From Deltaproteobacteria bacterium GWB2_55_19 (GTDB lineage Bacteria; Desulfobacterota; GWC2-55-46): a DNA stretch of 56,013 nt. The stretch spans positions 1 to 56,013 of the forward strand of contig MGPQ01000017.1 of assembly GCA_001797465.1 (NCBI GenBank), read 5' to 3'. The notes under the pieces are model-generated. The model had not been told where the DNA came from, made no database searches, and worked only from the letters and a program-made list of their open reading frames with translations. A program made the translations under genes and the position numbers. Below are positions 1 to 56,013 of this stretch, one piece after another (position 1 is the first letter of the stretch; each line of letters begins with the position of its first letter).

Positions 1-60
1 AGGGCCTTTGGCAAAAAGATTCAACCCGCCATATAAACGCATATCGGGTACGAACCAACG

Positions 61-118
61 GGTTCAGGTTGCGAACCCTGAACCCGCAAGAGCGTGGTTC
101 AGCCCTGCAATCTGAACT
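61..118. repeat. Two copies of a short palindromic repeat
   Basis: The first copy is a perfect 8-bp inverted repeat, GGTTCAGG at 61-68 and CCTGAACC at 77-84. A second, imperfect copy follows at 96-118. A third copy with the same arms and a similar TGCAA loop lies at 14890-14912. The copies are intergenic. Nothing else is seen in the first 200 bases; a 61-codon reading frame across them has no ribosome site or family resemblance. Confidence 0.5.
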
Positions 119-210
119 CCTGTTGGTACGCCTTAAGTCCAATTTACAAGACCACACCCCAAAGCCACCACTGCCGCCTTCTCGTGAAGGGAAAAATAAA
201 ATAGCCATAT

Positions 211-251
211 CCTCAAAAATAAAGGCCCTTGCCGCTTACGCGGCAGGGGCC
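211..251 (-). terminator. Intrinsic terminator of the TPR-like gene
   Basis: A 12-bp stem (224-235 with 240-251, one G-U pair, TTAC loop) lies 26 bases past the stop of the minus-strand gene. On the minus strand it is followed by a T-rich tract (positions 223 down to 214). Confidence 0.8.
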
Positions 252-277
252 TGATACATCAGCTTTCATAAAATCCG

Positions 278-712
278 CTACGCGGCGAGCCGCACCACGA
301 GCATCCCAAGGAATCTATTCACGGCGCTCTGCCTCGGCAGGAACCCTATCACGGGTTTCCTTCTGAACCCCAGCCCCTTAAGCTCCATAAGCAGAGGCAT
401 GCTGGAGTTGTCGAACTTAAGCCCCTTCCTGAACGCGCGGACTGCAACGGACTTCTGCCCGTTAAGCAGGAATATCCTGCCGAGGTTCAGGTATATCTCC
501 GGGTTGTAGAACTCCTTTTCCGCCGCCATGAGGCAGAGTGAAATCGCCTTGTCGTAATTCCCCTCTTCGTTAGCGAGGCTCAACGCATAGTAAGACATCG
601 CCGTCGGGTGCTGTGTGAAGCATAAGTCCTCGTCAAAGACCCTGAGCGACTCCCGATACCGCCCGTCTCTGGCCAGCCCCATCCCTTTTTCGATAAGATC
701 GTTTGTCTCCAT
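278..712 (-). CDS. Small TPR-like repeat protein
   Basis: Cytoplasmic 144-residue protein with no signal peptide or membrane segment. Two to three helix pairs read like tetratricopeptide units; the clearest is around residues 70-100 (NPEIYLNLGRIFLLNGQ followed by AVRAFRKGLKFD). The last 40 residues are basic and hydrophobic and do not fit the repeat. The start at 712 is chosen because GGAGG at 721-725 sits 8 bases upstream of this ATG; the in-frame GTG at 721 overlaps that ribosome site. It is monocistronic and closed by a clear terminator. TPR proteins normally act as protein-binding scaffolds; no partner can be inferred here. Confidence 0.7.
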   Translation of the reverse strand: METNDLIEKGMGLARDGRYRESLRVFDEDLCFTQHPTAMSYYALSLANEEGNYDKAISLCLMAAEKEFYNPEIYLNLGRIFLLNGQKSVAVRAFRKGLKFDNSSMPLLMELKGLGFRRKPVIGFLPRQSAVNRFLGMLVVRLAA

Positions 713-988
713 GTACCGCACCTCCTGCCTGGTTTGCCTGGTTTTTTCGCCTGCCTTAGTGGTACGCCCTGACCGTAAAACTTAAGAAAAATCCTGCGAT
801 ACAAATACCCATGTAAGATGCCGGGAATGCTCTGGCGCAAGGCGCGGTAAAGGCGGAAACGTAGAAAAGGGCCATAAAGTAGCTATGGGACCCGGCCTTA
901 AACCCAGGTACAGTATACTTGAAGGGCCCTCTTATTTAATGTGATGGAGGTCACTGAAGCGGCAAACCGAGTGATCTGATGGGTGGGG

Positions 989-3658
989 TTACTGCAACCT
1001 TATGCCTGTCTCAAGGGCCTTGTTCTCAGGGCCGTAAACGACGTTCAAACGCCCGCCTTCATCCACCAGCAGGGTTATTTCGGTCGTATCCGGGATAGTC
1101 CCATTGAACGGGAGGGAGACCGTCTTCATGCCTTCAAGCCCCAAGCCTGCCGTCTCCCTTATATCCTGCTTGAGGAACTCTATGCCGCCTTCAATCGCCC
1201 ACCTCCTGGCGATGAGCCCCTCAGGGACCTCGAAGATCTCAAGCGTCATTTCATCCTGCTCCCCCAGCTTCCTCGCCGGCGATACAGAGAACGTCTTCTC
1301 CAAAGGGAGCGTCTCTCCCTTCTCAAGGACTATGCAGAAGGAGTGCGTCTCGTCCTTGCCCTCGGGCGCGTACCTTACCGCGTACGCCATCCCGAGGTGC
1401 CTGTCGGTTATGTCCTTGGTGGAGTAGATCGCGGCGCCGGAGGCCACGGCGGACAAGGGGCTGTGGTCGTATATCGCGTTCTCCCGCCGGAGCCTCGGGA
1501 AGAGGTCGCCTATCTTCGCCTTAAAGGACGGTATCTGCGACGAGCCCCCTGTAAGGAGGACCGCCTCTATCCTGTCCTTCTTGACGCCGACCTTCTCGGC
1601 TCTGCGGAGCACGTACGAGACGGTCCTGTCTATGAACTTGAAGAACTCGTTCCTCTCGAGGACCTCCTCAAGGTCCGCCCTCGTTACGCGCGCCACCTCG
1701 GCCCCTTCCCACTCGAACGGGACATCGTCCTTTTCCGAGAGCGCTATCTTTATCTCTTCCGCCTTGTGTATGAGCCTGTACGGGAGGTTCTCGGCCTCCA
1801 GCCCTATCATCCCGGCGAGGTGCCTCGCGAGCCATATGTCGATGTCGTGCCCGCCCAATAATTGCGCGCGCTCGGGCTTGGAGACCACGTGGACCTCTTT
1901 CATGTTAAGTCTCAAAACCATCGTATTAAGGGTCGAGCCGCCGAAGTCAATGAGCGCGACGACCTTGTCCCTCTCCTCGACGACCTGGTAGCCGACTGCC
2001 GCGGCGAGCGGCTCCTCGATGAACTCGACCTTCGTGCCCTTCATGTGGCGGCCGGCGATTGAGGACAAAGCGGCCTTGTAGTCCATGTAGCCGATCGGCA
2101 CGGTGATGTAGACGGTATCGGCGACAATCTTCGCCCCGAACGAGAACCAGCCGCCGGCGGCAGTCGCCTTCTTCAGGTGCTGTGAGAGGAGTTTCAGGAA
2201 CCTCTCCATCTGCTCCCTGCCTCTCGGGCTCCCTTCGAGGAGCATCTGCTTCATATTGGCTATCGGGTTTTCCTCGTTCACCTCGGCCCCTATCTTGTTC
2301 GTCTCGGCGCTTAAGAGCGACGGCACGACAAGCGTGCCGTCGCTGTAACGCCTCGATATCACCGGGAGCTGGAGGAACTCGGGGACGGCGCTTCTCCCCT
2401 CTGCCCTGCTCCTCATTATGACAGTGTTCGTGGCGCCCAGATCAATGGCGATGGTATCGCCCGCGCGCTCGACCTTCCTCTGTATGTAGCTCCCCTGCCC
2501 GTAGGGGTTCCGCTCCTTTACAAAAACGGGCCTTTCTATCTCCCGGCCGTGGTAGGTCTTCTCGAGCGAGGCGAGGTGGTCGACGACCTTCTTTACCGCG
2601 TCGCGGAGCCCCTTGGGCTGGACCCAGACGTGGGTATAGGGTTTCAACGCCTCTATGAAGCGGGTGTCGTTAATCTTCAGTCCGAACTTCTCAATCTCGT
2701 TGGCGAGTGTCGCCGCGTACTTTTCCCTCGAGAACCGTTTCTGCTTCGACTCCTTCATCCCGAGCTCCTCTGCCGAGAGGATGAAGTCGACGACGTCGAG
2801 CACCTCCACATCGCCCATCCACTTCTTTACGGTAAAGAAGGCGAGCGACTGCTCCATGGCGTCCTTGAGTATGGGGAAGAACTCGTGGGTCTTGGGGAGG
2901 ACCTGTATCATCTCAAGGAGGGCGTACTCCCTGGCGAACGGGTCGGTGGTGTCGGTTGCGGCCTTATAGGCGCCCTTCATCGCCTCCAGGCGGAGATCCG
3001 CGCACCCATCGACGTATTTAAGCTCCTCGGCCATGAAGAGCATAGCGTACTTCCTGTAATACGGCTCGGTCAGGCGTCCGACGGCCTCCATCGCGCGAGC
3101 GACCCCTTGCCTGTAAAGGTCGAGGAACACTCCGTCCTTGGGCATCCCCTTCATTATCCCAAGGAGCGTGTACCTCCTGTAAAAGTCCTCGTCGCTCGCC
3201 TTCGGCAGGTCCTTGGCGACGAGCTCTATGGCCCTGTCCTTGAGCCTGGGCTTGTCGGCGAGCCCGAGGGCGAGCCTCCACGCGCGCAGGCGCGAATGAA
3301 CGAACTCCGCTGTCTTAGGCATCTCGTTCGCGAGCTTCAGGAGCTCGGTCGTCCTGTAATGGTGCTCATCGAGGGCGTCGGCCGCGGTTATGGCTTCTTC
3401 CACGGCGTTTGCGTATAACGGGAGAAAGGGATCGGTCTTGGGGAGCTCCTTCATGTAATCGAGGATGGCCACCCTCTTATCCGTTGGGTCATGTATCTTT
3501 TCGAGCAGTTCAAGGGCGAGGGTGAAGAGCGCGAGGGCGTAGGCGTCCTTGGGCAACTCCCTCACCGCCTTCATAATGGCGCCCCTTAAGGACTCGTCGA
3601 GCGCCGAGCCGTCCCTTATGGCAAAGAGCGTCCGCCTTGCCTTCTCCAGATCAGTCAT
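989..3658 (-). CDS. Hsp70/DnaK-like ATPase with N-terminal helical repeats
   Basis: 889-residue soluble protein. Residues 1-300 are all-helical with a repeated E(L/M)PK motif followed by an aromatic-containing helix (LPK/MPK at about 35, 72, 113, 151, 172 and 254, often 37-41 residues apart). Residues 400-760 form an actin-like Hsp70 ATPase: phosphate-1 IDLGATNTVI (405-414), phosphate-2 IDFGGST (571-577), EEPLAAAVGY (549-558) and adenosine motif LLTGGSSQIP (702-711). The rest is a beta-rich tail resembling a short substrate-binding domain; the DnaK lid and C-terminal EEVD-like tail are missing. DnaK is about 640 residues, so the N-terminal extension is the odd part. Its ATG overlaps the stop of the radical SAM gene by four bases, implying coupled translation. 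It is the last gene of the AAA-protease operon. A client-binding or assembly role for that system is inference. Confidence 0.88.
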   Translation of the reverse strand: MTDLEKARRTLFAIRDGSALDESLRGAIMKAVRELPKDAYALALFTLALELLEKIHDPTDKRVAILDYMKELPKTDPFLPLYANAVEEAITAADALDEHHYRTTELLKLANEMPKTAEFVHSRLRAWRLALGLADKPRLKDRAIELVAKDLPKASDEDFYRRYTLLGIMKGMPKDGVFLDLYRQGVARAMEAVGRLTEPYYRKYAMLFMAEELKYVDGCADLRLEAMKGAYKAATDTTDPFAREYALLEMIQVLPKTHEFFPILKDAMEQSLAFFTVKKWMGDVEVLDVVDFILSAEELGMKESKQKRFSREKYAATLANEIEKFGLKINDTRFIEALKPYTHVWVQPKGLRDAVKKVVDHLASLEKTYHGREIERPVFVKERNPYGQGSYIQRKVERAGDTIAIDLGATNTVIMRSRAEGRSAVPEFLQLPVISRRYSDGTLVVPSLLSAETNKIGAEVNEENPIANMKQMLLEGSPRGREQMERFLKLLSQHLKKATAAGGWFSFGAKIVADTVYITVPIGYMDYKAALSSIAGRHMKGTKVEFIEEPLAAAVGYQVVEERDKVVALIDFGGSTLNTMVLRLNMKEVHVVSKPERAQLLGGHDIDIWLARHLAGMIGLEAENLPYRLIHKAEEIKIALSEKDDVPFEWEGAEVARVTRADLEEVLERNEFFKFIDRTVSYVLRRAEKVGVKKDRIEAVLLTGGSSQIPSFKAKIGDLFPRLRRENAIYDHSPLSAVASGAAIYSTKDITDRHLGMAYAVRYAPEGKDETHSFCIVLEKGETLPLEKTFSVSPARKLGEQDEMTLEIFEVPEGLIARRWAIEGGIEFLKQDIRETAGLGLEGMKTVSLPFNGTIPDTTEITLLVDEGGRLNVVYGPENKALETGIRLQ

Positions 3659-4230
3659 CTCCCTAAACCCGCCCGTAGAGGCGCCCTGCTGAACCCGGTC
3701 TCTACGACCGCGCCGTCCGCCTTTATTATCACCTCTACCTTGCCTTCCATGATGAAGTCTTCTTCTGTATACCTGTTGGTGAGAAAATGGAGCCTCTGGT
3801 TGCTTGAGCCCCTCGCAAGGAGCGTCGTCTCTTTCTCTTGTTCTATAAACGGGCCGTCGACGAGTACGTCTATGTATATCAGGGCCTCGCGCGCGGCCTC
3901 ATCCTTGTTCAACTCCTCTATCGTGAAACCCGTGTATACGACGGTTGAAAGGGCGCGCTCCCTCGCACCCTTAAGGAGCAGAGAGAGCCCCTCCTTCTGG
4001 GCGAACGGCTCTCCGCCGCTTACGGTTATCCCCTCTGCCTGCCCCTTCGGGAGCCGCTTGAATATCTCGTCGACCAAGAGCGCCTCCCTTTCCCCGAAGG
4101 AATGCGTCTCCGGGTTGAAGCAACCCGGGCAGGCGCGTCCGCACCCCTGGAAAAAGACGACGAGGCGCGCCCCCGGCCCGTTCACGCGGGACGAGGGGAT
4201 GACGGCGTGTATGTTCAACTTTGTATTCAT
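3655..4230 (-). CDS. Radical SAM activase-like protein (4Fe-4S, NrdG/PflA type)
   Basis: 191-residue cytoplasmic protein. The CX3CX2C motif that binds the SAM-coordinating 4Fe-4S cluster is at C30, C34 and C37, preceded by the NGPG-RLVVFFQGC context typical of anaerobic ribonucleotide reductase and pyruvate formate-lyase activases. The SGGEPF motif (71-76) binds the SAM amino group. The family reduces SAM to a 5'-deoxyadenosyl radical, usually to install a glycyl radical on a partner enzyme. No glycyl radical enzyme is encoded nearby; instead the gene is locked between DUF2997 and the Hsp70-like gene, overlapping the latter by 4 bp. No strong Shine-Dalgarno precedes the ATG, consistent with translation from the upstream reading frame. 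The real substrate is unknown. Confidence 0.85.
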   Translation of the reverse strand: MNTKLNIHAVIPSSRVNGPGARLVVFFQGCGRACPGCFNPETHSFGEREALLVDEIFKRLPKGQAEGITVSGGEPFAQKEGLSLLLKGARERALSTVVYTGFTIEELNKDEAAREALIYIDVLVDGPFIEQEKETTLLARGSSNQRLHFLTNRYTEEDFIMEGKVEVIIKADGAVVETGFSRAPLRAGLGR

Positions 4231-4276
4231 CGCGGTATTTTTGAGGTTATGACGGGTCTTCCGTGGGCGGGCCTTT

Positions 4277-4459
4277 TCAGTCGGAATCTACCTTGAGCTT
4301 TATCTCCCTCTCGAAGACCGCGTCCTTTTCGGTAAAACTCTCTATCTCGCCAAGCACCTTTGTCAGGTGGTCGGCTACGTCCTTGCAGTCCTTATAGATG
4401 GTCGAATCTATCTCGACCCTGCCGTCGGCCGTTATCCTTATCTTTATCTGCCTGTCCAT
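4277..4459 (-). CDS. DUF2997 family small protein
   Basis: 60-residue acidic/basic protein beginning with a beta-strand pattern (QIKIRITADGRVEID) followed by a conserved-looking helix with a single Cys-Lys-Asp turn. The length and the opening I-x-I-x-DGRVE pattern match DUF2997, a family of unknown function. AGGAG lies 7 bases upstream of the ATG. It follows the DUF1257 gene by 23 bp and precedes the radical SAM gene by 46 bp on the same strand. From memory DUF2997 and DUF1257 genes are often neighbours in cyanobacteria; I cannot confirm this here. Function unknown. Confidence 0.75.
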   Translation of the reverse strand: MDRQIKIRITADGRVEIDSTIYKDCKDVADHLTKVLGEIESFTEKDAVFEREIKLKVDSD

Positions 4460-4482
4460 CGGTCATCTCCTTTCGGCGGCTG

Positions 4483-4821
4483 TCAACCCTTGAGGAGTAT
4501 ATGTATTTCCCCGGAGGTCTCGGTCTCCTTCGATATCTCGAAATCGAGCGGGAGGTTGTCCTTTATCGACTCGTAGGCGTATATCTGCTTAAGCCTGTCG
4601 GAGAACCTGTTCACGACCCTGTTGTCGCCGCCGACCTGGTAGTTGCCGGATTTTTCCATCGACAGGGTGATCATGTCGCCGTCCCTGTCGACCTCTATCT
4701 CTTCTTTCCTGTCGTTCTTGACGAAGTTCGTTATCTCGCCCCGCTTTTTGAGCTCTTCGAGCGCCGCGATCACGTACTTCTTGCTGGACAACTGCGTCTT
4801 TATGACCGTATAGAAGGACAT
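4483..4821 (-). CDS. DUF1257 (Ycf35-like) protein
   Basis: 112-residue soluble protein. The opening MSFYTVIKTQLSSKKYVIAA, the middle GNYQVGGDNRVVNRF segment and the YAYESIKDNLPL segment fit DUF1257, the family that includes plastid/cyanobacterial Ycf35 (function unknown). The start at 4821 is chosen because AAGGAGG lies 5 bases upstream; an upstream in-frame start at 4893 would add 24 residues unlike the family. It lies 95 bp after the AAA-protease gene and 23 bp before the DUF2997 gene. Its presence with a Ycf46-like N-terminal region in the AAA protein suggests these plastid-type families form one functional unit (inference). Confidence 0.8.
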   Translation of the reverse strand: MSFYTVIKTQLSSKKYVIAALEELKKRGEITNFVKNDRKEEIEVDRDGDMITLSMEKSGNYQVGGDNRVVNRFSDRLKQIYAYESIKDNLPLDFEISKETETSGEIHILLKG

Positions 4822-4916
4822 ACAGACCTCCTTGAGTGCCTCGTCTTGAATAATCGAGTTTATGGGCCGTTGAGTCAAAACCCGCGCATACAATGCGCCT
4901 TGAGGCGAGCCCGCGC

Positions 4917-7052
4917 TTACTCGACCGGGTTTTCCTTGAAAAACTTCATGATTGAGTCGCCGTTCATTAACACGTCCTTGGAGAGCCTCTCCACGAAGGA
5001 CATGAGGACGTCCTTGTTCCTCGATATTATCCCGGCCGAGACCTCCTTGGCGGAGTCCAGTATCCTCTGTATGTCGTCGAGCACCTCGCTCCCGGATGTG
5101 AGGGCGAAGTCCTGGAGTACGATAAGCGACTTGTTCCTCATTATCTCTCCGAAGCCGTACTCGACGACCATCTTCCGGGCGATGTTCGTCGCCTGTATGA
5201 GGTCGTGGGACGCCCCGACGGTCTTGGAGTCGCCGCCTATGAGCTCTTCCTCGGCGACCATGCCGCCGATTATCACGCCTATCTCCTTCTCGAGGTCCTT
5301 CTTGGTAAAGGTGGTGCGAAGCGCCTCGTCAAGGGGTATGTAGGCGCTGAAGTTCTTGTAGTTGTCTATCGAGACGAAGGCCGGGGTCTTGTTGAAGTGC
5401 AGCTTCATGAGGATGCAGTGGCCCGCCTCGTGTATGGCGATGTTCCTCTTCTCGTGATCGGTCAGGGTCTCGGCCCTCTGGAGGAAAAGGGACTTCGACG
5501 CCGGGCGCGCCCGCTGGTGGCTCCATGTGCGGAGCTCCTCTATCTCCTCTTTCTTCAAGACCGAAAGGGGCGTTATGTGCCTTATGGCGGAAAGCAACGC
5601 CTCCTGCGTGACGTCAAGGGCCAGCAACCCGTCTATCATATCCTCGACCTCCTTGGAGGACTCCCCCCCGTGGAGGTTGTTGAAGGTCGTCACTACGGCG
5701 TCCTTTACCGCCTGCTCGATCTCGGCGCCGGTGAAGCCCTGGCTGTTCTGCGCGAGTTCGCGCAGATTCAGCCTGTTCATGTTCTGGATGCGCCTCTCGA
5801 GGTGGATCCTGTATATCTCCTCCCGCTCCTCCTGGCTCGGTAGGTCCACGAAGAAGACCTCGTCGTACCGGCCCTTTCTCCAGAGCTCCGGGGGGAGGTT
5901 CTTGGGCTCGTTCGCGGTGGAAATCACGAAGACCGGGTTCTCCTTCTCCTGCAACCATGTTATGAAGGTGCCGAAGACCCTCATTTGCGTGCCGGAGTCG
6001 CCCTGGTAGCCGCCGATGCCGCCGAAGGCCTTGTCTATCTCGTCTATCCAGAGTATGCAGGGGCTCACAGCCTCGGCAAGCTGTATGGACCTTCTTATGT
6101 TCTTCTCGGACTCTCCGACCGTGGAGCCGAAGAGGCGGCCCACGTCGAGCCTCAAGAGCGGCAGGTTCCAGATGCCGGCGAGCGCCTTGCAGCATAAGCT
6201 TTTGCCGGAGCCGGGGACGCCTATCAAAAGGAGCCCCTTGGGCACGTCGAGCCCGAGTGTCGCTATCTTGTCCTTGGAGAGCCTGAATACGTGCTCCCTC
6301 TCGACGAACCACTTCTTTATTTCAGACAGGCCGCCGATGTTCTCTATCGTCTCCCTGTGCGGGTAGTAGTCGAGTATCCTCTGCTTTTTTATTATCTGCT
6401 GTTTCTCGTCCTGTATGTAGGAGATGCAGTCTTCGTTAAGGAAGCCGTTATTAAGGCTTATAGCCTTCCTTATGACCCTCCTCACGTTATCCATCGAAAG
6501 GCCCTGGAGGGACTTATACAGTATGGAGCGGGTCGAGGCGTGCCATTGCTCGGGGATAAGGTGGCCGTAGGTCGTGGAGACCATCTCGGCTATCTCGTCG
6601 TAGTCCGGTAGCGATAGTTCAAGGACGACCATGTCCTCTTCGAGCTCCGGCGGTATCTCGCTTAAGGTCGGGGAGAGTATGCAGACGGTGTTCTGCGTGT
6701 GACGCTCGTCCATTATGGACGGCAAGTCCCTGAACTTTCTAAGGAATTCGTGGGAGTTGAAGTAGCTGGCTATGTCTTTGAGGAGGAATATGTTGTTGGT
6801 GTTCTCGCCCTTTGTTATCTTCTCTTCGATGGTGGTAAGGATCTTTTCCTTCCCCATCTGCTCCCGTTTCTTTTTCTCGCCGCCGTAGAGACCCCTCGAC
6901 ACGGACCAAGACCAGTATGTGGATTTCATCGATTCCGCGAGGTTCTCGACTATCCGCTCGACCCTTCTTTCCTCGAAGGAGACGAGCCAGAGGATCGGGT
7001 ACCTCGCCTCGATATGTATCCTTATTTCGTTCTCAAAGTCTTTGGTCTTCAT
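4917..7052 (-). CDS. Soluble AAA+ ATPase fused to FtsH-type (M41) zinc protease
   Basis: 711 residues with no transmembrane segment. Residues 1-230 resemble the N-terminal region of Ycf46-type AAA proteins. Residues 235-460 are the AAA module: Walker A GVPGSGKS (278-285), Walker B ILWIDEID (333-340), and RKGRYD (392-397) carrying the probable arginine finger. Residues 525-711 are peptidase M41-like: HEAGH (541-545) gives two zinc ligands and the catalytic Glu, and GASHD ending at D617 matches the third ligand of FtsH (GASND). All catalytic residues therefore look intact. FtsH is normally anchored by two N-terminal membrane helices; here they are replaced by the Ycf46-like region, so the protease should be cytosolic. 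It is the first gene of the operon, with an extended -10 promoter just upstream and AAGGG 6 bases before the ATG. ATP-driven proteolysis or unfolding is inferred; the substrate is unknown. Confidence 0.9.
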   Translation of the reverse strand: MKTKDFENEIRIHIEARYPILWLVSFEERRVERIVENLAESMKSTYWSWSVSRGLYGGEKKKREQMGKEKILTTIEEKITKGENTNNIFLLKDIASYFNSHEFLRKFRDLPSIMDERHTQNTVCILSPTLSEIPPELEEDMVVLELSLPDYDEIAEMVSTTYGHLIPEQWHASTRSILYKSLQGLSMDNVRRVIRKAISLNNGFLNEDCISYIQDEKQQIIKKQRILDYYPHRETIENIGGLSEIKKWFVEREHVFRLSKDKIATLGLDVPKGLLLIGVPGSGKSLCCKALAGIWNLPLLRLDVGRLFGSTVGESEKNIRRSIQLAEAVSPCILWIDEIDKAFGGIGGYQGDSGTQMRVFGTFITWLQEKENPVFVISTANEPKNLPPELWRKGRYDEVFFVDLPSQEEREEIYRIHLERRIQNMNRLNLRELAQNSQGFTGAEIEQAVKDAVVTTFNNLHGGESSKEVEDMIDGLLALDVTQEALLSAIRHITPLSVLKKEEIEELRTWSHQRARPASKSLFLQRAETLTDHEKRNIAIHEAGHCILMKLHFNKTPAFVSIDNYKNFSAYIPLDEALRTTFTKKDLEKEIGVIIGGMVAEEELIGGDSKTVGASHDLIQATNIARKMVVEYGFGEIMRNKSLIVLQDFALTSGSEVLDDIQRILDSAKEVSAGIISRNKDVLMSFVERLSKDVLMNGDSIMKFFKENPVE

Positions 7053-7069
7053 CTGACACCCTTTATTTG

Positions 7070-7078
7070 ATTATATCA
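7070..7078 (-). promoter_or_regulatory. Extended -10 promoter of the AAA-protease operon
   Basis: On the minus strand TGATATAAT (TGN plus a perfect -10 hexamer) lies 18-26 bases upstream of the ATG at 7052. No convincing -35 box is present, as expected for extended -10 promoters. The leader would be about 11 bases. Confidence 0.55.
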
Positions 7079-7224
7079 CAACACAACACGCTATTGTCCT
7101 GTAACCTGAAAACACCTTTCATAAATACCGGATACGCCGTTTTTTGGGGACAAGCCGGATTTTAGCATAAATCGATTGAAATCCAACAAAAAAACCCAGG
7201 ACCACCGCAAAACCACCCCTTCCC

Positions 7225-7278
7225 GCCTCCCCTTGTTAAGGGGAGGCGTTCTAACTTCCCCTCCTAACCAAGGAGGGG
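7225..7278. repeat. G/C-tract hairpin repeats
   Basis: Two adjacent hairpins: a 10-bp perfect stem (7225-7234 with 7238-7247, GTT loop) and an 8-bp stem (7258-7265 with 7271-7278), both made of CCCCTCC/GGAGGGG blocks. The same vocabulary recurs at 9416-9494. The rest of the 338-base gap between the AAA-protease start and the DedA start shows no gene. These look like dispersed intergenic repeats. Confidence 0.55.
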
Positions 7279-7390
7279 CAAGGGGAGGTCGTTTTGTCAT
7301 TACCCTCCCATCATCACAAGCTGTAATTGACTTGCGGCACACACTAAATTAATATGTCGTGTCCTGATTATCAGTCACGAAAGGAAAACG

Positions 7391-8029
7391 ATGGAATTCA
7401 TAAAGACGTTCATAGACATATTCCTGCACCTGGACAGCCACCTGAACATCGTCATCCAGGACTACGGCATATACACCTACGCGATACTCTTCCTCATCAT
7501 CTTCTGCGAGACCGGGCTCGTGGTGACGCCGATACTCCCCGGCGACTCGCTCCTTTTCGCCATAGGCAACTTCGCGGCTATGGGGTCCTTGCGGATAGAG
7601 TACATCCTCATTGGTCTCAGCGTCGCCGCGATTTTGGGAGATACCGTCAACTACGGAATCGGCCACTACATGGGGCCGCGGGTCTTTCAGAGGACAAACA
7701 GCAGGATATTCAAGAGGGAGTACCTGGAAAAGACGCACCGGTTCTATGAGAAATACGGCGGCAAGACGATCATCTTCGCGAGGTTCGTGCCTATCGTCCG
7801 CACCTTCGCGCCGTTCGTCGCAGGAGTCGGCGCGATGAGCTATGGCAAATTCATCGCTTACAACATCGTCGGCGGGGTCCTGTGGATATGTTCTTTCGTG
7901 CTCGCGGGGTACTTCTTCGGCGGGCTGCCGGCGGTGAAGAAGAACTTCACGCTCGTGATACTCGCGATAATCGTGCTCTCGGTCCTGCCGGGGGTCATTG
8001 AATACATAAAGCACAAGAGGAAGGGGTAG
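7391..8029 (+). CDS. DedA-family membrane protein
   Basis: 212-residue integral membrane protein of the DedA/VTT superfamily. Markers are the re-entrant [13 protein letters not shown] segment near residue 53 and the [21 protein letters not shown] region (about 130-150) with its conserved Arg residues; several hydrophobic helices follow, ending in a basic tail. Length matches E. coli YqjA/YghB. Family members support membrane homeostasis, some by moving lipid carriers such as undecaprenyl phosphate or by proton-coupled transport. The ATG is preceded by GAAAGGA at about 6 bases. The gene stands alone on the plus strand, divergent from the AAA-protease operon. Confidence 0.88.
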
Positions 8030-8110
8030 AGGGGGCTGAGTGAAACGAAGCCCAACGGTTTGCGTCTGGTATTCATCCGACAAAATAGCGTTGAGTGATT
8101 TGGAGGATAA

Positions 8111-8593
8111 ATGAAATCAGGACCTATAATTATTGAAGTCCCTGTTGCCAAAATAAAAATAAGTCCTTTGGGATTCCACCATTATGGTTCGGAGTTTCTA
8201 AGGACTGGAAGATCATTCAACAAGGCGAAAGAAGGTTTTTCACCGGTCCCGTATTATCTTTACTCAAGAGCTATTGAATTGTTGCTTAAGGCATTCTTAT
8301 TATCAAAAGGAATTTCTAAAGAAGAATTGAAAAAGAAAAAAACTTTTGGCCATGACCTGATGAAAGCTCTTAATAAAGCCAGGCTATTAGGCATTGACGA
8401 TATTGTAGAAATTACTCTTGAAGAGGAAAAGGAAGTTGAAAAAACAAATGCCTATTATGCAAAAAAAGAGTTCGAATACTTCGAAATTTTAAATACAGTA
8501 AATGGATATCCTGGTTTACCTGATTTGGAGGTTTTAAATGAACTTGCATCCAAATTAGCCGAAAAACTTAAACAAGTTTGTTTAAATGCTTAG
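8111..8593 (+). CDS. HEPN-like small protein, AT-rich
   Basis: 160 residues, mostly helical. The region SRAIELLLKAFLL (residues 52-64), a Lys-rich loop and FGHDLMKALNKA (about 79-90) follow the layout of HEPN-type proteins, where an Arg/His pair on the second long helix cuts RNA. A clean RX4-6H motif is not seen, so catalysis is doubtful. GGAGG lies 5 bases before the ATG. The gene is strikingly AT-rich (AAA, GAA and TTA codons dominate) compared with its GC-rich neighbours, a sign of recent acquisition. No MNT nucleotidyltransferase partner is adjacent. Toxin-antitoxin or defence association is possible but unproven. Confidence 0.6.
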   Translation: MKSGPIIIEVPVAKIKISPLGFHHYGSEFLRTGRSFNKAKEGFSPVPYYLYSRAIELLLKAFLLSKGISKEELKKKKTFGHDLMKALNKARLLGIDDIVEITLEEEKEVEKTNAYYAKKEFEYFEILNTVNGYPGLPDLEVLNELASKLAEKLKQVCLNA

Positions 8594-8622
8594 GGTGGGC
8601 TCCGCCCACCAAAGGTCTTTTA
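8594..8622 (+). terminator. Possible terminator after the HEPN-like gene
   Basis: A 7-bp perfect GC stem (8594-8600 with 8604-8610, TCC loop) starts just past the stop codon. It is followed by a weak T tract (TCTTTT at 8616-8621). Confidence 0.4.
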
Positions 8623-8640
8623 CATATACCCAAGCTAACT

Positions 8641-8767
8641 CTAAAAATTAGGAATTTTTTCTGAGGTCAAGGAAGGGCGGAAATAAAAAGCGGAGCATAT
8701 ATGTGTTATATGTGAGCACTTTTATTTCCGACCTGACGCAGAGATCGGGAAAAATAACAATTTTTAG
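8641..8767. repeat. Nested inverted-repeat element, 127 bp
   Basis: The outer arms are CTAAAAATT (8641-8649) and AATTTTTAG (8759-8767). The inner arms are CGGAAATAAAA (about 8679-8689) and TTTTATTTCCG (about 8720-8730). A 19-base stretch at its left end recurs, on the other strand, inside the hairpin at 22038-22074. No reading frame is present. It abuts the stop codon of the carbonic anhydrase gene and could be a MITE-like remnant or a structured 3' end. Confidence 0.5.
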
Positions 8768-9391
8768 TCATTTAATCTCCTCAAACCTGTTCGTCCCCGG
8801 CGCATATGCGTACATCTCCCCCGTCCCTATGTCGAAGTACCACCCGTGGAGGAATAATTTCCCCGCCTTTATCGCCTCGTCCACGAACGGGTATGTCTCG
8901 ATGTTCTCGATCTGCTCAAGGATGTTCTCCTTTTCCGTGTAGCGCTGGATGACGTCGGATTCGGAGCCCCCGAAGACCCCGAGGACATGCTCCCGAACAG
9001 GCCCGGCGAGTTTAAGCCAGTCCCTTAAGTGCGGCATCCCTTCAAGCTCCTTTTCATCCCGAAGGAGCGCCCTCATCGCCCCGCAGTTCGAGTGTCCGCA
9101 GACGATGATGTCCGTCACCTTCAGGACCTGCACCGCGTATTCTATGGCCGCGGCCGTCGAATTTTTGTCCTTCAGCGCGTCAAAAGGCGGGATGATGTTC
9201 CCGATGTTCCTTAAAATGAAGAGCTCCCCGGGGCCGGACTGCGTCACAAGGTGCGGGTCCACGCGGGAATCCGAGCATGTTATGAAGAGCACCTCAGGGT
9301 CCTGGCTCTTCGAGAGCCTCTTGAAGAACTCCTCTTCCTTCTTGAAGTAGGATTCCTGGAACTTCAATACTCCTTTGTACAGCCTCTCCAT
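8768..9391 (-). CDS. Beta-class carbonic anhydrase
   Basis: 207-residue cytosolic enzyme that interconverts CO2 and bicarbonate. The zinc ligands are visible: C39 in CSDSRVDP with the catalytic D41-R43 dyad, then H100 and C103 in CGHSNCGAM. Length and spacing are normal for beta carbonic anhydrases. AAAGGAGG precedes the ATG by 6 bases. It is a single gene flanked by repeat elements on both sides and convergent with the HEPN-like gene. It probably supplies bicarbonate for carboxylation or supports pH balance; nothing in the context narrows this further. Confidence 0.93.
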   Translation of the reverse strand: MERLYKGVLKFQESYFKKEEEFFKRLSKSQDPEVLFITCSDSRVDPHLVTQSGPGELFILRNIGNIIPPFDALKDKNSTAAAIEYAVQVLKVTDIIVCGHSNCGAMRALLRDEKELEGMPHLRDWLKLAGPVREHVLGVFGGSESDVIQRYTEKENILEQIENIETYPFVDEAIKAGKLFLHGWYFDIGTGEMYAYAPGTNRFEEIK

Positions 9392-9415
9392 CGCGAGCCT
9401 CCTTTAACAACTCTT

Positions 9416-9494
9416 CCCCCTTAATAAAGGGGGATTGAGGGGGATTAAAAAGATTTGATAATCTCCCCCAACCCCTCTTTAGAAAAGAGGGGTT
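9416..9494. repeat. G/C-tract hairpin repeats (second locus)
   Basis: CCCCCTT/AAGGGGG at about 9416-9433 and an 11-bp stem AACCCCTCTTT/AAAGAGGGGTT at about 9470-9494 use the same simple blocks as 7225-7278. They fill the gap between the carbonic anhydrase start and the hppA terminator. Confidence 0.5.
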
Positions 9495-9529
9495 AAAAAA
9501 AAGGCCGGGCCAACTCCGTTGGCCCGGCC
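9495..9529 (-). terminator. Intrinsic terminator of hppA
   Basis: A perfect 12-bp GC-rich stem (9503-9514 with 9518-9529, 3-base loop) lies 28 bases past the hppA stop. It is followed on the minus strand by eight T residues (9502 down to 9495). Confidence 0.92.
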
Positions 9530-9557
9530 TTGAAAATCACATCGCCATGAACCGGCC

Positions 9558-11603
9558 CTACGAGAAAAGGAGTACGCCGAAGAGGACCGCGACAAGGTTT
9601 ATGACCTTGATCATCGGGTTGATGGCCGGACCGGCGGTATCTTTGTACGGGTCGCCGACGGTGTCTCCGGTGACGGCCGCCTGGTGCGCGGGCTTGTGCT
9701 TGCCGCCGTGCTGGCCTTCCTCAATGAACTTCTTCGCATTGTCCCAGGCCGCGCCGCCCGAGGTCATCTTGATGGCTACGAACAACCCGGTTATGATGGC
9801 GCCGACGAGCACGCCGCCCAGGGCCTTCGGCCCGAGGGTAAGGCCGACGACTATCGGGGCTACGACAGGGATGAGCGACGGCACTATCATCTTGCGTATC
9901 GCGGCGGTGGTGACGATATCCACGCATTTGCCGTACTCGGGCTTGCCACTCCCGTCCATGATGCCCTTTATTTCCCTGAACTGCCTCCTCACCTCTTCGA
10001 CGACGGCACCGGCCGCGTCACCCACGGCCTTAAGGAGGAAGGACGCAAAGAGGAACGGGAGCATCCCGCCTATGAACAAGCCGACGAGGACGAGCGGGTC
10101 GGAAAGGTCAAATACCATCTGAACGCCGCCGACGGAGACCGACCTCGTGTACTCCGAAAAAAGGACTATCGCGGCGAGGGCCGCCGAGCCTATGGCGTAA
10201 CCCTTTGTGACGGCCTTGGTGGTGTTGCCTACGGCGTCGAGCGGGTCGGTGACGTCCCTTACGGATGAGCCCATGTTCGCCATCTCCGCGATGCCGCCCG
10301 CGTTGTCCGTTATGGGCCCGAAGGAGTCTATGGCCACGACTATCCCCGCCATCGTGAGCATCGCCTCGGCCGCTATCGCCACGCCGAAGAGCCCGGCAAG
10401 GTGGTAACTGCCGAGTATCGCGGCGGAGATCACGAGGACCGGGGGCGCGGTCGACTGCTTGCCGACGGCGAGGCCCGCTATGATGTTGGTCCCGTGCCCG
10501 GAGACCGAGGCCTCGGCTATCTCGCGCACAGGCGCGTAGTGCTTTGCCGTGTAGTAGTCTGTTATAGCGACAAGCGTAATAGTAACGCCGAGGCCAATTA
10601 GCGCGGTTAAGTAGTAGTTTATCGCGGGGATGCCGCCTACGCCGTCCATGAGGTAATAGGTTATGGGGTAGAAAGCTATCGCGGAGAGCACGCTTGTGGC
10701 GATAAAGCCCTTATATAAGGCGGGCATAATGCCGCCGCCTGAGCCGATCCTTACGAACCAGCTCCCGATTATGGTCATTATTATCGCCGCTCCTCCGAGT
10801 ACGAGCGGGAAGAGCATCGCTATGCGGGACTCGGGGTAGAGGAGATGGGCGAGCGCCATCGTCGCTACGGTCGTGACCGCGTAGGTCTCGAACAAGTCCG
10901 CGGCCATCCCGGCGCAGTCGCCTACGTTGTCTCCGACGTTGTCCGCTATGACGGCCGGGTTCCTCGGGTCGTCCTCGGGGATGCCCGCCTCGACCTTTCC
11001 GACGAGGTCCGCGCCGACGTCGGCGGCCTTGGTGTATATGCCGCCGCCGACCCTCGCGAAGAGCGAAATGAGCGAGCCTCCGAGGCCGAGCGAGAGGAGG
11101 GAGGCTACTGCTCTTCCCTCGCCGGCGACGGTTATCGCCACCGCGTAGAAGCCCGTTACGGAGAGGAGGCCGAGGCTTATGAGGAGGAGCCCTGTTACCG
11201 CGCCGCCCCTGAAGGCTACCTGGAGCGCGGCGTTAAGCCCCTTGTGCGCGGCCTGGGCGGTCTTGGCGTTCGCCCTTACCGCGACCATCATGCCGACGTA
11301 GCCGGATATGGCGGAAGCGACCCCGCCGACAACAAACCCGCAGGCCGTCAGGAACCCGAAGTGCACGGACCAGTGTCCGGCACCCCAGAGCAGGATGAAG
11401 ATGACTGCGCCGACAACCGCGACGGTCTTGTACTGGCGGGCCATGTAGGCTGAGGCGCCCTCATGTATCGCCGCCTGTATCTTTTTCATCTCAGGGGTCC
11501 CGCCGTCGAGCCCCCTTACCCATAAGGCGAGCCATGCGGCGTATATTATGCCTATGCCCGCTGTAACAAGAGCAAAGAGAATTGTAAGCCACGCAATGTC
11601 CAT
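9558..11603 (-). CDS. hppA: Membrane-bound proton-translocating pyrophosphatase
   Basis: 681-residue polytopic enzyme that couples PPi hydrolysis to ion pumping. Family signatures are [11 protein letters not shown] (195-205), which binds Mg-PPi, and DNVGDNVGD (221-229). K463 in GNTTKA is the lysine that marks the potassium-independent H+-pumping class; the potassium-dependent class has Ala there. The start at 11603 is preceded by AAGGAG 12 bases upstream, rather far; a two-codon frame (ATG GTT TAA) lies between them. No gene is co-transcribed, and a strong terminator closes the unit. The enzyme recovers energy from biosynthetic PPi, common in anaerobes with tight energy budgets. Confidence 0.96.
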
Positions 11604-11811
11604 CTTAAACCATGTCTCCTTTTCGAAAGTTCGGTTCGCACGCCTTTACGCAAACGGACACACCTTCGCCCTGAGTCTGAAAAACCTTAAAGCCCGTCCG
11701 AATCAGAGACTCGAATTTTCCGGTTTTAACCCGATGAGCGGGGGGTGCGGCCTTTAAAAAAACAAGACCGCAGTGTACCTTTTGGGAGATTTGTTGTCAA
11801 GCCCATAGAAG

Positions 11812-12080
11812 GGTCCTCGCCAGACGGGCAGCCACGTATCCGGCGGTTTTGCCTCAGGGAGTTGGAGTAGCCTGGTTTGAAATTGGGCCCCGCGCCGAGC
11901 GGTCCTCGCCGGACGGGCAGCCACGTATCCGGCGGTTTTGCCTCAGGGAGTTGGAGTAGCCTGATTTGAAATTGGGCCCCGCGCCGAGCGGTCCTCGCCG
12001 GACGGGCAGACCTCAAATCTGACGGCGATGGGATCAAAATGACAAAGGACTCGTTTCTGAGAATTGGCCCAGCGCCGAGC
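11812..12080. repeat. 89-bp tandem repeat, two full copies plus a diverged third
   Basis: Copies begin with GGTCCTCGCC at 11812, 11901 and 11990. Copies 1 and 2 differ at only a few bases over 89 bp. Copy 3 keeps the first 20 bases and a roughly 20-base end (…GCGCCGAGC at 12080) but has a different interior. It lies in the roughly 500-base gap between hppA and the GGDEF-EAL gene. A 103-codon frame crosses the repeats but lacks gene character; 89 is not a multiple of three. Confidence 0.9.
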
Positions 12081-12103
12081 GATACAGGGGCGCAAAAGCC
12101 CCT

Positions 12104-14038
12104 CTAAATGCGCGGCAATAGCGGGCCCTCAACCTCTCTCTGCCGGCCCCCGTGAAGTCCGGCCTTTACCGGGGTCAGGAAAGGCGACGGGACCCCGATG
12201 TGGTATCCCTGGGCGTAGTCCACCCCGTAGGACTTGAGGATATCAATTATCCCGTCCGTCTCCACGAACTCGGCTATGGTCTTTATGGACATGCCGCGGG
12301 CGACGTCGGTTATGGCCTTTACGAAGAGACGGTCGTTCAGGTTCTTGTCCAGCCCCTTTATGAAAGAGCCGGCTATCTTTATGTAGTCCACGTGGAATTC
12401 CCGGAGATAAAGGAACGAGGTGAAGCCTATCCCGAAGTCGTCGAGCGATATCCCGCAGCCGAGCGACTTCAACTCCTTTATGAATTTCAGCGCCGCGCCG
12501 AGGTCTGGTATCGACGAGGTCTCCGTTATCTCGAAGACGAGGAGCGACGGGTCGGCGCCGGTCTCATTTATCTTTGTTTTAAGGAAGGCGAGTAGGTCCA
12601 TGTCCCCGAGCTCCTTGCCCGAGAGGTTCAGGCAGAACGACAGCGGCCTCCCGTTTGAGAGGTTCTCGGCCTGGAGCATCATCGCCTTCTCGAAAATGAC
12701 CTTTGAGATCGAGCTGACGAGCCCGAACCTCTCGGCTATGTCGATGAACGGGCCAGGCAGTATTATACTGCCGTCCTTGTCCCGCATCCTCGCCAGCACC
12801 TCGAAGGTCCCTATTGTCCCGTCCCCGAGGCGGAGTATCGGCTGATACCACGGCTCGAACCTGTCCTCGCGGACCGCCGCTACGATATCCTCTTTCCACT
12901 TGAGCCTGAAATGCATCTGCTCAATTTCGAGCTCCTCGGGCGTGTACAAATGCGCGCGGTTCCTGCCGAGCTCCTTCGCCCTGTACATGGCCGCGTCGGC
13001 CTTTGTGAGGAGCTCAGACGCCGTGGATCCGTGGTCCGGATAAAGGGATACTCCGATGCTTACCGTCAGGTGGCACGGGACGTCGGAATGGTAGAAGCTC
13101 TCAAGCCCGGCCCTTAAGTGCTCGGCCATGATCATGGACTCCTCCCGGCTGGTCTTCGGCAGAAATACCGCGAACTCGTCGCCTGAGAGCCTGCAGAGGA
13201 ACGATTCCCTCGCCGGGTCTCCGAAGAGCCTGGCGACCGCGTACCTTAAAGTCACGGTAAGGAGACGCGCGACCTTGCGGAGGAACTCGTCCCCCATGCC
13301 GTGGCCGTAGGCGTCGCTTATGAACTTGAACTGGTCGATATCGAGGAGGAAGAGCGCCCCGGTCGAGCCGTCCCTGGACGCGCCTGTCCATGCCGTCAGG
13401 AGCTCGATGAACCGGGACCTGTTGATGAGGCCGGTAAGCCCGTCGTAATGCGAGAGAAACTGTATCTGCTCCTTCGAGACCTTCTGCTCGGTTATGTCCT
13501 CGTGGACCGCGAGGAAGTGCGTTATCCTCCCATCCTCACCGAAGACCGGCGATATGACGGCGCTCACCCAGAACGGCTCGCCGTCCTTCCTCTTGTTCCT
13601 GAAGGTCCCCTTCCAGACGTTCCCGGAGAGTATCGTCGCCCAGAGCCCCTCGTATGTCTCCTTGGGCGTCGTGCCGCAGGCGATGACGCGCGGGTTCTGC
13701 CCCATCGCCTCTTCCTTTGTCCAGCCCGTCGTCTTCTCGAACATCGGGTTCACGTACTCGATCGACCCGTTCACGTCCGTTATGCAGACGAGGTTCGCGC
13801 TCTGCTCAATCGCCTTGGTGAGCTTCAGTAGGTCCTGCTCGGCCTTTTTCCTTGTGGCTATCTCTTCTTCAAGCCTCGCGTTCGCCTCTTCGAGCTCGAC
13901 GGTCCTCTCCCTTACTATCTCCTCGAGCCCCGCCCGCTTCAGGTCGTTTATATCCCTGCCTGCGCCGACGACGCCGTTTTTAGCCCCATCCGCCGGCAAC
14001 TGTACGCCGCTACCCGGGTCTTCCCTGGCCTTCAACAT
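12104..14038 (-). CDS. PAS-GGDEF-EAL cyclic di-GMP protein
   Basis: 644-residue cytoplasmic protein. Residues 35-70 are coiled coil, 75-185 a PAS/PAC sensor, 195-365 a GGDEF domain and about 380-630 an EAL domain. The GGDEF signature reads SGDEF (285-289), with metal ligands D233/D235 kept and no RxxD inhibitory site. The EAL signature reads EVL (E413), while N471, E503, D533-D534, K554 and E590 of the phosphodiesterase site are present, so hydrolysis of cyclic di-GMP looks plausible and synthesis is uncertain. The N-terminus (GVVGAGRDIND) resembles the tail of another PAC domain cut off by an in-frame stop ten codons upstream, so a longer sensor may have been lost. The Shine-Dalgarno is weak. 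Confidence 0.92.
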   Translation of the reverse strand: MLKAREDPGSGVQLPADGAKNGVVGAGRDINDLKRAGLEEIVRERTVELEEANARLEEEIATRKKAEQDLLKLTKAIEQSANLVCITDVNGSIEYVNPMFEKTTGWTKEEAMGQNPRVIACGTTPKETYEGLWATILSGNVWKGTFRNKRKDGEPFWVSAVISPVFGEDGRITHFLAVHEDITEQKVSKEQIQFLSHYDGLTGLINRSRFIELLTAWTGASRDGSTGALFLLDIDQFKFISDAYGHGMGDEFLRKVARLLTVTLRYAVARLFGDPARESFLCRLSGDEFAVFLPKTSREESMIMAEHLRAGLESFYHSDVPCHLTVSIGVSLYPDHGSTASELLTKADAAMYRAKELGRNRAHLYTPEELEIEQMHFRLKWKEDIVAAVREDRFEPWYQPILRLGDGTIGTFEVLARMRDKDGSIILPGPFIDIAERFGLVSSISKVIFEKAMMLQAENLSNGRPLSFCLNLSGKELGDMDLLAFLKTKINETGADPSLLVFEITETSSIPDLGAALKFIKELKSLGCGISLDDFGIGFTSFLYLREFHVDYIKIAGSFIKGLDKNLNDRLFVKAITDVARGMSIKTIAEFVETDGIIDILKSYGVDYAQGYHIGVPSPFLTPVKAGLHGGRQREVEGPLLPRI

Positions 14039-14347
14039 GAGGTCCTCGTCAGGTCGTCTGATGATTTAAGAATCCATACAAGAGGGTTTAAAGCTTCAAC
14101 ACCGCATCACAACTTCTTTTCGGATTTTTTATAAAAAACTTTACCAGCCATTTAATAACACCCCTCGAAGGCCTCGGTTGATACCCCGGGGCAAGGGCCT
14201 GTGCCTTGTTGAGGGGGATGGCGTCCTCAGAGATATGGGAATAGTAATTGGGGGGGGGCGAGACGGCCTGGAGGGGCGCGCTTTACCTTGCATGGCTTCT
14301 GAGAAAAGATGTCAGGCGCCTCATTAATCGGCGCGCGTTTCAGGCAG
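14039..14347. other. Non-coding gap, 309 bases
   Basis: Between the starts and ends of two minus-strand genes. It is AT-rich at 14100-14160 and has a run of nine G residues around 14250. I see no gene, strong promoter or clear terminator. Confidence 0.5.
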
Positions 14348-14860
14348 TTACTTCGAGGAAACGGCCTTGAGTATCCCGTTCAATATGGCGGAAGGCGTCG
14401 GCGGACAGCCCCGCACCCAGGCGTCCACAGGCACGACCGAGTCTATCCCTCCAAGGGAGGCGTAACTCTTTCCGAATATGCCGCCGTCTATCGAGCAGTC
14501 TCCAAGCCCGACTACGAGCTTCGGCGCCGGCATAGCGTCGTATGTGCGTCGCAACGCTATCTCCATATTCCGGGATACCGGCCCGGTCACAAGGAGCATG
14601 TCAGCGAACCGGGGGGAGGCCGTAAAATGGATGCCGAAGCGCTCGCTGTCGTAGAAGGGGTTGTTCACGGCCTGGAGCTCCAATTCGCAGGCGTTGCACG
14701 AGCCCGCGTCCACGAACCTTATGGTAAGTGACTTCCCGAAACGCCTCCTCACCTCCTCTTCGAGCCTCCGGCCCGAGAGTTCGACGGAACCCGCCTCAGA
14801 GGGGACAAGCTCCTCTGTCACAACGCCTGTCCTGAATATCTGGTGGAGTATGCGTAACAT
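14348..14860 (-). CDS. Hydrogenase/complex I small subunit (HyfI/NuoB-like)
   Basis: 170-residue subunit expected to hold the 4Fe-4S cluster next to the large subunit. The four cysteine ligands are present: GSCNACELE, GLGDCSIDGG and RGCPPTP. Similarity is to the small subunits of group 4 membrane-bound hydrogenases and to NuoB. The start at 14860 (MLRILHQIF) is chosen because GGAG lies 8 bases upstream; an in-frame GTG/ATG-type start at 14914 would fall inside a palindromic repeat. It follows the large-subunit gene on the same strand but is separated from it by 332 bases, unlike the other five genes, which overlap or touch. Confidence 0.85.
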   Translation of the reverse strand: MLRILHQIFRTGVVTEELVPSEAGSVELSGRRLEEEVRRRFGKSLTIRFVDAGSCNACELELQAVNNPFYDSERFGIHFTASPRFADMLLVTGPVSRNMEIALRRTYDAMPAPKLVVGLGDCSIDGGIFGKSYASLGGIDSVVPVDAWVRGCPPTPSAILNGILKAVSSK

Positions 14861-15192
14861 TTGTTTTTCTCCGAAAAATTCTCTTTGCGGGTTCAGGCCT
14901 GCAACCTGAACCATTAATTCGTGATTCTATATGCGCTTGTCAGGCGCTTCGAGTTTTTTGCCCAAGGCCCTTTTGCGCGCTCAGCGCGCTTTTGGGCATG
15001 GGGTTCGCTTGCTTTCCCCCTCCCCCTCCTGCTCCTGCTCGCTCGCCCCTTGGAGCGCTTCGCGTCTAATCTACCTCGGCTCGCTCGTCTCCGCCTCCCT
15101 TAGGCTTCGCGCACCCATGCCCTGTTTTTTTAAATACCTCTTTCAAATACGCCTTGACAGAAGGTTCCCCTCGGACATCCTCATCATAATAA
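14861..15192. other. Non-coding gap splitting the hydrogenase-like cluster
   Basis: Contains the short palindrome GGTTCAGG/CCTGAACC (14890-14912), also found at 61-84. Around 14960-15000 there is an imperfect GCGCGC-centred hairpin between GCCCAA and TTGGGC, then a pyrimidine-rich stretch on the plus strand. No coding potential is seen. Confidence 0.5.
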
Positions 15193-16749
15193 TCAAAGGT
15201 CGTGCCCCGAGTACGACTGATTAAAGCTCTTATTGCAAAGCGGAAAGTCCGGCACGATGTTCCCCTTTATCGCCTGCTCTATCGAGAGCCAGCATACGCT
15301 CGACGGGTCCCTTATCGCGCACCTCTCTATCGCCCCCCCTACGCCGAAACGGACCCAGTAGACTATCTCGCCCCTCCACCCCTCGACTGTCGCGAACCCG
15401 GCCGCCCCGGCCAAGGGCGCGGCGCAATCCGCTTTAATAAGGCCTTCGGGCATGGCATCGAGTATGGCGTTGACGAGCCTTATGGAATCCCTCACCTCTT
15501 CAATCCTCACCCAGCCCCTCGCGTGGACGTCGCCGGAGGTAAGGACCGTAAGTTTCGGCGCGAGAGTATCATACGGCGGAAAGACGTCCTGCACTCTGGC
15601 GTCCAGCCTCTGCCCGCTCGCCCTCCCGACAATCCCGACCGCGCCTATCTCTTTGGCGGTCTCGGGCTTAAGGACTCCGGTCGTGTAGAGCCTGTCTTCG
15701 AGCGACGGGTTATCTTCATAGATGCGCACGAGCCTTTCGAACTCCGGGGCGATGGCGTCGAGGGCCTTCCGGATGAGCGCGGCATGCGCGGCGTTGACGT
15801 CATGCGTGACGCCGCCGGGGACGACGCGGTCCATGGCGAGCCTGTGGCCGAAGACCTCGTTGGTCGCCCTTAAGACCCTTTCCCTGAGTATCGCGCACTG
15901 GTATAGCATGAAAGTAAAGGCCGTGTCGTTGCATATGGCGCCGATGTCGCCTAAGTGGTTAGCTATACGCTCAAGCTCAAGGAGGAGCGCGCGAATCCAA
16001 TGCGCCCGCCTGGGGACCGCGCAGGCGGAGGCGGCCTCGACAGCGCGGCAGTACGCGAGCGCGTGGGCGACGGTCGTGTCCCCTGAGACCCTCCCGGCGA
16101 GCCTTGCCGCGCCCGCATAGTCCATCTCCTCGAACCTCTTCTCTATCCCCTTGTGTACGTAGCCGAACCTCGTCTCTAAATTTATTATGTCCTCGCCGAC
16201 GGCCTGGAACCTGAAGTGCCCCGGCTCTATGATGCCGGCGTGAACAGGCCCGACCGCTATCTCGAATACCCCTTCGCCCTCGGCCCTGAACCACTCGTAG
16301 TCGCCCTCGACCCTCGGGAGACTTTTTCTCGCGTCGAAGTCCTTCCTTAGAGGATAGGCGTCCGCGGGCCAGTCCTCGTGCTTTATCCATGGGCGCAGAT
16401 CCGGGTGATTCAAAGGGGTTACGCCCATGAGGCTGTTTATCTGCCTCTCGAAGCGGTACGCGGCGGTGAATTTTTTCGTGAGCGTCGGGAAGGTCGGGTC
16501 GTCCTCGGGGGCCTCGATCTTGACGAGTATATACTCCTCTCCCTTATTATACGCGGCGTATACCCCGAACGAGCGCGTCTCCCTGCGCTCGTCAACGGCC
16601 CACTCGGCGATCAGCCTCCATCCATCGGCCTTCAAGGACTTCGCTCTGGACGCGAACTCCGCGCGTGGCAGAACAACGCCCCTTATCCCTCTCTGGGAAC
16701 CATCCGGCGCGCCGGATATCTCCGTTATCTCCATCTCTTTATCGCTCAT
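15193..16749 (-). CDS. Hydrogenase-like large subunit (NuoC-NuoD fusion, HyfG-like) with degenerate NiFe site
   Basis: 518 residues. The first about 135 residues resemble the NuoC/30-kDa domain, the rest the NuoD/NiFe large subunit (GYVHKGIEKRFE near 196). In group 4 hydrogenases the N-terminal ligand motif is RxCGxC; here it is RVSGDT (220-225), with both Cys replaced. The C-terminal DPCxxC is DPSSVC (481-486), keeping one Cys. Three of four Ni ligands are therefore gone and a normal NiFe centre cannot form. This is the hallmark of energy-converting hydrogenase-related (Ehr) complexes. Its start overlaps the stop of the antiporter-like gene by 4 bp. Ion-pumping electron transfer with an unknown redox partner is inferred. 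Confidence 0.9.
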   Translation of the reverse strand: MSDKEMEITEISGAPDGSQRGIRGVVLPRAEFASRAKSLKADGWRLIAEWAVDERRETRSFGVYAAYNKGEEYILVKIEAPEDDPTFPTLTKKFTAAYRFERQINSLMGVTPLNHPDLRPWIKHEDWPADAYPLRKDFDARKSLPRVEGDYEWFRAEGEGVFEIAVGPVHAGIIEPGHFRFQAVGEDIINLETRFGYVHKGIEKRFEEMDYAGAARLAGRVSGDTTVAHALAYCRAVEAASACAVPRRAHWIRALLLELERIANHLGDIGAICNDTAFTFMLYQCAILRERVLRATNEVFGHRLAMDRVVPGGVTHDVNAAHAALIRKALDAIAPEFERLVRIYEDNPSLEDRLYTTGVLKPETAKEIGAVGIVGRASGQRLDARVQDVFPPYDTLAPKLTVLTSGDVHARGWVRIEEVRDSIRLVNAILDAMPEGLIKADCAAPLAGAAGFATVEGWRGEIVYWVRFGVGGAIERCAIRDPSSVCWLSIEQAIKGNIVPDFPLCNKSFNQSYSGHDL

Positions 16750-18236
16750 TTTACCAACAATTTTGAGGCGGCGTGGAACCAGTCGCTCAGGAATACCGGG
16801 AGATAGAGCCCGAGAATCAGGATGATGACCATATGGACCAGGACCGGCGTGTGCGCCGCGCGTATCTTCACCTGGTAATCGGGCGCCGGCCCGAAGACCA
16901 TCGGTATGACCTTCCTGAAGAGCCCGGCGAAGGCTATGGCGAGCCCGACGAGGAAGAATACCGCGAATACCGGCGCGTCCTTCATCGCGGCGGTGAGTAT
17001 AAGGAACTCGCTCGTAAATACCCCGAATGGAGGCATCCCGACTATCGCCATCACGCCTGCCATGAGCCCCCAGCCCACAAACGGGTTCCCCCTGATGAGG
17101 CCCCTGATGGAGGCCATGTCCTGGGTCGAGTGCATCTGAGAGGCGTAACCGACGGTAAAGAATATGGAAGATTTGGTGAGCGAATGGACGAGCATGTGGA
17201 GGAGCGCGCCGAAGGTCGCCACAGGCCCCCCGAGCCCGAAGGCGAATGTCGCTATGCCCATATGCTCAATCGACGAATACGCGAACATCCTCTTTACGTC
17301 CTTTTGCCGCAGAATAGTGAAAGCGGCGACAAGTATCGATACCGTCCCGAAGACCATCATGATGTACCCGGCCTTGTGGCTCCCTGTCGCGCCGTCCACA
17401 AGGACCTTGCACCGGACGAGCGCGTAGAGGGCGACGTTCAGGAGCAAGCCGGAGAGTACGGCGGAGATCGGCGTCGGCCCTTCGCTGTGCGCGTCCGGGA
17501 GCCAGTTGTGGAGCGGCACGAGGCCGACCTTGGTACCGTAGCCGACCATGAAGAATACGAACGCGAGGGAGAGGACCGTAGGCTCGAGCTTGTCCGCCGA
17601 CTGGCTTAAGTTGGTCCACAGGAGCGCGGCGGAGCCCGCACCGAATACCCTCTCGGCGGCAAAGTAGAGGAGGACCGTGCCGAAGAGGGCCTGCGCGATG
17701 CCTACGCCGCAGAGGATAAAGTACTTCCACGCCGCCTCTACCGCCGGGGGCGTCCTGTAGAGCGACACCAGAAGGACGGTCGAAAGTGTTGCAAGCTCCA
17801 TGGAAATCCAGAGTATGCCGACGTTGTTCGTAAGGAGCGCAAGGAGCATGGCGAAGATAAAGAGCTGGAACATCGCGTGGTAAAAGCGCATCCCGGCCCT
17901 GCCGACTTTCCCCTTCTCGCGCTCGCGCCTCATGTACCGCCTTGAGAATATCGCCGTCGTCATCGAGACGAACGCCGTCAGTACCGAGAGATACACGTTG
18001 AAGGCGTCGACGAAAAAGTAGCCGGAGGCCGTTATCATCGGGCCGCCCGTATAGACCTCTAACGCGAGGAAGACGGATGCGACGAAGGTCGCGGCCGAGC
18101 CGAGGATGTTTATCGCGGGCGCGATCTTCCTGTCGCCGACAAAGGCGAGTATGACGGCGGCCACAAGGCTCGCCACGAGCAGAACGATGAGCGTCATTTC
18201 TCCCATCCCCGATTGCGGCATCCAAAAGGCCTTCAA
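16746..18236 (-). CDS. Proton-translocating membrane subunit (HyfF/NuoN-M-like)
   Basis: 496-residue polytopic protein of the antiporter-like complex I family. The conserved helix with SMELATLSTVLL (Glu in TM5), GYGTKVGLVPLHNWLPDAHSE (Lys and His of the channel) and the HMLVHSLTKSSIFF segment are all present. These residues form the half-channels for proton or sodium movement in NuoL/M/N. The TTG start at 18236 overlaps the previous stop (TTGA) and follows a strong GGAGGAGGA; an ATG at 18221 is an alternative. Member of the overlapping hydrogenase-like operon. Confidence 0.92.
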   Translation of the reverse strand: MKAFWMPQSGMGEMTLIVLLVASLVAAVILAFVGDRKIAPAINILGSAATFVASVFLALEVYTGGPMITASGYFFVDAFNVYLSVLTAFVSMTTAIFSRRYMRREREKGKVGRAGMRFYHAMFQLFIFAMLLALLTNNVGILWISMELATLSTVLLVSLYRTPPAVEAAWKYFILCGVGIAQALFGTVLLYFAAERVFGAGSAALLWTNLSQSADKLEPTVLSLAFVFFMVGYGTKVGLVPLHNWLPDAHSEGPTPISAVLSGLLLNVALYALVRCKVLVDGATGSHKAGYIMMVFGTVSILVAAFTILRQKDVKRMFAYSSIEHMGIATFAFGLGGPVATFGALLHMLVHSLTKSSIFFTVGYASQMHSTQDMASIRGLIRGNPFVGWGLMAGVMAIVGMPPFGVFTSEFLILTAAMKDAPVFAVFFLVGLAIAFAGLFRKVIPMVFGPAPDYQVKIRAAHTPVLVHMVIILILGLYLPVFLSDWFHAASKLLVK

Positions 18237-18898
18237 TCCTCCTCCTTGAGCTTTTCCATCTCTTTAAGGTCCAGGCTGTCGAAGGTCGTCCGTATCTGAA
18301 AGAAGAATATCCCGAATATGAAGGCGGCTATGAGTATGTCGAGGGCGACGCCCAGCTCCACGACAAGCGGCATGCCGTAGGTAGCCGAGGTCGCGGCGAA
18401 AAACAGGCCGTTCTCAAGGGCGAGGAAGCCGATGATCTGCGTGACCGCCTTCTTCCTCGTTATCATCATGAGGAGCCCGAGCATGACGGTGGCGAGCGCG
18501 ACGGCCAAAGTCGAGCGCGTGACAAGCGTCGAGAGCTCCCTTATGGGCGCGGTGAGGTGGTAGGAGAATATGACGAGGGCTATGCCTATGAGCATCGTCG
18601 TCGGGACGTTCACGACATCCTCGACCTCTTTCTTTATCTTCAGCTTGTGTATGAGGACGTAGAGTATGTACGGGAGCGCGAAGACCTTCAACGCGAGCGT
18701 GAGTATCGCGGAGATATAGAGGTGGTGGAGCCCCGCGGAGTACCCTACGACCGCGGTCGATATCGACAAAAACACACCCTGCCACGCGAATATGTGGAGG
18801 AGCCCGTAGATCCTCCTCTGGACGAGGAGCCCGAAGGCCGAGAGGAGTATGAGCGCCGAAAGTACGCTGTTTATTTCTGCCGCAAGGTGCTGTGACAT
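18233..18898 (-). CDS. HyfE-like membrane subunit
   Basis: 221-residue protein with about six to seven transmembrane helices, corresponding in length and position to HyfE of hydrogenase-4 (related to the NuoK-type small subunit with an extra N-terminal half). The MITRKKAVTQIIGFLALENGLFF segment keeps the membrane Glu that NuoK uses for proton transfer (in LENGLFF). It begins one base after the stop of the HyfC-like gene and overlaps the HyfF-like gene by four bases. Confidence 0.88.
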   Translation of the reverse strand: MSQHLAAEINSVLSALILLSAFGLLVQRRIYGLLHIFAWQGVFLSISTAVVGYSAGLHHLYISAILTLALKVFALPYILYVLIHKLKIKKEVEDVVNVPTTMLIGIALVIFSYHLTAPIRELSTLVTRSTLAVALATVMLGLLMMITRKKAVTQIIGFLALENGLFFAATSATYGMPLVVELGVALDILIAAFIFGIFFFQIRTTFDSLDLKEMEKLKEED

Positions 18899-18899
18899 A

Positions 18900-19847
18900 T
18901 CACTCCAGCATGAAGAACGAGAGCATTCCGAGCGTTGACAATAAGAACGCCGCGCCGAGGAACTCCGGCACCCTGAATATCCGCATCTTGGCGAGGCGCG
19001 TTTCTATCAAGACTATCGCGGCCCCGACGAGCGCGAGCTTACACGCGAGCGCGACGAAGGCCAGCGGGAGCATCAGGGGGTCGGAGGGGCCGGCTATGCC
19101 CCACGGGAAGAAGAGCGAGACGCCGAGGGACGAGAATAGGAAGAGCTTCATCATCGAGGCCCACTCGATGAGCGCCAGATGCCTCCCTGAGTACTCAAGT
19201 ATCATCGCCTCGTGTATCATCGTAAGCTCCAGGTGGGTCGAGGGGTTGTCCACCGGGATCCTCCCGTTCTCGGCTATGGCTATGAGCGCGAAGGCTATGA
19301 GCGCGAAGGCGAGCGAGGGGCGGAGCACGACGGAGGTCTCAAGGAGCGAGTGTGCCATGAAGGACAGAGAGGTCGAGTGGCTCGCAAGCGATACGGTGAA
19401 GACCGACATGAGCATGGCAGGCTCGGCGAGAGAGGCCACCATCATCTCCCTTGACGAGCCCATGCCGCCGAAGGCGGTCCCGACGTCCATGCCGGCGAGC
19501 GCCGTAAAGAAGCGCGCGATGGCGAAGAGCGCGACGAGCGCTATGATGTCGGCGGTCGCCGCGAGCGGCAGGTCTACCGAGATTATCGGGATTATCGCGC
19601 CGGCCAAAAGGGTAGAGCCGAAGACGACGTAGGGCGTGAACCTGAAGACCCAGGAGGCATTCTCGGCGAGCACTATGTCCTTCATGAACAGTTTCCGGAG
19701 GTCCCTGTATGGCTGGAAGACCCCGGCGGACCTCCTACCCTGCGCCCGGCACTTCAATGCCCTCACCCAGCCGACGAGGACCGGCGAGGCAACGAGCACT
19801 ATGAGGACCTGCAATGCCTCTATCAGGATCGGATATAAGTTTTTCAT
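18900..19847 (-). CDS. HyfC/NuoH-like membrane subunit
   Basis: 315-residue, eight-helix membrane anchor that would dock the soluble large and small subunits, as NuoH does in complex I. The segment GVFQPYRDLRKLFMKD near residue 42, the charged FTALAGMDVGTAFGGMGSSR loop and the STHLELTMIHEAMILEYSGR loop are the family's conserved cytoplasmic loops, rich in acidic residues lining the E-channel. Its ATG overlaps the HyfB-like stop by four bases (ATGA). Confidence 0.93.
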   Translation of the reverse strand: MKNLYPILIEALQVLIVLVASPVLVGWVRALKCRAQGRRSAGVFQPYRDLRKLFMKDIVLAENASWVFRFTPYVVFGSTLLAGAIIPIISVDLPLAATADIIALVALFAIARFFTALAGMDVGTAFGGMGSSREMMVASLAEPAMLMSVFTVSLASHSTSLSFMAHSLLETSVVLRPSLAFALIAFALIAIAENGRIPVDNPSTHLELTMIHEAMILEYSGRHLALIEWASMMKLFLFSSLGVSLFFPWGIAGPSDPLMLPLAFVALACKLALVGAAIVLIETRLAKMRIFRVPEFLGAAFLLSTLGMLSFFMLE

Positions 19848-21901
19848 GAGAACATCAGCAACACTATGAGAGTTATAAACGAGTAGAGCAGATATATCTG
19901 TATGCGACCGTGCTGGAGCCTGCCGACCTTTTTCGACGCCCAGAACGAGAGGTCGGAGACCGGCTTGTAAAGCGAGTACCAGAACATGTCCCTGACCTTC
20001 AGGTTATATATATACCTCTCCTGGAACATCGGCGAGGCGTTCGGGTTCCCATGCGCCCTCGTCGTCTCCTTTATGCTGAAGAGGAAGCCGAATATGCGGC
20101 GTAGCGGCATGGCGAATGACGTCGAGTTGTACTGCATCCTGTTAGTGAGCTTCTCAAACCCGCAGTCCCATATCGGCCCCCTCCTTATGGCGGTCTTCCT
20201 CGCGTGCAGGAGGAGGTACGCGAGAGCGACGAACGAGAGTATGCCGAGAAAGACGACCGGCGCCGAGTACGAGGCGCGCTCCGGGGCCACAGGCGTTATC
20301 CAGAGCCAGCCGAACGGCGACTCCGCCTGGACCGTTCCGCTTACGAGCATGGACGGGACCGAGTCCATCCAGACGATGACAAAAGCGGGGAATATGCCGA
20401 GGGCGAGGGACGCTATGGCCGCTCCGGTCATGGACGCCTTCATGAAAAAACCTGCCTCGTGCACATGCGCGTTAGAGGGGCCCCTCCAAGCGCCTAAGAA
20501 GGTTACGCCGAAGACCTTCACGAAACAGCGCGCCGCAAGCGCCGCGGTAAGCGCGAGCACCGCGGCCCCGAGCGGTATAAGCAGGTTCAGTATCGGGCTC
20601 GGCAGAGACGGGGACAAGAGGAACGACTGGAACGCGAGCCACTCGGAGGCGAACCCGCTGAACGGCGGTAGCGACGAGATGGATAGGCACCCGACGAGGA
20701 AGAGCGGCGCGGTCCACGGCATCTTGTGAATGAGGCCGCCCATCCTCTCCATATTCCGCTCGCGAGCCCCGTGGAGTATCGAGCCCGCGCCCATGAAGAG
20801 GAGCCCCTTGAATACCGCGTGGTTGAGTATATGGTAGAGGGCCGCGATCATGGCGAGCGCCGCGAGGGCGCCCATTTTGAAAGAGGCGAATATCATGGAC
20901 AGGCCCAATGAAATGAGTATCACGCCGATGTTCTCAACGGATGAGTACGCGAGCAGCCTTTTAAGGTCGACCTGCAGGAGCGCGAAGAGTATGCCGATGA
21001 GCGCCGAGACGAGCCCTATGACGAGGACGAGCCCGCCCCACCACCACTGCGTGACCCCGAGGAGGTCGAAGGAAACTCGGATAATCCCGTAGACGGCGAT
21101 TTTGAGCATCGCGCCGCTCATGAGCGCTGAGACGTTCGACGGGGCCGCGGGGTGCGCCTCGGGGAGCCATACGTGGAGCGGTATTATCCCCGCCTTCGCG
21201 CCGAAGCCGAAGAGCGCGAGGAGGAACGCGGCGGCCGCCCACGCGGGGGTTATGTGGCCCGAGGCCGCGTTCATTCGCATGGACGAAAATGTGTAAGAGC
21301 CGAAGCTCTCGAACCCGGAGGCGGACCCGGACATGACGCCGAACGACAGGAGTATAAGGATTGCGCCTATGTGGGCGATGAGTATGTAGATGAAGGCCGC
21401 CTTCCTCGCCTTCGCGTTCTCGTCCTCGAAGGCGACGAGGAAGAAAGAGGCCGCGGCCATGAGCTCCCACGAGACCATGAACGAGTACGCGTCGTCGGCG
21501 ACGAGCACGAGGAGCATCCCGGCAAGGAAGAGGTTATAGAAGACCGCGAGCGGCGTTATGGACCTTACGCCCACGAACGACTTGACATAGCCCAGGGAAT
21601 ATATGGACACCAGAAAGCCGAGGAGCGCGACGACCGCCGCGAAAAAGCCGGAGAGCGGATCGAGCCTCAGGTAAAACGGGAGGTCCGGGAGCCCGACCGG
21701 CATTATCATTGAAGTAGTCGAAGCCTGATAGACCGAGAGGAACCCTCCGGAGAGCGCGATGAGAGAGGCGAGGGCCGAGCCGAGAAAGGTCATCGCGAGG
21801 AGCGTCTTCTGCCGGGACGCGAGGAACGGGGCGAGGGAGGCGAGCGCGAGAAAGACGAGGACCGAGAGCGCAACAAGGCCGAGCGGGTCGAGGTTCAGCA
21901 C
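19844..21901 (-). CDS. HyfB/NuoL-like antiporter-type subunit
   Basis: 685-residue protein with about 14-16 membrane helices, first gene of the hydrogenase-like operon. It shows the antiporter-family SWELMAAASFFLVAFED (TM5 Glu), GAKAGIIPLHVWLPEAHP and LYHILNHAVFKGLLFMGAGS segments. HyfB-type C-terminal part: the tail ends with a hydrophobic helix typical of this branch. The GTG at 21901 (VLNLDPLGL) is chosen because a purine-rich AGGGGGAG precedes it; an in-frame TTG at 21946 is possible but adds a basic, non-hydrophobic leader. No HyfH/NuoI ferredoxin subunit is encoded in the cluster. Confidence 0.92.
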   Translation of the reverse strand: MLNLDPLGLVALSVLVFLALASLAPFLASRQKTLLAMTFLGSALASLIALSGGFLSVYQASTTSMIMPVGLPDLPFYLRLDPLSGFFAAVVALLGFLVSIYSLGYVKSFVGVRSITPLAVFYNLFLAGMLLVLVADDAYSFMVSWELMAAASFFLVAFEDENAKARKAAFIYILIAHIGAILILLSFGVMSGSASGFESFGSYTFSSMRMNAASGHITPAWAAAAFLLALFGFGAKAGIIPLHVWLPEAHPAAPSNVSALMSGAMLKIAVYGIIRVSFDLLGVTQWWWGGLVLVIGLVSALIGILFALLQVDLKRLLAYSSVENIGVILISLGLSMIFASFKMGALAALAMIAALYHILNHAVFKGLLFMGAGSILHGARERNMERMGGLIHKMPWTAPLFLVGCLSISSLPPFSGFASEWLAFQSFLLSPSLPSPILNLLIPLGAAVLALTAALAARCFVKVFGVTFLGAWRGPSNAHVHEAGFFMKASMTGAAIASLALGIFPAFVIVWMDSVPSMLVSGTVQAESPFGWLWITPVAPERASYSAPVVFLGILSFVALAYLLLHARKTAIRRGPIWDCGFEKLTNRMQYNSTSFAMPLRRIFGFLFSIKETTRAHGNPNASPMFQERYIYNLKVRDMFWYSLYKPVSDLSFWASKKVGRLQHGRIQIYLLYSFITLIVLLMFS

Positions 21902-22349
21902 GCCGCTCCCCCTCGGGCCCCGGCCCTTGAAAAGGATGCCTTGCAAGCCGGGCCAGATAAGCTTGACACCCGGCGCAATGAGTATTCAGGAACTGTTTCG
22001 CCTTCGTCCATTTCCCTTATCCGGATATTAGTCTTTAGGCTGCCGCTAAAAATTCCTAATTTTTAGCGGCAGCCTTTAAAAATAATATCGGCCTTCGTTA
22101 CTCCCGAAGGCCGACTTTTGCCGGTGTTGCCTCGGTTTTTATAATAAGCCCATTGTTCCAGAACCATTAACGCCCCGGCGGGGAGCACCGCGGTTCCCCT
22201 GAACCTTCCTCGATGCCTTCACATTACAAACGATCGCATTAGGACCCGGTGAAATCACGGGAAAAAGCGGGCCTGGCATATTATTACAGCTGTGCAGGGA
22301 GGTGTCAAGAAAAAACAGGATACGCTTCCGCGGGGTATACAGTGGGTGC
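21902..22349. other. Non-coding gap upstream of the hydrogenase-like operon, with two hairpins
   Basis: Holds a 17-bp perfect stem (22038-22054 with 22058-22074) and a 10-bp stem (about 22088-22097 with 22106-22115). The first stem contains a 19-base sequence shared with 8641-8659. Neither is followed by a strong T run in either direction, so terminator function is uncertain. The operon's promoter must lie here, but no box is convincing. Confidence 0.55.
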
Positions 22350-22383
22350 AAAACAAAAAGGGTGCGGCATATATGCCGCACCC
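22350..22383 (-). terminator. Intrinsic terminator of motAB
   Basis: A perfect 24-base palindrome (22360-22383, 11-bp stem) lies 27 bases past the motB stop. On the minus strand it is followed by TTTTTGTTTT (22359 down to 22350). Confidence 0.88.
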
Positions 22384-22410
22384 TCAGGGCTGATTATGTA
22401 TTGCGCGTGC

Positions 22411-23283
22411 CTACTTCGCGGACGGCGCGCTCGGCGTAGCCGGCCTCGCCCCGGCGTCGTGCGTCACCGCCTGGAACTCGAGGTCGTCGTTGAACCCGTC
22501 CTTCTTCGTCTCTATGAGTATGGAGACCCTCCTGTTAGTGGAGTCGAGCGGGTCGTTCGGGTTGAATAAAACCGCGTCGGCGAAGCTCGTCACCTTGGTG
22601 ACCCTCGCCGGGTCGAGGCCGTTCTTGACGAGCTCCCTCCGGGCGGCGTTCGCCCTGTCGGCGGCGAGCTCCCAGTTCGAGTAGTCCTGCCTCTGGTATT
22701 TGCCGCTGTCGGTGTGGCCTTCAATAGTCAGCTTGTACGGGATGTCCTTGAACGCCTCGGCGAGCACAGCGAGGACCTTCTGCCCGTTCGGCAGAAGCGT
22801 CGTCCTCCCGCTCTCGAACATCGAGGACTCGCCCTTGTCCACTATCTCTATGCGCACGCCCTCGTCGGTCGTGAATATGAGGACGTGGTCCTTCATCTCG
22901 TAGAGAGAGCCGTCTATGATCTTCCCGAACTCGAGCGCGAGGTTAGCGCTCGGCTTTTCCTTGCCATCGAAGTCGGTGGACTGGTCGGAGAGCGTTACCT
23001 GTATCGGGTTCCCGGCGAGTATCGACATGCCCTTGCCGCCTCCGGCCTCGGTGCCCTTGAAGATGGTGTAGGACCTGAAGTACTCGGCTACCGCCTTCTT
23101 GGCGTCTATGGACATGACGGCGACGAGCCAGAGGACCATGAAGAGGGCCATCATGGCTGTGACGAAGTCCGCGTAGGCGACCTTCCACGCGCCGCCGTGA
23201 TGGCCTCCGTGCCCGCGCTTCTTGATCTTCTTTATTATAATCGGGCGGTTTTCCGCCCCTGCGTTCGCCTCTTCCATTCCCAT
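22411..23283 (-). CDS. motB: Flagellar motor stator protein MotB
   Basis: 290 residues. A basic cytoplasmic N-terminus precedes the single membrane helix (about 38-58); D39 in YADFVTAMMALF matches the proton-binding Asp of MotB. Residues about 150-265 are an OmpA/Pal peptidoglycan-binding domain with the GHTDSGKYQRQDYSNWELA segment and NRRVSI. Ion specificity cannot be settled from sequence alone. The ATG at 23283 follows the motA stop by one base; MEEANAG at 23277 is an alternative. No other flagellar gene is in the window. Confidence 0.93.
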   Translation of the reverse strand: MGMEEANAGAENRPIIIKKIKKRGHGGHHGGAWKVAYADFVTAMMALFMVLWLVAVMSIDAKKAVAEYFRSYTIFKGTEAGGGKGMSILAGNPIQVTLSDQSTDFDGKEKPSANLALEFGKIIDGSLYEMKDHVLIFTTDEGVRIEIVDKGESSMFESGRTTLLPNGQKVLAVLAEAFKDIPYKLTIEGHTDSGKYQRQDYSNWELAADRANAARRELVKNGLDPARVTKVTSFADAVLFNPNDPLDSTNRRVSILIETKKDGFNDDLEFQAVTHDAGARPATPSAPSAK

Positions 23284-23284
23284 G

Positions 23285-24142
23285 TTATGCGGCCTTCTTC
23301 TTTCTAAGGGCCGCGTCGAGCTCCTTGAAGCTCGGCTTCGAGTCGCTGAAGAGCGAGCGCCTCGCGGCCTCAATCGCTATCTGCGGGGCGCTCCCCTTGG
23401 CAAAGGCGAGTATGCCGACCTTTATCGCCTCGAGGTACTTGGACTCTTCAGCCGCCCTCTGCTCGAGGTTGGTCCCTATGGGACCGAGGAACCCGTAGCA
23501 GAGGAGGATGCCCAGAAACGTACCGACGAGAGCGGCGGCCACGCTGTGGCCGATGACCTCCGGAGACTCGCTCATCTTGCCCATGGTGATGACGACGCCG
23601 AGGACCGCCGCGACTATTCCGAAGCCGGGGAGCGAGTCCGCGACCTTGGTTATGACCGCCGGGGCGACCGCCGACTCCTGGTGGTGCGTGTCCATCTCCA
23701 CGTCCATCATCGACTCCATCTCATAGGGGTCGACGCCGACGACGAAGACCCGGAGGTTGTCGCAGATGAAGTCGATGGTGTGGTGGTTCTTCAATATGTC
23801 CGGGTAGGCCTTGAAGAGCGGGCTCTTCTGCGGCTCCTCTATGTCCTTTTCGACGGCAAGTAGGCCGTCCTTTTTTATCTTCATGAACATGGTGTAGAGG
23901 AGGGACATGACTGAGACGTAGGACGTCTTGTTATACGGACTGCCGGCCATGAGCTTGGGAAAACTCTTAAGTATCTGCATGAGCGTCTTGGGCGGGGACA
24001 TGATGACGAGCGAGCCTATGGCCGCGCCCCCGAGTATGACGAGCTCGGCGGGCTGGAGTAGGACATGGAGGTTCCCGTCCTCAAGGAGGTATCCCGCTAT
24101 GATGGAGCCGAATACTACTACGATGCCTATTATCGGGAACAT
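23285..24142 (-). CDS. motA: Flagellar motor stator protein MotA
   Basis: 285 residues, four membrane helices and a large cytoplasmic loop. The conserved prolines are seen in SLPGFGIVAAVLGVVITM and in LGILLCYGFLGPIG, and a charged loop lies between helices 2 and 3. Forms the proton-conducting stator with MotB and drives flagellar rotation. AAGGA precedes the ATG by about 6 bases. A sigma-28-like promoter lies 64-90 bases upstream, which fits late flagellar gene control. Confidence 0.94.
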   Translation of the reverse strand: MFPIIGIVVVFGSIIAGYLLEDGNLHVLLQPAELVILGGAAIGSLVIMSPPKTLMQILKSFPKLMAGSPYNKTSYVSVMSLLYTMFMKIKKDGLLAVEKDIEEPQKSPLFKAYPDILKNHHTIDFICDNLRVFVVGVDPYEMESMMDVEMDTHHQESAVAPAVITKVADSLPGFGIVAAVLGVVITMGKMSESPEVIGHSVAAALVGTFLGILLCYGFLGPIGTNLEQRAAEESKYLEAIKVGILAFAKGSAPQIAIEAARRSLFSDSKPSFKELDAALRKKKAA

Positions 24143-24205
24143 GGCTTCCTTTTCCGCCGGGGAACCGTATGGCGCGGACCCCGGAATGATATTTACATAA
24201 CTAAA

Positions 24206-24232
24206 ATATCGGACAAACCGGCGAGAACTTTA
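24206..24232 (-). promoter_or_regulatory. Sigma-28 (FliA) type promoter of motAB
   Basis: On the minus strand TAAAGTTC, 11 bases, then TCCGATAT. This matches the flagellar consensus TAAAGTTT-N11-GCCGATAA at 13 of 16 positions with exact spacing. The leader to the motA ATG would be about 57 bases. Confidence 0.7.
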
Positions 24233-24312
24233 GCTATAAAAGGAAAACTGCCGCAAGCTGGCGATCCCGCGCACTTGCGCGCAAAAACGCCCATGTTTTC
24301 AGGCTTCAAGGC

Positions 24313-24347
24313 AAAAAAAGGGGGCCGGGACTTCAGTCCCGACCCCC
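24313..24347 (-). terminator. Intrinsic terminator of the haem lipoprotein operon
   Basis: A 12-bp stem with one mismatch (24320-24331 with 24336-24347, TTCA loop) lies 15 bases past the stop. It is followed on the minus strand by seven T residues. Confidence 0.85.
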
Positions 24348-24362
24348 TTGTACGCCTGATTG

Positions 24363-24797
24363 TCAGTTGTTCAGGGCGCCCTCGTCTATCCAGTTCTCTA
24401 TCGTGTCCTGGTCAGTACTGCTCAGGAGCGGCAACCCCTGCGGCATGGTCTGCTCCCCCGTGGCGAGCCCATTCCCGCTTATCCTCTGATACAGGACGCT
24501 TGAGCCGTGGTCGCCCGCCACTACGCGCGTGCCTGACGGTGGCGTCCCGGTCACGGTCGCCGCCACTCCGACGAGATTCGCGTAGGATGACCCGGAGGCA
24601 AGGCTCATGAACGCCGCAACACCTCCAGGCGAGTGACAACTCACGCAATTCGTCGTGAAGATCGGCTGGACAGACCCGGAAAAGCTAACAGCCGTAGGAG
24701 TGGTGGTGGTTCCTCCCCCGGAATCTCCGCCGCCCCCGCAGGAAATGACGCCAATGGAAAGTAATGCGAGTGATAAAAGCCTGAAACCCTTTTTCAT
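24363..24797 (-). CDS. Monohaem c-type cytochrome-like lipoprotein
   Basis: 144-residue exported protein. The signal peptide ends in a lipobox (ISCGGG, lipidated Cys about residue 20), followed by a Gly/Thr-rich linker. CVSCH gives one covalent haem site, and MPQG in the last third may supply the axial Met. The final DQDTIENWIDEGALNN helix is typical of small cytochrome-c-like domains found in outer-membrane-associated proteins. AGGAG lies 5 bases before the ATG at 24797. It starts 13 bases after the dihaem barrel gene and ends at a terminator, so the two form a short operon. Electron transfer at the periplasmic or outer surface is inferred. Confidence 0.8.
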   Translation of the reverse strand: MKKGFRLLSLALLSIGVISCGGGGDSGGGTTTTPTAVSFSGSVQPIFTTNCVSCHSPGGVAAFMSLASGSSYANLVGVAATVTGTPPSGTRVVAGDHGSSVLYQRISGNGLATGEQTMPQGLPLLSSTDQDTIENWIDEGALNN

Positions 24798-24810
24798 ATG
24801 ATCTCCTTTT

Positions 24811-26034
24811 TTAAAACCATATGTGCCCAATTACAAAAAAATCGTTCGATGTATCTCCCGGCTCTGAGTCCGTTACCCGGTACTGCGCGTTTATCTCGGT
24901 AAACGGCCAGGGATAAAAGTCCACTCCCGCGACGTATCTCTTTTGGTCCGCCTCTCCGGTCGACGCCTCCGGCGAATAGGTCTCATACCTGGCCTTCAGG
25001 TTAACGCCCTGCACGGCCTTCCAGTCGAGCTCGCTGAACGTGATGTCGGCGTCCTCGGTCGATACTGAGCCGCCCGAGGCCACGTCGTCATTTTTCCGGT
25101 CGAACTCGAAGAGGTACGTGAGCGTCTTGTACCGCAGGGCCCCGGCCGCGCCGTATGCGCTCCGCTCGGTCGAGCCTAATGTCGTCGCGTCGAGGTCGTT
25201 TATCCCGATATATGACAGAGACAAGTGGAGCCAGGTGCCGGCCCACCCGGCGGTCGCCGAATACCCGGTGGGGGTAAGCCCGCTCGACCCTGAGGGCGTG
25301 GTGTCAGAGTTAAAGTGCGAGGCGCGCGCGAAAAAGAGCGTCGGCTCGGCCCCTGCCTCTACGCCTGAGAAATACGCGTCACTCTGGGCTTGCGAAAGCT
25401 CGAGCTTAGTCCTTATGAAGGCCGTATGGTCGTCGAGCCTGAGGCCGTACGGCGGTATGAACCGCCCGAACTTCACATAGGCGTTGTACGGGAAGTTATC
25501 GACGAGCCCGAAGGCCTCCCTGACGGCCGGGTTCCCGGCGCGCTCAAGCCCGAATTGTGTAAAGAGCGAGACATGCTTCTGGACGCGGGCGTTCAGGTAC
25601 AGATCCGCCTGCATCGGAAAGTACAGCGGGTCGACGTCCGTTGAGTCCCCGCGGATAGCCATGAACCTGAAGTCCCCGCCTATTGTCAGGAACCCGTTCT
25701 CCCTTATTGCCTCGATGTAGCGGGCGACATCATCCGGGATGTCCGTTACAAGGGAGAGCGACTTCGTCCCGTAGACGTACCCTGTCCCGTTCCGGAGCAT
25801 CCCGCCAGAGGGGTTCACGTGACAGACATTGCAGGTGAGCCTGCACTTCCTCTCTGATATCTTATAGTTCTCCTCTATCCACTTGGGGTCTTTCCTGTCC
25901 GGCTCCTCGTGGCATGTGTCGCACCTCTCTGCCGCCTGCATGGCGATGAGCGGGGTGGCATAAGCCGCGTCCCACGCCGCAGCGATGAAAAGAAGCGGGA
26001 GGATTAAAAGGATTGCCATGGTGATTTTTTTCAT
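24811..26034 (-). CDS. Dihaem c-type cytochrome fused to an outer-membrane beta-barrel
   Basis: 407 residues. A cleavable signal peptide (about 1-26) is followed by two CXXCH haem sites, CDTCH and CNVCH, within about 45 residues, each close to Lys/Arg-rich turns. The remaining 300 residues show alternating hydrophobic strands (NAYVKFGRFIPPYGLRLDD and similar) and end in Phe (IGHIWF), the normal last residue of barrel proteins. A porin-like barrel with its own haems is unusual: porin-cytochrome systems generally use separate proteins. The start at 26034 fits the signal peptide and an AAAGG 8 bases upstream. It is driven by a good sigma-70 promoter and co-transcribed with the haem lipoprotein. 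The barrel topology is inferred. Confidence 0.75.
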   Translation of the reverse strand: MKKITMAILLILPLLFIAAAWDAAYATPLIAMQAAERCDTCHEEPDRKDPKWIEENYKISERKCRLTCNVCHVNPSGGMLRNGTGYVYGTKSLSLVTDIPDDVARYIEAIRENGFLTIGGDFRFMAIRGDSTDVDPLYFPMQADLYLNARVQKHVSLFTQFGLERAGNPAVREAFGLVDNFPYNAYVKFGRFIPPYGLRLDDHTAFIRTKLELSQAQSDAYFSGVEAGAEPTLFFARASHFNSDTTPSGSSGLTPTGYSATAGWAGTWLHLSLSYIGINDLDATTLGSTERSAYGAAGALRYKTLTYLFEFDRKNDDVASGGSVSTEDADITFSELDWKAVQGVNLKARYETYSPEASTGEADQKRYVAGVDFYPWPFTEINAQYRVTDSEPGDTSNDFFVIGHIWF

Positions 26035-26067
26035 AACAAAGCCTTTCTTTCTGGGGAAAACATATAA

Positions 26068-26096
26068 AACATATCGGAGCGGACTTTTTTTGTCAA
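26068..26096 (-). promoter_or_regulatory. Sigma-70 promoter of the dihaem barrel operon
   Basis: On the minus strand TTGACA (26096-26091), 17 bases, then TATGTT (26073-26068). A perfect -35 with a 4 of 6 -10. The leader to the ATG would be about 27 bases. Confidence 0.6.
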
Positions 26097-26166
26097 ATCC
26101 GGGGTCCTTTTTCGAAAGGCGCCCCATTCGGCCCGGCGGACGGGCGCCCGCGCAAACGAATAGAAG

Positions 26167-26195
26167 TTGCTTAAAACCCACATCCTTGATATAAA
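26167..26195 (+). promoter_or_regulatory. Sigma-70 promoter of the type II secretion operon
   Basis: TTGCTT, 17 bases, TATAAA, ending 25 bases before the gspG ATG. It is divergent from the dihaem barrel promoter. Confidence 0.5.
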
Positions 26196-26219
26196 AATCA
26201 GGTCAGGGGGTCTACTTTA

Positions 26220-26687
26220 ATGGCGACAAACGCTTTAAAAAACACCGCGCGCGCGTTGCGCGGCGCGAGCGGGTTTACGCTCATTGAGCTCCTCGTTGTC
26301 ATAGCCATACTCGGGATACTCGCGGCGATAATCGCGCCCAAGGTCATAGGCAGGGCGGACGAGGCGAAGGTCACGGAGGCGAAGGTACAGATAAGGAACC
26401 TCGAGACCGCGCTCAAGATGTACAAGCTCGACAACGGCGCGTACCCCTCAACCGAACAGGGGATTGCCGCGCTCGTGGAAAAACCCGCGACAGGTATCGT
26501 CCCAAAGAACTGGCGGCAGGGCGGATACCTTGAGAAGAAAAAGGTCCCAACAGACCCGTGGGGAAACCAGTTCGTCTATGTATCGCCTGGCTTGAATGAC
26601 GACTACGACATCATCTCATACGGGGCGGACGGCGCGAAAGGCGGGGAAAAATTCGATGCCGACATCGAGAGCTGGGACCTGGACTGA
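26220..26687 (+). CDS. gspG: Type II secretion major pseudopilin GspG
   Basis: 155-residue pseudopilin, main subunit of the periplasmic pseudopilus that pushes substrates through the secretin. The prepilin leader is cut after G18 (ASG-FTLIELLVVIAILGILAA), leaving F at +1 and E at +5. The C-terminal part carries the GspG-type signature TDPWGNQFVYVSPG, the DDYDIISYGADG calcium-site region and GGEKFDADI. First gene of a 12-gene operon; a GGGGG lies 11 bases upstream of the ATG. Confidence 0.97.
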   Translation: MATNALKNTARALRGASGFTLIELLVVIAILGILAAIIAPKVIGRADEAKVTEAKVQIRNLETALKMYKLDNGAYPSTEQGIAALVEKPATGIVPKNWRQGGYLEKKKVPTDPWGNQFVYVSPGLNDDYDIISYGADGAKGGEKFDADIESWDLD

Positions 26688-27207
26688 CCCAAGGGCCGCG
26701 CGCTTCTTAAGCCCGAAGGGGCCGCATAGGCGGCTTGAGCGTGGGACGCCGGGGCTCACACTCATAGAGCTCGTCGTCGTCCTCGCCATACTCGGAGGCG
26801 CGCTCCTCATAGCATACCCCAGGCTCTCATCCCTGACGGACTTAAGGCTCGAAACCGAGGCGCGCAGGCTCTCCTCGCTCCTCCGTGAGCTTGAAAGGGA
26901 GTCATCGTCAAAGAGGCTCTACATCAAGGCCCGGGTCGTCCCTTCCAAAGGGACCATCTCGATTTCGTCTTCCAACGACGGGCTTGAATATTCCGATGAA
27001 TCCGGCGGGTTCGAGTTAAGCGGCGGCGTGCTCTTGAGTTCCCTTACTGTCCAGGGGCTCGGGAAAACCGCCGGAGAGGTTGCCGTAGTCTTCCACCCCG
27101 CATCCGGCGGCCCTCCGATGGAATTCCTCCTCGAAGAGGGGGGCAGAAGGGCCTCTGTTAGCTACAACCCGTTTTCAGGCAAGGTGACGGTCAGGGCCGA
27201 TGAATAA
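26656..27207 (+). CDS. gspH: Type II secretion minor pseudopilin GspH
   Basis: About 183 residues. The prepilin motif TPG-LTLIELVVVLAILGG has L at +1 and E at +5. The C-terminal half is a beta-rich pseudopilin domain ending SYNPFSGKVTV. The start is uncertain: the ATG at 26656 overlaps gspG by 32 bases and gives a leader of about 33 residues, while an in-frame ATG at 26596 gives a longer one; no start lies between the gspG stop and the motif. GspH sits in the pseudopilus tip complex with I, J and K. Confidence 0.85.
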   Translation: MPTSRAGTWTDPRAARFLSPKGPHRRLERGTPGLTLIELVVVLAILGGALLIAYPRLSSLTDLRLETEARRLSSLLRELERESSSKRLYIKARVVPSKGTISISSSNDGLEYSDESGGFELSGGVLLSSLTVQGLGKTAGEVAVVFHPASGGPPMEFLLEEGGRRASVSYNPFSGKVTVRADE

Positions 27208-27559
27208 GCCGCGTACCCTTCACGGAGAGGACGGGTTCACGCTCCTTGAAGCGATTATATCGCTCGCCATACTCTCCGGCGTCATCGTAACGATCATCTA
27301 TTCGATAAACTACAACCTCAAGGCCACGGAGCGCCTCAAAACCATATCTATTGCCACGAACCTCGCAAGGGAGTTCTTTCAGGAGATGGACACGTCCGGG
27401 GTCCCGGATATCCGCGAGGGCGCCTTCACAACGAGGCCTGGATACAGGTGGCGGCTCGACATGGAAGACATGTCCATTGAGGGCGTCAAGAAGCTCAAGC
27501 TCGACGTCACGTCCGGCGCAGAGGCCGTATCTGTCGAGACATACAGGCTTGATGAATAG
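27200..27559 (+). CDS. gspI: Type II secretion minor pseudopilin GspI
   Basis: 119 residues. The leader is cut at EDG-FTLLEAIISLAILSG (F +1, E +5). Length and the short beta-rich C-terminal domain (GYRWRLDMEDMS) fit GspI, which initiates the tip complex with J and K. The ATG lies within the last codons of gspH (8-bp overlap), so translation is likely coupled. Confidence 0.9.
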   Translation: MNKPRTLHGEDGFTLLEAIISLAILSGVIVTIIYSINYNLKATERLKTISIATNLAREFFQEMDTSGVPDIREGAFTTRPGYRWRLDMEDMSIEGVKKLKLDVTSGAEAVSVETYRLDE

Positions 27560-27574
27560 CTGGAGCGAGGCCCG

Positions 27575-28213
27575 ATGAGGCGCACGAGGCTCGAATACAG
27601 CGGAGTACGCGGAAGAGGCGGTTTTACCCTGATAGAGGTCCTCGTGGCCCTCGCCCTCGTCTCCGCGATAATCGCGGCGCTCTACGGGAGCTTCTTTTCA
27701 GTCCTCAAGGGGCGCGACTCAATAGGCGCGTCGTTAGAACGCTCCCGGGAGGTCGGCCGCTTCCTCGACGCGTTCTCGAAAGAGGCCTCCTCGGCCTTCT
27801 ATAAAGACGGCAACAAGGCCTCTCTACTTAAGGGCGAGAACAAGGACTCCAGAGGGAGGCCAGCAAGCGCTCTCGTTTTTACTGCGTTCACGTACCCGGT
27901 CATGAGGGAGGGGGGGGCCGGCGGCGACCTCCTCGCGATAAGGTACTTTACGGAGACAGGCGAGGACGGGAAGATGACCTTATATAAAGAGGCGTGGGAC
28001 GCGTACAGGGGGGACAGGCTCTCGATCAAACTCCCGGTCATCGAAGACATTGAGGGGTTCGAGGTGAGTTTCTTAAGCGGCAACGGCTGGGCAAAGGCCT
28101 GGGACACGTCCCTTGAAAAAAAACTCCCCGCCGCGATAAAGGCGGTCGTCTCCATAAAAGAGACCGGCGCTATCGCTGAGTACAGGGCGATCCCAAGGGT
28201 TGTGATAAGATAG
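27575..28213 (+). CDS. gspJ: Type II secretion minor pseudopilin GspJ
   Basis: 212 residues, prepilin motif RGG-FTLIEVLVALALVSA (F +1, E +5), then a long amphipathic helix and a large beta domain, typical of GspJ. It starts 15 bases after gspI and is followed by gspK at 11 bases. Part of the I-J-K trimer that caps the pseudopilus. Confidence 0.92.
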   Translation: MRRTRLEYSGVRGRGGFTLIEVLVALALVSAIIAALYGSFFSVLKGRDSIGASLERSREVGRFLDAFSKEASSAFYKDGNKASLLKGENKDSRGRPASALVFTAFTYPVMREGGAGGDLLAIRYFTETGEDGKMTLYKEAWDAYRGDRLSIKLPVIEDIEGFEVSFLSGNGWAKAWDTSLEKKLPAAIKAVVSIKETGAIAEYRAIPRVVIR

Positions 28214-28224
28214 GCTTGGCACAA

Positions 28225-29124
28225 ATGCGCGGAGACAAGGGGTTCGCCCTCATACTGACGCTCCTTATTACCGCAATCCTCGTCGCGGTAATAGCCGAGG
28301 CCGTCTACTCGGTCCACTCGGGCGCGCTTAACGCGGCCTCGGCAAGGGATACCCTGCGGGGCGCAATCCTCGCGGACGGCGGCGCTGGGCTCGCCGGAAA
28401 GGCCCTGAAGGCGCTGAACGACGGGGAGGGGTATACTTACCTGTCCCCGGCCGACTCCGAGAGGGTTATACCCGCCGGGGACGGCGCGTTGATTGTCCGG
28501 GTCGAAGACGAACACTCGAAGCTCTCGCTCTCCATAGCATACAAGAACGGCGAGCTGAACGAGGGCCTCTACGGACCTTACGAGAGGCTCACAGACAGGC
28601 TCGGACTCGCGAAAGGACTCCCGGAGGCTCTCTCGGACTGGATAGACTCTGACGACGCCTCCAGAGCGCTCGGGGGAGAGACTAACGGCTGGTATGGAAG
28701 GCTCGACCCGCCGTATGAGGCCAAGAACGGCCCGTTGGATTCCGTTGACGAGCTGATGCTCGTAAAAGGCTACACGCCGTCAGTTATGAAAAGACTCTCC
28801 CCTTTCGTGACCGCGCACACCGACGGGCTCGTCAACATCAACACGGCACCGAAGGAAGTCTTGCGCGCCCTGTCCGACGAGATAACGGATGAGATGGCCG
28901 GGCGCGTCATCGCTCACAGGGAGCGTACGCCGTTCGCGGACACGGCGGAGATAAGGAAGGTCGTTGGCTTCGAAACGCTCGGTTTCAGCCTCCAGGGGAG
29001 GATTACCGTCAAGAGCGATATCTTCAGGATCATCTCGCGCGGCGAGTACGCTGAAGGCGCGCGGGAGGTGGAGTCCATAGTGGACGTAAGCTCCTCAAAG
29101 GTCCTCTACAGGAGGTCCAGATAA
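28225..29124 (+). CDS. gspK: Type II secretion minor pseudopilin GspK
   Basis: 299 residues, the largest pseudopilin. The leader motif KG-FALILTLLITAILVAVIAE lacks Glu at +5, as usual for GspK, which places it at the pseudopilus tip. The helical inserts include SDWIDSDD and a helix-hairpin-helix-like LVNINTAPKEVLRAL segment near residues 205-220, characteristic of the family. The ATG at 28225 is preferred over a TTG at 28216. Confidence 0.92.
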   Translation: MRGDKGFALILTLLITAILVAVIAEAVYSVHSGALNAASARDTLRGAILADGGAGLAGKALKALNDGEGYTYLSPADSERVIPAGDGALIVRVEDEHSKLSLSIAYKNGELNEGLYGPYERLTDRLGLAKGLPEALSDWIDSDDASRALGGETNGWYGRLDPPYEAKNGPLDSVDELMLVKGYTPSVMKRLSPFVTAHTDGLVNINTAPKEVLRALSDEITDEMAGRVIAHRERTPFADTAEIRKVVGFETLGFSLQGRITVKSDIFRIISRGEYAEGAREVESIVDVSSSKVLYRRSR

Positions 29125-29125
29125 G

Positions 29126-30406
29126 ATGGCGAAAACAGTCCTCGTAATCGAAGAAGGGATGACGTCCATAAGGGCCGCTGTCTTCTCGTCGCTCGATGAG
29201 TTGGCCTCTGTCACGGTCCCTGCAGGCGCAGACCCGTTGGCTTCTTTTGTGAAGGTCTTCGAGGCTCTCCGCCCCCGCTTCAGGTCGTTTTCAACGGTCA
29301 TCGTCTCGCTCCCGCCCTCAGAGATACGGATGAGCTCCGTGAACGTCCCGATAACGGACAAACGAAAACTCGACGCGACCCTCGCCTTTGAGGCAAAGGA
29401 CCTCTTTGCCGGGGATACGGAGGACCTCATACTCGAAGGGCTCCCCTTGGGAGAAGGACGCGCGCTCGTCGCGGCGACCGGCCTCGCCGCGGTAAAGGCG
29501 CGCGTAGCGGCCTTACGCGCGCTCGGCGTTGAGCCCTCATGGATAGGCTCGTCCCTCTTCTCAAAGGCCATAATACTCAATAAACTCACGAACGGCAGGG
29601 CCGCGCTCGTAGACGACAGGTCAATAACCGCTTCCGCCGGCGGGCGGCCCGTCTTCTTCAAGACGCTTAAACAAGCAGTAGACCTTAAGATGGCGCTCTT
29701 TGCCATGAAAGAGGACGGGATCGAACCTGACGAGTTCTATATTATGAATGACGCCTTCAGGGACGCGCTCGCCTCAAGCGGGAAGCCGCTTAAGCCTGTT
29801 GCCGGGATAACGGCGGACGCCTCTCTCCTTGCAATGGCCGAGCAGTACGGACAAGGCCTTAAAGACTCGATAAACTTTCTCCGCGACGAACTCCTTGAGT
29901 CCTCCGGTCCCTCGCCGGAAAGGCGGCAGATAAAAATTTCATTCGCGCTCCTTGCCGCCGTCGCCGTCCTCTGGGCCGGGTACTCGGCCTTGCGATACAG
30001 GTCCATGAGCCTGGAGGCGGCCTCCTTGCGGAGCGGGCTCCGGGAGTCATATTCCGAACTCTTCCCCGGCGAAACGAGGCTCGTTGACCCGTCTCGCCAG
30101 CTCCTTGGACGGTCAAAGTCCCTTAAAGATGAGGGCGGGATAATAAACGAGGGTGTGGACCTCACAGGTGCGCTCAAGGCCGTCGCAAAGGCGTCCGCAG
30201 GGCTCGACATACGCGTCCACGAGCTTAAGGCCGCCAATGGCAGGCTTACGGCGCGCGCCGAGGCGCCGTCATTCGAAAGGGCCGAGGCGTTCAGAAGCTC
30301 TCTTTCCGGAGACTTCTTCAACGGGGTCGCAATAACGGACCTTAAGGCCTCCGTTGCCGGCGGGGTTACTTTCAATTTTGACGCCTCCACAAAGGAGGAG
30401 AGATGA
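29126..30406 (+). CDS. gspL: Type II secretion inner-membrane protein GspL
   Basis: 426 residues. Residues 1-260 form an actin-like cytoplasmic domain (related in fold to PilM) that binds GspE; a membrane helix follows at about 272-290 (KISFALLAAVAVLWAGYSAL), then a periplasmic coil and small ferredoxin-like domain. Its ATG is one base after the gspK stop, and its stop overlaps the gspM start (ATGA). Couples the ATPase to the assembly platform. Confidence 0.9.
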   Translation: MAKTVLVIEEGMTSIRAAVFSSLDELASVTVPAGADPLASFVKVFEALRPRFRSFSTVIVSLPPSEIRMSSVNVPITDKRKLDATLAFEAKDLFAGDTEDLILEGLPLGEGRALVAATGLAAVKARVAALRALGVEPSWIGSSLFSKAIILNKLTNGRAALVDDRSITASAGGRPVFFKTLKQAVDLKMALFAMKEDGIEPDEFYIMNDAFRDALASSGKPLKPVAGITADASLLAMAEQYGQGLKDSINFLRDELLESSGPSPERRQIKISFALLAAVAVLWAGYSALRYRSMSLEAASLRSGLRESYSELFPGETRLVDPSRQLLGRSKSLKDEGGIINEGVDLTGALKAVAKASAGLDIRVHELKAANGRLTARAEAPSFERAEAFRSSLSGDFFNGVAITDLKASVAGGVTFNFDASTKEER

Positions 30407-30933
30407 CAGGCCTGTCGAAGATGGCTGGGATGGCAAGGCTTAAACCCCTCCACGTAAAGTTGGGGGCGGCCGTCATCGCCCTTCTTGTATTCATGGGACT
30501 CACCCTCGCTGTCAACGGTAAAACCGGGCAGAGGCTCAAGTCCCTTCAAAACGAAGCCGCCTCGTTCGATTCCGCCCGCGCCGAATACGAATCAATCCGC
30601 TCAACCCTTGAGCCCTATGAAAGGAAGCTCCTCGCCCCCGTAGCGTCCGCGTCAGAGGCCGTGCAGGAGGCCGCGTCAGAGGCCGGGATAAAAAAGAACC
30701 TTAGCGCCCTGAAGCCCTTTGCCGAGCCTGCCTCAAAGGGTTTCAGGAAGAGCGGGGTCGAGGTAAAGATAGAGGGGATAACGTTGAATGAGCTCTTAAA
30801 CCTCATCTACCGTATGGAGAACCATGCGAACCTCCTCCTTGTAAAGGACTTCGCCTTAAAGACGCGCTTCGGGTCAGCGGGGCTTAACGACGTCACCCTG
30901 CAGGTCGTACTCGTGACAAAAGAGAATGGATAG
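30403..30933 (+). CDS. gspM: Type II secretion inner-membrane protein GspM
   Basis: 176 residues: short cytoplasmic end, one membrane helix (about 20-40, LGAAVIALLVFMGLTLAV), coiled coil, and a periplasmic ferredoxin-like domain (VEVKIEGITLNELLNLIYRMEN). Sequence conservation is low in this family; the call rests on domain layout and position between gspL and gspN with overlapping ends. Confidence 0.85.
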   Translation: MTGLSKMAGMARLKPLHVKLGAAVIALLVFMGLTLAVNGKTGQRLKSLQNEAASFDSARAEYESIRSTLEPYERKLLAPVASASEAVQEAASEAGIKKNLSALKPFAEPASKGFRKSGVEVKIEGITLNELLNLIYRMENHANLLLVKDFALKTRFGSAGLNDVTLQVVLVTKENG

Positions 30934-31765
30934 GACAAGGCGCGCCGTTGCATACGCGGCGCTTTTTGCGGCAGGCGCCGCGCTCTCAGTTGTCGTCGCC
31001 TTCTATCTCGTGCCTGACAAGGCGTATGAGGGCTACATCAAAAACTCCGTCGAGGAGAAGACCTTGTACCGCGTCGAGGTCTTGAGGCTCCGAAAGACGC
31101 TCCCCTTCTCATTCAGGGCGTCATCAATCAGGCTATTAAGGAAAGACGGCGCATTGGTCGCGGAGATGGACAATTTAAATTTAAGCCCTGCCCTCTCATC
31201 GTTGCCGCGCTCCCTGGGCCTCTCGTTTTCAGGGACTATCGGGGCGGGCGACGTGGAAGGGCGCGCGGCCTTATGGCCGTCTGCGGAGCTTCTCATCAAG
31301 GCCGACGGCGTGGATGGGGGAAGCCTCCCGTTCATATCGTCCTCTGGCCTTGCGGAGGGCGGGGTATTTTCCGCGAACGCGCGGATAAGCAAATTTAAAG
31401 GGTGTCCGGAAGGGGAGATAGAGGCGCGCTCCGAGGGGCTCCGGCTTAAGGGCAGGCTCGACCCGCTCATCCTGTTCAGGGACGGGGTAAGTGTTGCGCT
31501 CCTTGCCGGGATTAAGGACTGCTCAACGAGGGTGCGGTCGCTCTCCGTTGAAGGCAAGGACCTCTCGGCGAGGGCATACGGGGACGCGCGCTTCATGGAC
31601 GGTCAGAGTGAGATCGACCTCGTTGTAGAGCTTACGACAAGGGGCGCCTTGGGCGAGACAATGGGCCTTATGTTGAGTAGCTACAAAAAATCGGCTAATT
31701 ACTTCACCATGCGCGTTAAGGGGCCTGTCTCAAGCCCGGCCCTTTCAGAGGCGGGGTCGAGATGA
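30926..31765 (+). CDS. gspN: Type II secretion protein GspN
   Basis: 279 residues: one N-terminal membrane helix (about 8-28), then a beta-rich periplasmic domain with AsmA-like repetitive strands (SIRLLRKDGALVAEMDNLNL). GspN is found in only some type II systems and its role is unclear. It overlaps gspM by 8 bp and gspC by 4 bp. Identification is from topology and context more than sequence motifs. Confidence 0.8.
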   Translation: MDRTRRAVAYAALFAAGAALSVVVAFYLVPDKAYEGYIKNSVEEKTLYRVEVLRLRKTLPFSFRASSIRLLRKDGALVAEMDNLNLSPALSSLPRSLGLSFSGTIGAGDVEGRAALWPSAELLIKADGVDGGSLPFISSSGLAEGGVFSANARISKFKGCPEGEIEARSEGLRLKGRLDPLILFRDGVSVALLAGIKDCSTRVRSLSVEGKDLSARAYGDARFMDGQSEIDLVVELTTRGALGETMGLMLSSYKKSANYFTMRVKGPVSSPALSEAGSR

Positions 31766-32655
31766 TCAGGCGGGCCATAAAGGCCGTAAATATAATATTG
31801 GGGCTCTCTGTCATCGTCTGCCTCGCGCTCATAGCGCGCGAATCGGCGGTCCTCAAGATGAAACCCGCGGGCAAAGGCCGCGCGAAGGCCGTGGAGACCG
31901 CTCCTTCGCCGGCTCCGTCCGTATCCGTCTCCGACCTTGAGATGATAGCCGGGAGCGGCGCATTTGGCGCAAGCCCTTTCCTTCTTATCGAAACGGCCGG
32001 AAGGCCCGGAGGGGACGGAGCGGCGTTTGCGCCCTCCGACGTCGTCCTCGCGGGCACCGTAAGCGGGCCCTTTGGCGGAAGCTTCGCCGTCCTCCAGAAG
32101 AAAGGCGCGAAGAGGCAGGAACTCTTCGCCAAAGGAGAAAAGGCCTTTGACCTCGGCGTCATAACCGCGATAGAAGAGGACCGGGTCCTCGTGAACGCCG
32201 GGGGCCGGACGCTTACGCTCCTCATGCCGCACGAGATAAGGAGGGAGGCCCCTCCTTCTGGCCCAGGCGCGTCCGCCCAGGAAGCGCAAAATGGGCAGTC
32301 CCTGCCAGTCCAGAACGCCGTTACGCAGAGGTCCGGGAACGAATGGGTAATAGACCAGCGGGCGCTTCAGGGCGTCCTAGGGAACATGGGTAAGGTATTG
32401 ACAGACGCGAGACTCCTGCCTTATAGTGACAATGGAAAAGTGGCCGGTTTCAAGCTCTCTGAAGTAAAGCCCGCCGGCGTATTCGGCGTCATGGGTCTTA
32501 AAAACGGCGACATACTCCTTAAAGTCAACGACTTCAATATAGACTCGCCTGAAAAAGGCGTCCAGCTCTTGAACGGCTTAAGGGGGGAGACGAGCGTCTC
32601 CCTCGACATCATCCGGGGCGGCGCCCCCCAAAAACTCAATTATCAGATAAGGTAA
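31762..32655 (+). CDS. gspC: Type II secretion protein GspC with PDZ domain
   Basis: 297 residues: short cytoplasmic end, membrane helix (about 8-27), a homology region around residues 85-155 (DVVLAGTVSGPFGGSFAVLQ), a Pro/Gln linker, and a C-terminal PDZ-like domain (GVFGVMGLKNGDILLKVND, residues about 240-259, ending in SLDIIRGGAPQKLNYQIR). GspC links the inner-membrane platform with the secretin and selects substrates. It directly precedes gspD by 9 bases. Confidence 0.92.
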   Translation: MIRRAIKAVNIILGLSVIVCLALIARESAVLKMKPAGKGRAKAVETAPSPAPSVSVSDLEMIAGSGAFGASPFLLIETAGRPGGDGAAFAPSDVVLAGTVSGPFGGSFAVLQKKGAKRQELFAKGEKAFDLGVITAIEEDRVLVNAGGRTLTLLMPHEIRREAPPSGPGASAQEAQNGQSLPVQNAVTQRSGNEWVIDQRALQGVLGNMGKVLTDARLLPYSDNGKVAGFKLSEVKPAGVFGVMGLKNGDILLKVNDFNIDSPEKGVQLLNGLRGETSVSLDIIRGGAPQKLNYQIR

Positions 32656-32664
32656 CCGACACCC

Positions 32665-34608
32665 ATGAGACCCGTTGGTAAGCCGTCGATAGCGAAACTC
32701 CTGACAATCGCCCTGATCCTTCCGGCCCTTGTCTTCCTCACCCTCTCCTCAGCGGAGGCGAGGGCTAAGGAGGCTACACACAAGACGGACAAGGTGCTCA
32801 TCAACTTCGTCGACGTGGACCTCCCGACGGTCGCCAACTTCATAAGCAAGCTGACGGGCAGGAACTTCATATTCGACGAGGGGCTCTCGGGCAAGGTCAC
32901 TATCGTCGCCCCATCGAAGCTCGACCCGGATGAGGCCTACGACCTATTCGTATCGGTCTTGAAGCTCAAGGGCTACACGATCATCAACACCGGCAGGGCC
33001 ATGAAGATCGTCCCGTCGGCTGAGATAAGGCAGGGGCCGGTTGAGGTCTACGACCCGGCGCGCGCGGCAAGGGTTAACGAGTCCTATATCGCGCGCCTCG
33101 TCCCTCTCGCCCATGTCCAGGCGCAGGACATCCTTCCCGTACTCCAGCCCCTGGTCTCCAAGGAGGGCTACATATCGGCCTTCGGCAAGGGCAACTCGCT
33201 CCTTGTCGTCGATAACGCCCTCAATATCGAGAAGATACTCTCAATTGCGCGCCTCGCCGACACCGAGACCAAACGGAACGCCCCGGAGGTAATTTATCTT
33301 AAGAACGCGCACTCGGAGACCATCTCGCAGTCGCTCGCGCAGTACAGGACTGGCGCGAAGGCCAAGAAGGACTCCGCCCAGACAGAGGCCTCGGTAATAG
33401 CGGACAAGAGGCTTAACGCCATAATCCTCTTCGGGACAACTGAGGAGAACGAGGAGAACAGGAGGCTCATCGCCGTCCTCGACGTCCCCTCCCCCGAGGT
33501 CAACTCCAGGATAAACGTATATTACCTGGAGAACGCCGACTCTACCTCCGTCGCCAAGGTCCTCGAGGGGCTCATAAAGCAGCAGTCGCCGGCCCAGCCG
33601 GGGACTGAAACGAAGATCGCGGTCACGCCTGACAAGGACACAAACTCGGTCATCATAATGGCTACCCCGGAGGACTACCAGAACCTCGTCCAGGTGATAA
33701 AAAAGCTCGACAGGCGCCCGAAGCAGGTATTCGTCGAGGCGATGATAACCGAGGTCTCGATAAACAAGTCCCTTGAGCTCGGCACCAAGTGGAGGGCCTC
33801 CGGGACCTCGAGCGGGAACCCCGTCGTAATAGGAGGGGTCGGCACCATAGACTCGTCCTCGCTTACAGACATAGTAAGCGGCATGGCCGGTTTCTCGATA
33901 GGCGGGGTCGCTAACTTCCTGAGCGTACCGGTTACGCAGTCCGACGGGACCGTTACGGAGCTTTCGATACCCGGCTTCGCCGCGCTCTTCTCTCTCTCCG
34001 AGTTCAAGGACGCGATCGAGGTGCTGTCTACCCCGCACATCCTTACGAGCGACAACAAGGAGGCCGAGATAATCGTCGGAGAGAACGTGCCGTTCCTCTC
34101 CAAGCTCGAACGGGACTCGTCGTCTACAAGCGGGGACCTCCTGCAGTCGATAGAGAGAAAGGACATCGGAATAACCTTGCGCATAAAGCCGCAGATAAGC
34201 GAAGGGGACTATATAAGGCTCGACATATACCAGGAGATCTCCGCCCTCTCGTCCACCGCCCAGGAGGCCTCCGACATCATAACCACCAAACGCTCTGCAA
34301 AGACCTCAGTCGTCGTAAAGGACAGGCAGACGGTAGTCATAGGCGGCCTCATACAGGACCGGAAGACTAAGAACACCTCCAAGATGCCCTTCCTCGGCGA
34401 TATCCCCATCATCGGCTGGCTGTTCAAGTCCGACGACTCCGAAAAGGAGAAGATAAACCTCCTCGTCTACATAACCCCCCGCATAATAAAAGACCTCGAC
34501 GACCTCGACGCCGTCACGAAGGCCAAGAGGGACGAGTTCGGCGCCTCCTCTAAAGACCCGGACGAGAAAGAAGAAAAGGGTGAGAAGGAAGAGGCGCCGG
34601 TCAACTGA
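32665..34608 (+). CDS. gspD: Type II secretion outer-membrane secretin GspD
   Basis: 647 residues. A signal peptide (about 1-34) precedes the N0 domain (VLINFVDVDLPTVANFISKL) and N1-N3 domains (including VIYLKNAHSETI and INVYYLENADSTSVAKVLEG). The secretin core carries EAMITEVSINKSLELGTKW and the VVIGGLIQDRKTKNTSKMPF signature near residue 555, with FLGDIPIIGWLFKS at the end. The tail is Lys/Glu-rich and ends without an obvious pilotin-binding site. Forms the outer-membrane pore. Confidence 0.96.
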   Translation: MRPVGKPSIAKLLTIALILPALVFLTLSSAEARAKEATHKTDKVLINFVDVDLPTVANFISKLTGRNFIFDEGLSGKVTIVAPSKLDPDEAYDLFVSVLKLKGYTIINTGRAMKIVPSAEIRQGPVEVYDPARAARVNESYIARLVPLAHVQAQDILPVLQPLVSKEGYISAFGKGNSLLVVDNALNIEKILSIARLADTETKRNAPEVIYLKNAHSETISQSLAQYRTGAKAKKDSAQTEASVIADKRLNAIILFGTTEENEENRRLIAVLDVPSPEVNSRINVYYLENADSTSVAKVLEGLIKQQSPAQPGTETKIAVTPDKDTNSVIIMATPEDYQNLVQVIKKLDRRPKQVFVEAMITEVSINKSLELGTKWRASGTSSGNPVVIGGVGTIDSSSLTDIVSGMAGFSIGGVANFLSVPVTQSDGTVTELSIPGFAALFSLSEFKDAIEVLSTPHILTSDNKEAEIIVGENVPFLSKLERDSSSTSGDLLQSIERKDIGITLRIKPQISEGDYIRLDIYQEISALSSTAQEASDIITTKRSAKTSVVVKDRQTVVIGGLIQDRKTKNTSKMPFLGDIPIIGWLFKSDDSEKEKINLLVYITPRIIKDLDDLDAVTKAKRDEFGASSKDPDEKEEKGEKEEAPVN

Positions 34609-34629
34609 CCTCTTCCCTGAAAACACGCG

Positions 34630-36153
34630 ATGGAACCCCTCGACGGAGTCCCGTTCAAGGAACGGATAGAAGAAAAAGACGTTGACACGGCCTTCATCGG
34701 CAGGCTCCCGCTCGCCTTCGTCAAACGGAACCTCGTCTTCCCCTTAAGGGAATGCGATGGCCGCCTCCTCGTCGCCGTCACCGGACCCAGGGCCTTATAC
34801 GCGCTCGATGAAATCGTGCGCGCCTGCGGGCTCCCCGTCTCCCCCGTAATCGTCCCGCGCGAAGCGCTCCTCGGCGCGATACACCGTTTTTACGAGAGGC
34901 TCTCGGGTTCCGCCGAAGAGGTCGTCGCTGGCCTGCAGGAGGAGAGCCTGGAGGCCATCGCGTCCAGTTTCGAGGAGCCGAAGGACCTCCTTGACCTGAC
35001 CGACGAGGCCCCTGTCATAAAGCTCCTCAATTCGCTCCTCTTCCAGGCCGTAAAAGAGCGGGCGAGCGACATACACATAGAGCCGTTCGAAAAAGACGTG
35101 GACGTGAGGTTCAGAAGGGACGGGGTGCTCTCCACCGTCATCTCTCCACCGAAGGTCGTGCATGAGGCGCTCATATCGCGCGTTAAGATAATGTCGGGCC
35201 TCGACATCGCCGAAAGGCGGCTCCCCCAGGACGGGCGCATAAGGTTGCTTGTAGCCGGAAAGGACATTGACGTCAGGGTCTCGGTCGTCCCTACCTCTTT
35301 CGGCGAACGCGCGGTCTTAAGGCTCCTGGACAGGAAGACCGGGAGCTTAAGGCTCTTTGACCTCGGCCTCTCAACAAAACAGGCAGACACCCTGGAGAGG
35401 CTCCTTAACAGGAATAACGGCATAATATTATCTACCGGCCCCACAGGCTCCGGCAAGACCACCACACTATACGCCGCGCTGAACCGGATCAATACCGAAG
35501 CGCGGAACATAATCACGATTGAAGACCCGGTCGAATACCAGCTCCGGGGCGTCGGGCAAATTCAGGTAAATTCGAAGATCGGCCTCACCTTCGCTTCGGG
35601 CCTGCGCTCCATACTCAGGCAGGACCCGGACATCATCATGGTCGGAGAGATACGCGACATCGAGACGGCCGAGATGGCGATACAGGCGTCCCTTACGGGC
35701 CACCTGGTGCTATCCACCCTCCACACCAATAACGCGCCTTCCGCCGTCACGAGGCTAGTTGACATGGGGGTGCAGGCGTATCTCCTGTCTTCATCCCTCG
35801 CGTCAGTCATCGCACAGAGGCTCGTGCGAGTACTCTGTGATAAGTGCAAAAAGGAAGACGTGATAACAGACAAGGAGGCCGCGCTCTTTGCCGAGCCGCC
35901 AAAGAGCGTCTTCAAGCCCACTGGGTGCGACGCGTGCCTTAAGACAGGCTACTCTGGGCAGACCGGCATATTCGAATTCCTCGAGGTCGACAACGACCTC
36001 AAGACGCTTATACTCAGGAGCCCGGACTCAACGACCATCTCAGCCCACGCCGTCTCTAAAGGCATGAAAACATTAAGAGAGGACGGCCTCCTTAAGGCGG
36101 CCTCAGGCATGACAAGCCTCGAAGAGGTGATACGGGTGACAGAGGAGGAGTAG
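34630..36153 (+). CDS. gspE: Type II secretion ATPase GspE
   Basis: 507-residue cytoplasmic ATPase that powers pseudopilus assembly. An N-terminal GspL-binding domain is followed by the catalytic core: Walker A GPTGSGKT (about 270-277), Asp box, Walker B DPDIIMVGEIRD and His box HLVLSTLHTNNA. A zinc-binding module (CDKC and CDAC, about 24 residues between the pairs) is present near the C-terminus. The Shine-Dalgarno is weak; the ATG is 21 bases after gspD. Unlike every other junction in the operon, the next gene (gspF) is 165 bases away, separated by an inverted-repeat element. Confidence 0.97.
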   Translation: MEPLDGVPFKERIEEKDVDTAFIGRLPLAFVKRNLVFPLRECDGRLLVAVTGPRALYALDEIVRACGLPVSPVIVPREALLGAIHRFYERLSGSAEEVVAGLQEESLEAIASSFEEPKDLLDLTDEAPVIKLLNSLLFQAVKERASDIHIEPFEKDVDVRFRRDGVLSTVISPPKVVHEALISRVKIMSGLDIAERRLPQDGRIRLLVAGKDIDVRVSVVPTSFGERAVLRLLDRKTGSLRLFDLGLSTKQADTLERLLNRNNGIILSTGPTGSGKTTTLYAALNRINTEARNIITIEDPVEYQLRGVGQIQVNSKIGLTFASGLRSILRQDPDIIMVGEIRDIETAEMAIQASLTGHLVLSTLHTNNAPSAVTRLVDMGVQAYLLSSSLASVIAQRLVRVLCDKCKKEDVITDKEAALFAEPPKSVFKPTGCDACLKTGYSGQTGIFEFLEVDNDLKTLILRSPDSTTISAHAVSKGMKTLREDGLLKAASGMTSLEEVIRVTEEE

Positions 36154-36187
36154 ATAGGAACAGGTTCTGAAAAACCCGAAGTTTGTC

Positions 36188-36310
36188 CAGGTTGCTCAAA
36201 AAGCTCCAGATGCGAGGCGTCGAGGAGCGAGGAGGGAGGCGTACTCTTTTGTACGCCGCAGTGACGAGCGACGAAAACAACAAAGCAGATGGACTTTTTC
36301 AGCAGCCTGC
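36188..36310. repeat. Inverted-repeat element between gspE and gspF
   Basis: The outer arms are about 26 bases each: 36188-36213 (CAGGTTGCTCAAAAAGC…) and 36285-36310 (…CTTTTTCAGCAGCCTG), imperfectly complementary. The centre holds a 7-bp perfect hairpin GGCGTAC/GTACGCC (36238-36244 with 36251-36257) around TCTTTT. The RNA would fold into one long stem. From memory, similar elements are scattered in deltaproteobacterial genomes, but I cannot check that here. An apparent upstream start of gspF (ATG at 36289) falls inside the right arm. Confidence 0.8.
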
Positions 36311-36318
36311 AAATCACT

Positions 36319-37515
36319 ATGCCAATATTCCATTACACAGCCTACACCGCCTCTGAAAAAGAGGTCCGGGGGTCCGTCGAGGCGGAGAGCGTCGCTGAGG
36401 CCGCTTCAGTGCTCAAGCGCGACGGGCTTTTCCCGAGGGAGATAGCCTTGCCCTCCGCTCGAAAGGGTTTCCGTAGAAAGAAGGTCTCCGTTAACGAACT
36501 CGCCTCTCTCACAAGGAGGCTCTCTACCCTCATCGGCGCCGGGTGCGCGCTCTTCGACGCGCTCCGGCTCTTATCCGATGAGGAGGAAAACGCCGAGATC
36601 AAGGCCGCGCTCATCAGTATCCGGGAGGAGATATCAGGAGGCTCGACGCTCTCAAGGGCGCTTGAGGCGCAGAAGGTTATCTTCCCGGAGCTATTTATAA
36701 GGACGGTTGAGGCCGGAGAGCACGGAGGCACGCTTGATAAGGTCCTCTTAAGGCTCTCTGACTTTCTCGATGCGCGCGGCAGGATAGAAGACAGGGTCCG
36801 CTCCGCGCTCCTGTATCCGGCGCTCATGGCCATCGTCGGCGCGCTCGTCCTCTCCTTCCTCTTCATATTCGTGATACCGAGGATAACGGCTATCTTCGAG
36901 GACTCCGGACAGTCGCTCCCGCTTATTACAAAGGCCTTGCTCTTCTTCGTAGGGGTGCTCACAGGCTGGTGGCACGCCCTCATCGCAATAGCCGCGCTTT
37001 TCTTCATATCGGCGCGCAGGTACTTGAGGACCTTGAATGGCAAAACGGCGCGGGACTCGTTTCTTCTGCGCGGACCTGTCATAGGCAGGCTCTACTTCAA
37101 GTTTCAGATGGCCTCGTTCGCGCGCACGCTCGGGTCGCTACTTTCAAGCGGCGTGCCGATAATAGGCGCGCTCAACATGACCTCAAAGGTGATCGGGAAC
37201 ACCGTAATCGAGACCGCGCTCTCAAAGGCGGTAAGGGACCTGACCGAAGGCTCTCCGTTATCCGTAAGCCTCAAGGCCTCGTCCGTCTTCCCGCCCACAC
37301 TCGTCCACATGGTCACGACCGGAGAAAGGAGCGGAGAGCTCCCTGCCCTCCTCATAAAGACCGCCGACGCATACGAGAAGGAGTTCGAGTCCGGCGTGGC
37401 GAGGGCCTTAACGCTCATTGAGCCGATGATGGTGCTGGCCATGGGCGCAATAGTCGGCTTCATCGTGCTCGCGATACTGCTCCCGATATTCGAGCTCAAC
37501 CAGGTCATACGGTAA
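36319..37515 (+). CDS. gspF: Type II secretion platform protein GspF
   Basis: 398 residues. The start at 36319 gives MPIFHYTAYTASEKEVRGSV, matching the usual GspF opening; an in-frame ATG at 36289 lies in the repeat element and is rejected. Two homologous T2SSF halves follow: cytoplasmic helical bundles (LTRRLSTLIGAGCALFDAL near 67 and FARTLGSLLSSGVPIIGAL near 270), each ahead of membrane helices (about 168-190, 220-240, 370-392). No clear Shine-Dalgarno precedes the ATG, so how translation starts after the repeat is an open point. GspF anchors the ATPase and assembles the pseudopilus. Confidence 0.94.
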   Translation: MPIFHYTAYTASEKEVRGSVEAESVAEAASVLKRDGLFPREIALPSARKGFRRKKVSVNELASLTRRLSTLIGAGCALFDALRLLSDEEENAEIKAALISIREEISGGSTLSRALEAQKVIFPELFIRTVEAGEHGGTLDKVLLRLSDFLDARGRIEDRVRSALLYPALMAIVGALVLSFLFIFVIPRITAIFEDSGQSLPLITKALLFFVGVLTGWWHALIAIAALFFISARRYLRTLNGKTARDSFLLRGPVIGRLYFKFQMASFARTLGSLLSSGVPIIGALNMTSKVIGNTVIETALSKAVRDLTEGSPLSVSLKASSVFPPTLVHMVTTGERSGELPALLIKTADAYEKEFESGVARALTLIEPMMVLAMGAIVGFIVLAILLPIFELNQVIR

Positions 37516-37560
37516 CCGGAAACCGCCAGCGTAAAAATAGTCTTAATGTAAGGGATGGGG

Positions 37561-38778
37561 ATGGAAGGCCACGACCTCTCAAAACTAAGGTTGGAAAAAC
37601 CCGTCGGAAGGGCGGGGCTGAAGAGACGGCGGAGGGGCGTCTGGGCGGCTGTAATAATCGCCGCCACAGTCATCGCCGCGCTCGCCCTGGGCGGGGTATT
37701 CAGCCCCTCTGTCGAGGTCAGCGCCTCGACCGTCTCTCTCGCCTATCCGTCTGAGGAGTTAACGCTCCTTAACGCCTCCGGCTACGTCGTAGCCCAGAGG
37801 AAGGCTTCGGTCGCGTCAAAGACTACCGGCAGGCTCGTCTGGATCGGCGTCGAGGAAGGGAGCGATGTTTTGAAAGGCGCGGTCATAGCGAGGCTTGAGA
37901 ACGAGGACGTCGAGGCGGCAAAGGCAGGGGCCGTTGCCAACCTCGTGGTCGCGGAGCGCGGCCTCGACCAGGCAAAGGCCGAGCAAAAGGACGCCTCCCT
38001 TAATTTTGAGAGGAACAAGGCCCTCCTTGCCGAAGGCATAGTATCAAAGAGCGAATACGACGCGGGAGACGCGAGGTATAAAAAGGCGCATGCCTCGGTA
38101 GAGGCGGCAAAGGCCTCGATAAACGCGGCCAAGGCGGCCCTTAAGGCCGCGGACGTCTCTGTTGAGTATACGCTCATACGCGCGCCGTTCGACGCCGTGG
38201 TGCTCACAAAGAACGCCGACATCGGAGACATCATAACGCCTCTGGGGGCCGCGGCGAACGCCAAGGCCGCGGTAGTTACGATCGCCGATATGGATTCGCT
38301 CCAGGTCGAGGCCGATGTCTCGGAATCCAACATAGGGAAGGTCCTCTTAAGGCAACCCTGCGAAATAGAGCTCGACGCGCTTCCTGAGGCGCGCTTCAAG
38401 GGAGAGGTCCACATGATAGTCCCGACGGCCGAGAGGTCCAAGGCCTCTATCCTCGTCAAGGTGCGGTTCAGGGAAAAGGACGCGAGGATACTACCTGAGA
38501 TGAGCGCGAAGGTCTCTTTCCTCTCCCGCGAGCTCAATGATGACGAGCGCGCTCCGCGCCTCGTCATCGACCCCTCGGCGATAGTCGCTGAAGGAGGAAA
38601 GAACATCGTCTTTGTCATAAGGGGCGACGGGACGGCCGCCGAGACAGAGGTCGCCTTAGGAGAAAAGATGGGCGCGGCGATCGAAGTAAAGTCCGGCCTC
38701 AAGGCCGGTGAAAAGGTCGTCCTCGCCCCGTCCAGGAGGCTTAAGGACGGGTCAAAAATAAAGGCGCTCGAAAAATAA
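37561..38778 (+). CDS. Periplasmic adaptor of a MacA/HlyD-type exporter
   Basis: 405 residues: N-terminal membrane anchor (about 24-45), barrel-sandwich lipoyl halves (ASVASKTTGRLVWIGVEEGSDV near 80 and its partner near 205), an alpha-helical hairpin between them rich in Ala/Lys (coiled coil about 110-190), a beta-barrel and a membrane-proximal domain. This is the membrane-fusion-protein layout of tripartite exporters. The ATG at 37561 is chosen because AAGGG sits 6 bases upstream; an ATG at 37555 is too close. The stop overlaps the ABC ATPase start by one base (TAATG). Confidence 0.9.
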   Translation: MEGHDLSKLRLEKPVGRAGLKRRRRGVWAAVIIAATVIAALALGGVFSPSVEVSASTVSLAYPSEELTLLNASGYVVAQRKASVASKTTGRLVWIGVEEGSDVLKGAVIARLENEDVEAAKAGAVANLVVAERGLDQAKAEQKDASLNFERNKALLAEGIVSKSEYDAGDARYKKAHASVEAAKASINAAKAALKAADVSVEYTLIRAPFDAVVLTKNADIGDIITPLGAAANAKAAVVTIADMDSLQVEADVSESNIGKVLLRQPCEIELDALPEARFKGEVHMIVPTAERSKASILVKVRFREKDARILPEMSAKVSFLSRELNDDERAPRLVIDPSAIVAEGGKNIVFVIRGDGTAAETEVALGEKMGAAIEVKSGLKAGEKVVLAPSRRLKDGSKIKALEK

Positions 38779-39470
38779 TGGGACCGGAAAACAACCCCAT
38801 AGTAAGGGTGCGGGGCTTATACAAGTCTTACAGGAGGGGCGCGGAGGTCATCCAGGTCTTAAGCGGCATAGACCTCGACATCAACGAGGGCGAATTCATC
38901 GCGCTCATGGGCCCCTCCGGCTCCGGAAAGTCTACGCTCTTAAACCTCCTCGCCGGGATAGACAAGGCGGAGAGCGGCTCAATCGAGATAGGCGGCGTAG
39001 ACATCACGAACCTCACCGAAACCGAGCTTGCCCTCTGGAGGGCCGCGCACGTCGGCTTCATCTTCCAGTTCTATAACCTCATACCCGTGCTGACGGCCTT
39101 TGAAAACGTTGAGCTCCCGTTGCTCTTGAAAGACCTCTCCAAGAAAGAGAGGCACAGCCACGCCGAGCTCGTCCTTGACCTCGTCGGGCTCTCAGACCGC
39201 CTCGACCACTACCCGGGGCAACTCTCCGGAGGCCAGCAACAGAGGGTCGCTATCGCCCGCGCGCTCGTAACAGACCCCACGATACTCGTCGCCGACGAGC
39301 CTACCGGAGACCTCGACAGGGCCTCGGCTGAGGAAGTCCTGGGCCTCATGGCGCGTCTGAACGAAGAGTTCAAAAAGGTCATCATCATGGTTACCCACGA
39401 CCCCAGGGCCGCTGAAAAGGCCCATGTCATAAGGCGCCTTGAAAAGGGTTACCTTAATGATCGCGCTTAA
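38778..39470 (+). CDS. ABC transporter ATPase, MacB/LolD family
   Basis: 230 residues. Walker A GPSGSGKST, Q-loop FQFYNLIP, signature LSGGQQQRVAIARAL, Walker B ILVADEPTGDLD and switch His in VTHDPRAA are all present. The FQFYNL and DEPTGNLD-like pattern places it with the MacB/LolD (mechanotransmission) ATPases. Works with the two permeases that follow and the adaptor that precedes it. Confidence 0.95.
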   Translation: MGPENNPIVRVRGLYKSYRRGAEVIQVLSGIDLDINEGEFIALMGPSGSGKSTLLNLLAGIDKAESGSIEIGGVDITNLTETELALWRAAHVGFIFQFYNLIPVLTAFENVELPLLLKDLSKKERHSHAELVLDLVGLSDRLDHYPGQLSGGQQQRVAIARALVTDPTILVADEPTGDLDRASAEEVLGLMARLNEEFKKVIIMVTHDPRAAEKAHVIRRLEKGYLNDRA

Positions 39471-40614
39471 GCTCCTCATAAGGAACGCCTTCCGCCACAA
39501 ACTCCGTACGTACCTCACCATACTCGGCATGACCGTCGCGATACTCGCGTTCGGCCTCCTCAGGACCGTAGTCGACGCGTGGTACGCGGGTGTGGAGGCC
39601 TCTGCCGCGGACAGGTTGATCACCCGGAACTCCATCTCGCTCGTTTTTTCCCTTCCCATCTCGTACAAGGAGAAGATAAAGGCCGTAGATGGCGTAGAGG
39701 AAGTAGCCTCAGGCAACTGGTTCGCCGGCGTCTACATCAGCGAGAAGAACTTTTTCGCCAACTTCGCCGTCGAGCCCAGGACCTTTCTGGACGTTTACCC
39801 CGAATACATCCTCTCCCCAGGTGAAAAGACCGCGGTCCTGAAGGACAGGAAGGCGGCTGTAATAGGCGTTAAGCTCGCCGAGAGGTTCGGGTGGAAGGTC
39901 GGCGACCCGGTTACACTCCGGGGGACTATTTTTCCGGGCGACTGGGACTTCACCATCCGCGGCATATACCGGGGCCGGGCCCCTGATACGGACGAGTCCC
40001 AGTTCTTCTTCCACTGGGACTACCTGAACGAGAGGGTAAAGGAGACCGAACCCTTGCGGGCCGACCAGGCCGGGTTCTTTTTCATAAAGATAGCCGACCC
40101 GGACAGGGCCGCCGAAATTGCGGTAGAGATAGATTCCATCTTCAGGAACTCGCTCGCCGAGACGCTTACTGAAACCGAGCGCGCCTTCCAGATGGGCTTC
40201 GTATCCATGACAGAGGCTATAATGACGGCTATACAGCTCGTCTCCTTTGTCGTCATCGTCATCATAATGGCGGTCATGGCTAATACCATGGCGATGTCGG
40301 TTAGGGAGCGTATGGGCGAGTACGCGGTATTCAAGACCCTCGGCTTCGGCCCTTTATTCATAACCGCGCTCATTTTAGGCGAGTCCTTTGTAATAACGAC
40401 AGCCGGGGGCGCGCTCGGCGTCCTCCTCACCTACCCGGCGGCAGGCTACTTTAAATCCGAGCTCGGAGAGTTCTTCCCGGTATTCATCGTAAAGACCTCA
40501 ACGATATACATGGACATCGGGGCCGCGGTTATTGTCGCCGTTGTGGCGGCGGTAATCCCGTCATACAGGGCGGCTACCGTCTCTATCATCGACGCTCTCC
40601 GTAAAACCGGATAG
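39457..40614 (+). CDS. MacB-like ABC permease (first of two)
   Basis: 385 residues: one N-terminal membrane helix, a large periplasmic MacB-type domain (about 45-240) and three C-terminal helices (about 255-285, 310-330, 355-375), the FtsX/MacB fold. The start at 39457 (MIALKLLIRNAFRH) overlaps the ATPase gene by 14 bases with AAGGG upstream. It ends at a motif-rich basic tail (SIIDALRKTG) shared with the next permease (KIVDALRAG), suggesting that the two arose by duplication. Confidence 0.92.
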   Translation: MIALKLLIRNAFRHKLRTYLTILGMTVAILAFGLLRTVVDAWYAGVEASAADRLITRNSISLVFSLPISYKEKIKAVDGVEEVASGNWFAGVYISEKNFFANFAVEPRTFLDVYPEYILSPGEKTAVLKDRKAAVIGVKLAERFGWKVGDPVTLRGTIFPGDWDFTIRGIYRGRAPDTDESQFFFHWDYLNERVKETEPLRADQAGFFFIKIADPDRAAEIAVEIDSIFRNSLAETLTETERAFQMGFVSMTEAIMTAIQLVSFVVIVIIMAVMANTMAMSVRERMGEYAVFKTLGFGPLFITALILGESFVITTAGGALGVLLTYPAAGYFKSELGEFFPVFIVKTSTIYMDIGAAVIVAVVAAVIPSYRAATVSIIDALRKTG

Positions 40615-40625
40615 GAGGGGCTCAA

Positions 40626-41792
40626 TTGGCTATCCCCATTTATTACAGTTTAAGGTCGGCGCTGACGAGGAAGCTCACTACGGCGCTGACCGCCGCAGGC
40701 ATGGCGCTCGTCGTCTTCGTCTTCGCCTCCATCTCCATGCTCGCCGAGGGGCTGGAGAGGACGCTTGTCGATACCGGGTCATACGACAACGTGGTCGCGT
40801 ACAGGAAGGGCTCTACCTCCGAGATACAGAGCTCGGTGGCGCGCTCACAGGCCGCGGTCGTCGAGTCGCTCCCCGAGGTCGCGATAGGCCCTGACGGAAA
40901 GAAGTTCGCGGCCAGAGAAATCGTCGTGCTAATATCGCTTAAAAAACGCGGGACCGACAAGCCTTCGAACGTGATAATCCGGGGTGCCTCAGGGGAGTCC
41001 ATGAATTTACGCCCGCAGGTGAGGCTTGTCTCAGGCAGGCTCCCGAGGCATGGCACGACGGAGATAATAGCCGGCACGTCGATCGCGAGGAGGTTCCAGG
41101 GCGCGGGCATAGGCGAGACGCTTGGGTTCGCCATGCGGGAATGGAAGGTCGTCGGGCTCTTCGACGCCGGGGCTACGGGGTTCAATTCCGAGATTTGGGG
41201 GGATTCCGAGGTCCTCATGCAGGCGTTCAGGAGGCCGGTCCACTCTGTCGTCGTCTTCAAGCTCAAGGACCCGGCCTCGTTCGACGCCATAAAGGCCGGG
41301 ATAGAATCGGACCCGCGCCTCATGCTTGAAGTAAAACGCGAGACGAGATATTACGCGGACCAGTCAGAGGTGATGGCGAAGTTCCTCCGGGTCCTCGGGA
41401 CGTCGCTGACAATCATCTTTTCCATCGGCGCGGTCATCGGCGCGATGATAACCATGTACTCGTCCGTCGCGAACAGGATAGGAGAGATAGGGACGCTTCG
41501 CGCGCTCGGGTTCGGCAGGGGCGCCATACTCACCGCCTTCCTCGCGGAATCGCTCACAATCGGCGTCATGGGAGGGGTAGCCGGGCTCGCGCTCGCCTCC
41601 TTCTTGCAGTTCTTTACGGTCTCGACGCTGAACTTTCAGACGTTTTCCGAGCTCGCCTTCACCTTCACGCTCACGCCGGAGATAGCGATTGAGGCGCTCC
41701 TCTCCGCCGTAGTCATGGGGCTCTCAGGCGGGCTCCTGCCGGCGATAAAGGCGTCGCGCATGAAGATAGTCGACGCTCTAAGGGCGGGGTGA
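40626..41792 (+). CDS. MacB-like ABC permease (second of two)
   Basis: 388 residues with the same one-plus-three helix FtsX/MacB topology as its neighbour, from which it is separated by 11 bases. The TTG start at 40626 is supported by GGAGGGG five bases upstream (40615-40620). Two distinct permeases with a stand-alone ATPase imply a heterodimeric exporter. No outer-membrane TolC-type partner is encoded here. Substrate unknown; location after the secretion operon and before surface-protein genes suggests an envelope role (inference). Confidence 0.92.
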   Translation: MAIPIYYSLRSALTRKLTTALTAAGMALVVFVFASISMLAEGLERTLVDTGSYDNVVAYRKGSTSEIQSSVARSQAAVVESLPEVAIGPDGKKFAAREIVVLISLKKRGTDKPSNVIIRGASGESMNLRPQVRLVSGRLPRHGTTEIIAGTSIARRFQGAGIGETLGFAMREWKVVGLFDAGATGFNSEIWGDSEVLMQAFRRPVHSVVVFKLKDPASFDAIKAGIESDPRLMLEVKRETRYYADQSEVMAKFLRVLGTSLTIIFSIGAVIGAMITMYSSVANRIGEIGTLRALGFGRGAILTAFLAESLTIGVMGGVAGLALASFLQFFTVSTLNFQTFSELAFTFTLTPEIAIEALLSAVVMGLSGGLLPAIKASRMKIVDALRAG

Positions 41793-41979
41793 TAATGCCC
41801 TCAATTTGCAGACGCGACATGAATGGATTTTTTCACGTGAATAGGGTATATAGTATACCATGCGTTAAAATGCAATCTGATCCGCATCCCTATGCGCTTT
41901 AGACTGTGCATAAGGTCACAGATAAAATACCCGATTTTTGTTAAAATCATCTCGACCTCGCATAAAGTGACTCAGGTGC

Positions 41980-43851
41980 ATGTGTGCCATGAAAAACCTT
42001 AAAATATATAAGATAATCGCTTTCTATTCGTTTGTGTTCTCCTGTTTGCTTGGCTGGCCGTCTATTTCCACCGGAGACACAATCACGTTATGCTGGACGC
42101 CTCCGACTCAGACGATGGACGGGTCCGCTCTCTCATCGATAGACGGGTACAGGTTCTATTCCATCCCATCGACCTCGGCATTAAACCCGTCAAACTTCAC
42201 GCAGTTCAGCGACATACCGGCAACGAGCACGACAACGGGCATATGCGCGGGGGGCAAGACCTCCAATACGGACCCTGCCTATCTCCCCCTTTCCCCAGGG
42301 ACTTATTATATTTCGGTCACCGCCTATTCAGCCGGCAAGGAAAGCCCTCTCTCACTCACTGTAACCAAGACCATAGTGGATTCGACGGCGCCGGTCATCT
42401 CCGGCGTGTATTCAACGGGCGTCACTCAGACCGGCGCGACCATAAGCTGGGCTACCGACGAGGCGTCCGACTCCCAGGCCGCGTACGGCACGACCACCGC
42501 GTACGGGAAGACCTCGGCCCTCGACTCCACGCTCTCCACCTCTCATACCAGGACGCTCTCCGGGCTCACACATTCGACCAAATACTACTACAAGGTGATG
42601 AGCAGGGACGCCGCGGGGAACCTGGGCGAGGATGGCGGCGGCTTCTATAACTTCACCACAGCGTCCTCCACAGATACCACGGCGCCAATCATCTCCAACA
42701 TACTCGCCTCAGGCGCGACGGCGTCCACCGTAAATATCTCATGGCTGACAAACGAGGCCTCTACCTCCGAAGTTGAATACGGGGCGACGCAGTCGTACGG
42801 GACGACGACAAGCGACGCGACCCTGGTCACGAACCACTCAGTCACGCTCTCAGGGCTTTCAAACACAACCACGTATTACTTCAGGGTCAACTCAAGCGAT
42901 TCCTCCGGCAACGCCGCCAGCAGCGCGAGCCGCACATTGAGGCTTTCAAACACTGCGCCTGCGATAAGCTCTTTCTACTCAAGTACCACAAGGACCCAGC
43001 CGGGCTATACGCTCTCCTTCTACGCCGCGGCGTCCGACCCCGACGGGGTCATCTCGAACTATGAATGGGACTTTGACGGGGACGGGGTCTACGACAGCGA
43101 GACAGGGTCGACGGCGAGCGCCAGCCACGCCTATGCGTCAGCCGGAACCTACGGCGCCAGGGTCCGCGTAACGGATAATTCAGGCGGCACCGCCGTATCG
43201 AGCGCGGTCACCGTCTATATCGAGACGGCCGCGACAAACCTGGCTCCGACCATACTTTCCTTTACGGCAACCCCGTCGTCGGGCGCACCCCCGCTTGCGG
43301 TGACATTCTCGGTCATCACCGATGAGGACAGCTACCTGACCTCCTACGAGTGGGACTTTGACGGCAACGGGACATTCGACGCCACCACTACATCGAGCCC
43401 GACGGCCTATACCTATGAGACCGCCGGCACATACAGCGCAAGGGTGCGCGTTACCGACGACTTTGACGCCACCGACTCGGCTGACACGGACGTGACGGTT
43501 ACTTCGACCGTAAGCGTGGGGGCCTCAGCCGTTGCCGGAGGCGGCGGCTGTTTCATCGCCACAGCCGCCTTCGGGAGCCCGCTCGATCAGCATGTCGCGT
43601 CGCTCCGGGGTTTCAGAGACAGGTATCTCGTTAACAATCCGGCTGGGAGGGTATTCGTAAGCCTCTACTACTGGGCGTCGCCGCCGATAGCAGAGGTGAT
43701 ATCGAGGCATGAAGCGCTTAAAATGATAGTGCGGGCGGGCCTTGCTCCTGTCGTATACGCGGTCGAGCACCCGTACATGGCGGCCATCTTTTTGTCAACG
43801 CTCGTTGCGGCACTCCTGGCAATCCTCAGAAAAAAGGCATCCAGGGCCTGA
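41980..43851 (+). CDS. Surface protein with FN3 and PKD domains and a CFI-box C-terminus
   Basis: About 623 residues. A signal peptide (to about residue 30) is followed by an N-terminal FN3-like region, two FN3-type modules ([20 protein letters not shown] and [20 protein letters not shown]) and two PKD domains ([18 protein letters not shown] and [18 protein letters not shown]). The C-terminus has a [12 protein letters not shown] box, a conserved [13 protein letters not shown] segment and a final membrane helix with basic tail, the CFI-box C-terminal module. That module resembles a sorting/anchoring domain; its processing enzyme is unknown to me. Start at 41980 or 41989. Length and domains fit a cell-surface adhesin or matrix protein. 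Confidence 0.85.
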
Positions 43852-43873
43852 AGCCCAAACTGCACCCCCAACA

Positions 43874-43903
43874 CAAAAAAAAGGCCGGTCATCAAGACCG
43901 GCC
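43874..43903 (-). terminator. Intrinsic terminator of prsT
   Basis: An 8-bp perfect stem GGCCGGTC/GACCGGCC (43883-43890 with 43896-43903) lies 22 bases past the prsT stop. It is followed on the minus strand by a T run (43882 down to 43875). Confidence 0.85.
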
Positions 43904-43925
43904 CTCGTTAAAAAATGTTCTCCTT

Positions 43926-46220
43926 TTATTTCATCTCTTTCAGGGCCGCCCTCGCCTCGTCAGCCCCCGGATATTTGGCGTTAATCTCGAGCGACCTTGA
44001 AAGTTCTTGTCTCGCGAGCCTCTTGTCTCCCTTTCCCAGGTAAGCCATGCCGAGATGATACCGTATCTGTGGGTTATCCGGCGCCTTCTCAAGGCTCTCC
44101 CTCAATAGAGATACGGCCTTCAGGTACGCCTTTTTCTTGTAATATATCCAGCCGAGGGTATCCGATACATAAGGGTCTTCGGGTCTCTGCCCTTTGGCTG
44201 TCTCCGCGAGACTTAGGGCTACGTCGATGTTGCCGTTGTTCTCACAGTATAGCCACGCGAGGTTATTGAGGGCGGGCGCGAACCTGGGGTTTATCTCAAG
44301 GACCTTCTTGTAATGGGCCTCCGCCTCCTTTGAGTCCCCCTGCTTTTCGTAAAGGACCCCGAGCATCATGTGCGGCGCAGACTGCCTGGGGTCTTTCCGT
44401 ATGGCCTCGTTGTACCGCCTTATCGCCTCCTCAAACGAGCCCCTGCCGTAATACAGGTTTCCAAGGTCAAAGTACGCCTGAGGGATATCGTCCTTTATCT
44501 CGATCGCCTTCTTGAAGGCCGCCTCGGCCTCGTCCAGGTTCCTTGAGAGCATATGTATCCTCCCGAGGAGGAGCGGGTAGGCCGGGTTGTCGGGGTACTT
44601 GCCCATGTAGTCGATTACGCGCCCTATGGCCTTTTTTCCCTCTTTTCGCGAAATCTCCAGTGAGACGATCAAAGCGAGCGCCTCCGGCTGTCCAGGCTCT
44701 ATCGCGAGGGATTTTTCAAGTTCCGCGACAGCCCTTTTCCAGTCGCCCTGCATCTGGTAGACGAGGGCGAGCCTTGAATAGCCTCGAGGGTCTTTTGGCG
44801 CAACCCTTACGATGTTATCGAAAAACCCCTTCGCCTCCCGGGGCTTCCGGAGCCTTAAGCTTATGTCGCCGGCGATGAGGTTCGCCGCCGGGTTCCGCCT
44901 GTTCTTTTCGAGCACCTTCGCGGTCTCTTCCATCGCGAGCTTCAAATCCCCCAACGCCATCAGGTGGGCCGCAAGCGCGAGCCTTGCGCCGTCAAACCCG
45001 GGGAATAGCTTTATCGCCTCGCTGAACTCCGACCTGGCGGACTCCGGGTTCCCCGTAGCCTCGTGGGCAAGGCCGAGGTAATAGCGGCCGAACGGGGAAG
45101 CGGGCTCCGCCTTGACAAACTGCTTAAGGTCCTCTGCCGCTTCCGTCGCCTTCTTTTCCTTGAGGCGCAGACGCCCCCTCAGGTAGAGCCCGTGTGGGTC
45201 GTTCTGGTTTTTGCCGAGAATCCCGTCTATCTGCTCGGAGGCGTCTTTTACGTTGTTCGTGTCGAGGAGGAGCTCGGCGAGTGCCTTTCGGAGCGCCGCG
45301 CCCTCGGTTATCTTTTCTATGCCCGCCTTATATACCTTTATGGCCTCTTCAGGCCTTCCTACCGACAGATGGAACTTGGCGAGCATCATATAAGGCTCTG
45401 GCCTCTCCGGGGTCAATTCCACCATGGCCATGAGGGTCTTTTCGGCAAGCTCCGTCCTCTTTGTCCTCATATACAGGTTCGCGAGCGCAACGAGCGGGGC
45501 CGGGCTCTTCGGTTGAGCCTCGGCGGCCTTTTTAATCTCTCCCTCAGCCTCCGCTATCCTGCCCTGGAATACGTATATGTTCGAGAGCTGGAGGCGCGCG
45601 TCAACTGAGTCGGGCTTGAGAACTATCGCCTGCCTGAGCCGCCCCTCAGCCGATTTAAAGTCGCCATTCGCCAGGTGAATGCCAGCCGCCGCCATGTGGA
45701 CCTTCAGATTTTCCGGATCGGCCTTCAACGCCTCATTGATGACCTGAAGAGCCCTTGAAAAATTCTTCTGTCCCGCAAGCGCGGCCGCCAGCAACACCCG
45801 GGCGTCTGTATTGCCCGGGGCCTTGACAAGGACATCTTCAGCCTTTTTTCTGGCGTTGACGAAGTCCCTGGAGAGGACTAACAGCTCGCCCATCTTAAGT
45901 TGGGCGTCCACAAGGTCCGGCCTTAATTCCGTTGCCTGGGCTAATTCCCTGAAGGCGTTCTGCAAGCCCGCCGCCCCGCCCATCCCCAGATACGCGAGGC
46001 CGAGATTATAGTGTCCCAAGGCATTCATTTTATCTGTCTGGACGGCGTTTTTAAACTCTATCGAGGCCTCCTTGAAGTTCGAGGCCTTGAGGTACTCCTG
46101 CCCCTTGGACATGTGCGTCTCGAACTTCTTCTCCGGACTCTGGCCACACCCCAGGAAAAACGGCAAGAAAAACAACAGCGGGATGATCACCTTAAAAGAC
46201 TTCAAAATTCTAATTCGCAT
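43926..46220 (-). CDS. prsT: PEP-CTERM system TPR lipoprotein PrsT
   Basis: 764 residues. A lipoprotein signal ends in FFLGC (Cys 25), followed by a nearly continuous array of tetratricopeptide repeats (roughly 20 units of 34 residues, e.g. AKGHYNLGLAYL-type helices throughout). Architecture and location match PrsT, the TPR protein that accompanies PrsK and PrsR in exosortase/PEP-CTERM loci and is linked to exopolysaccharide export. The ATG follows AAGGGG at 5 bases. It is transcribed from a near-consensus sigma-70 promoter and closed by a terminator, so it is its own unit. Confidence 0.88.
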   Translation of the reverse strand: MRIRILKSFKVIIPLLFFLPFFLGCGQSPEKKFETHMSKGQEYLKASNFKEASIEFKNAVQTDKMNALGHYNLGLAYLGMGGAAGLQNAFRELAQATELRPDLVDAQLKMGELLVLSRDFVNARKKAEDVLVKAPGNTDARVLLAAALAGQKNFSRALQVINEALKADPENLKVHMAAAGIHLANGDFKSAEGRLRQAIVLKPDSVDARLQLSNIYVFQGRIAEAEGEIKKAAEAQPKSPAPLVALANLYMRTKRTELAEKTLMAMVELTPERPEPYMMLAKFHLSVGRPEEAIKVYKAGIEKITEGAALRKALAELLLDTNNVKDASEQIDGILGKNQNDPHGLYLRGRLRLKEKKATEAAEDLKQFVKAEPASPFGRYYLGLAHEATGNPESARSEFSEAIKLFPGFDGARLALAAHLMALGDLKLAMEETAKVLEKNRRNPAANLIAGDISLRLRKPREAKGFFDNIVRVAPKDPRGYSRLALVYQMQGDWKRAVAELEKSLAIEPGQPEALALIVSLEISRKEGKKAIGRVIDYMGKYPDNPAYPLLLGRIHMLSRNLDEAEAAFKKAIEIKDDIPQAYFDLGNLYYGRGSFEEAIRRYNEAIRKDPRQSAPHMMLGVLYEKQGDSKEAEAHYKKVLEINPRFAPALNNLAWLYCENNGNIDVALSLAETAKGQRPEDPYVSDTLGWIYYKKKAYLKAVSLLRESLEKAPDNPQIRYHLGMAYLGKGDKRLARQELSRSLEINAKYPGADEARAALKEMK

Positions 46221-46256
46221 ACCGCCCCTTATCAGTATTAGCCGGAAGTAAGTTTG

Positions 46257-46285
46257 ATTCTATGTAAGTATCCATTAAAAGTCAA
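46257..46285 (-). promoter_or_regulatory. Sigma-70 promoter of prsT
   Basis: On the minus strand TTGACT, 17 bases, TAGAAT. Matches 5 of 6 at both boxes; leader about 30 bases. Confidence 0.7.
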
Positions 46286-46549
46286 TTTGGAATTCACCGG
46301 CCGTTGCCGACAGGGGCCGTAAATCGGGTGTCCATTTCCTTTACACAACGCATATCGTCAAAAACGATGTAACATCTCGAAATTAATAGATAAATAGGCC
46401 CCATGCCGGCTTAGCCCACCTGCGGAGCCATTAACTGTTCATTTTTTTTACAATATATATATGGCACAGAACAATTCAAGGCATGGAGAGGCACTTGAAA
46501 AACCTTATAAATTGCATAGTTACAAAAATAGGACATTCATACTGGGCAC

Positions 46550-46565
46550 TGGCACTATATTTGCA
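46550..46565 (+). promoter_or_regulatory. Sigma-54 promoter of a PEP-CTERM gene
   Basis: TGGCAC, 5 bases, TTGCA: a full match to the -24/-12 consensus with exact GG-N10-GC spacing. The -12 GC (46563-46564) is 26 bases before the ATG at 46590, and the GGAGG ribosome site lies just after the expected start of transcription. PrsR is a plausible activator. Confidence 0.85.
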
Positions 46566-46589
46566 ATATACAAAAGTGGAGGCAAACTT

Positions 46590-47366
46590 ATGACTAAAAT
46601 TGGCCGTTATTTGAAAATTATCGCAATAGGCGCAGTTGCCGCCATTTTCCTGTCTCTGACAGGCACAAACAGTTACGCCATCCCTACCCTGCAACTCGAT
46701 ATATCGGACGGCACGTATGAATACGATACGAGCACAATAATAACCTCAAGCGATAGCTTCACTCTCTACGCGTATCTCATAGAAAACTGCAAAAACAGCC
46801 TGAGCGACACCTACTATATCTCGGTCGCGCTTATACCCGCGACCAGCACAAGCCAGGACCTTGGGACCCTCATTATAAATGGTATGACGGTTGATGTCAC
46901 TTCAGACATGACATACGGCATACCGCCGCTTGAGGATATCGCGTCCCTGCAGGGATGGGACAAGGGAGACCTCCCGAAGCACGGGATATACCCGACTTAT
47001 TTCTACGAATACGAGTTCAGCTTCTCGTCCTTGAACGAGATAAGCGCCTATAACACACAGGACAGGGCGATCGACGAGACCCCGATAGACCTTACCATCA
47101 ACTCCTCGGGCGACATGTTCTATGCCGCGTTTACGATCGACACGTCTTCGCTCGACGCCGAGTACAGCGTACACTTCGACCTTTACAATACAGCGCTTAA
47201 GTCCGGCGGAGACATTGACGTAACGCAGTTCGCCCCGTTCTCGCACGATGCGGAGACAACGCATTCAGTGCCGGAGCCCGGGACACTGTTGCTTTTGTCA
47301 TCCGGCCTTTTAGGGCTTGCGGCGCTCAGACGGACAAGGAATATTCGCGGCGGCAAAATCGATTAA
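46590..47366 (+). CDS. PEP-CTERM surface protein
   Basis: 258 residues. A signal peptide (about 1-28, ending SYA) is followed by a beta-rich extracellular domain. The C-terminus is a PEP-CTERM sorting signal: VPEPGTLLLLSSGLLGLAAL, then RRTR; the tail after the basic residues is longer than usual (RNIRGGKID). Exosortase is expected to cut at this signal. The start at 46590 is fixed by GGAGG 8 bases upstream and by the sigma-54 promoter; an in-frame ATG at 46461 would sit upstream of that promoter. The domain itself is not one I recognise. Confidence 0.88.
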   Translation: MTKIGRYLKIIAIGAVAAIFLSLTGTNSYAIPTLQLDISDGTYEYDTSTIITSSDSFTLYAYLIENCKNSLSDTYYISVALIPATSTSQDLGTLIINGMTVDVTSDMTYGIPPLEDIASLQGWDKGDLPKHGIYPTYFYEYEFSFSSLNEISAYNTQDRAIDETPIDLTINSSGDMFYAAFTIDTSSLDAEYSVHFDLYNTALKSGGDIDVTQFAPFSHDAETTHSVPEPGTLLLLSSGLLGLAALRRTRNIRGGKID

Positions 47367-47399
47367 CCGGCCCCGCACAAGCCGGGGATAGGATAAAAA

Positions 47400-47768
47400 G
47401 TGCTAGTCAACACTTGTCCGAGATGCGAGAACAAATTCTATACCGCCGTCACCTGCGCGGACATAAATTGCCCGTACTGCGGGTTCCTCGTCAAATGCAC
47501 GGAGCATGAGGCGAGAGGCTCGGAGAGGCATTCCATACAAAAGATATGCGCCCTCTTCGAGAGCGGAGAGCAGGTATTCGCGCACACAACCGACATATCA
47601 GAGTCAGGCGTAGGCATCACCATGGAACATGAATTCCCTTTCTACACAGGCGCCATAGTCAACGTCAAGATAGACTTCTTTGACATAGAATCCGACGCGC
47701 AGGTCGTCTGGGTAAAAAAGTCCGGGCCCACGCTCGCCAAGGCCGGCCTCAAGTTTCGCCGGGCATGA
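47400..47768 (+). CDS. Zinc-ribbon PilZ-domain protein
   Basis: 122 residues. The N-terminus has two CXXC knuckles (C6-C9 and C24-C27), a likely zinc ribbon. A PilZ domain follows: RGSER (39-43) fits the RxxxR cyclic-di-GMP motif and DISESG (65-70) the DxSxxG motif. The GTG start is 33 bases after the PEP-CTERM gene, with no terminator between, so both are probably transcribed from the sigma-54 promoter. A bidirectional terminator follows. A zinc ribbon fused to PilZ is uncommon, and its target is unknown. Confidence 0.8.
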   Translation: MLVNTCPRCENKFYTAVTCADINCPYCGFLVKCTEHEARGSERHSIQKICALFESGEQVFAHTTDISESGVGITMEHEFPFYTGAIVNVKIDFFDIESDAQVVWVKKSGPTLAKAGLKFRRA

Positions 47769-47908
47769 TAAATACAACCATTAAGACCCTCTCATCTTAT
47801 TTGCGCGACGCCCGCACAGAGCCGTAACCCGGATTCCCGCGTCAAGCCGCGATACCCCCTATCCCATATATAATGATTACCCTGTATACGCCGATTATCT
47901 GAAATTAA

Positions 47909-47950
47909 AAAAACAGAAAGCCCCTTGTCGCCAAGGGGCTTTCTGTTTTT
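47909..47950. terminator. Bidirectional intrinsic terminator
   Basis: A 19-bp near-perfect stem (47909-47927 with 47932-47950) made of AAAAACAG…CCCCTTG and its complement. Both arms end in A/T runs, so it can stop transcription from the PilZ gene (+) and the convergent PEP-CTERM gene (-). Confidence 0.9.
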
Positions 47951-47965
47951 AGCAGGCTTTTGTAC

Positions 47966-48559
47966 TTACGCCCTTTTTCTCTTAAGCCATAACCCAGCCC
48001 CCAGGATGCCGCTACCCAGGAGTAATATCATGGAAGGCTCGGGGACAGGGGCGATCCCGTCGTTGCCGTAGTTTATGAAGTTCAGCGCATACTCGTTGGT
48101 GCTGACCACTGTGCTAAAAGGCAGGTTCCAGACGATATTCAGGTTATAATAGTAGGCCCCTGAGTCGCCTGGTAACTGAGGCGCGCCTATGGTCACGGGG
48201 TTGTTGAAGCTCATCGTCACGCTGTAATCGGCGGACGCCTCGTCCCCTGAAAGGGTATAATACCTTGTGCCGTCGTAGAGCGCAAAATCGATTATGTCCC
48301 CGTTGTTGAAGTACCTGGCATCGACCGAGCTCAAGGCCTGGAAGGACAGGCCTGAGTTGAGAAAATATCCGTAGGTATAGGGGGCTGTGTTCCCTGAGCT
48401 GAGAAGCCTTACCGTAAGGTTCGCGTCAGTGTCTCCATCCACCATCACCACTTCGGTGCCGCCCATTGTAAGCGCCGAGGCGGACCCCGGGTATAGCGCC
48501 ACCGCAGAGACACAGAAGGCGGAGACGACGAGAAGAGCGTTATTCCTTTTATTTGCCAT
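47966..48559 (-). CDS. PEP-CTERM protein, paralogue A
   Basis: 197 residues: signal peptide (about 1-27), a beta-sandwich-like exported domain, and the sorting signal VPEPSMILLLGSGILGAGLW followed by LKRKRA. It is clearly a paralogue of the next gene: both have the segments GGTEVVMVDGDTD / GGTKVIIIDGNQD and NNGDIIDFALYDGTRYY / NGGDIVDFALYDGLNYL. The ATG at 48559 (MANKRN) is preferred over an upstream TTG. It follows the paralogue by 52 bases with only a weak hairpin between, so it is likely co-transcribed. Confidence 0.87.
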   Translation of the reverse strand: MANKRNNALLVVSAFCVSAVALYPGSASALTMGGTEVVMVDGDTDANLTVRLLSSGNTAPYTYGYFLNSGLSFQALSSVDARYFNNGDIIDFALYDGTRYYTLSGDEASADYSVTMSFNNPVTIGAPQLPGDSGAYYYNLNIVWNLPFSTVVSTNEYALNFINYGNDGIAPVPEPSMILLLGSGILGAGLWLKRKRA

Positions 48560-48611
48560 GAATTTCAATCCCGCTTTTTAAGGTTTTTTTACTATTAAAA
48601 GGCTGAAAAGC

Positions 48612-49202
48612 CTAAGCGGTCCGCTTTCTCCGGAGCATTAACCCGGCGCTTACAAGACCGGCGCCAAGGAGCAACAGCGTCGAGGGCTCCGGCACTGGGG
48701 CTATCCCGTCATTTCCGTTTACCGAGTTCATCGTCGTCTCATTTGTGTTTACAGTAGAGGACTGGTCCCCGGTAATGTTCCAGGTGATGTTCAGATTGAG
48801 ATAATAGCCTCCACTCCAGCCAACCGGCTGTTCCGAAGGGCCTGAGACGGGGCTGTCGAACGTCATAAGAACGGACCCTCCGAGCTCGGAGGCCCTGAGG
48901 TAATTCAACCCGTCATAGAGGGCAAAATCCACGATATCCCCTCCGTTAAAGGTGGTGAAATCCACAGGGCTCAAAATATTGAAAACCGCGCTTGAATTGA
49001 GGTAGTAACCGTATAAATAAGTCTCCGTGCCTCCCATGCTGAGGATGTCTACGGTTGTCCCTCCGTCCTGGTTTCCGTCTATGATAATCACCTTTGTGCC
49101 GCCTGTACTTAACGCCCATACAGGCTGAGGAACAAAGGCCACAATTGCCATAATGCCCATAGTCCCTGCCATGACAGGGAGGAACCCCTTGATCATCGTC
49201 AT
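48612..49202 (-). CDS. PEP-CTERM protein, paralogue B
   Basis: 196 residues: signal peptide (about 1-25), exported domain shared with paralogue A, and the sorting signal VPEPSTLLLLGAGLVSAGLM followed by LRRKRTA. The start at 49202 (MTMIKGF) is chosen because AAAGG precedes it and the sigma-54 start site falls near 49231; upstream in-frame ATGs at 49229 and 49313 are too close to or before the promoter. First gene of the two-gene unit. Confidence 0.88.
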   Translation of the reverse strand: MTMIKGFLPVMAGTMGIMAIVAFVPQPVWALSTGGTKVIIIDGNQDGGTTVDILSMGGTETYLYGYYLNSSAVFNILSPVDFTTFNGGDIVDFALYDGLNYLRASELGGSVLMTFDSPVSGPSEQPVGWSGGYYLNLNITWNITGDQSSTVNTNETTMNSVNGNDGIAPVPEPSTLLLLGAGLVSAGLMLRRKRTA

Positions 49203-49241
49203 ACGACCTTTCTTTATCTGTTTATCCATGATGTTTAATAA

Positions 49242-49257
49242 TGCAAAAAATGTGCCT
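49242..49257 (-). promoter_or_regulatory. Sigma-54 promoter of the paralogous PEP-CTERM pair
   Basis: On the minus strand AGGCAC, 5 bases, TTGCA, with exact GG-N10-GC spacing. One mismatch from TGGCAC-N5-TTGCA. About 40 bases before the ATG at 49202. Confidence 0.75.
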
Positions 49258-49619
49258 TTACCATACAGGCACCCAACCCTGCCATTTTTATATGTTTTTT
49301 TGATGCGTAACATCCCTGTCGTGCAAATAGTGTAAAAAGAATGGACAGTAAAGAGGCACTATTCTCAAAGACTGCGAAGCGATAACCAAAACACCATGTT
49401 TTTCAGCTGATTAAAAGACCTGTCCCAAAAACTATCTGTAAAGAAAATTGACAGTTTCGAAATAAATACGCGCATGAATAAACACGGGTTGAGGACGGAT
49501 ATCAGGGCAAGACAACGACGAGGAGACGGGAAAGGGGTTTTTGAATCGTCTTACGATACAATTCAACAGGCCCGCCCCTATCCTGAAAAAAAAGGGGGCT
49601 GGCCTGTATCAGCCTTTGG
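49258..49619. other. Non-coding gap between PEP-CTERM and sugar-enzyme genes
   Basis: Upstream control region of the sigma-54 promoter; PrsR binding sites would be expected here but cannot be recognised. Near 49573-49607 an imperfect GGCC-GCCCC hairpin with an internal T run may terminate the epimerase operon. No gene is seen. Confidence 0.5.
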
Positions 49620-50564
49620 TTAACGGTTCGTATAATTTTCCATGTACCACCTGACGGTCCTCTCGGTCCCTGCGTTGATGTCAAACGAGGGCTCATAGGA
49701 AAGGAGTTTTCTCGCGCTCGTTATATCGGCGTGTGAATGTTTAACGTCCCCTTTTCTCCCAGGGGCGTAGAGGGGCTCTATATCCTCCTTGCCGGCCCAC
49801 TTCCGTATCTTCCTGAAGAGATCGTTTATGGTGGTCCTGCCGCCGTAGCCGATATTGTACGCGCCCCCGGCGGCGTCAGGCGCGAAGCACGCCTTTATGT
49901 TGGCCTGAAGACAGTCCTCCACGAAGGTAAAGTCCCTGCTCTGCTCGCCGTCGCCGAATATCGTCGGCCTCTCGTTCTTCATGACTGCGGTTATGAACCT
50001 CGGTATGACGGCCGCGTACTGGGAGTTCGGGTCCTGCCTCTTGCCGTAGATATTGAAGTACCTGAGCGCCACGGTGGGGAGCCCGTAGACCCTGTGGAAC
50101 ACCTTGCAGTAGTACTCCCCTGAGAGCTTGGATACCGCGTAAGGCGACTGCGGGGTCGGGAACATGTCCTCGCGCTTGGGGAGAGTAGGCGTGTCTCCGT
50201 AGACTGAGGACGATGAGGCGCAGACGACCCTTTTTACCTTCTCGTCCCTGGCGGCTGTGAGCACGTTCAAGGTCCCCGTCACGTTCACTTCGTGGGTCGT
50301 CAAGGGGTCCTCGACCGAGCGCGGCACGGAGCCGAGCGCCGCAAGGTGTATGACATAGTCAACGCCCTTGACGGCCTTCGCCACATCCGCCTTGTCCCTT
50401 ATGTCCCCCTTCATTAACTCCAGGGGTCCGAGGAGGCCGGCGATGTTCTCCTCCTTGCCCGTGGCGAGGTTATCGAGCACCCGTACGGCATGCCCCTCGT
50501 TTAACAGCCTTTCACTTAAGTTGGAACCGATGAAGCCGGCCCCTCCGGTAACGAGGAATAGCAT
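49620..50564 (-). CDS. NAD-dependent nucleotide-sugar epimerase (UDP-GlcNAc 4-epimerase-like)
   Basis: 314-residue short-chain-dehydrogenase/extended-SDR enzyme. TGGAGFIG (6-13) binds NAD; Y142-x3-K146 (PYAVSK) is the catalytic pair, with Ser/Thr residues in CASSSSVYG ahead of it. Sequence flow (CASSSSVYGD…ALRYFNIYGKRQDPNSQYAAVIPRF) resembles WbpP/TviC-type UDP-N-acetylhexosamine 4-epimerases, though UDP-glucose activity cannot be excluded. AAGGAG lies 7 bases before the ATG. It follows the 6-dehydrogenase by 14 bases in one operon. Confidence 0.9.
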   Translation of the reverse strand: MLFLVTGGAGFIGSNLSERLLNEGHAVRVLDNLATGKEENIAGLLGPLELMKGDIRDKADVAKAVKGVDYVIHLAALGSVPRSVEDPLTTHEVNVTGTLNVLTAARDEKVKRVVCASSSSVYGDTPTLPKREDMFPTPQSPYAVSKLSGEYYCKVFHRVYGLPTVALRYFNIYGKRQDPNSQYAAVIPRFITAVMKNERPTIFGDGEQSRDFTFVEDCLQANIKACFAPDAAGGAYNIGYGGRTTINDLFRKIRKWAGKEDIEPLYAPGRKGDVKHSHADITSARKLLSYEPSFDINAGTERTVRWYMENYTNR

Positions 50565-50578
50565 CTATAAACTCCTTT

Positions 50579-51895
50579 TCATGTCTTTACGATCTTCCTG
50601 CTTTTTATGCCGGCGGTTGCGTTCCTTGTATCCACTACAAGCGCGCTCTCGCTGACTATCTTCCTGTAATCGTAGCACGTGTGGTCGGTCGCTATAAGGA
50701 CGCAGTCATAGTCCTTGAGGCCTTTCAGGGGGACCGAGCGCATCCTGAAGGACTTCCTGTGGCTTACGGCGAGCGGTATGAACGGGTCGTTGAACTTTAC
50801 GGACGCCCCCTTCTCCTTAAGTATCCTTATAAGCTCCAGTGACGGGGACTCGCGGAGGTCGTCGACGTTCTTTTTATACGCGACGCCGAGGACGAGAACC
50901 TTCGCCCCCTTCATGCTCTTGCCCCTGTCGTTCAGCGCCTCCATGACCCTGTTGATCACATAATAGGGCATGTTGGAGTTTATCTCGCCGGCAAGCTCGA
51001 TGAACCTCGTGGAAAAATCGAACTCGCGCGCCTTCCATGTAAGGTAAAAGGGGTCTATCGGTATGCAGTGGCCGCCGAGCCCCGGGCCTGGATAAAACGC
51101 CTGGAACCCGAACGGCTTGGTCTTGGAGGCCTCTATCACCTCCCAGATGTCCATGCCCATCCTGTCGCAGAGCATCTTGAGCTCGTTAACGAGCGCGATG
51201 TTCACGGACCTGTATATGTTCTCAAGGAGCTTCGTCATCTCGGCGACCCTCGTACTCGACACCTCGACCACCCTGTCTACTATGTTGGAATACAGCGCAG
51301 AGCCGAGCCTCGCGCACTTCTTTGTGATGCCACCCACGACCTTCGGGGTGGTCTTTATAGAGAAATCCACCCTGCCAGGGTCTTCCCTCTCGGGCGAGAA
51401 TACGAGAAAGAAGTCCTCTCCCGCCTTAAGCCCCCTTGCCTTGAACATGGGGAGGAGAAGCTCGTCGGTAGTGCCGGGATAGGTCGTGGACTCAAGGGAG
51501 ATAAGCTGTCCGGGCCTTAAGTGTTTAGCTATCTCTTTGCCGGTATTCTCCACATATGAAAGGTCCGGCTCCCTTTTGTCGGAAAGGGGCGTCGGCACGC
51601 AGATTATCACCGCATCCATCCCCTTGAGCTCGGACATGTCGCATGTCGCCGAGAACCGCGGCCTCGGCCCCCTGGTGAATAACGCGATCTTCTCCGAGGG
51701 GATGTGCTTTATGTAGGACTTCCCTTTCTTAAGGTGCTTAATCTTCTCGGGGTCGACGTCGAACCCCTTGACCTCGAACCCCTCCTCGCAGAACCTCAAT
51801 ACTATCGGTAACCCGACGTACCCGAGCCCTACTATCCCGATCCTTGCCTTCTTGTCGCCGAGGGACTTTAAAAGAGAGTTAAAATGTCCTGACAT
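50579..51895 (-). CDS. UDP-N-acetylhexosamine 6-dehydrogenase-like (WbpA/TviB type)
   Basis: 438 residues. Rossmann motif IGIVGLGYVGLP (19-30), catalytic C277 in GGHCIPIDPF, and the NAD/UDP domains joined by a long helix. The family oxidises the C6 hydroxyl of UDP-hexose derivatives to a uronic acid. With the adjacent 4-epimerase it could make UDP-GlcNAcA/GalNAcA-type precursors for an exopolysaccharide (inference). The start at 51895 (MSGHFNSLL) has AAGGAG 9 bases upstream; a longer frame to 52192 is unsupported. It follows prsR by 14 bases. Confidence 0.92.
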   Translation of the reverse strand: MSGHFNSLLKSLGDKKARIGIVGLGYVGLPIVLRFCEEGFEVKGFDVDPEKIKHLKKGKSYIKHIPSEKIALFTRGPRPRFSATCDMSELKGMDAVIICVPTPLSDKREPDLSYVENTGKEIAKHLRPGQLISLESTTYPGTTDELLLPMFKARGLKAGEDFFLVFSPEREDPGRVDFSIKTTPKVVGGITKKCARLGSALYSNIVDRVVEVSSTRVAEMTKLLENIYRSVNIALVNELKMLCDRMGMDIWEVIEASKTKPFGFQAFYPGPGLGGHCIPIDPFYLTWKAREFDFSTRFIELAGEINSNMPYYVINRVMEALNDRGKSMKGAKVLVLGVAYKKNVDDLRESPSLELIRILKEKGASVKFNDPFIPLAVSHRKSFRMRSVPLKGLKDYDCVLIATDHTCYDYRKIVSESALVVDTRNATAGIKSRKIVKT

Positions 51896-51909
51896 CCTGT
51901 TGGGCTCCT

Positions 51910-53265
51910 TCAATCGTTTTTTGCCTTGAGACCATGCTTTTTGATAAGGTGATGGAGCGTCGGCCTCGTCAGCCCGAGGTCCTCGGCGGCCTTGCTTATG
52001 TTCCCGCTGTGTTTGGCGATGGCGTTGCTTATTATCTTTACCTCCATATTCCTTCTCGCGGTCTTCATATCGAGGACCTCCCCGGCGTAACCTGGCTCCA
52101 ACCCGAGGTCCGCGGCGGTAACCGCCTGCCCCTCGGCGAGAGTGACGGCCCTTCTGATCCTGTTCTCGAGCTCTCTCACGTTCCCCGGCCACTCGTAATT
52201 ACTTATCGCGGAGACGGCCTCATCACTTAAATATTTGGGGGCCGGCCCAGGCGCGGCGAACCTTTTAAGGAAAGCCCGCGCCAGGATCCCGATATCCTCC
52301 CCCCTTTCCCTTAAAGGAGGCACCTCTACGCTTACGACGGCTATCCTGAAAAAGAGGTCTTCCCTGAAACACCCCTCTTTTACAAGTTTTTTCAGGTCCT
52401 TGTTAGTCGCCGCCATGACCCTTAAGTCTACGTCTATGGCAGACCTCCCGCCGACCCGCTCTATCTTATGGTCCTGAAGGAAGCGCAGGAGCTTGACCTG
52501 GAGCCCGAGCGGCAGTTCGCCTATCTCATCAAGGAAGAGCGTCCCGCCCCTGGCGAGCTCGATCCTGCCGGCCCTCTGGGCGTGGGCCCCGGTAAAGGCC
52601 CCCTTCTCATGGCCGAAGAGCTCGCTCTCCATAAGGTTCTCAGGTATGGCGCCGCAGTTTATCGGTATAAACGGGCCGTCCTTCCTGATGCTGTTATCGT
52701 GTATTCCCCTTGCGACAAGCTCCTTGCCGGTGCCGGACTCTCCGGTTATGAGCACCGGGACATCCGTCGTCGAGACCTTCCTCGCTATCGTGAAGACCTC
52801 CTGCATGCATGGGCTACCGCCTATTATCTCCCCAAAAGAGCTCGCGCCGAGCTGTTTCTGGAGCTCCCTGTATTCGGATTCAAGCGTGTAGACGTAGTGC
52901 GACCTCTTCAGTATCGCCTTGAGCTCCTCGATGTCTATCGGTTTTGAAAAGAAGTCGGAGGCCCCCCTGGATATGGCCTTAAGCGCGGAAGATTTGTCCG
53001 AGTTTCCGCTTACGACGAGCACCTTGGCGAGCGGGTTCGCCTGCAGGATAAGCTCAAGGAGCCTGAGCCCCTCGCTGGAATCCTCAGGGTGGGGCGGCAG
53101 GCCGAGATCGAGCGTTACGAGCTCGGGGGAGCCGGCGCCAAGCGCCTTCATAGCCTCTTCGGCAGAACCGGCGAGGGAGACTTCATAGTCCCGGGCGAGC
53201 GCCCACTTCATCTGGGTCCTTATCGACTCCTCATCGTCTACTACGAGTATTCTGGGTTTTGCCAT
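51910..53265 (-). CDS. prsR: Sigma-54-dependent response regulator PrsR
   Basis: 451 residues. The receiver domain has phospho-acceptor D53 (LDLGLPPHPEDSSEG, the distinctive insertion of PrsR). The AAA+ domain has Walker A GESGTGKE (175-182) and GAFTGA (222-227), the sigma-54 contact. A C-terminal Fis-type HTH (NISKAAEDLGLTRPTLHHLI) binds DNA. Together these make a PEP-CTERM-locus activator that would be phosphorylated by PrsK. Two sigma-54 promoters in front of PEP-CTERM genes in this window are its likely targets. Confidence 0.95.
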   Translation of the reverse strand: MAKPRILVVDDEESIRTQMKWALARDYEVSLAGSAEEAMKALGAGSPELVTLDLGLPPHPEDSSEGLRLLELILQANPLAKVLVVSGNSDKSSALKAISRGASDFFSKPIDIEELKAILKRSHYVYTLESEYRELQKQLGASSFGEIIGGSPCMQEVFTIARKVSTTDVPVLITGESGTGKELVARGIHDNSIRKDGPFIPINCGAIPENLMESELFGHEKGAFTGAHAQRAGRIELARGGTLFLDEIGELPLGLQVKLLRFLQDHKIERVGGRSAIDVDLRVMAATNKDLKKLVKEGCFREDLFFRIAVVSVEVPPLRERGEDIGILARAFLKRFAAPGPAPKYLSDEAVSAISNYEWPGNVRELENRIRRAVTLAEGQAVTAADLGLEPGYAGEVLDMKTARRNMEVKIISNAIAKHSGNISKAAEDLGLTRPTLHHLIKKHGLKAKND

Positions 53266-53297
53266 AGGTCGTCTTTATTCGGCAGTCATTAACTAGC

Positions 53298-54080
53298 TTA
53301 AAATTTTTTCCCTTTAAGGCTTTTCAGATGTTTCTCCGCGAGGAAAAAATAATTTATGCTTCTGTCTCCGGCAACCCTGGGCTTCAAATTGTTGCCATCG
53401 AATAAATAGGGCGAATATCCGTATTTTGACAATTGAAAAAAAATCCTCGCCGCCGACGAATCTCCTTCGTCGGGGTTGCCTGAAATTTCTATCAGCAAGG
53501 CAGGCATATGATCGCTTAACAACCGAAGGCCTCCATTTATGGCGCTCAATTCATGGCCTTCGACATCGATTTTAATAAAACCGACCGTGCCGCCGAGGGT
53601 TGGCAGAAGTGAATCAAGGGTCATCATCTTAACATCAATATGCCTGCCGGATTTACCCTCAGATGTTGAATCCACCAGATGAGCCTGATAAAAATTCTCT
53701 CCGCCGGATGCGTACTTCGGGATTTCCATGCGTGCGGAACAGTTTTTGTCTGAAATGCCATAGTTAAACAAATTAACGTTGCCTGCCTTCAAACTGCTCA
53801 TATTACTTGACAATACCTTATAAGTAACCCCTATTGGCTCAAAACTATATACTTTTCCTTTCTCTCCGACAAACCTGGACAGGAATAGAGTAAATAACCC
53901 GATATTGGCCCCAATATCGATTGCCGTATCTCCTGCGGCTACCAAACATTTTACTATTTTTAAATCCGGCTCATCGTCTTCCGATGCCGTCTTTAAAAAA
54001 CGCCTGTAATGAATTTTTTTTAAAGGCAAAAGAATCGTCTCAGGTAACATGCTTACTACCAGAGATTTTAGGATCCCCAT
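53298..54080 (-). CDS. FkbM-family methyltransferase
   Basis: 260 residues. SAM-binding motif AIDIGANIGLFTLFLSRF (about 54-71), acidic loop FEPIG, and the C-terminal FIKIDVEGHELSAINGG segment typical of FkbM proteins. Members methylate sugars or other small molecules, often in polysaccharide loci. The gene is noticeably more AT-rich than its flanks and splits prsR from prsK, suggesting insertion into the operon. AGGGAG (54086-54091) lies 5 bases upstream of the ATG at 54080. Confidence 0.85.
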   Translation of the reverse strand: MGILKSLVVSMLPETILLPLKKIHYRRFLKTASEDDEPDLKIVKCLVAAGDTAIDIGANIGLFTLFLSRFVGEKGKVYSFEPIGVTYKVLSSNMSSLKAGNVNLFNYGISDKNCSARMEIPKYASGGENFYQAHLVDSTSEGKSGRHIDVKMMTLDSLLPTLGGTVGFIKIDVEGHELSAINGGLRLLSDHMPALLIEISGNPDEGDSSAARIFFQLSKYGYSPYLFDGNNLKPRVAGDRSINYFFLAEKHLKSLKGKKF

Positions 54081-54129
54081 AATTCTCCCTTCAAGTCAAA
54101 ATTTACGCGCATCATAAAACCATTCGGCA

Positions 54130-56013
54130 TCAGGGTCCCGTCATTAGAGGGAAACTGACGGTGAAAACAGTCCCGCCTCCACGGCTATCGACCTCTATGG
54201 TCCCGCCCTGAGCCTCCACCAGGTGCTTGCACTGGAAGAGCCCGATTCCGAAGCCGTTCTTTTTTGTGGTCTTGAAGGGTTTGAAGAGGTCCTTTTCGAT
54301 AAACTCTCTTGGTATCCCGGGGCCGTCGTCGGCGACAGAGATGCATGCCCTGCCGTTTTCACGGTAGGCGCGAACCTTAATGCTCCCGGTGTCTTCGATG
54401 GCCTCATACGCGTTCATGAGGAGGTTCAATACTACCATTTCCACGGCCTCCGGGTCAACGTTCGCAACCGCCGCGCCGTCCGTCTCTTTCGCCACCGTCA
54501 CGTCCTTCATGTCTGTCAGCGCCATCTTCTGCAACGCCCTCCCGGCCGCCTCGCCGAGGTCCGCCCTCTCACTGCTGAGCTCAGGCCTCGCCCCCGGTCT
54601 TTCAGCGACCGTCGAGAGCTTCTCTATGAGCTTTTTCATCCTTGTAACTGTGCCGTCTATCGTCCTTATGGCGTCCTTTTGAAACTCCGTATTACCCATG
54701 TTGTACTCCGCGTTCTGGCTAACGAGAGAAAGCGAGTTCGTGAGGTTCTTAAGGTCATGCATTATAAACGTGGACATCCGGCTGAACATCTCGATCTCCT
54801 TCATGTCGAGTATGTCTTCAGCGAGCCTCGTGTTCTTTATCTGGACCGCGGCCTGGGTGGTTACGGCCTTAAGGAGGTCGAAGTCGTCCTGCCGGTAGCG
54901 CTCGCCGGACATATCCGGGCCCTGGAGGATGAAGCCTATTACCTCCCTGTCCACAACAAGCGGGGCGCAGACCGTTGCGTTGACGGCCCTCACAAGGCCG
55001 TCGGTCCAGTCCCCATACGCCTCATCAAGGAGGAACGGGCCTGAGGCGGGATGTTCGTTGATGAGCTTAAGGACGGGGTGTGACGGGGCGATCACGCGAA
55101 ACCGATCCTCCACGTCCGACCTCGACACAAAGCACCTCGACGAGGGCTCGAATACCCAGAGAAATACCTTCGCGCCCATGGTCTCCGAGACCATCTCCGC
55201 CAAAGTGCTCTCGATCTCGGCGACCGTCACCTTCGAGCTTATCCTGTCTATCGCCTCCATCCACTTGTCCCTGAACTCGTACTTGTGCTTGTAGAAGTGC
55301 CTGTTTATGAAGAGCTGGACTTTTCTCCGGAGCTTCGCGGTGAAAAGGAGTATGACAAGGACGAGAAAGGCGATGAATACCAGGGGGGTGGTGAAAAACT
55401 CATTGAACGGGACGTTAAAGTACCTGGCCCCGTAGACCACAACCCCTGTGGCCAAAAGATAGAGCCCGACTGCGAGTATGGTGACAGAGTTGTATACCAC
55501 GTACCTGGAGATGAATATGTCGACATCCAGGAGCCTGTGCCTGACTATAAAGACCGTCATCATCAGGGTTGAAATCAATATGACGGCGGACGTCACCGGG
55601 AGATTCTGAAGGCTTATCGCCGAAAAGAGTACCGCCTTGCTGGAGAGGTATATGAAAAAGGCGAGTATCGAGCCGACGCCGAAGACGACATATTTTATCT
55701 GCCACCTCCTGGCGCCGGTGGAGGAGCGCAACGTGTTCTCGAGCTGGACAAGCGGGAGCATGAGGCCGAGTATGAGGTAGATGAAAAAGTACCGGCCCAC
55801 GGTGCTGCTTACGAATATCAGCCTCTCGGAAAAGGCACGTTCGCCGGATACCTCGAACCAGGGCTGGAGCTCCCAGATACCCCGCGAAAAAACCCAGAAT
55901 ATGAAAAACGCTGAGACGCACGAGAGGAGCGCGAGGACCGGGAACCATCTCGAGAGCATCTCTTTGTGGTTAGCCCTTGCAAAGACCAGGGAGAAAAAGA
56001 GCCATACCGGCGG
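54130..56013 (-). CDS. prsK: PEP-CTERM system histidine kinase PrsK (5' end outside window)
   Basis: At least 627 residues; the frame remains open through the right edge, so the true start lies beyond 56013. An N-terminal set of at least six membrane helices is followed by a GAF-like domain (about residues 260-390 of the visible protein), the H-box HDLKN in IMHDLKNLTNSLSLV, an N-box VVLNLLMNAYEAI, and ATP-lid motifs DDGPGIP and GFGIGLFQCKHLVEAQGG. This is the PrsK architecture. It would phosphorylate PrsR. An internal ATG at 55959 is not the start, because the upstream codons read as another membrane segment. Confidence 0.92.
   Translation of the reverse strand, partial: PPVWLFFSLVFARANHKEMLSRWFPVLALLSCVSAFFIFWVFSRGIWELQPWFEVSGERAFSERLIFVSSTVGRYFFIYLILGLMLPLVQLENTLRSSTGARRWQIKYVVFGVGSILAFFIYLSSKAVLFSAISLQNLPVTSAVILISTLMMTVFIVRHRLLDVDIFISRYVVYNSVTILAVGLYLLATGVVVYGARYFNVPFNEFFTTPLVFIAFLVLVILLFTAKLRRKVQLFINRHFYKHKYEFRDKWMEAIDRISSKVTVAEIESTLAEMVSETMGAKVFLWVFEPSSRCFVSRSDVEDRFRVIAPSHPVLKLINEHPASGPFLLDEAYGDWTDGLVRAVNATVCAPLVVDREVIGFILQGPDMSGERYRQDDFDLLKAVTTQAAVQIKNTRLAEDILDMKEIEMFSRMSTFIMHDLKNLTNSLSLVSQNAEYNMGNTEFQKDAIRTIDGTVTRMKKLIEKLSTVAERPGARPELSSERADLGEAAGRALQKMALTDMKDVTVAKETDGAAVANVDPEAVEMVVLNLLMNAYEAIEDTGSIKVRAYRENGRACISVADDGPGIPREFIEKDLFKPFKTTKKNGFGIGLFQCKHLVEAQGGTIEVDSRGGGTVFTVSFPLMTGP

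Follow-up and report, generated by a model that had tools for sequence, protein, structure and literature searches.

Fusion of a Ycf46-type tandem AAA protein with an M41 peptidase in uncultured bacteria

The protein described here has its closest relatives in four known systems. In FtsH (PF01434 plus AAA) an M41 peptidase domain with an HExxH motif and a distal Asp follows directly on an AAA module, and the FVG motif of the pore is the proposed site of substrate entry (PMC9020784). The Ycf2-FtsHi motor of plastids is membrane-bound, and the protease site of Ycf2 was gradually lost in evolution (PMC9020784). Cdc48, p97 and VAT have tandem AAA modules and a separate proteasome, and in yeast Cdc48 the lack of an aromatic residue in the D1 ring prevents proteins from being driven through into degradation (PMC5511170). 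Red algal plastid genes include both Ycf46 and Ycf35 (PMC5940233), and in Synechocystis the genes for a DUF2997 protein, Ycf35 (DUF1257) and ferredoxin 7 are clustered (PMC4284462).

The window analysed is the first 56,013 nucleotides of contig MGPQ01000017.1 from Deltaproteobacteria bacterium GWB2_55_19. An uninterrupted open reading frame on its minus strand (4917..7052; ATG start, no internal stops) encodes a 711-residue protein in which a Ycf46-type tandem AAA protein is fused to an M41 peptidase domain. Profile alignment (hhalign) and fold matching place a predicted degenerate, P-loop-less AAA module corresponding to the Ycf46 N-domain at residues 1-232 (6357..7052, minus strand), and these methods together with Pfam place a catalytic AAA module with its lid and the Ycf46 C-terminal tail at residues 233-522 (5487..6356, minus strand). 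The M41 domain occupies residues 523-711 (4920..5486, minus strand; Pfam and fold match).

The protein resembles Ycf46 and its standalone bacterial and phage homologues (phrog_8638) in matching the whole family, and shares their DUF1257 (Ycf35) and DUF2997 neighbours, but it differs in its additional C-terminal M41 domain and in a fixed Thr in pore loop 1. With FtsH it shares the M41 domain and the AAA module directly upstream; unlike FtsH it has no membrane helices or periplasmic domain, and it has an additional degenerate AAA module, a non-aromatic pore and an AAA core of the Ycf46 clade. It has the tandem AAA arrangement of Cdc48/p97/VAT in the predicted model, although its first AAA module has no P-loop, the p97 N-domain is absent and the peptidase is covalently attached. 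The plastid FtsH relatives of the Ycf2-FtsHi motor are among its fold matches, but the protein is predicted to be soluble and its zinc site is intact. The anti-phage ATPase IetA was also considered and rejected, as the match covers the generic AAA stretch alone (102.6 bits, where the cut-off is 510). No published account of a Ycf46-M41 fusion was found in the titles and abstracts of literature on Ycf46, DUF1257/DUF2997, anchorless M41 proteins and tandem AAA-M41 proteins. The parts are all known; the arrangement and its lineage-specific fusion are new as far as this literature shows.

Peptidase domain, catalytic AAA module and pore loop

The zinc motif HEAGH lies at residues 541-545 (5418..5432, minus strand) and the third zinc ligand is D617 (5202..5204, minus strand), inside the sequence GASHDL. 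Both were reported as intact in the original prediction, which is borne out, as HExxH and D617 are kept in 44/44 full-length homologues and the catalytic residues are invariant among homologues down to 70% identity. The domain itself is divergent. Pfam Peptidase_M41 is matched at residues 529-700 with 72 bits (E 9.4e-20), and conservation is lowest here among the domains, with a mean pairwise identity of 66% compared with 90% for the AAA core. In an AlphaFold model the fold matches the FtsH protease domain 2di4 (Z 19.2, rmsd 2.6 over 165 residues).

The second AAA module is matched by Pfam AAA at residues 274-403 (E 2.2e-30) and has the complete Walker motifs previously claimed for it, Walker A GVPGSGKS at residues 278-285 (6198..6221, minus strand) and Walker B LWIDEID at residues 334-340 (6033..6053, minus strand). 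The arginine fingers R392 and R395 (5868..5879, minus strand) are invariant in fused proteins, viral Ycf46 and FtsH; Walker A and B, sensor 1 and the two fingers are kept throughout the 44 aligned full-length members. Pore loop 1 reads FGSTVG (residues 308-313; 6114..6131, minus strand), with T311 in place of the pore Phe of FtsH, an aromatic that FtsH-type proteases require to thread their substrates. Thr occupied this site in 33/33 fused proteins and Phe in 11/11 FtsH proteins, and the Thr is invariant across 44 fused proteins; the motif is TVG in all fused proteins and FVG both in the 11 FtsH compared and in 16 FtsH of relatives.

This pore bears on what the protein does with its substrates. 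It is possible, though rather unlikely, that the protein is a Ycf46-type remodelling ATPase whose M41 domain serves for limited processing or as a structural ring and not as a processive protease, its non-aromatic pore gripping the substrate weakly, as proposed for the D1 ring of Cdc48. The Thr in all fused proteins, at a site where viral Ycf46 varies (mostly L, I, Y or F) and all FtsH have Phe, agrees with such a role, as does yeast Cdc48, where absence of the D1 aromatic prevented forced degradation (PMC5511170). Mainly because the pore aromatic is replaced by an invariant Thr, we do not claim that the protein is a vigorously processive protease. Every member nevertheless retains both zinc histidines, the catalytic Glu and D617, for which a domain with a solely structural function would have no use, and a purely structural M41 ring is disfavoured. 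Proteolytic activity of the fused protein is plausible from its sequence.

The Ycf46-type front part

The original prediction described an FtsH-type protease whose two N-terminal membrane helices had been replaced by about 230 residues of Ycf46-like sequence. The helices are indeed missing. A 19-residue hydropathy scan found no transmembrane helix, hidden or otherwise, in the 711-residue protein, where the highest mean was 1.33; the two helices of the FtsH encoded by the same genome, used as the control, reach 2.45 and 2.34. That ordinary membrane FtsH (622 residues) is encoded on another contig, so the fused protein is an additional protein and not the housekeeping FtsH. For residues 1-232, hhalign gave no alignment with the N-termini of FtsH (probability 0.2%) but a clear one with the N-domains of standalone Ycf46-type proteins (E 6e-35), as had been proposed. 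The extent of the Ycf46-like part was underestimated, however, since the alignment to standalone proteins of about 500 residues covers their whole length and takes in residues 4-521 (E 6e-132); we take this family to be Ycf46. The boundary at residue 230 is merely the start of the AAA core.

Similarity to the standalone proteins ends at about residue 520, where the protease begins, and their C-terminal tail (e.g. PISKLMSERIERLREWAADRTRKAN in locus L062) corresponds to TPLSVLKKEEIEELRTWSHQRARPAS of the focal protein, directly before M41. PHROGs independently gave a single family, phrog_8638, spanning residues 4-534 (E 3e-128). Several of the standalone genes adjoin clear DUF1257 (PF06868) and DUF2997 (PF11211) genes. 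Homologues on cyanobacterial plasmids are 40-46% identical to the standalone protein over 97-98% and carry only the annotation 'AAA family ATPase'. On the full-length profile alignment, the PHROG match and the neighbours of the standalone genes, residues 1-522 are assigned, from sequence comparison, as a complete Ycf46-type protein.

The AAA tree groups the fused proteins with Ycf46 and places FtsH in a separate clade (support 1.0). This weighs heavily against the implication of the original prediction, now very unlikely, that the protein is an FtsH paralogue that lost its anchor and recruited the Ycf46 N-domain alone. Such an origin would account for the M41 domain, for an AAA-M41 order like that of FtsH, and for NCBIfam FtsH_fam being the top single NCBIfam match of the protein. 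That match scores 173.4 bits against a cut-off of 600, however, and the alignment to standalone Ycf46 runs on to about residue 521 with the C-terminal tail included. As the anchor, the pore motif and the FtsH_fam cut-off all fail, we class the protein as a Ycf46-family member with an M41 extension and not as FtsH. What stands of the earlier description is the intact M41 zinc site, the missing anchor and the Ycf46-like front; its domain split and the view of an FtsH with a swapped anchor do not. Because residues 4-521 match whole standalone proteins and the AAA core falls on the Ycf46 side, a Ycf46 protein with an acquired M41 domain is the better reading of the sequence, the peptidase domain being the piece added at the C-terminus.

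Structure prediction supports a tandem arrangement. A first AlphaFold model from 44 close homologues predicted residues 1-225 well and the AAA core poorly (pLDDT ~30), and a second, from a mixed alignment including FtsH and viral Ycf46 rows, reached pLDDT 82.9 and pTM 0.66. In the first model residues 2-230 match the AAA modules of PAN, Vps4 and p97 D1 (VIA-align, Z ~15), with Z 15.3 and rmsd 3.9 over 206 residues for PAN-Rpt5C and Z 15.2 and rmsd 3.4 over 211 for Vps4. In the second, residues 2-515 superpose on D1-D2 of p97/Cdc48 (Z 26-28, mostly 445-487 residues, rmsd 4.6-9.6), and in a predicted model residues 233-522 match p97 D2 (Z 27.7, rmsd 2.6 over 272). The P-loop GxxxxGK[ST] is absent from the first module in all 44 fused and 18 standalone homologues. 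At its would-be site the homologue alignment has a conserved EERR (residues 27-30; 6963..6974, minus strand), present as EER[RK] in 44/44 fused proteins and as EExR in 17/18 cellular Ycf46; in viral Ycf46 both E27 and E28 are kept in 27/28 and R30 in 25/28. D93, at the pseudo-active site (6774-6776), is invariant and is kept in viral Ycf46 too. Given the AAA fold matches and the missing P-loop, the predicted models show residues 1 to about 230 as a degenerate AAA module and the overall layout as dead AAA, live AAA and M41. The conserved EE-x-R and D93 of the dead module may serve to bind something other than nucleotide.

Distribution of the fusion and its operon

By match-table count, full-length homologues occur in 26/30 genomes of the same family, the remaining four being 61-89% complete; on this distribution the fusion is not a chance event. 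Beyond the family, homologues of nearly constant length are found in part of the order and class. Among 297 genomes of the phylum, full-length fusions were present in two families beyond the first survey (f53 and f57), and elsewhere the protein is a standalone one of about 500 residues. A scan of GTDB contigs with M41 gave about 50 fused loci with 57-100% identity in that domain, below which identity drops to 44% or less and the matches are ordinary FtsH; the scan used two clade-specific peptide patterns and could miss remote fusions in other phyla. None of these loci comes from a cultured organism; most are from metagenome-assembled genomes, and the labels are Deltaproteobacteria, Nitrospirae and the like. 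In about 50 uncultured 'Deltaproteobacteria' and 'Nitrospirae' genomes the fusion retains 70-99% identity. No M41 domain fused to Ycf46 was found in viral contigs, and no separate M41 gene was found adjoining a standalone Ycf46 gene. Compared genome by genome with the focal genome, the fused proteins are 70-90% identical and FtsH 75-90%; two FtsH pairs at about 50% are probably FtsH paralogues. The fused protein is thus about as slow to diverge as the FtsH of the same genomes and is under strong constraint. In one genome (G028; locus L029, 8014-8199) the fused gene seems frameshifted near residues 22-67, perhaps through an assembly error.

An assembly or gene-fusion artefact, which might be suspected since every member comes from a metagenome-assembled or otherwise uncultured genome, can be set aside given the identical uninterrupted architecture of 707-712 residues at 44 loci, in independent assemblies and in the same operon.

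The fused gene heads the operon in every case. Downstream on the minus strand are genes for a DUF1257 (Ycf35)-type protein of 112 residues (4483..4821; hhalign E 1e-8 to the DUF1257 neighbours, phrog_20456 1.2e-7), a DUF2997-type protein of 60 residues (4277..4459), a NrdG-like radical-SAM protein with a CxxxCxxC motif (3655..4230; Fer4_12 1.2e-34, NrdG 4.1e-35) and an Hsp70-like chaperone of 889 residues (989..3658; HSP70 2.7e-21). The DUF2997 assignment is weak and draws on Pfam (E 0.0036, below the cut-off), hhalign (E 1.6e-4, probability 51%) and operon position. The genes are separated by 95, 23 and 46 bases, except for the final pair, which overlaps by 4. This five-gene order is unchanged across the surveyed families wherever contigs are long enough, and likewise in the two extra families; as its gene is found in the same chaperone and radical-enzyme operon every time, we regard the fusion as a real new arrangement of known parts. 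A TPR protein gene (278..721, minus strand) is linked in most same-family loci. A 160-residue open reading frame at 8111-8593, absent from the neighbouring loci of the relatives compared, has no Pfam match and is HEPN-like by eye only (RAIELLLKAFL motif).

Standalone Ycf46 loci, including those of phages, have the same partners without M41. The Hsp70-like part of the chaperone has homologues in the Hsp70-like genes found close to standalone Ycf46 (hhalign E 4e-22). The chaperone's N-terminal extension of about 390 residues has no Pfam match, and its equivalence to the separate HEAT protein beside other Ycf46 genes is not supported, as no similarity was detected (hhalign probability 0.3%). Ycf46-type ATPases are also carried by viral contigs, and 327 IMG/VR stretches encode relatives; contigs with such ATPases include L159 (3989-7903), L158, L176, L180-L185, L187, L189, L192 and L210, and in several of them DUF2997, NrdG-like radical-SAM and DUF1257 genes form one strand-matched cluster. 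The radical-SAM gene appears to belong regularly to the Ycf46 module.

The radical-SAM protein scores 121 bits against the NrdG model, just under the cut-off of 126.1, and CxxxCxxC is kept in 29/29. An ordinary NrdG serving a class III ribonucleotide reductase was rejected, as neither NrdD nor a glycyl-radical domain (PF13597, PF01228) is encoded by the genome, which is 100% complete; the substrate therefore lies elsewhere, plausibly within the operon. No class III ribonucleotide reductase was recognised by eye among the phage neighbours of Ycf46 inspected, and nrdD was not evident in the single viral contig gone through in full.

Proposed role of the fused protein

We favour, with reasonable though not high confidence, a soluble AAA protease made of a complete Ycf46-type protein, with one degenerate and one active AAA module, and a C-terminal M41 domain, the other operon proteins being its helpers. 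Judged from sequence, it is most likely an ATP-dependent protease with restricted, adaptor-delivered substrates; the conserved operon, with its small proteins and Hsp70-like chaperone, fits the 'targeted' protease first envisaged. By analogy with p97/Cdc48 and FtsH, the protein would form a hexamer of three layers, with a non-hydrolysing AAA ring that would dock adaptors, an ATP-hydrolysing AAA ring, and a peptidase ring that would cut at the zinc site. The DUF1257 and DUF2997 small proteins and the Hsp70-like chaperone are likely adaptors or feeders, and the NrdG-like protein probably makes or senses a modified or iron-sulfur client. Clients would be threaded or partly processed and then cut by the zinc site. 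An extended version, which we think improbable, has the operon as an autonomous bacterial equivalent of the Cdc48-proteasome route, in which the radical-SAM, DUF1257 and DUF2997 proteins would mark or convert a client, the Hsp70-like protein would deliver it, and one polypeptide would unfold and cleave it.

Ycf46, Ycf35 (DUF1257) and DUF2997, which occur in plastids, cyanobacteria, other bacteria and phages, have no clear biochemical role. The fusion of Ycf46 to a protease whose chemistry is known strongly hints that Ycf46 acts on a protein. An M41 peptidase that is off the membrane and has a tandem AAA motor also helps to separate the contributions of the anchor, the pore aromatic and the second AAA ring. 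The fusion offers a route to the substrate of Ycf46, as clients can be captured with the catalytically dead variant E542Q.
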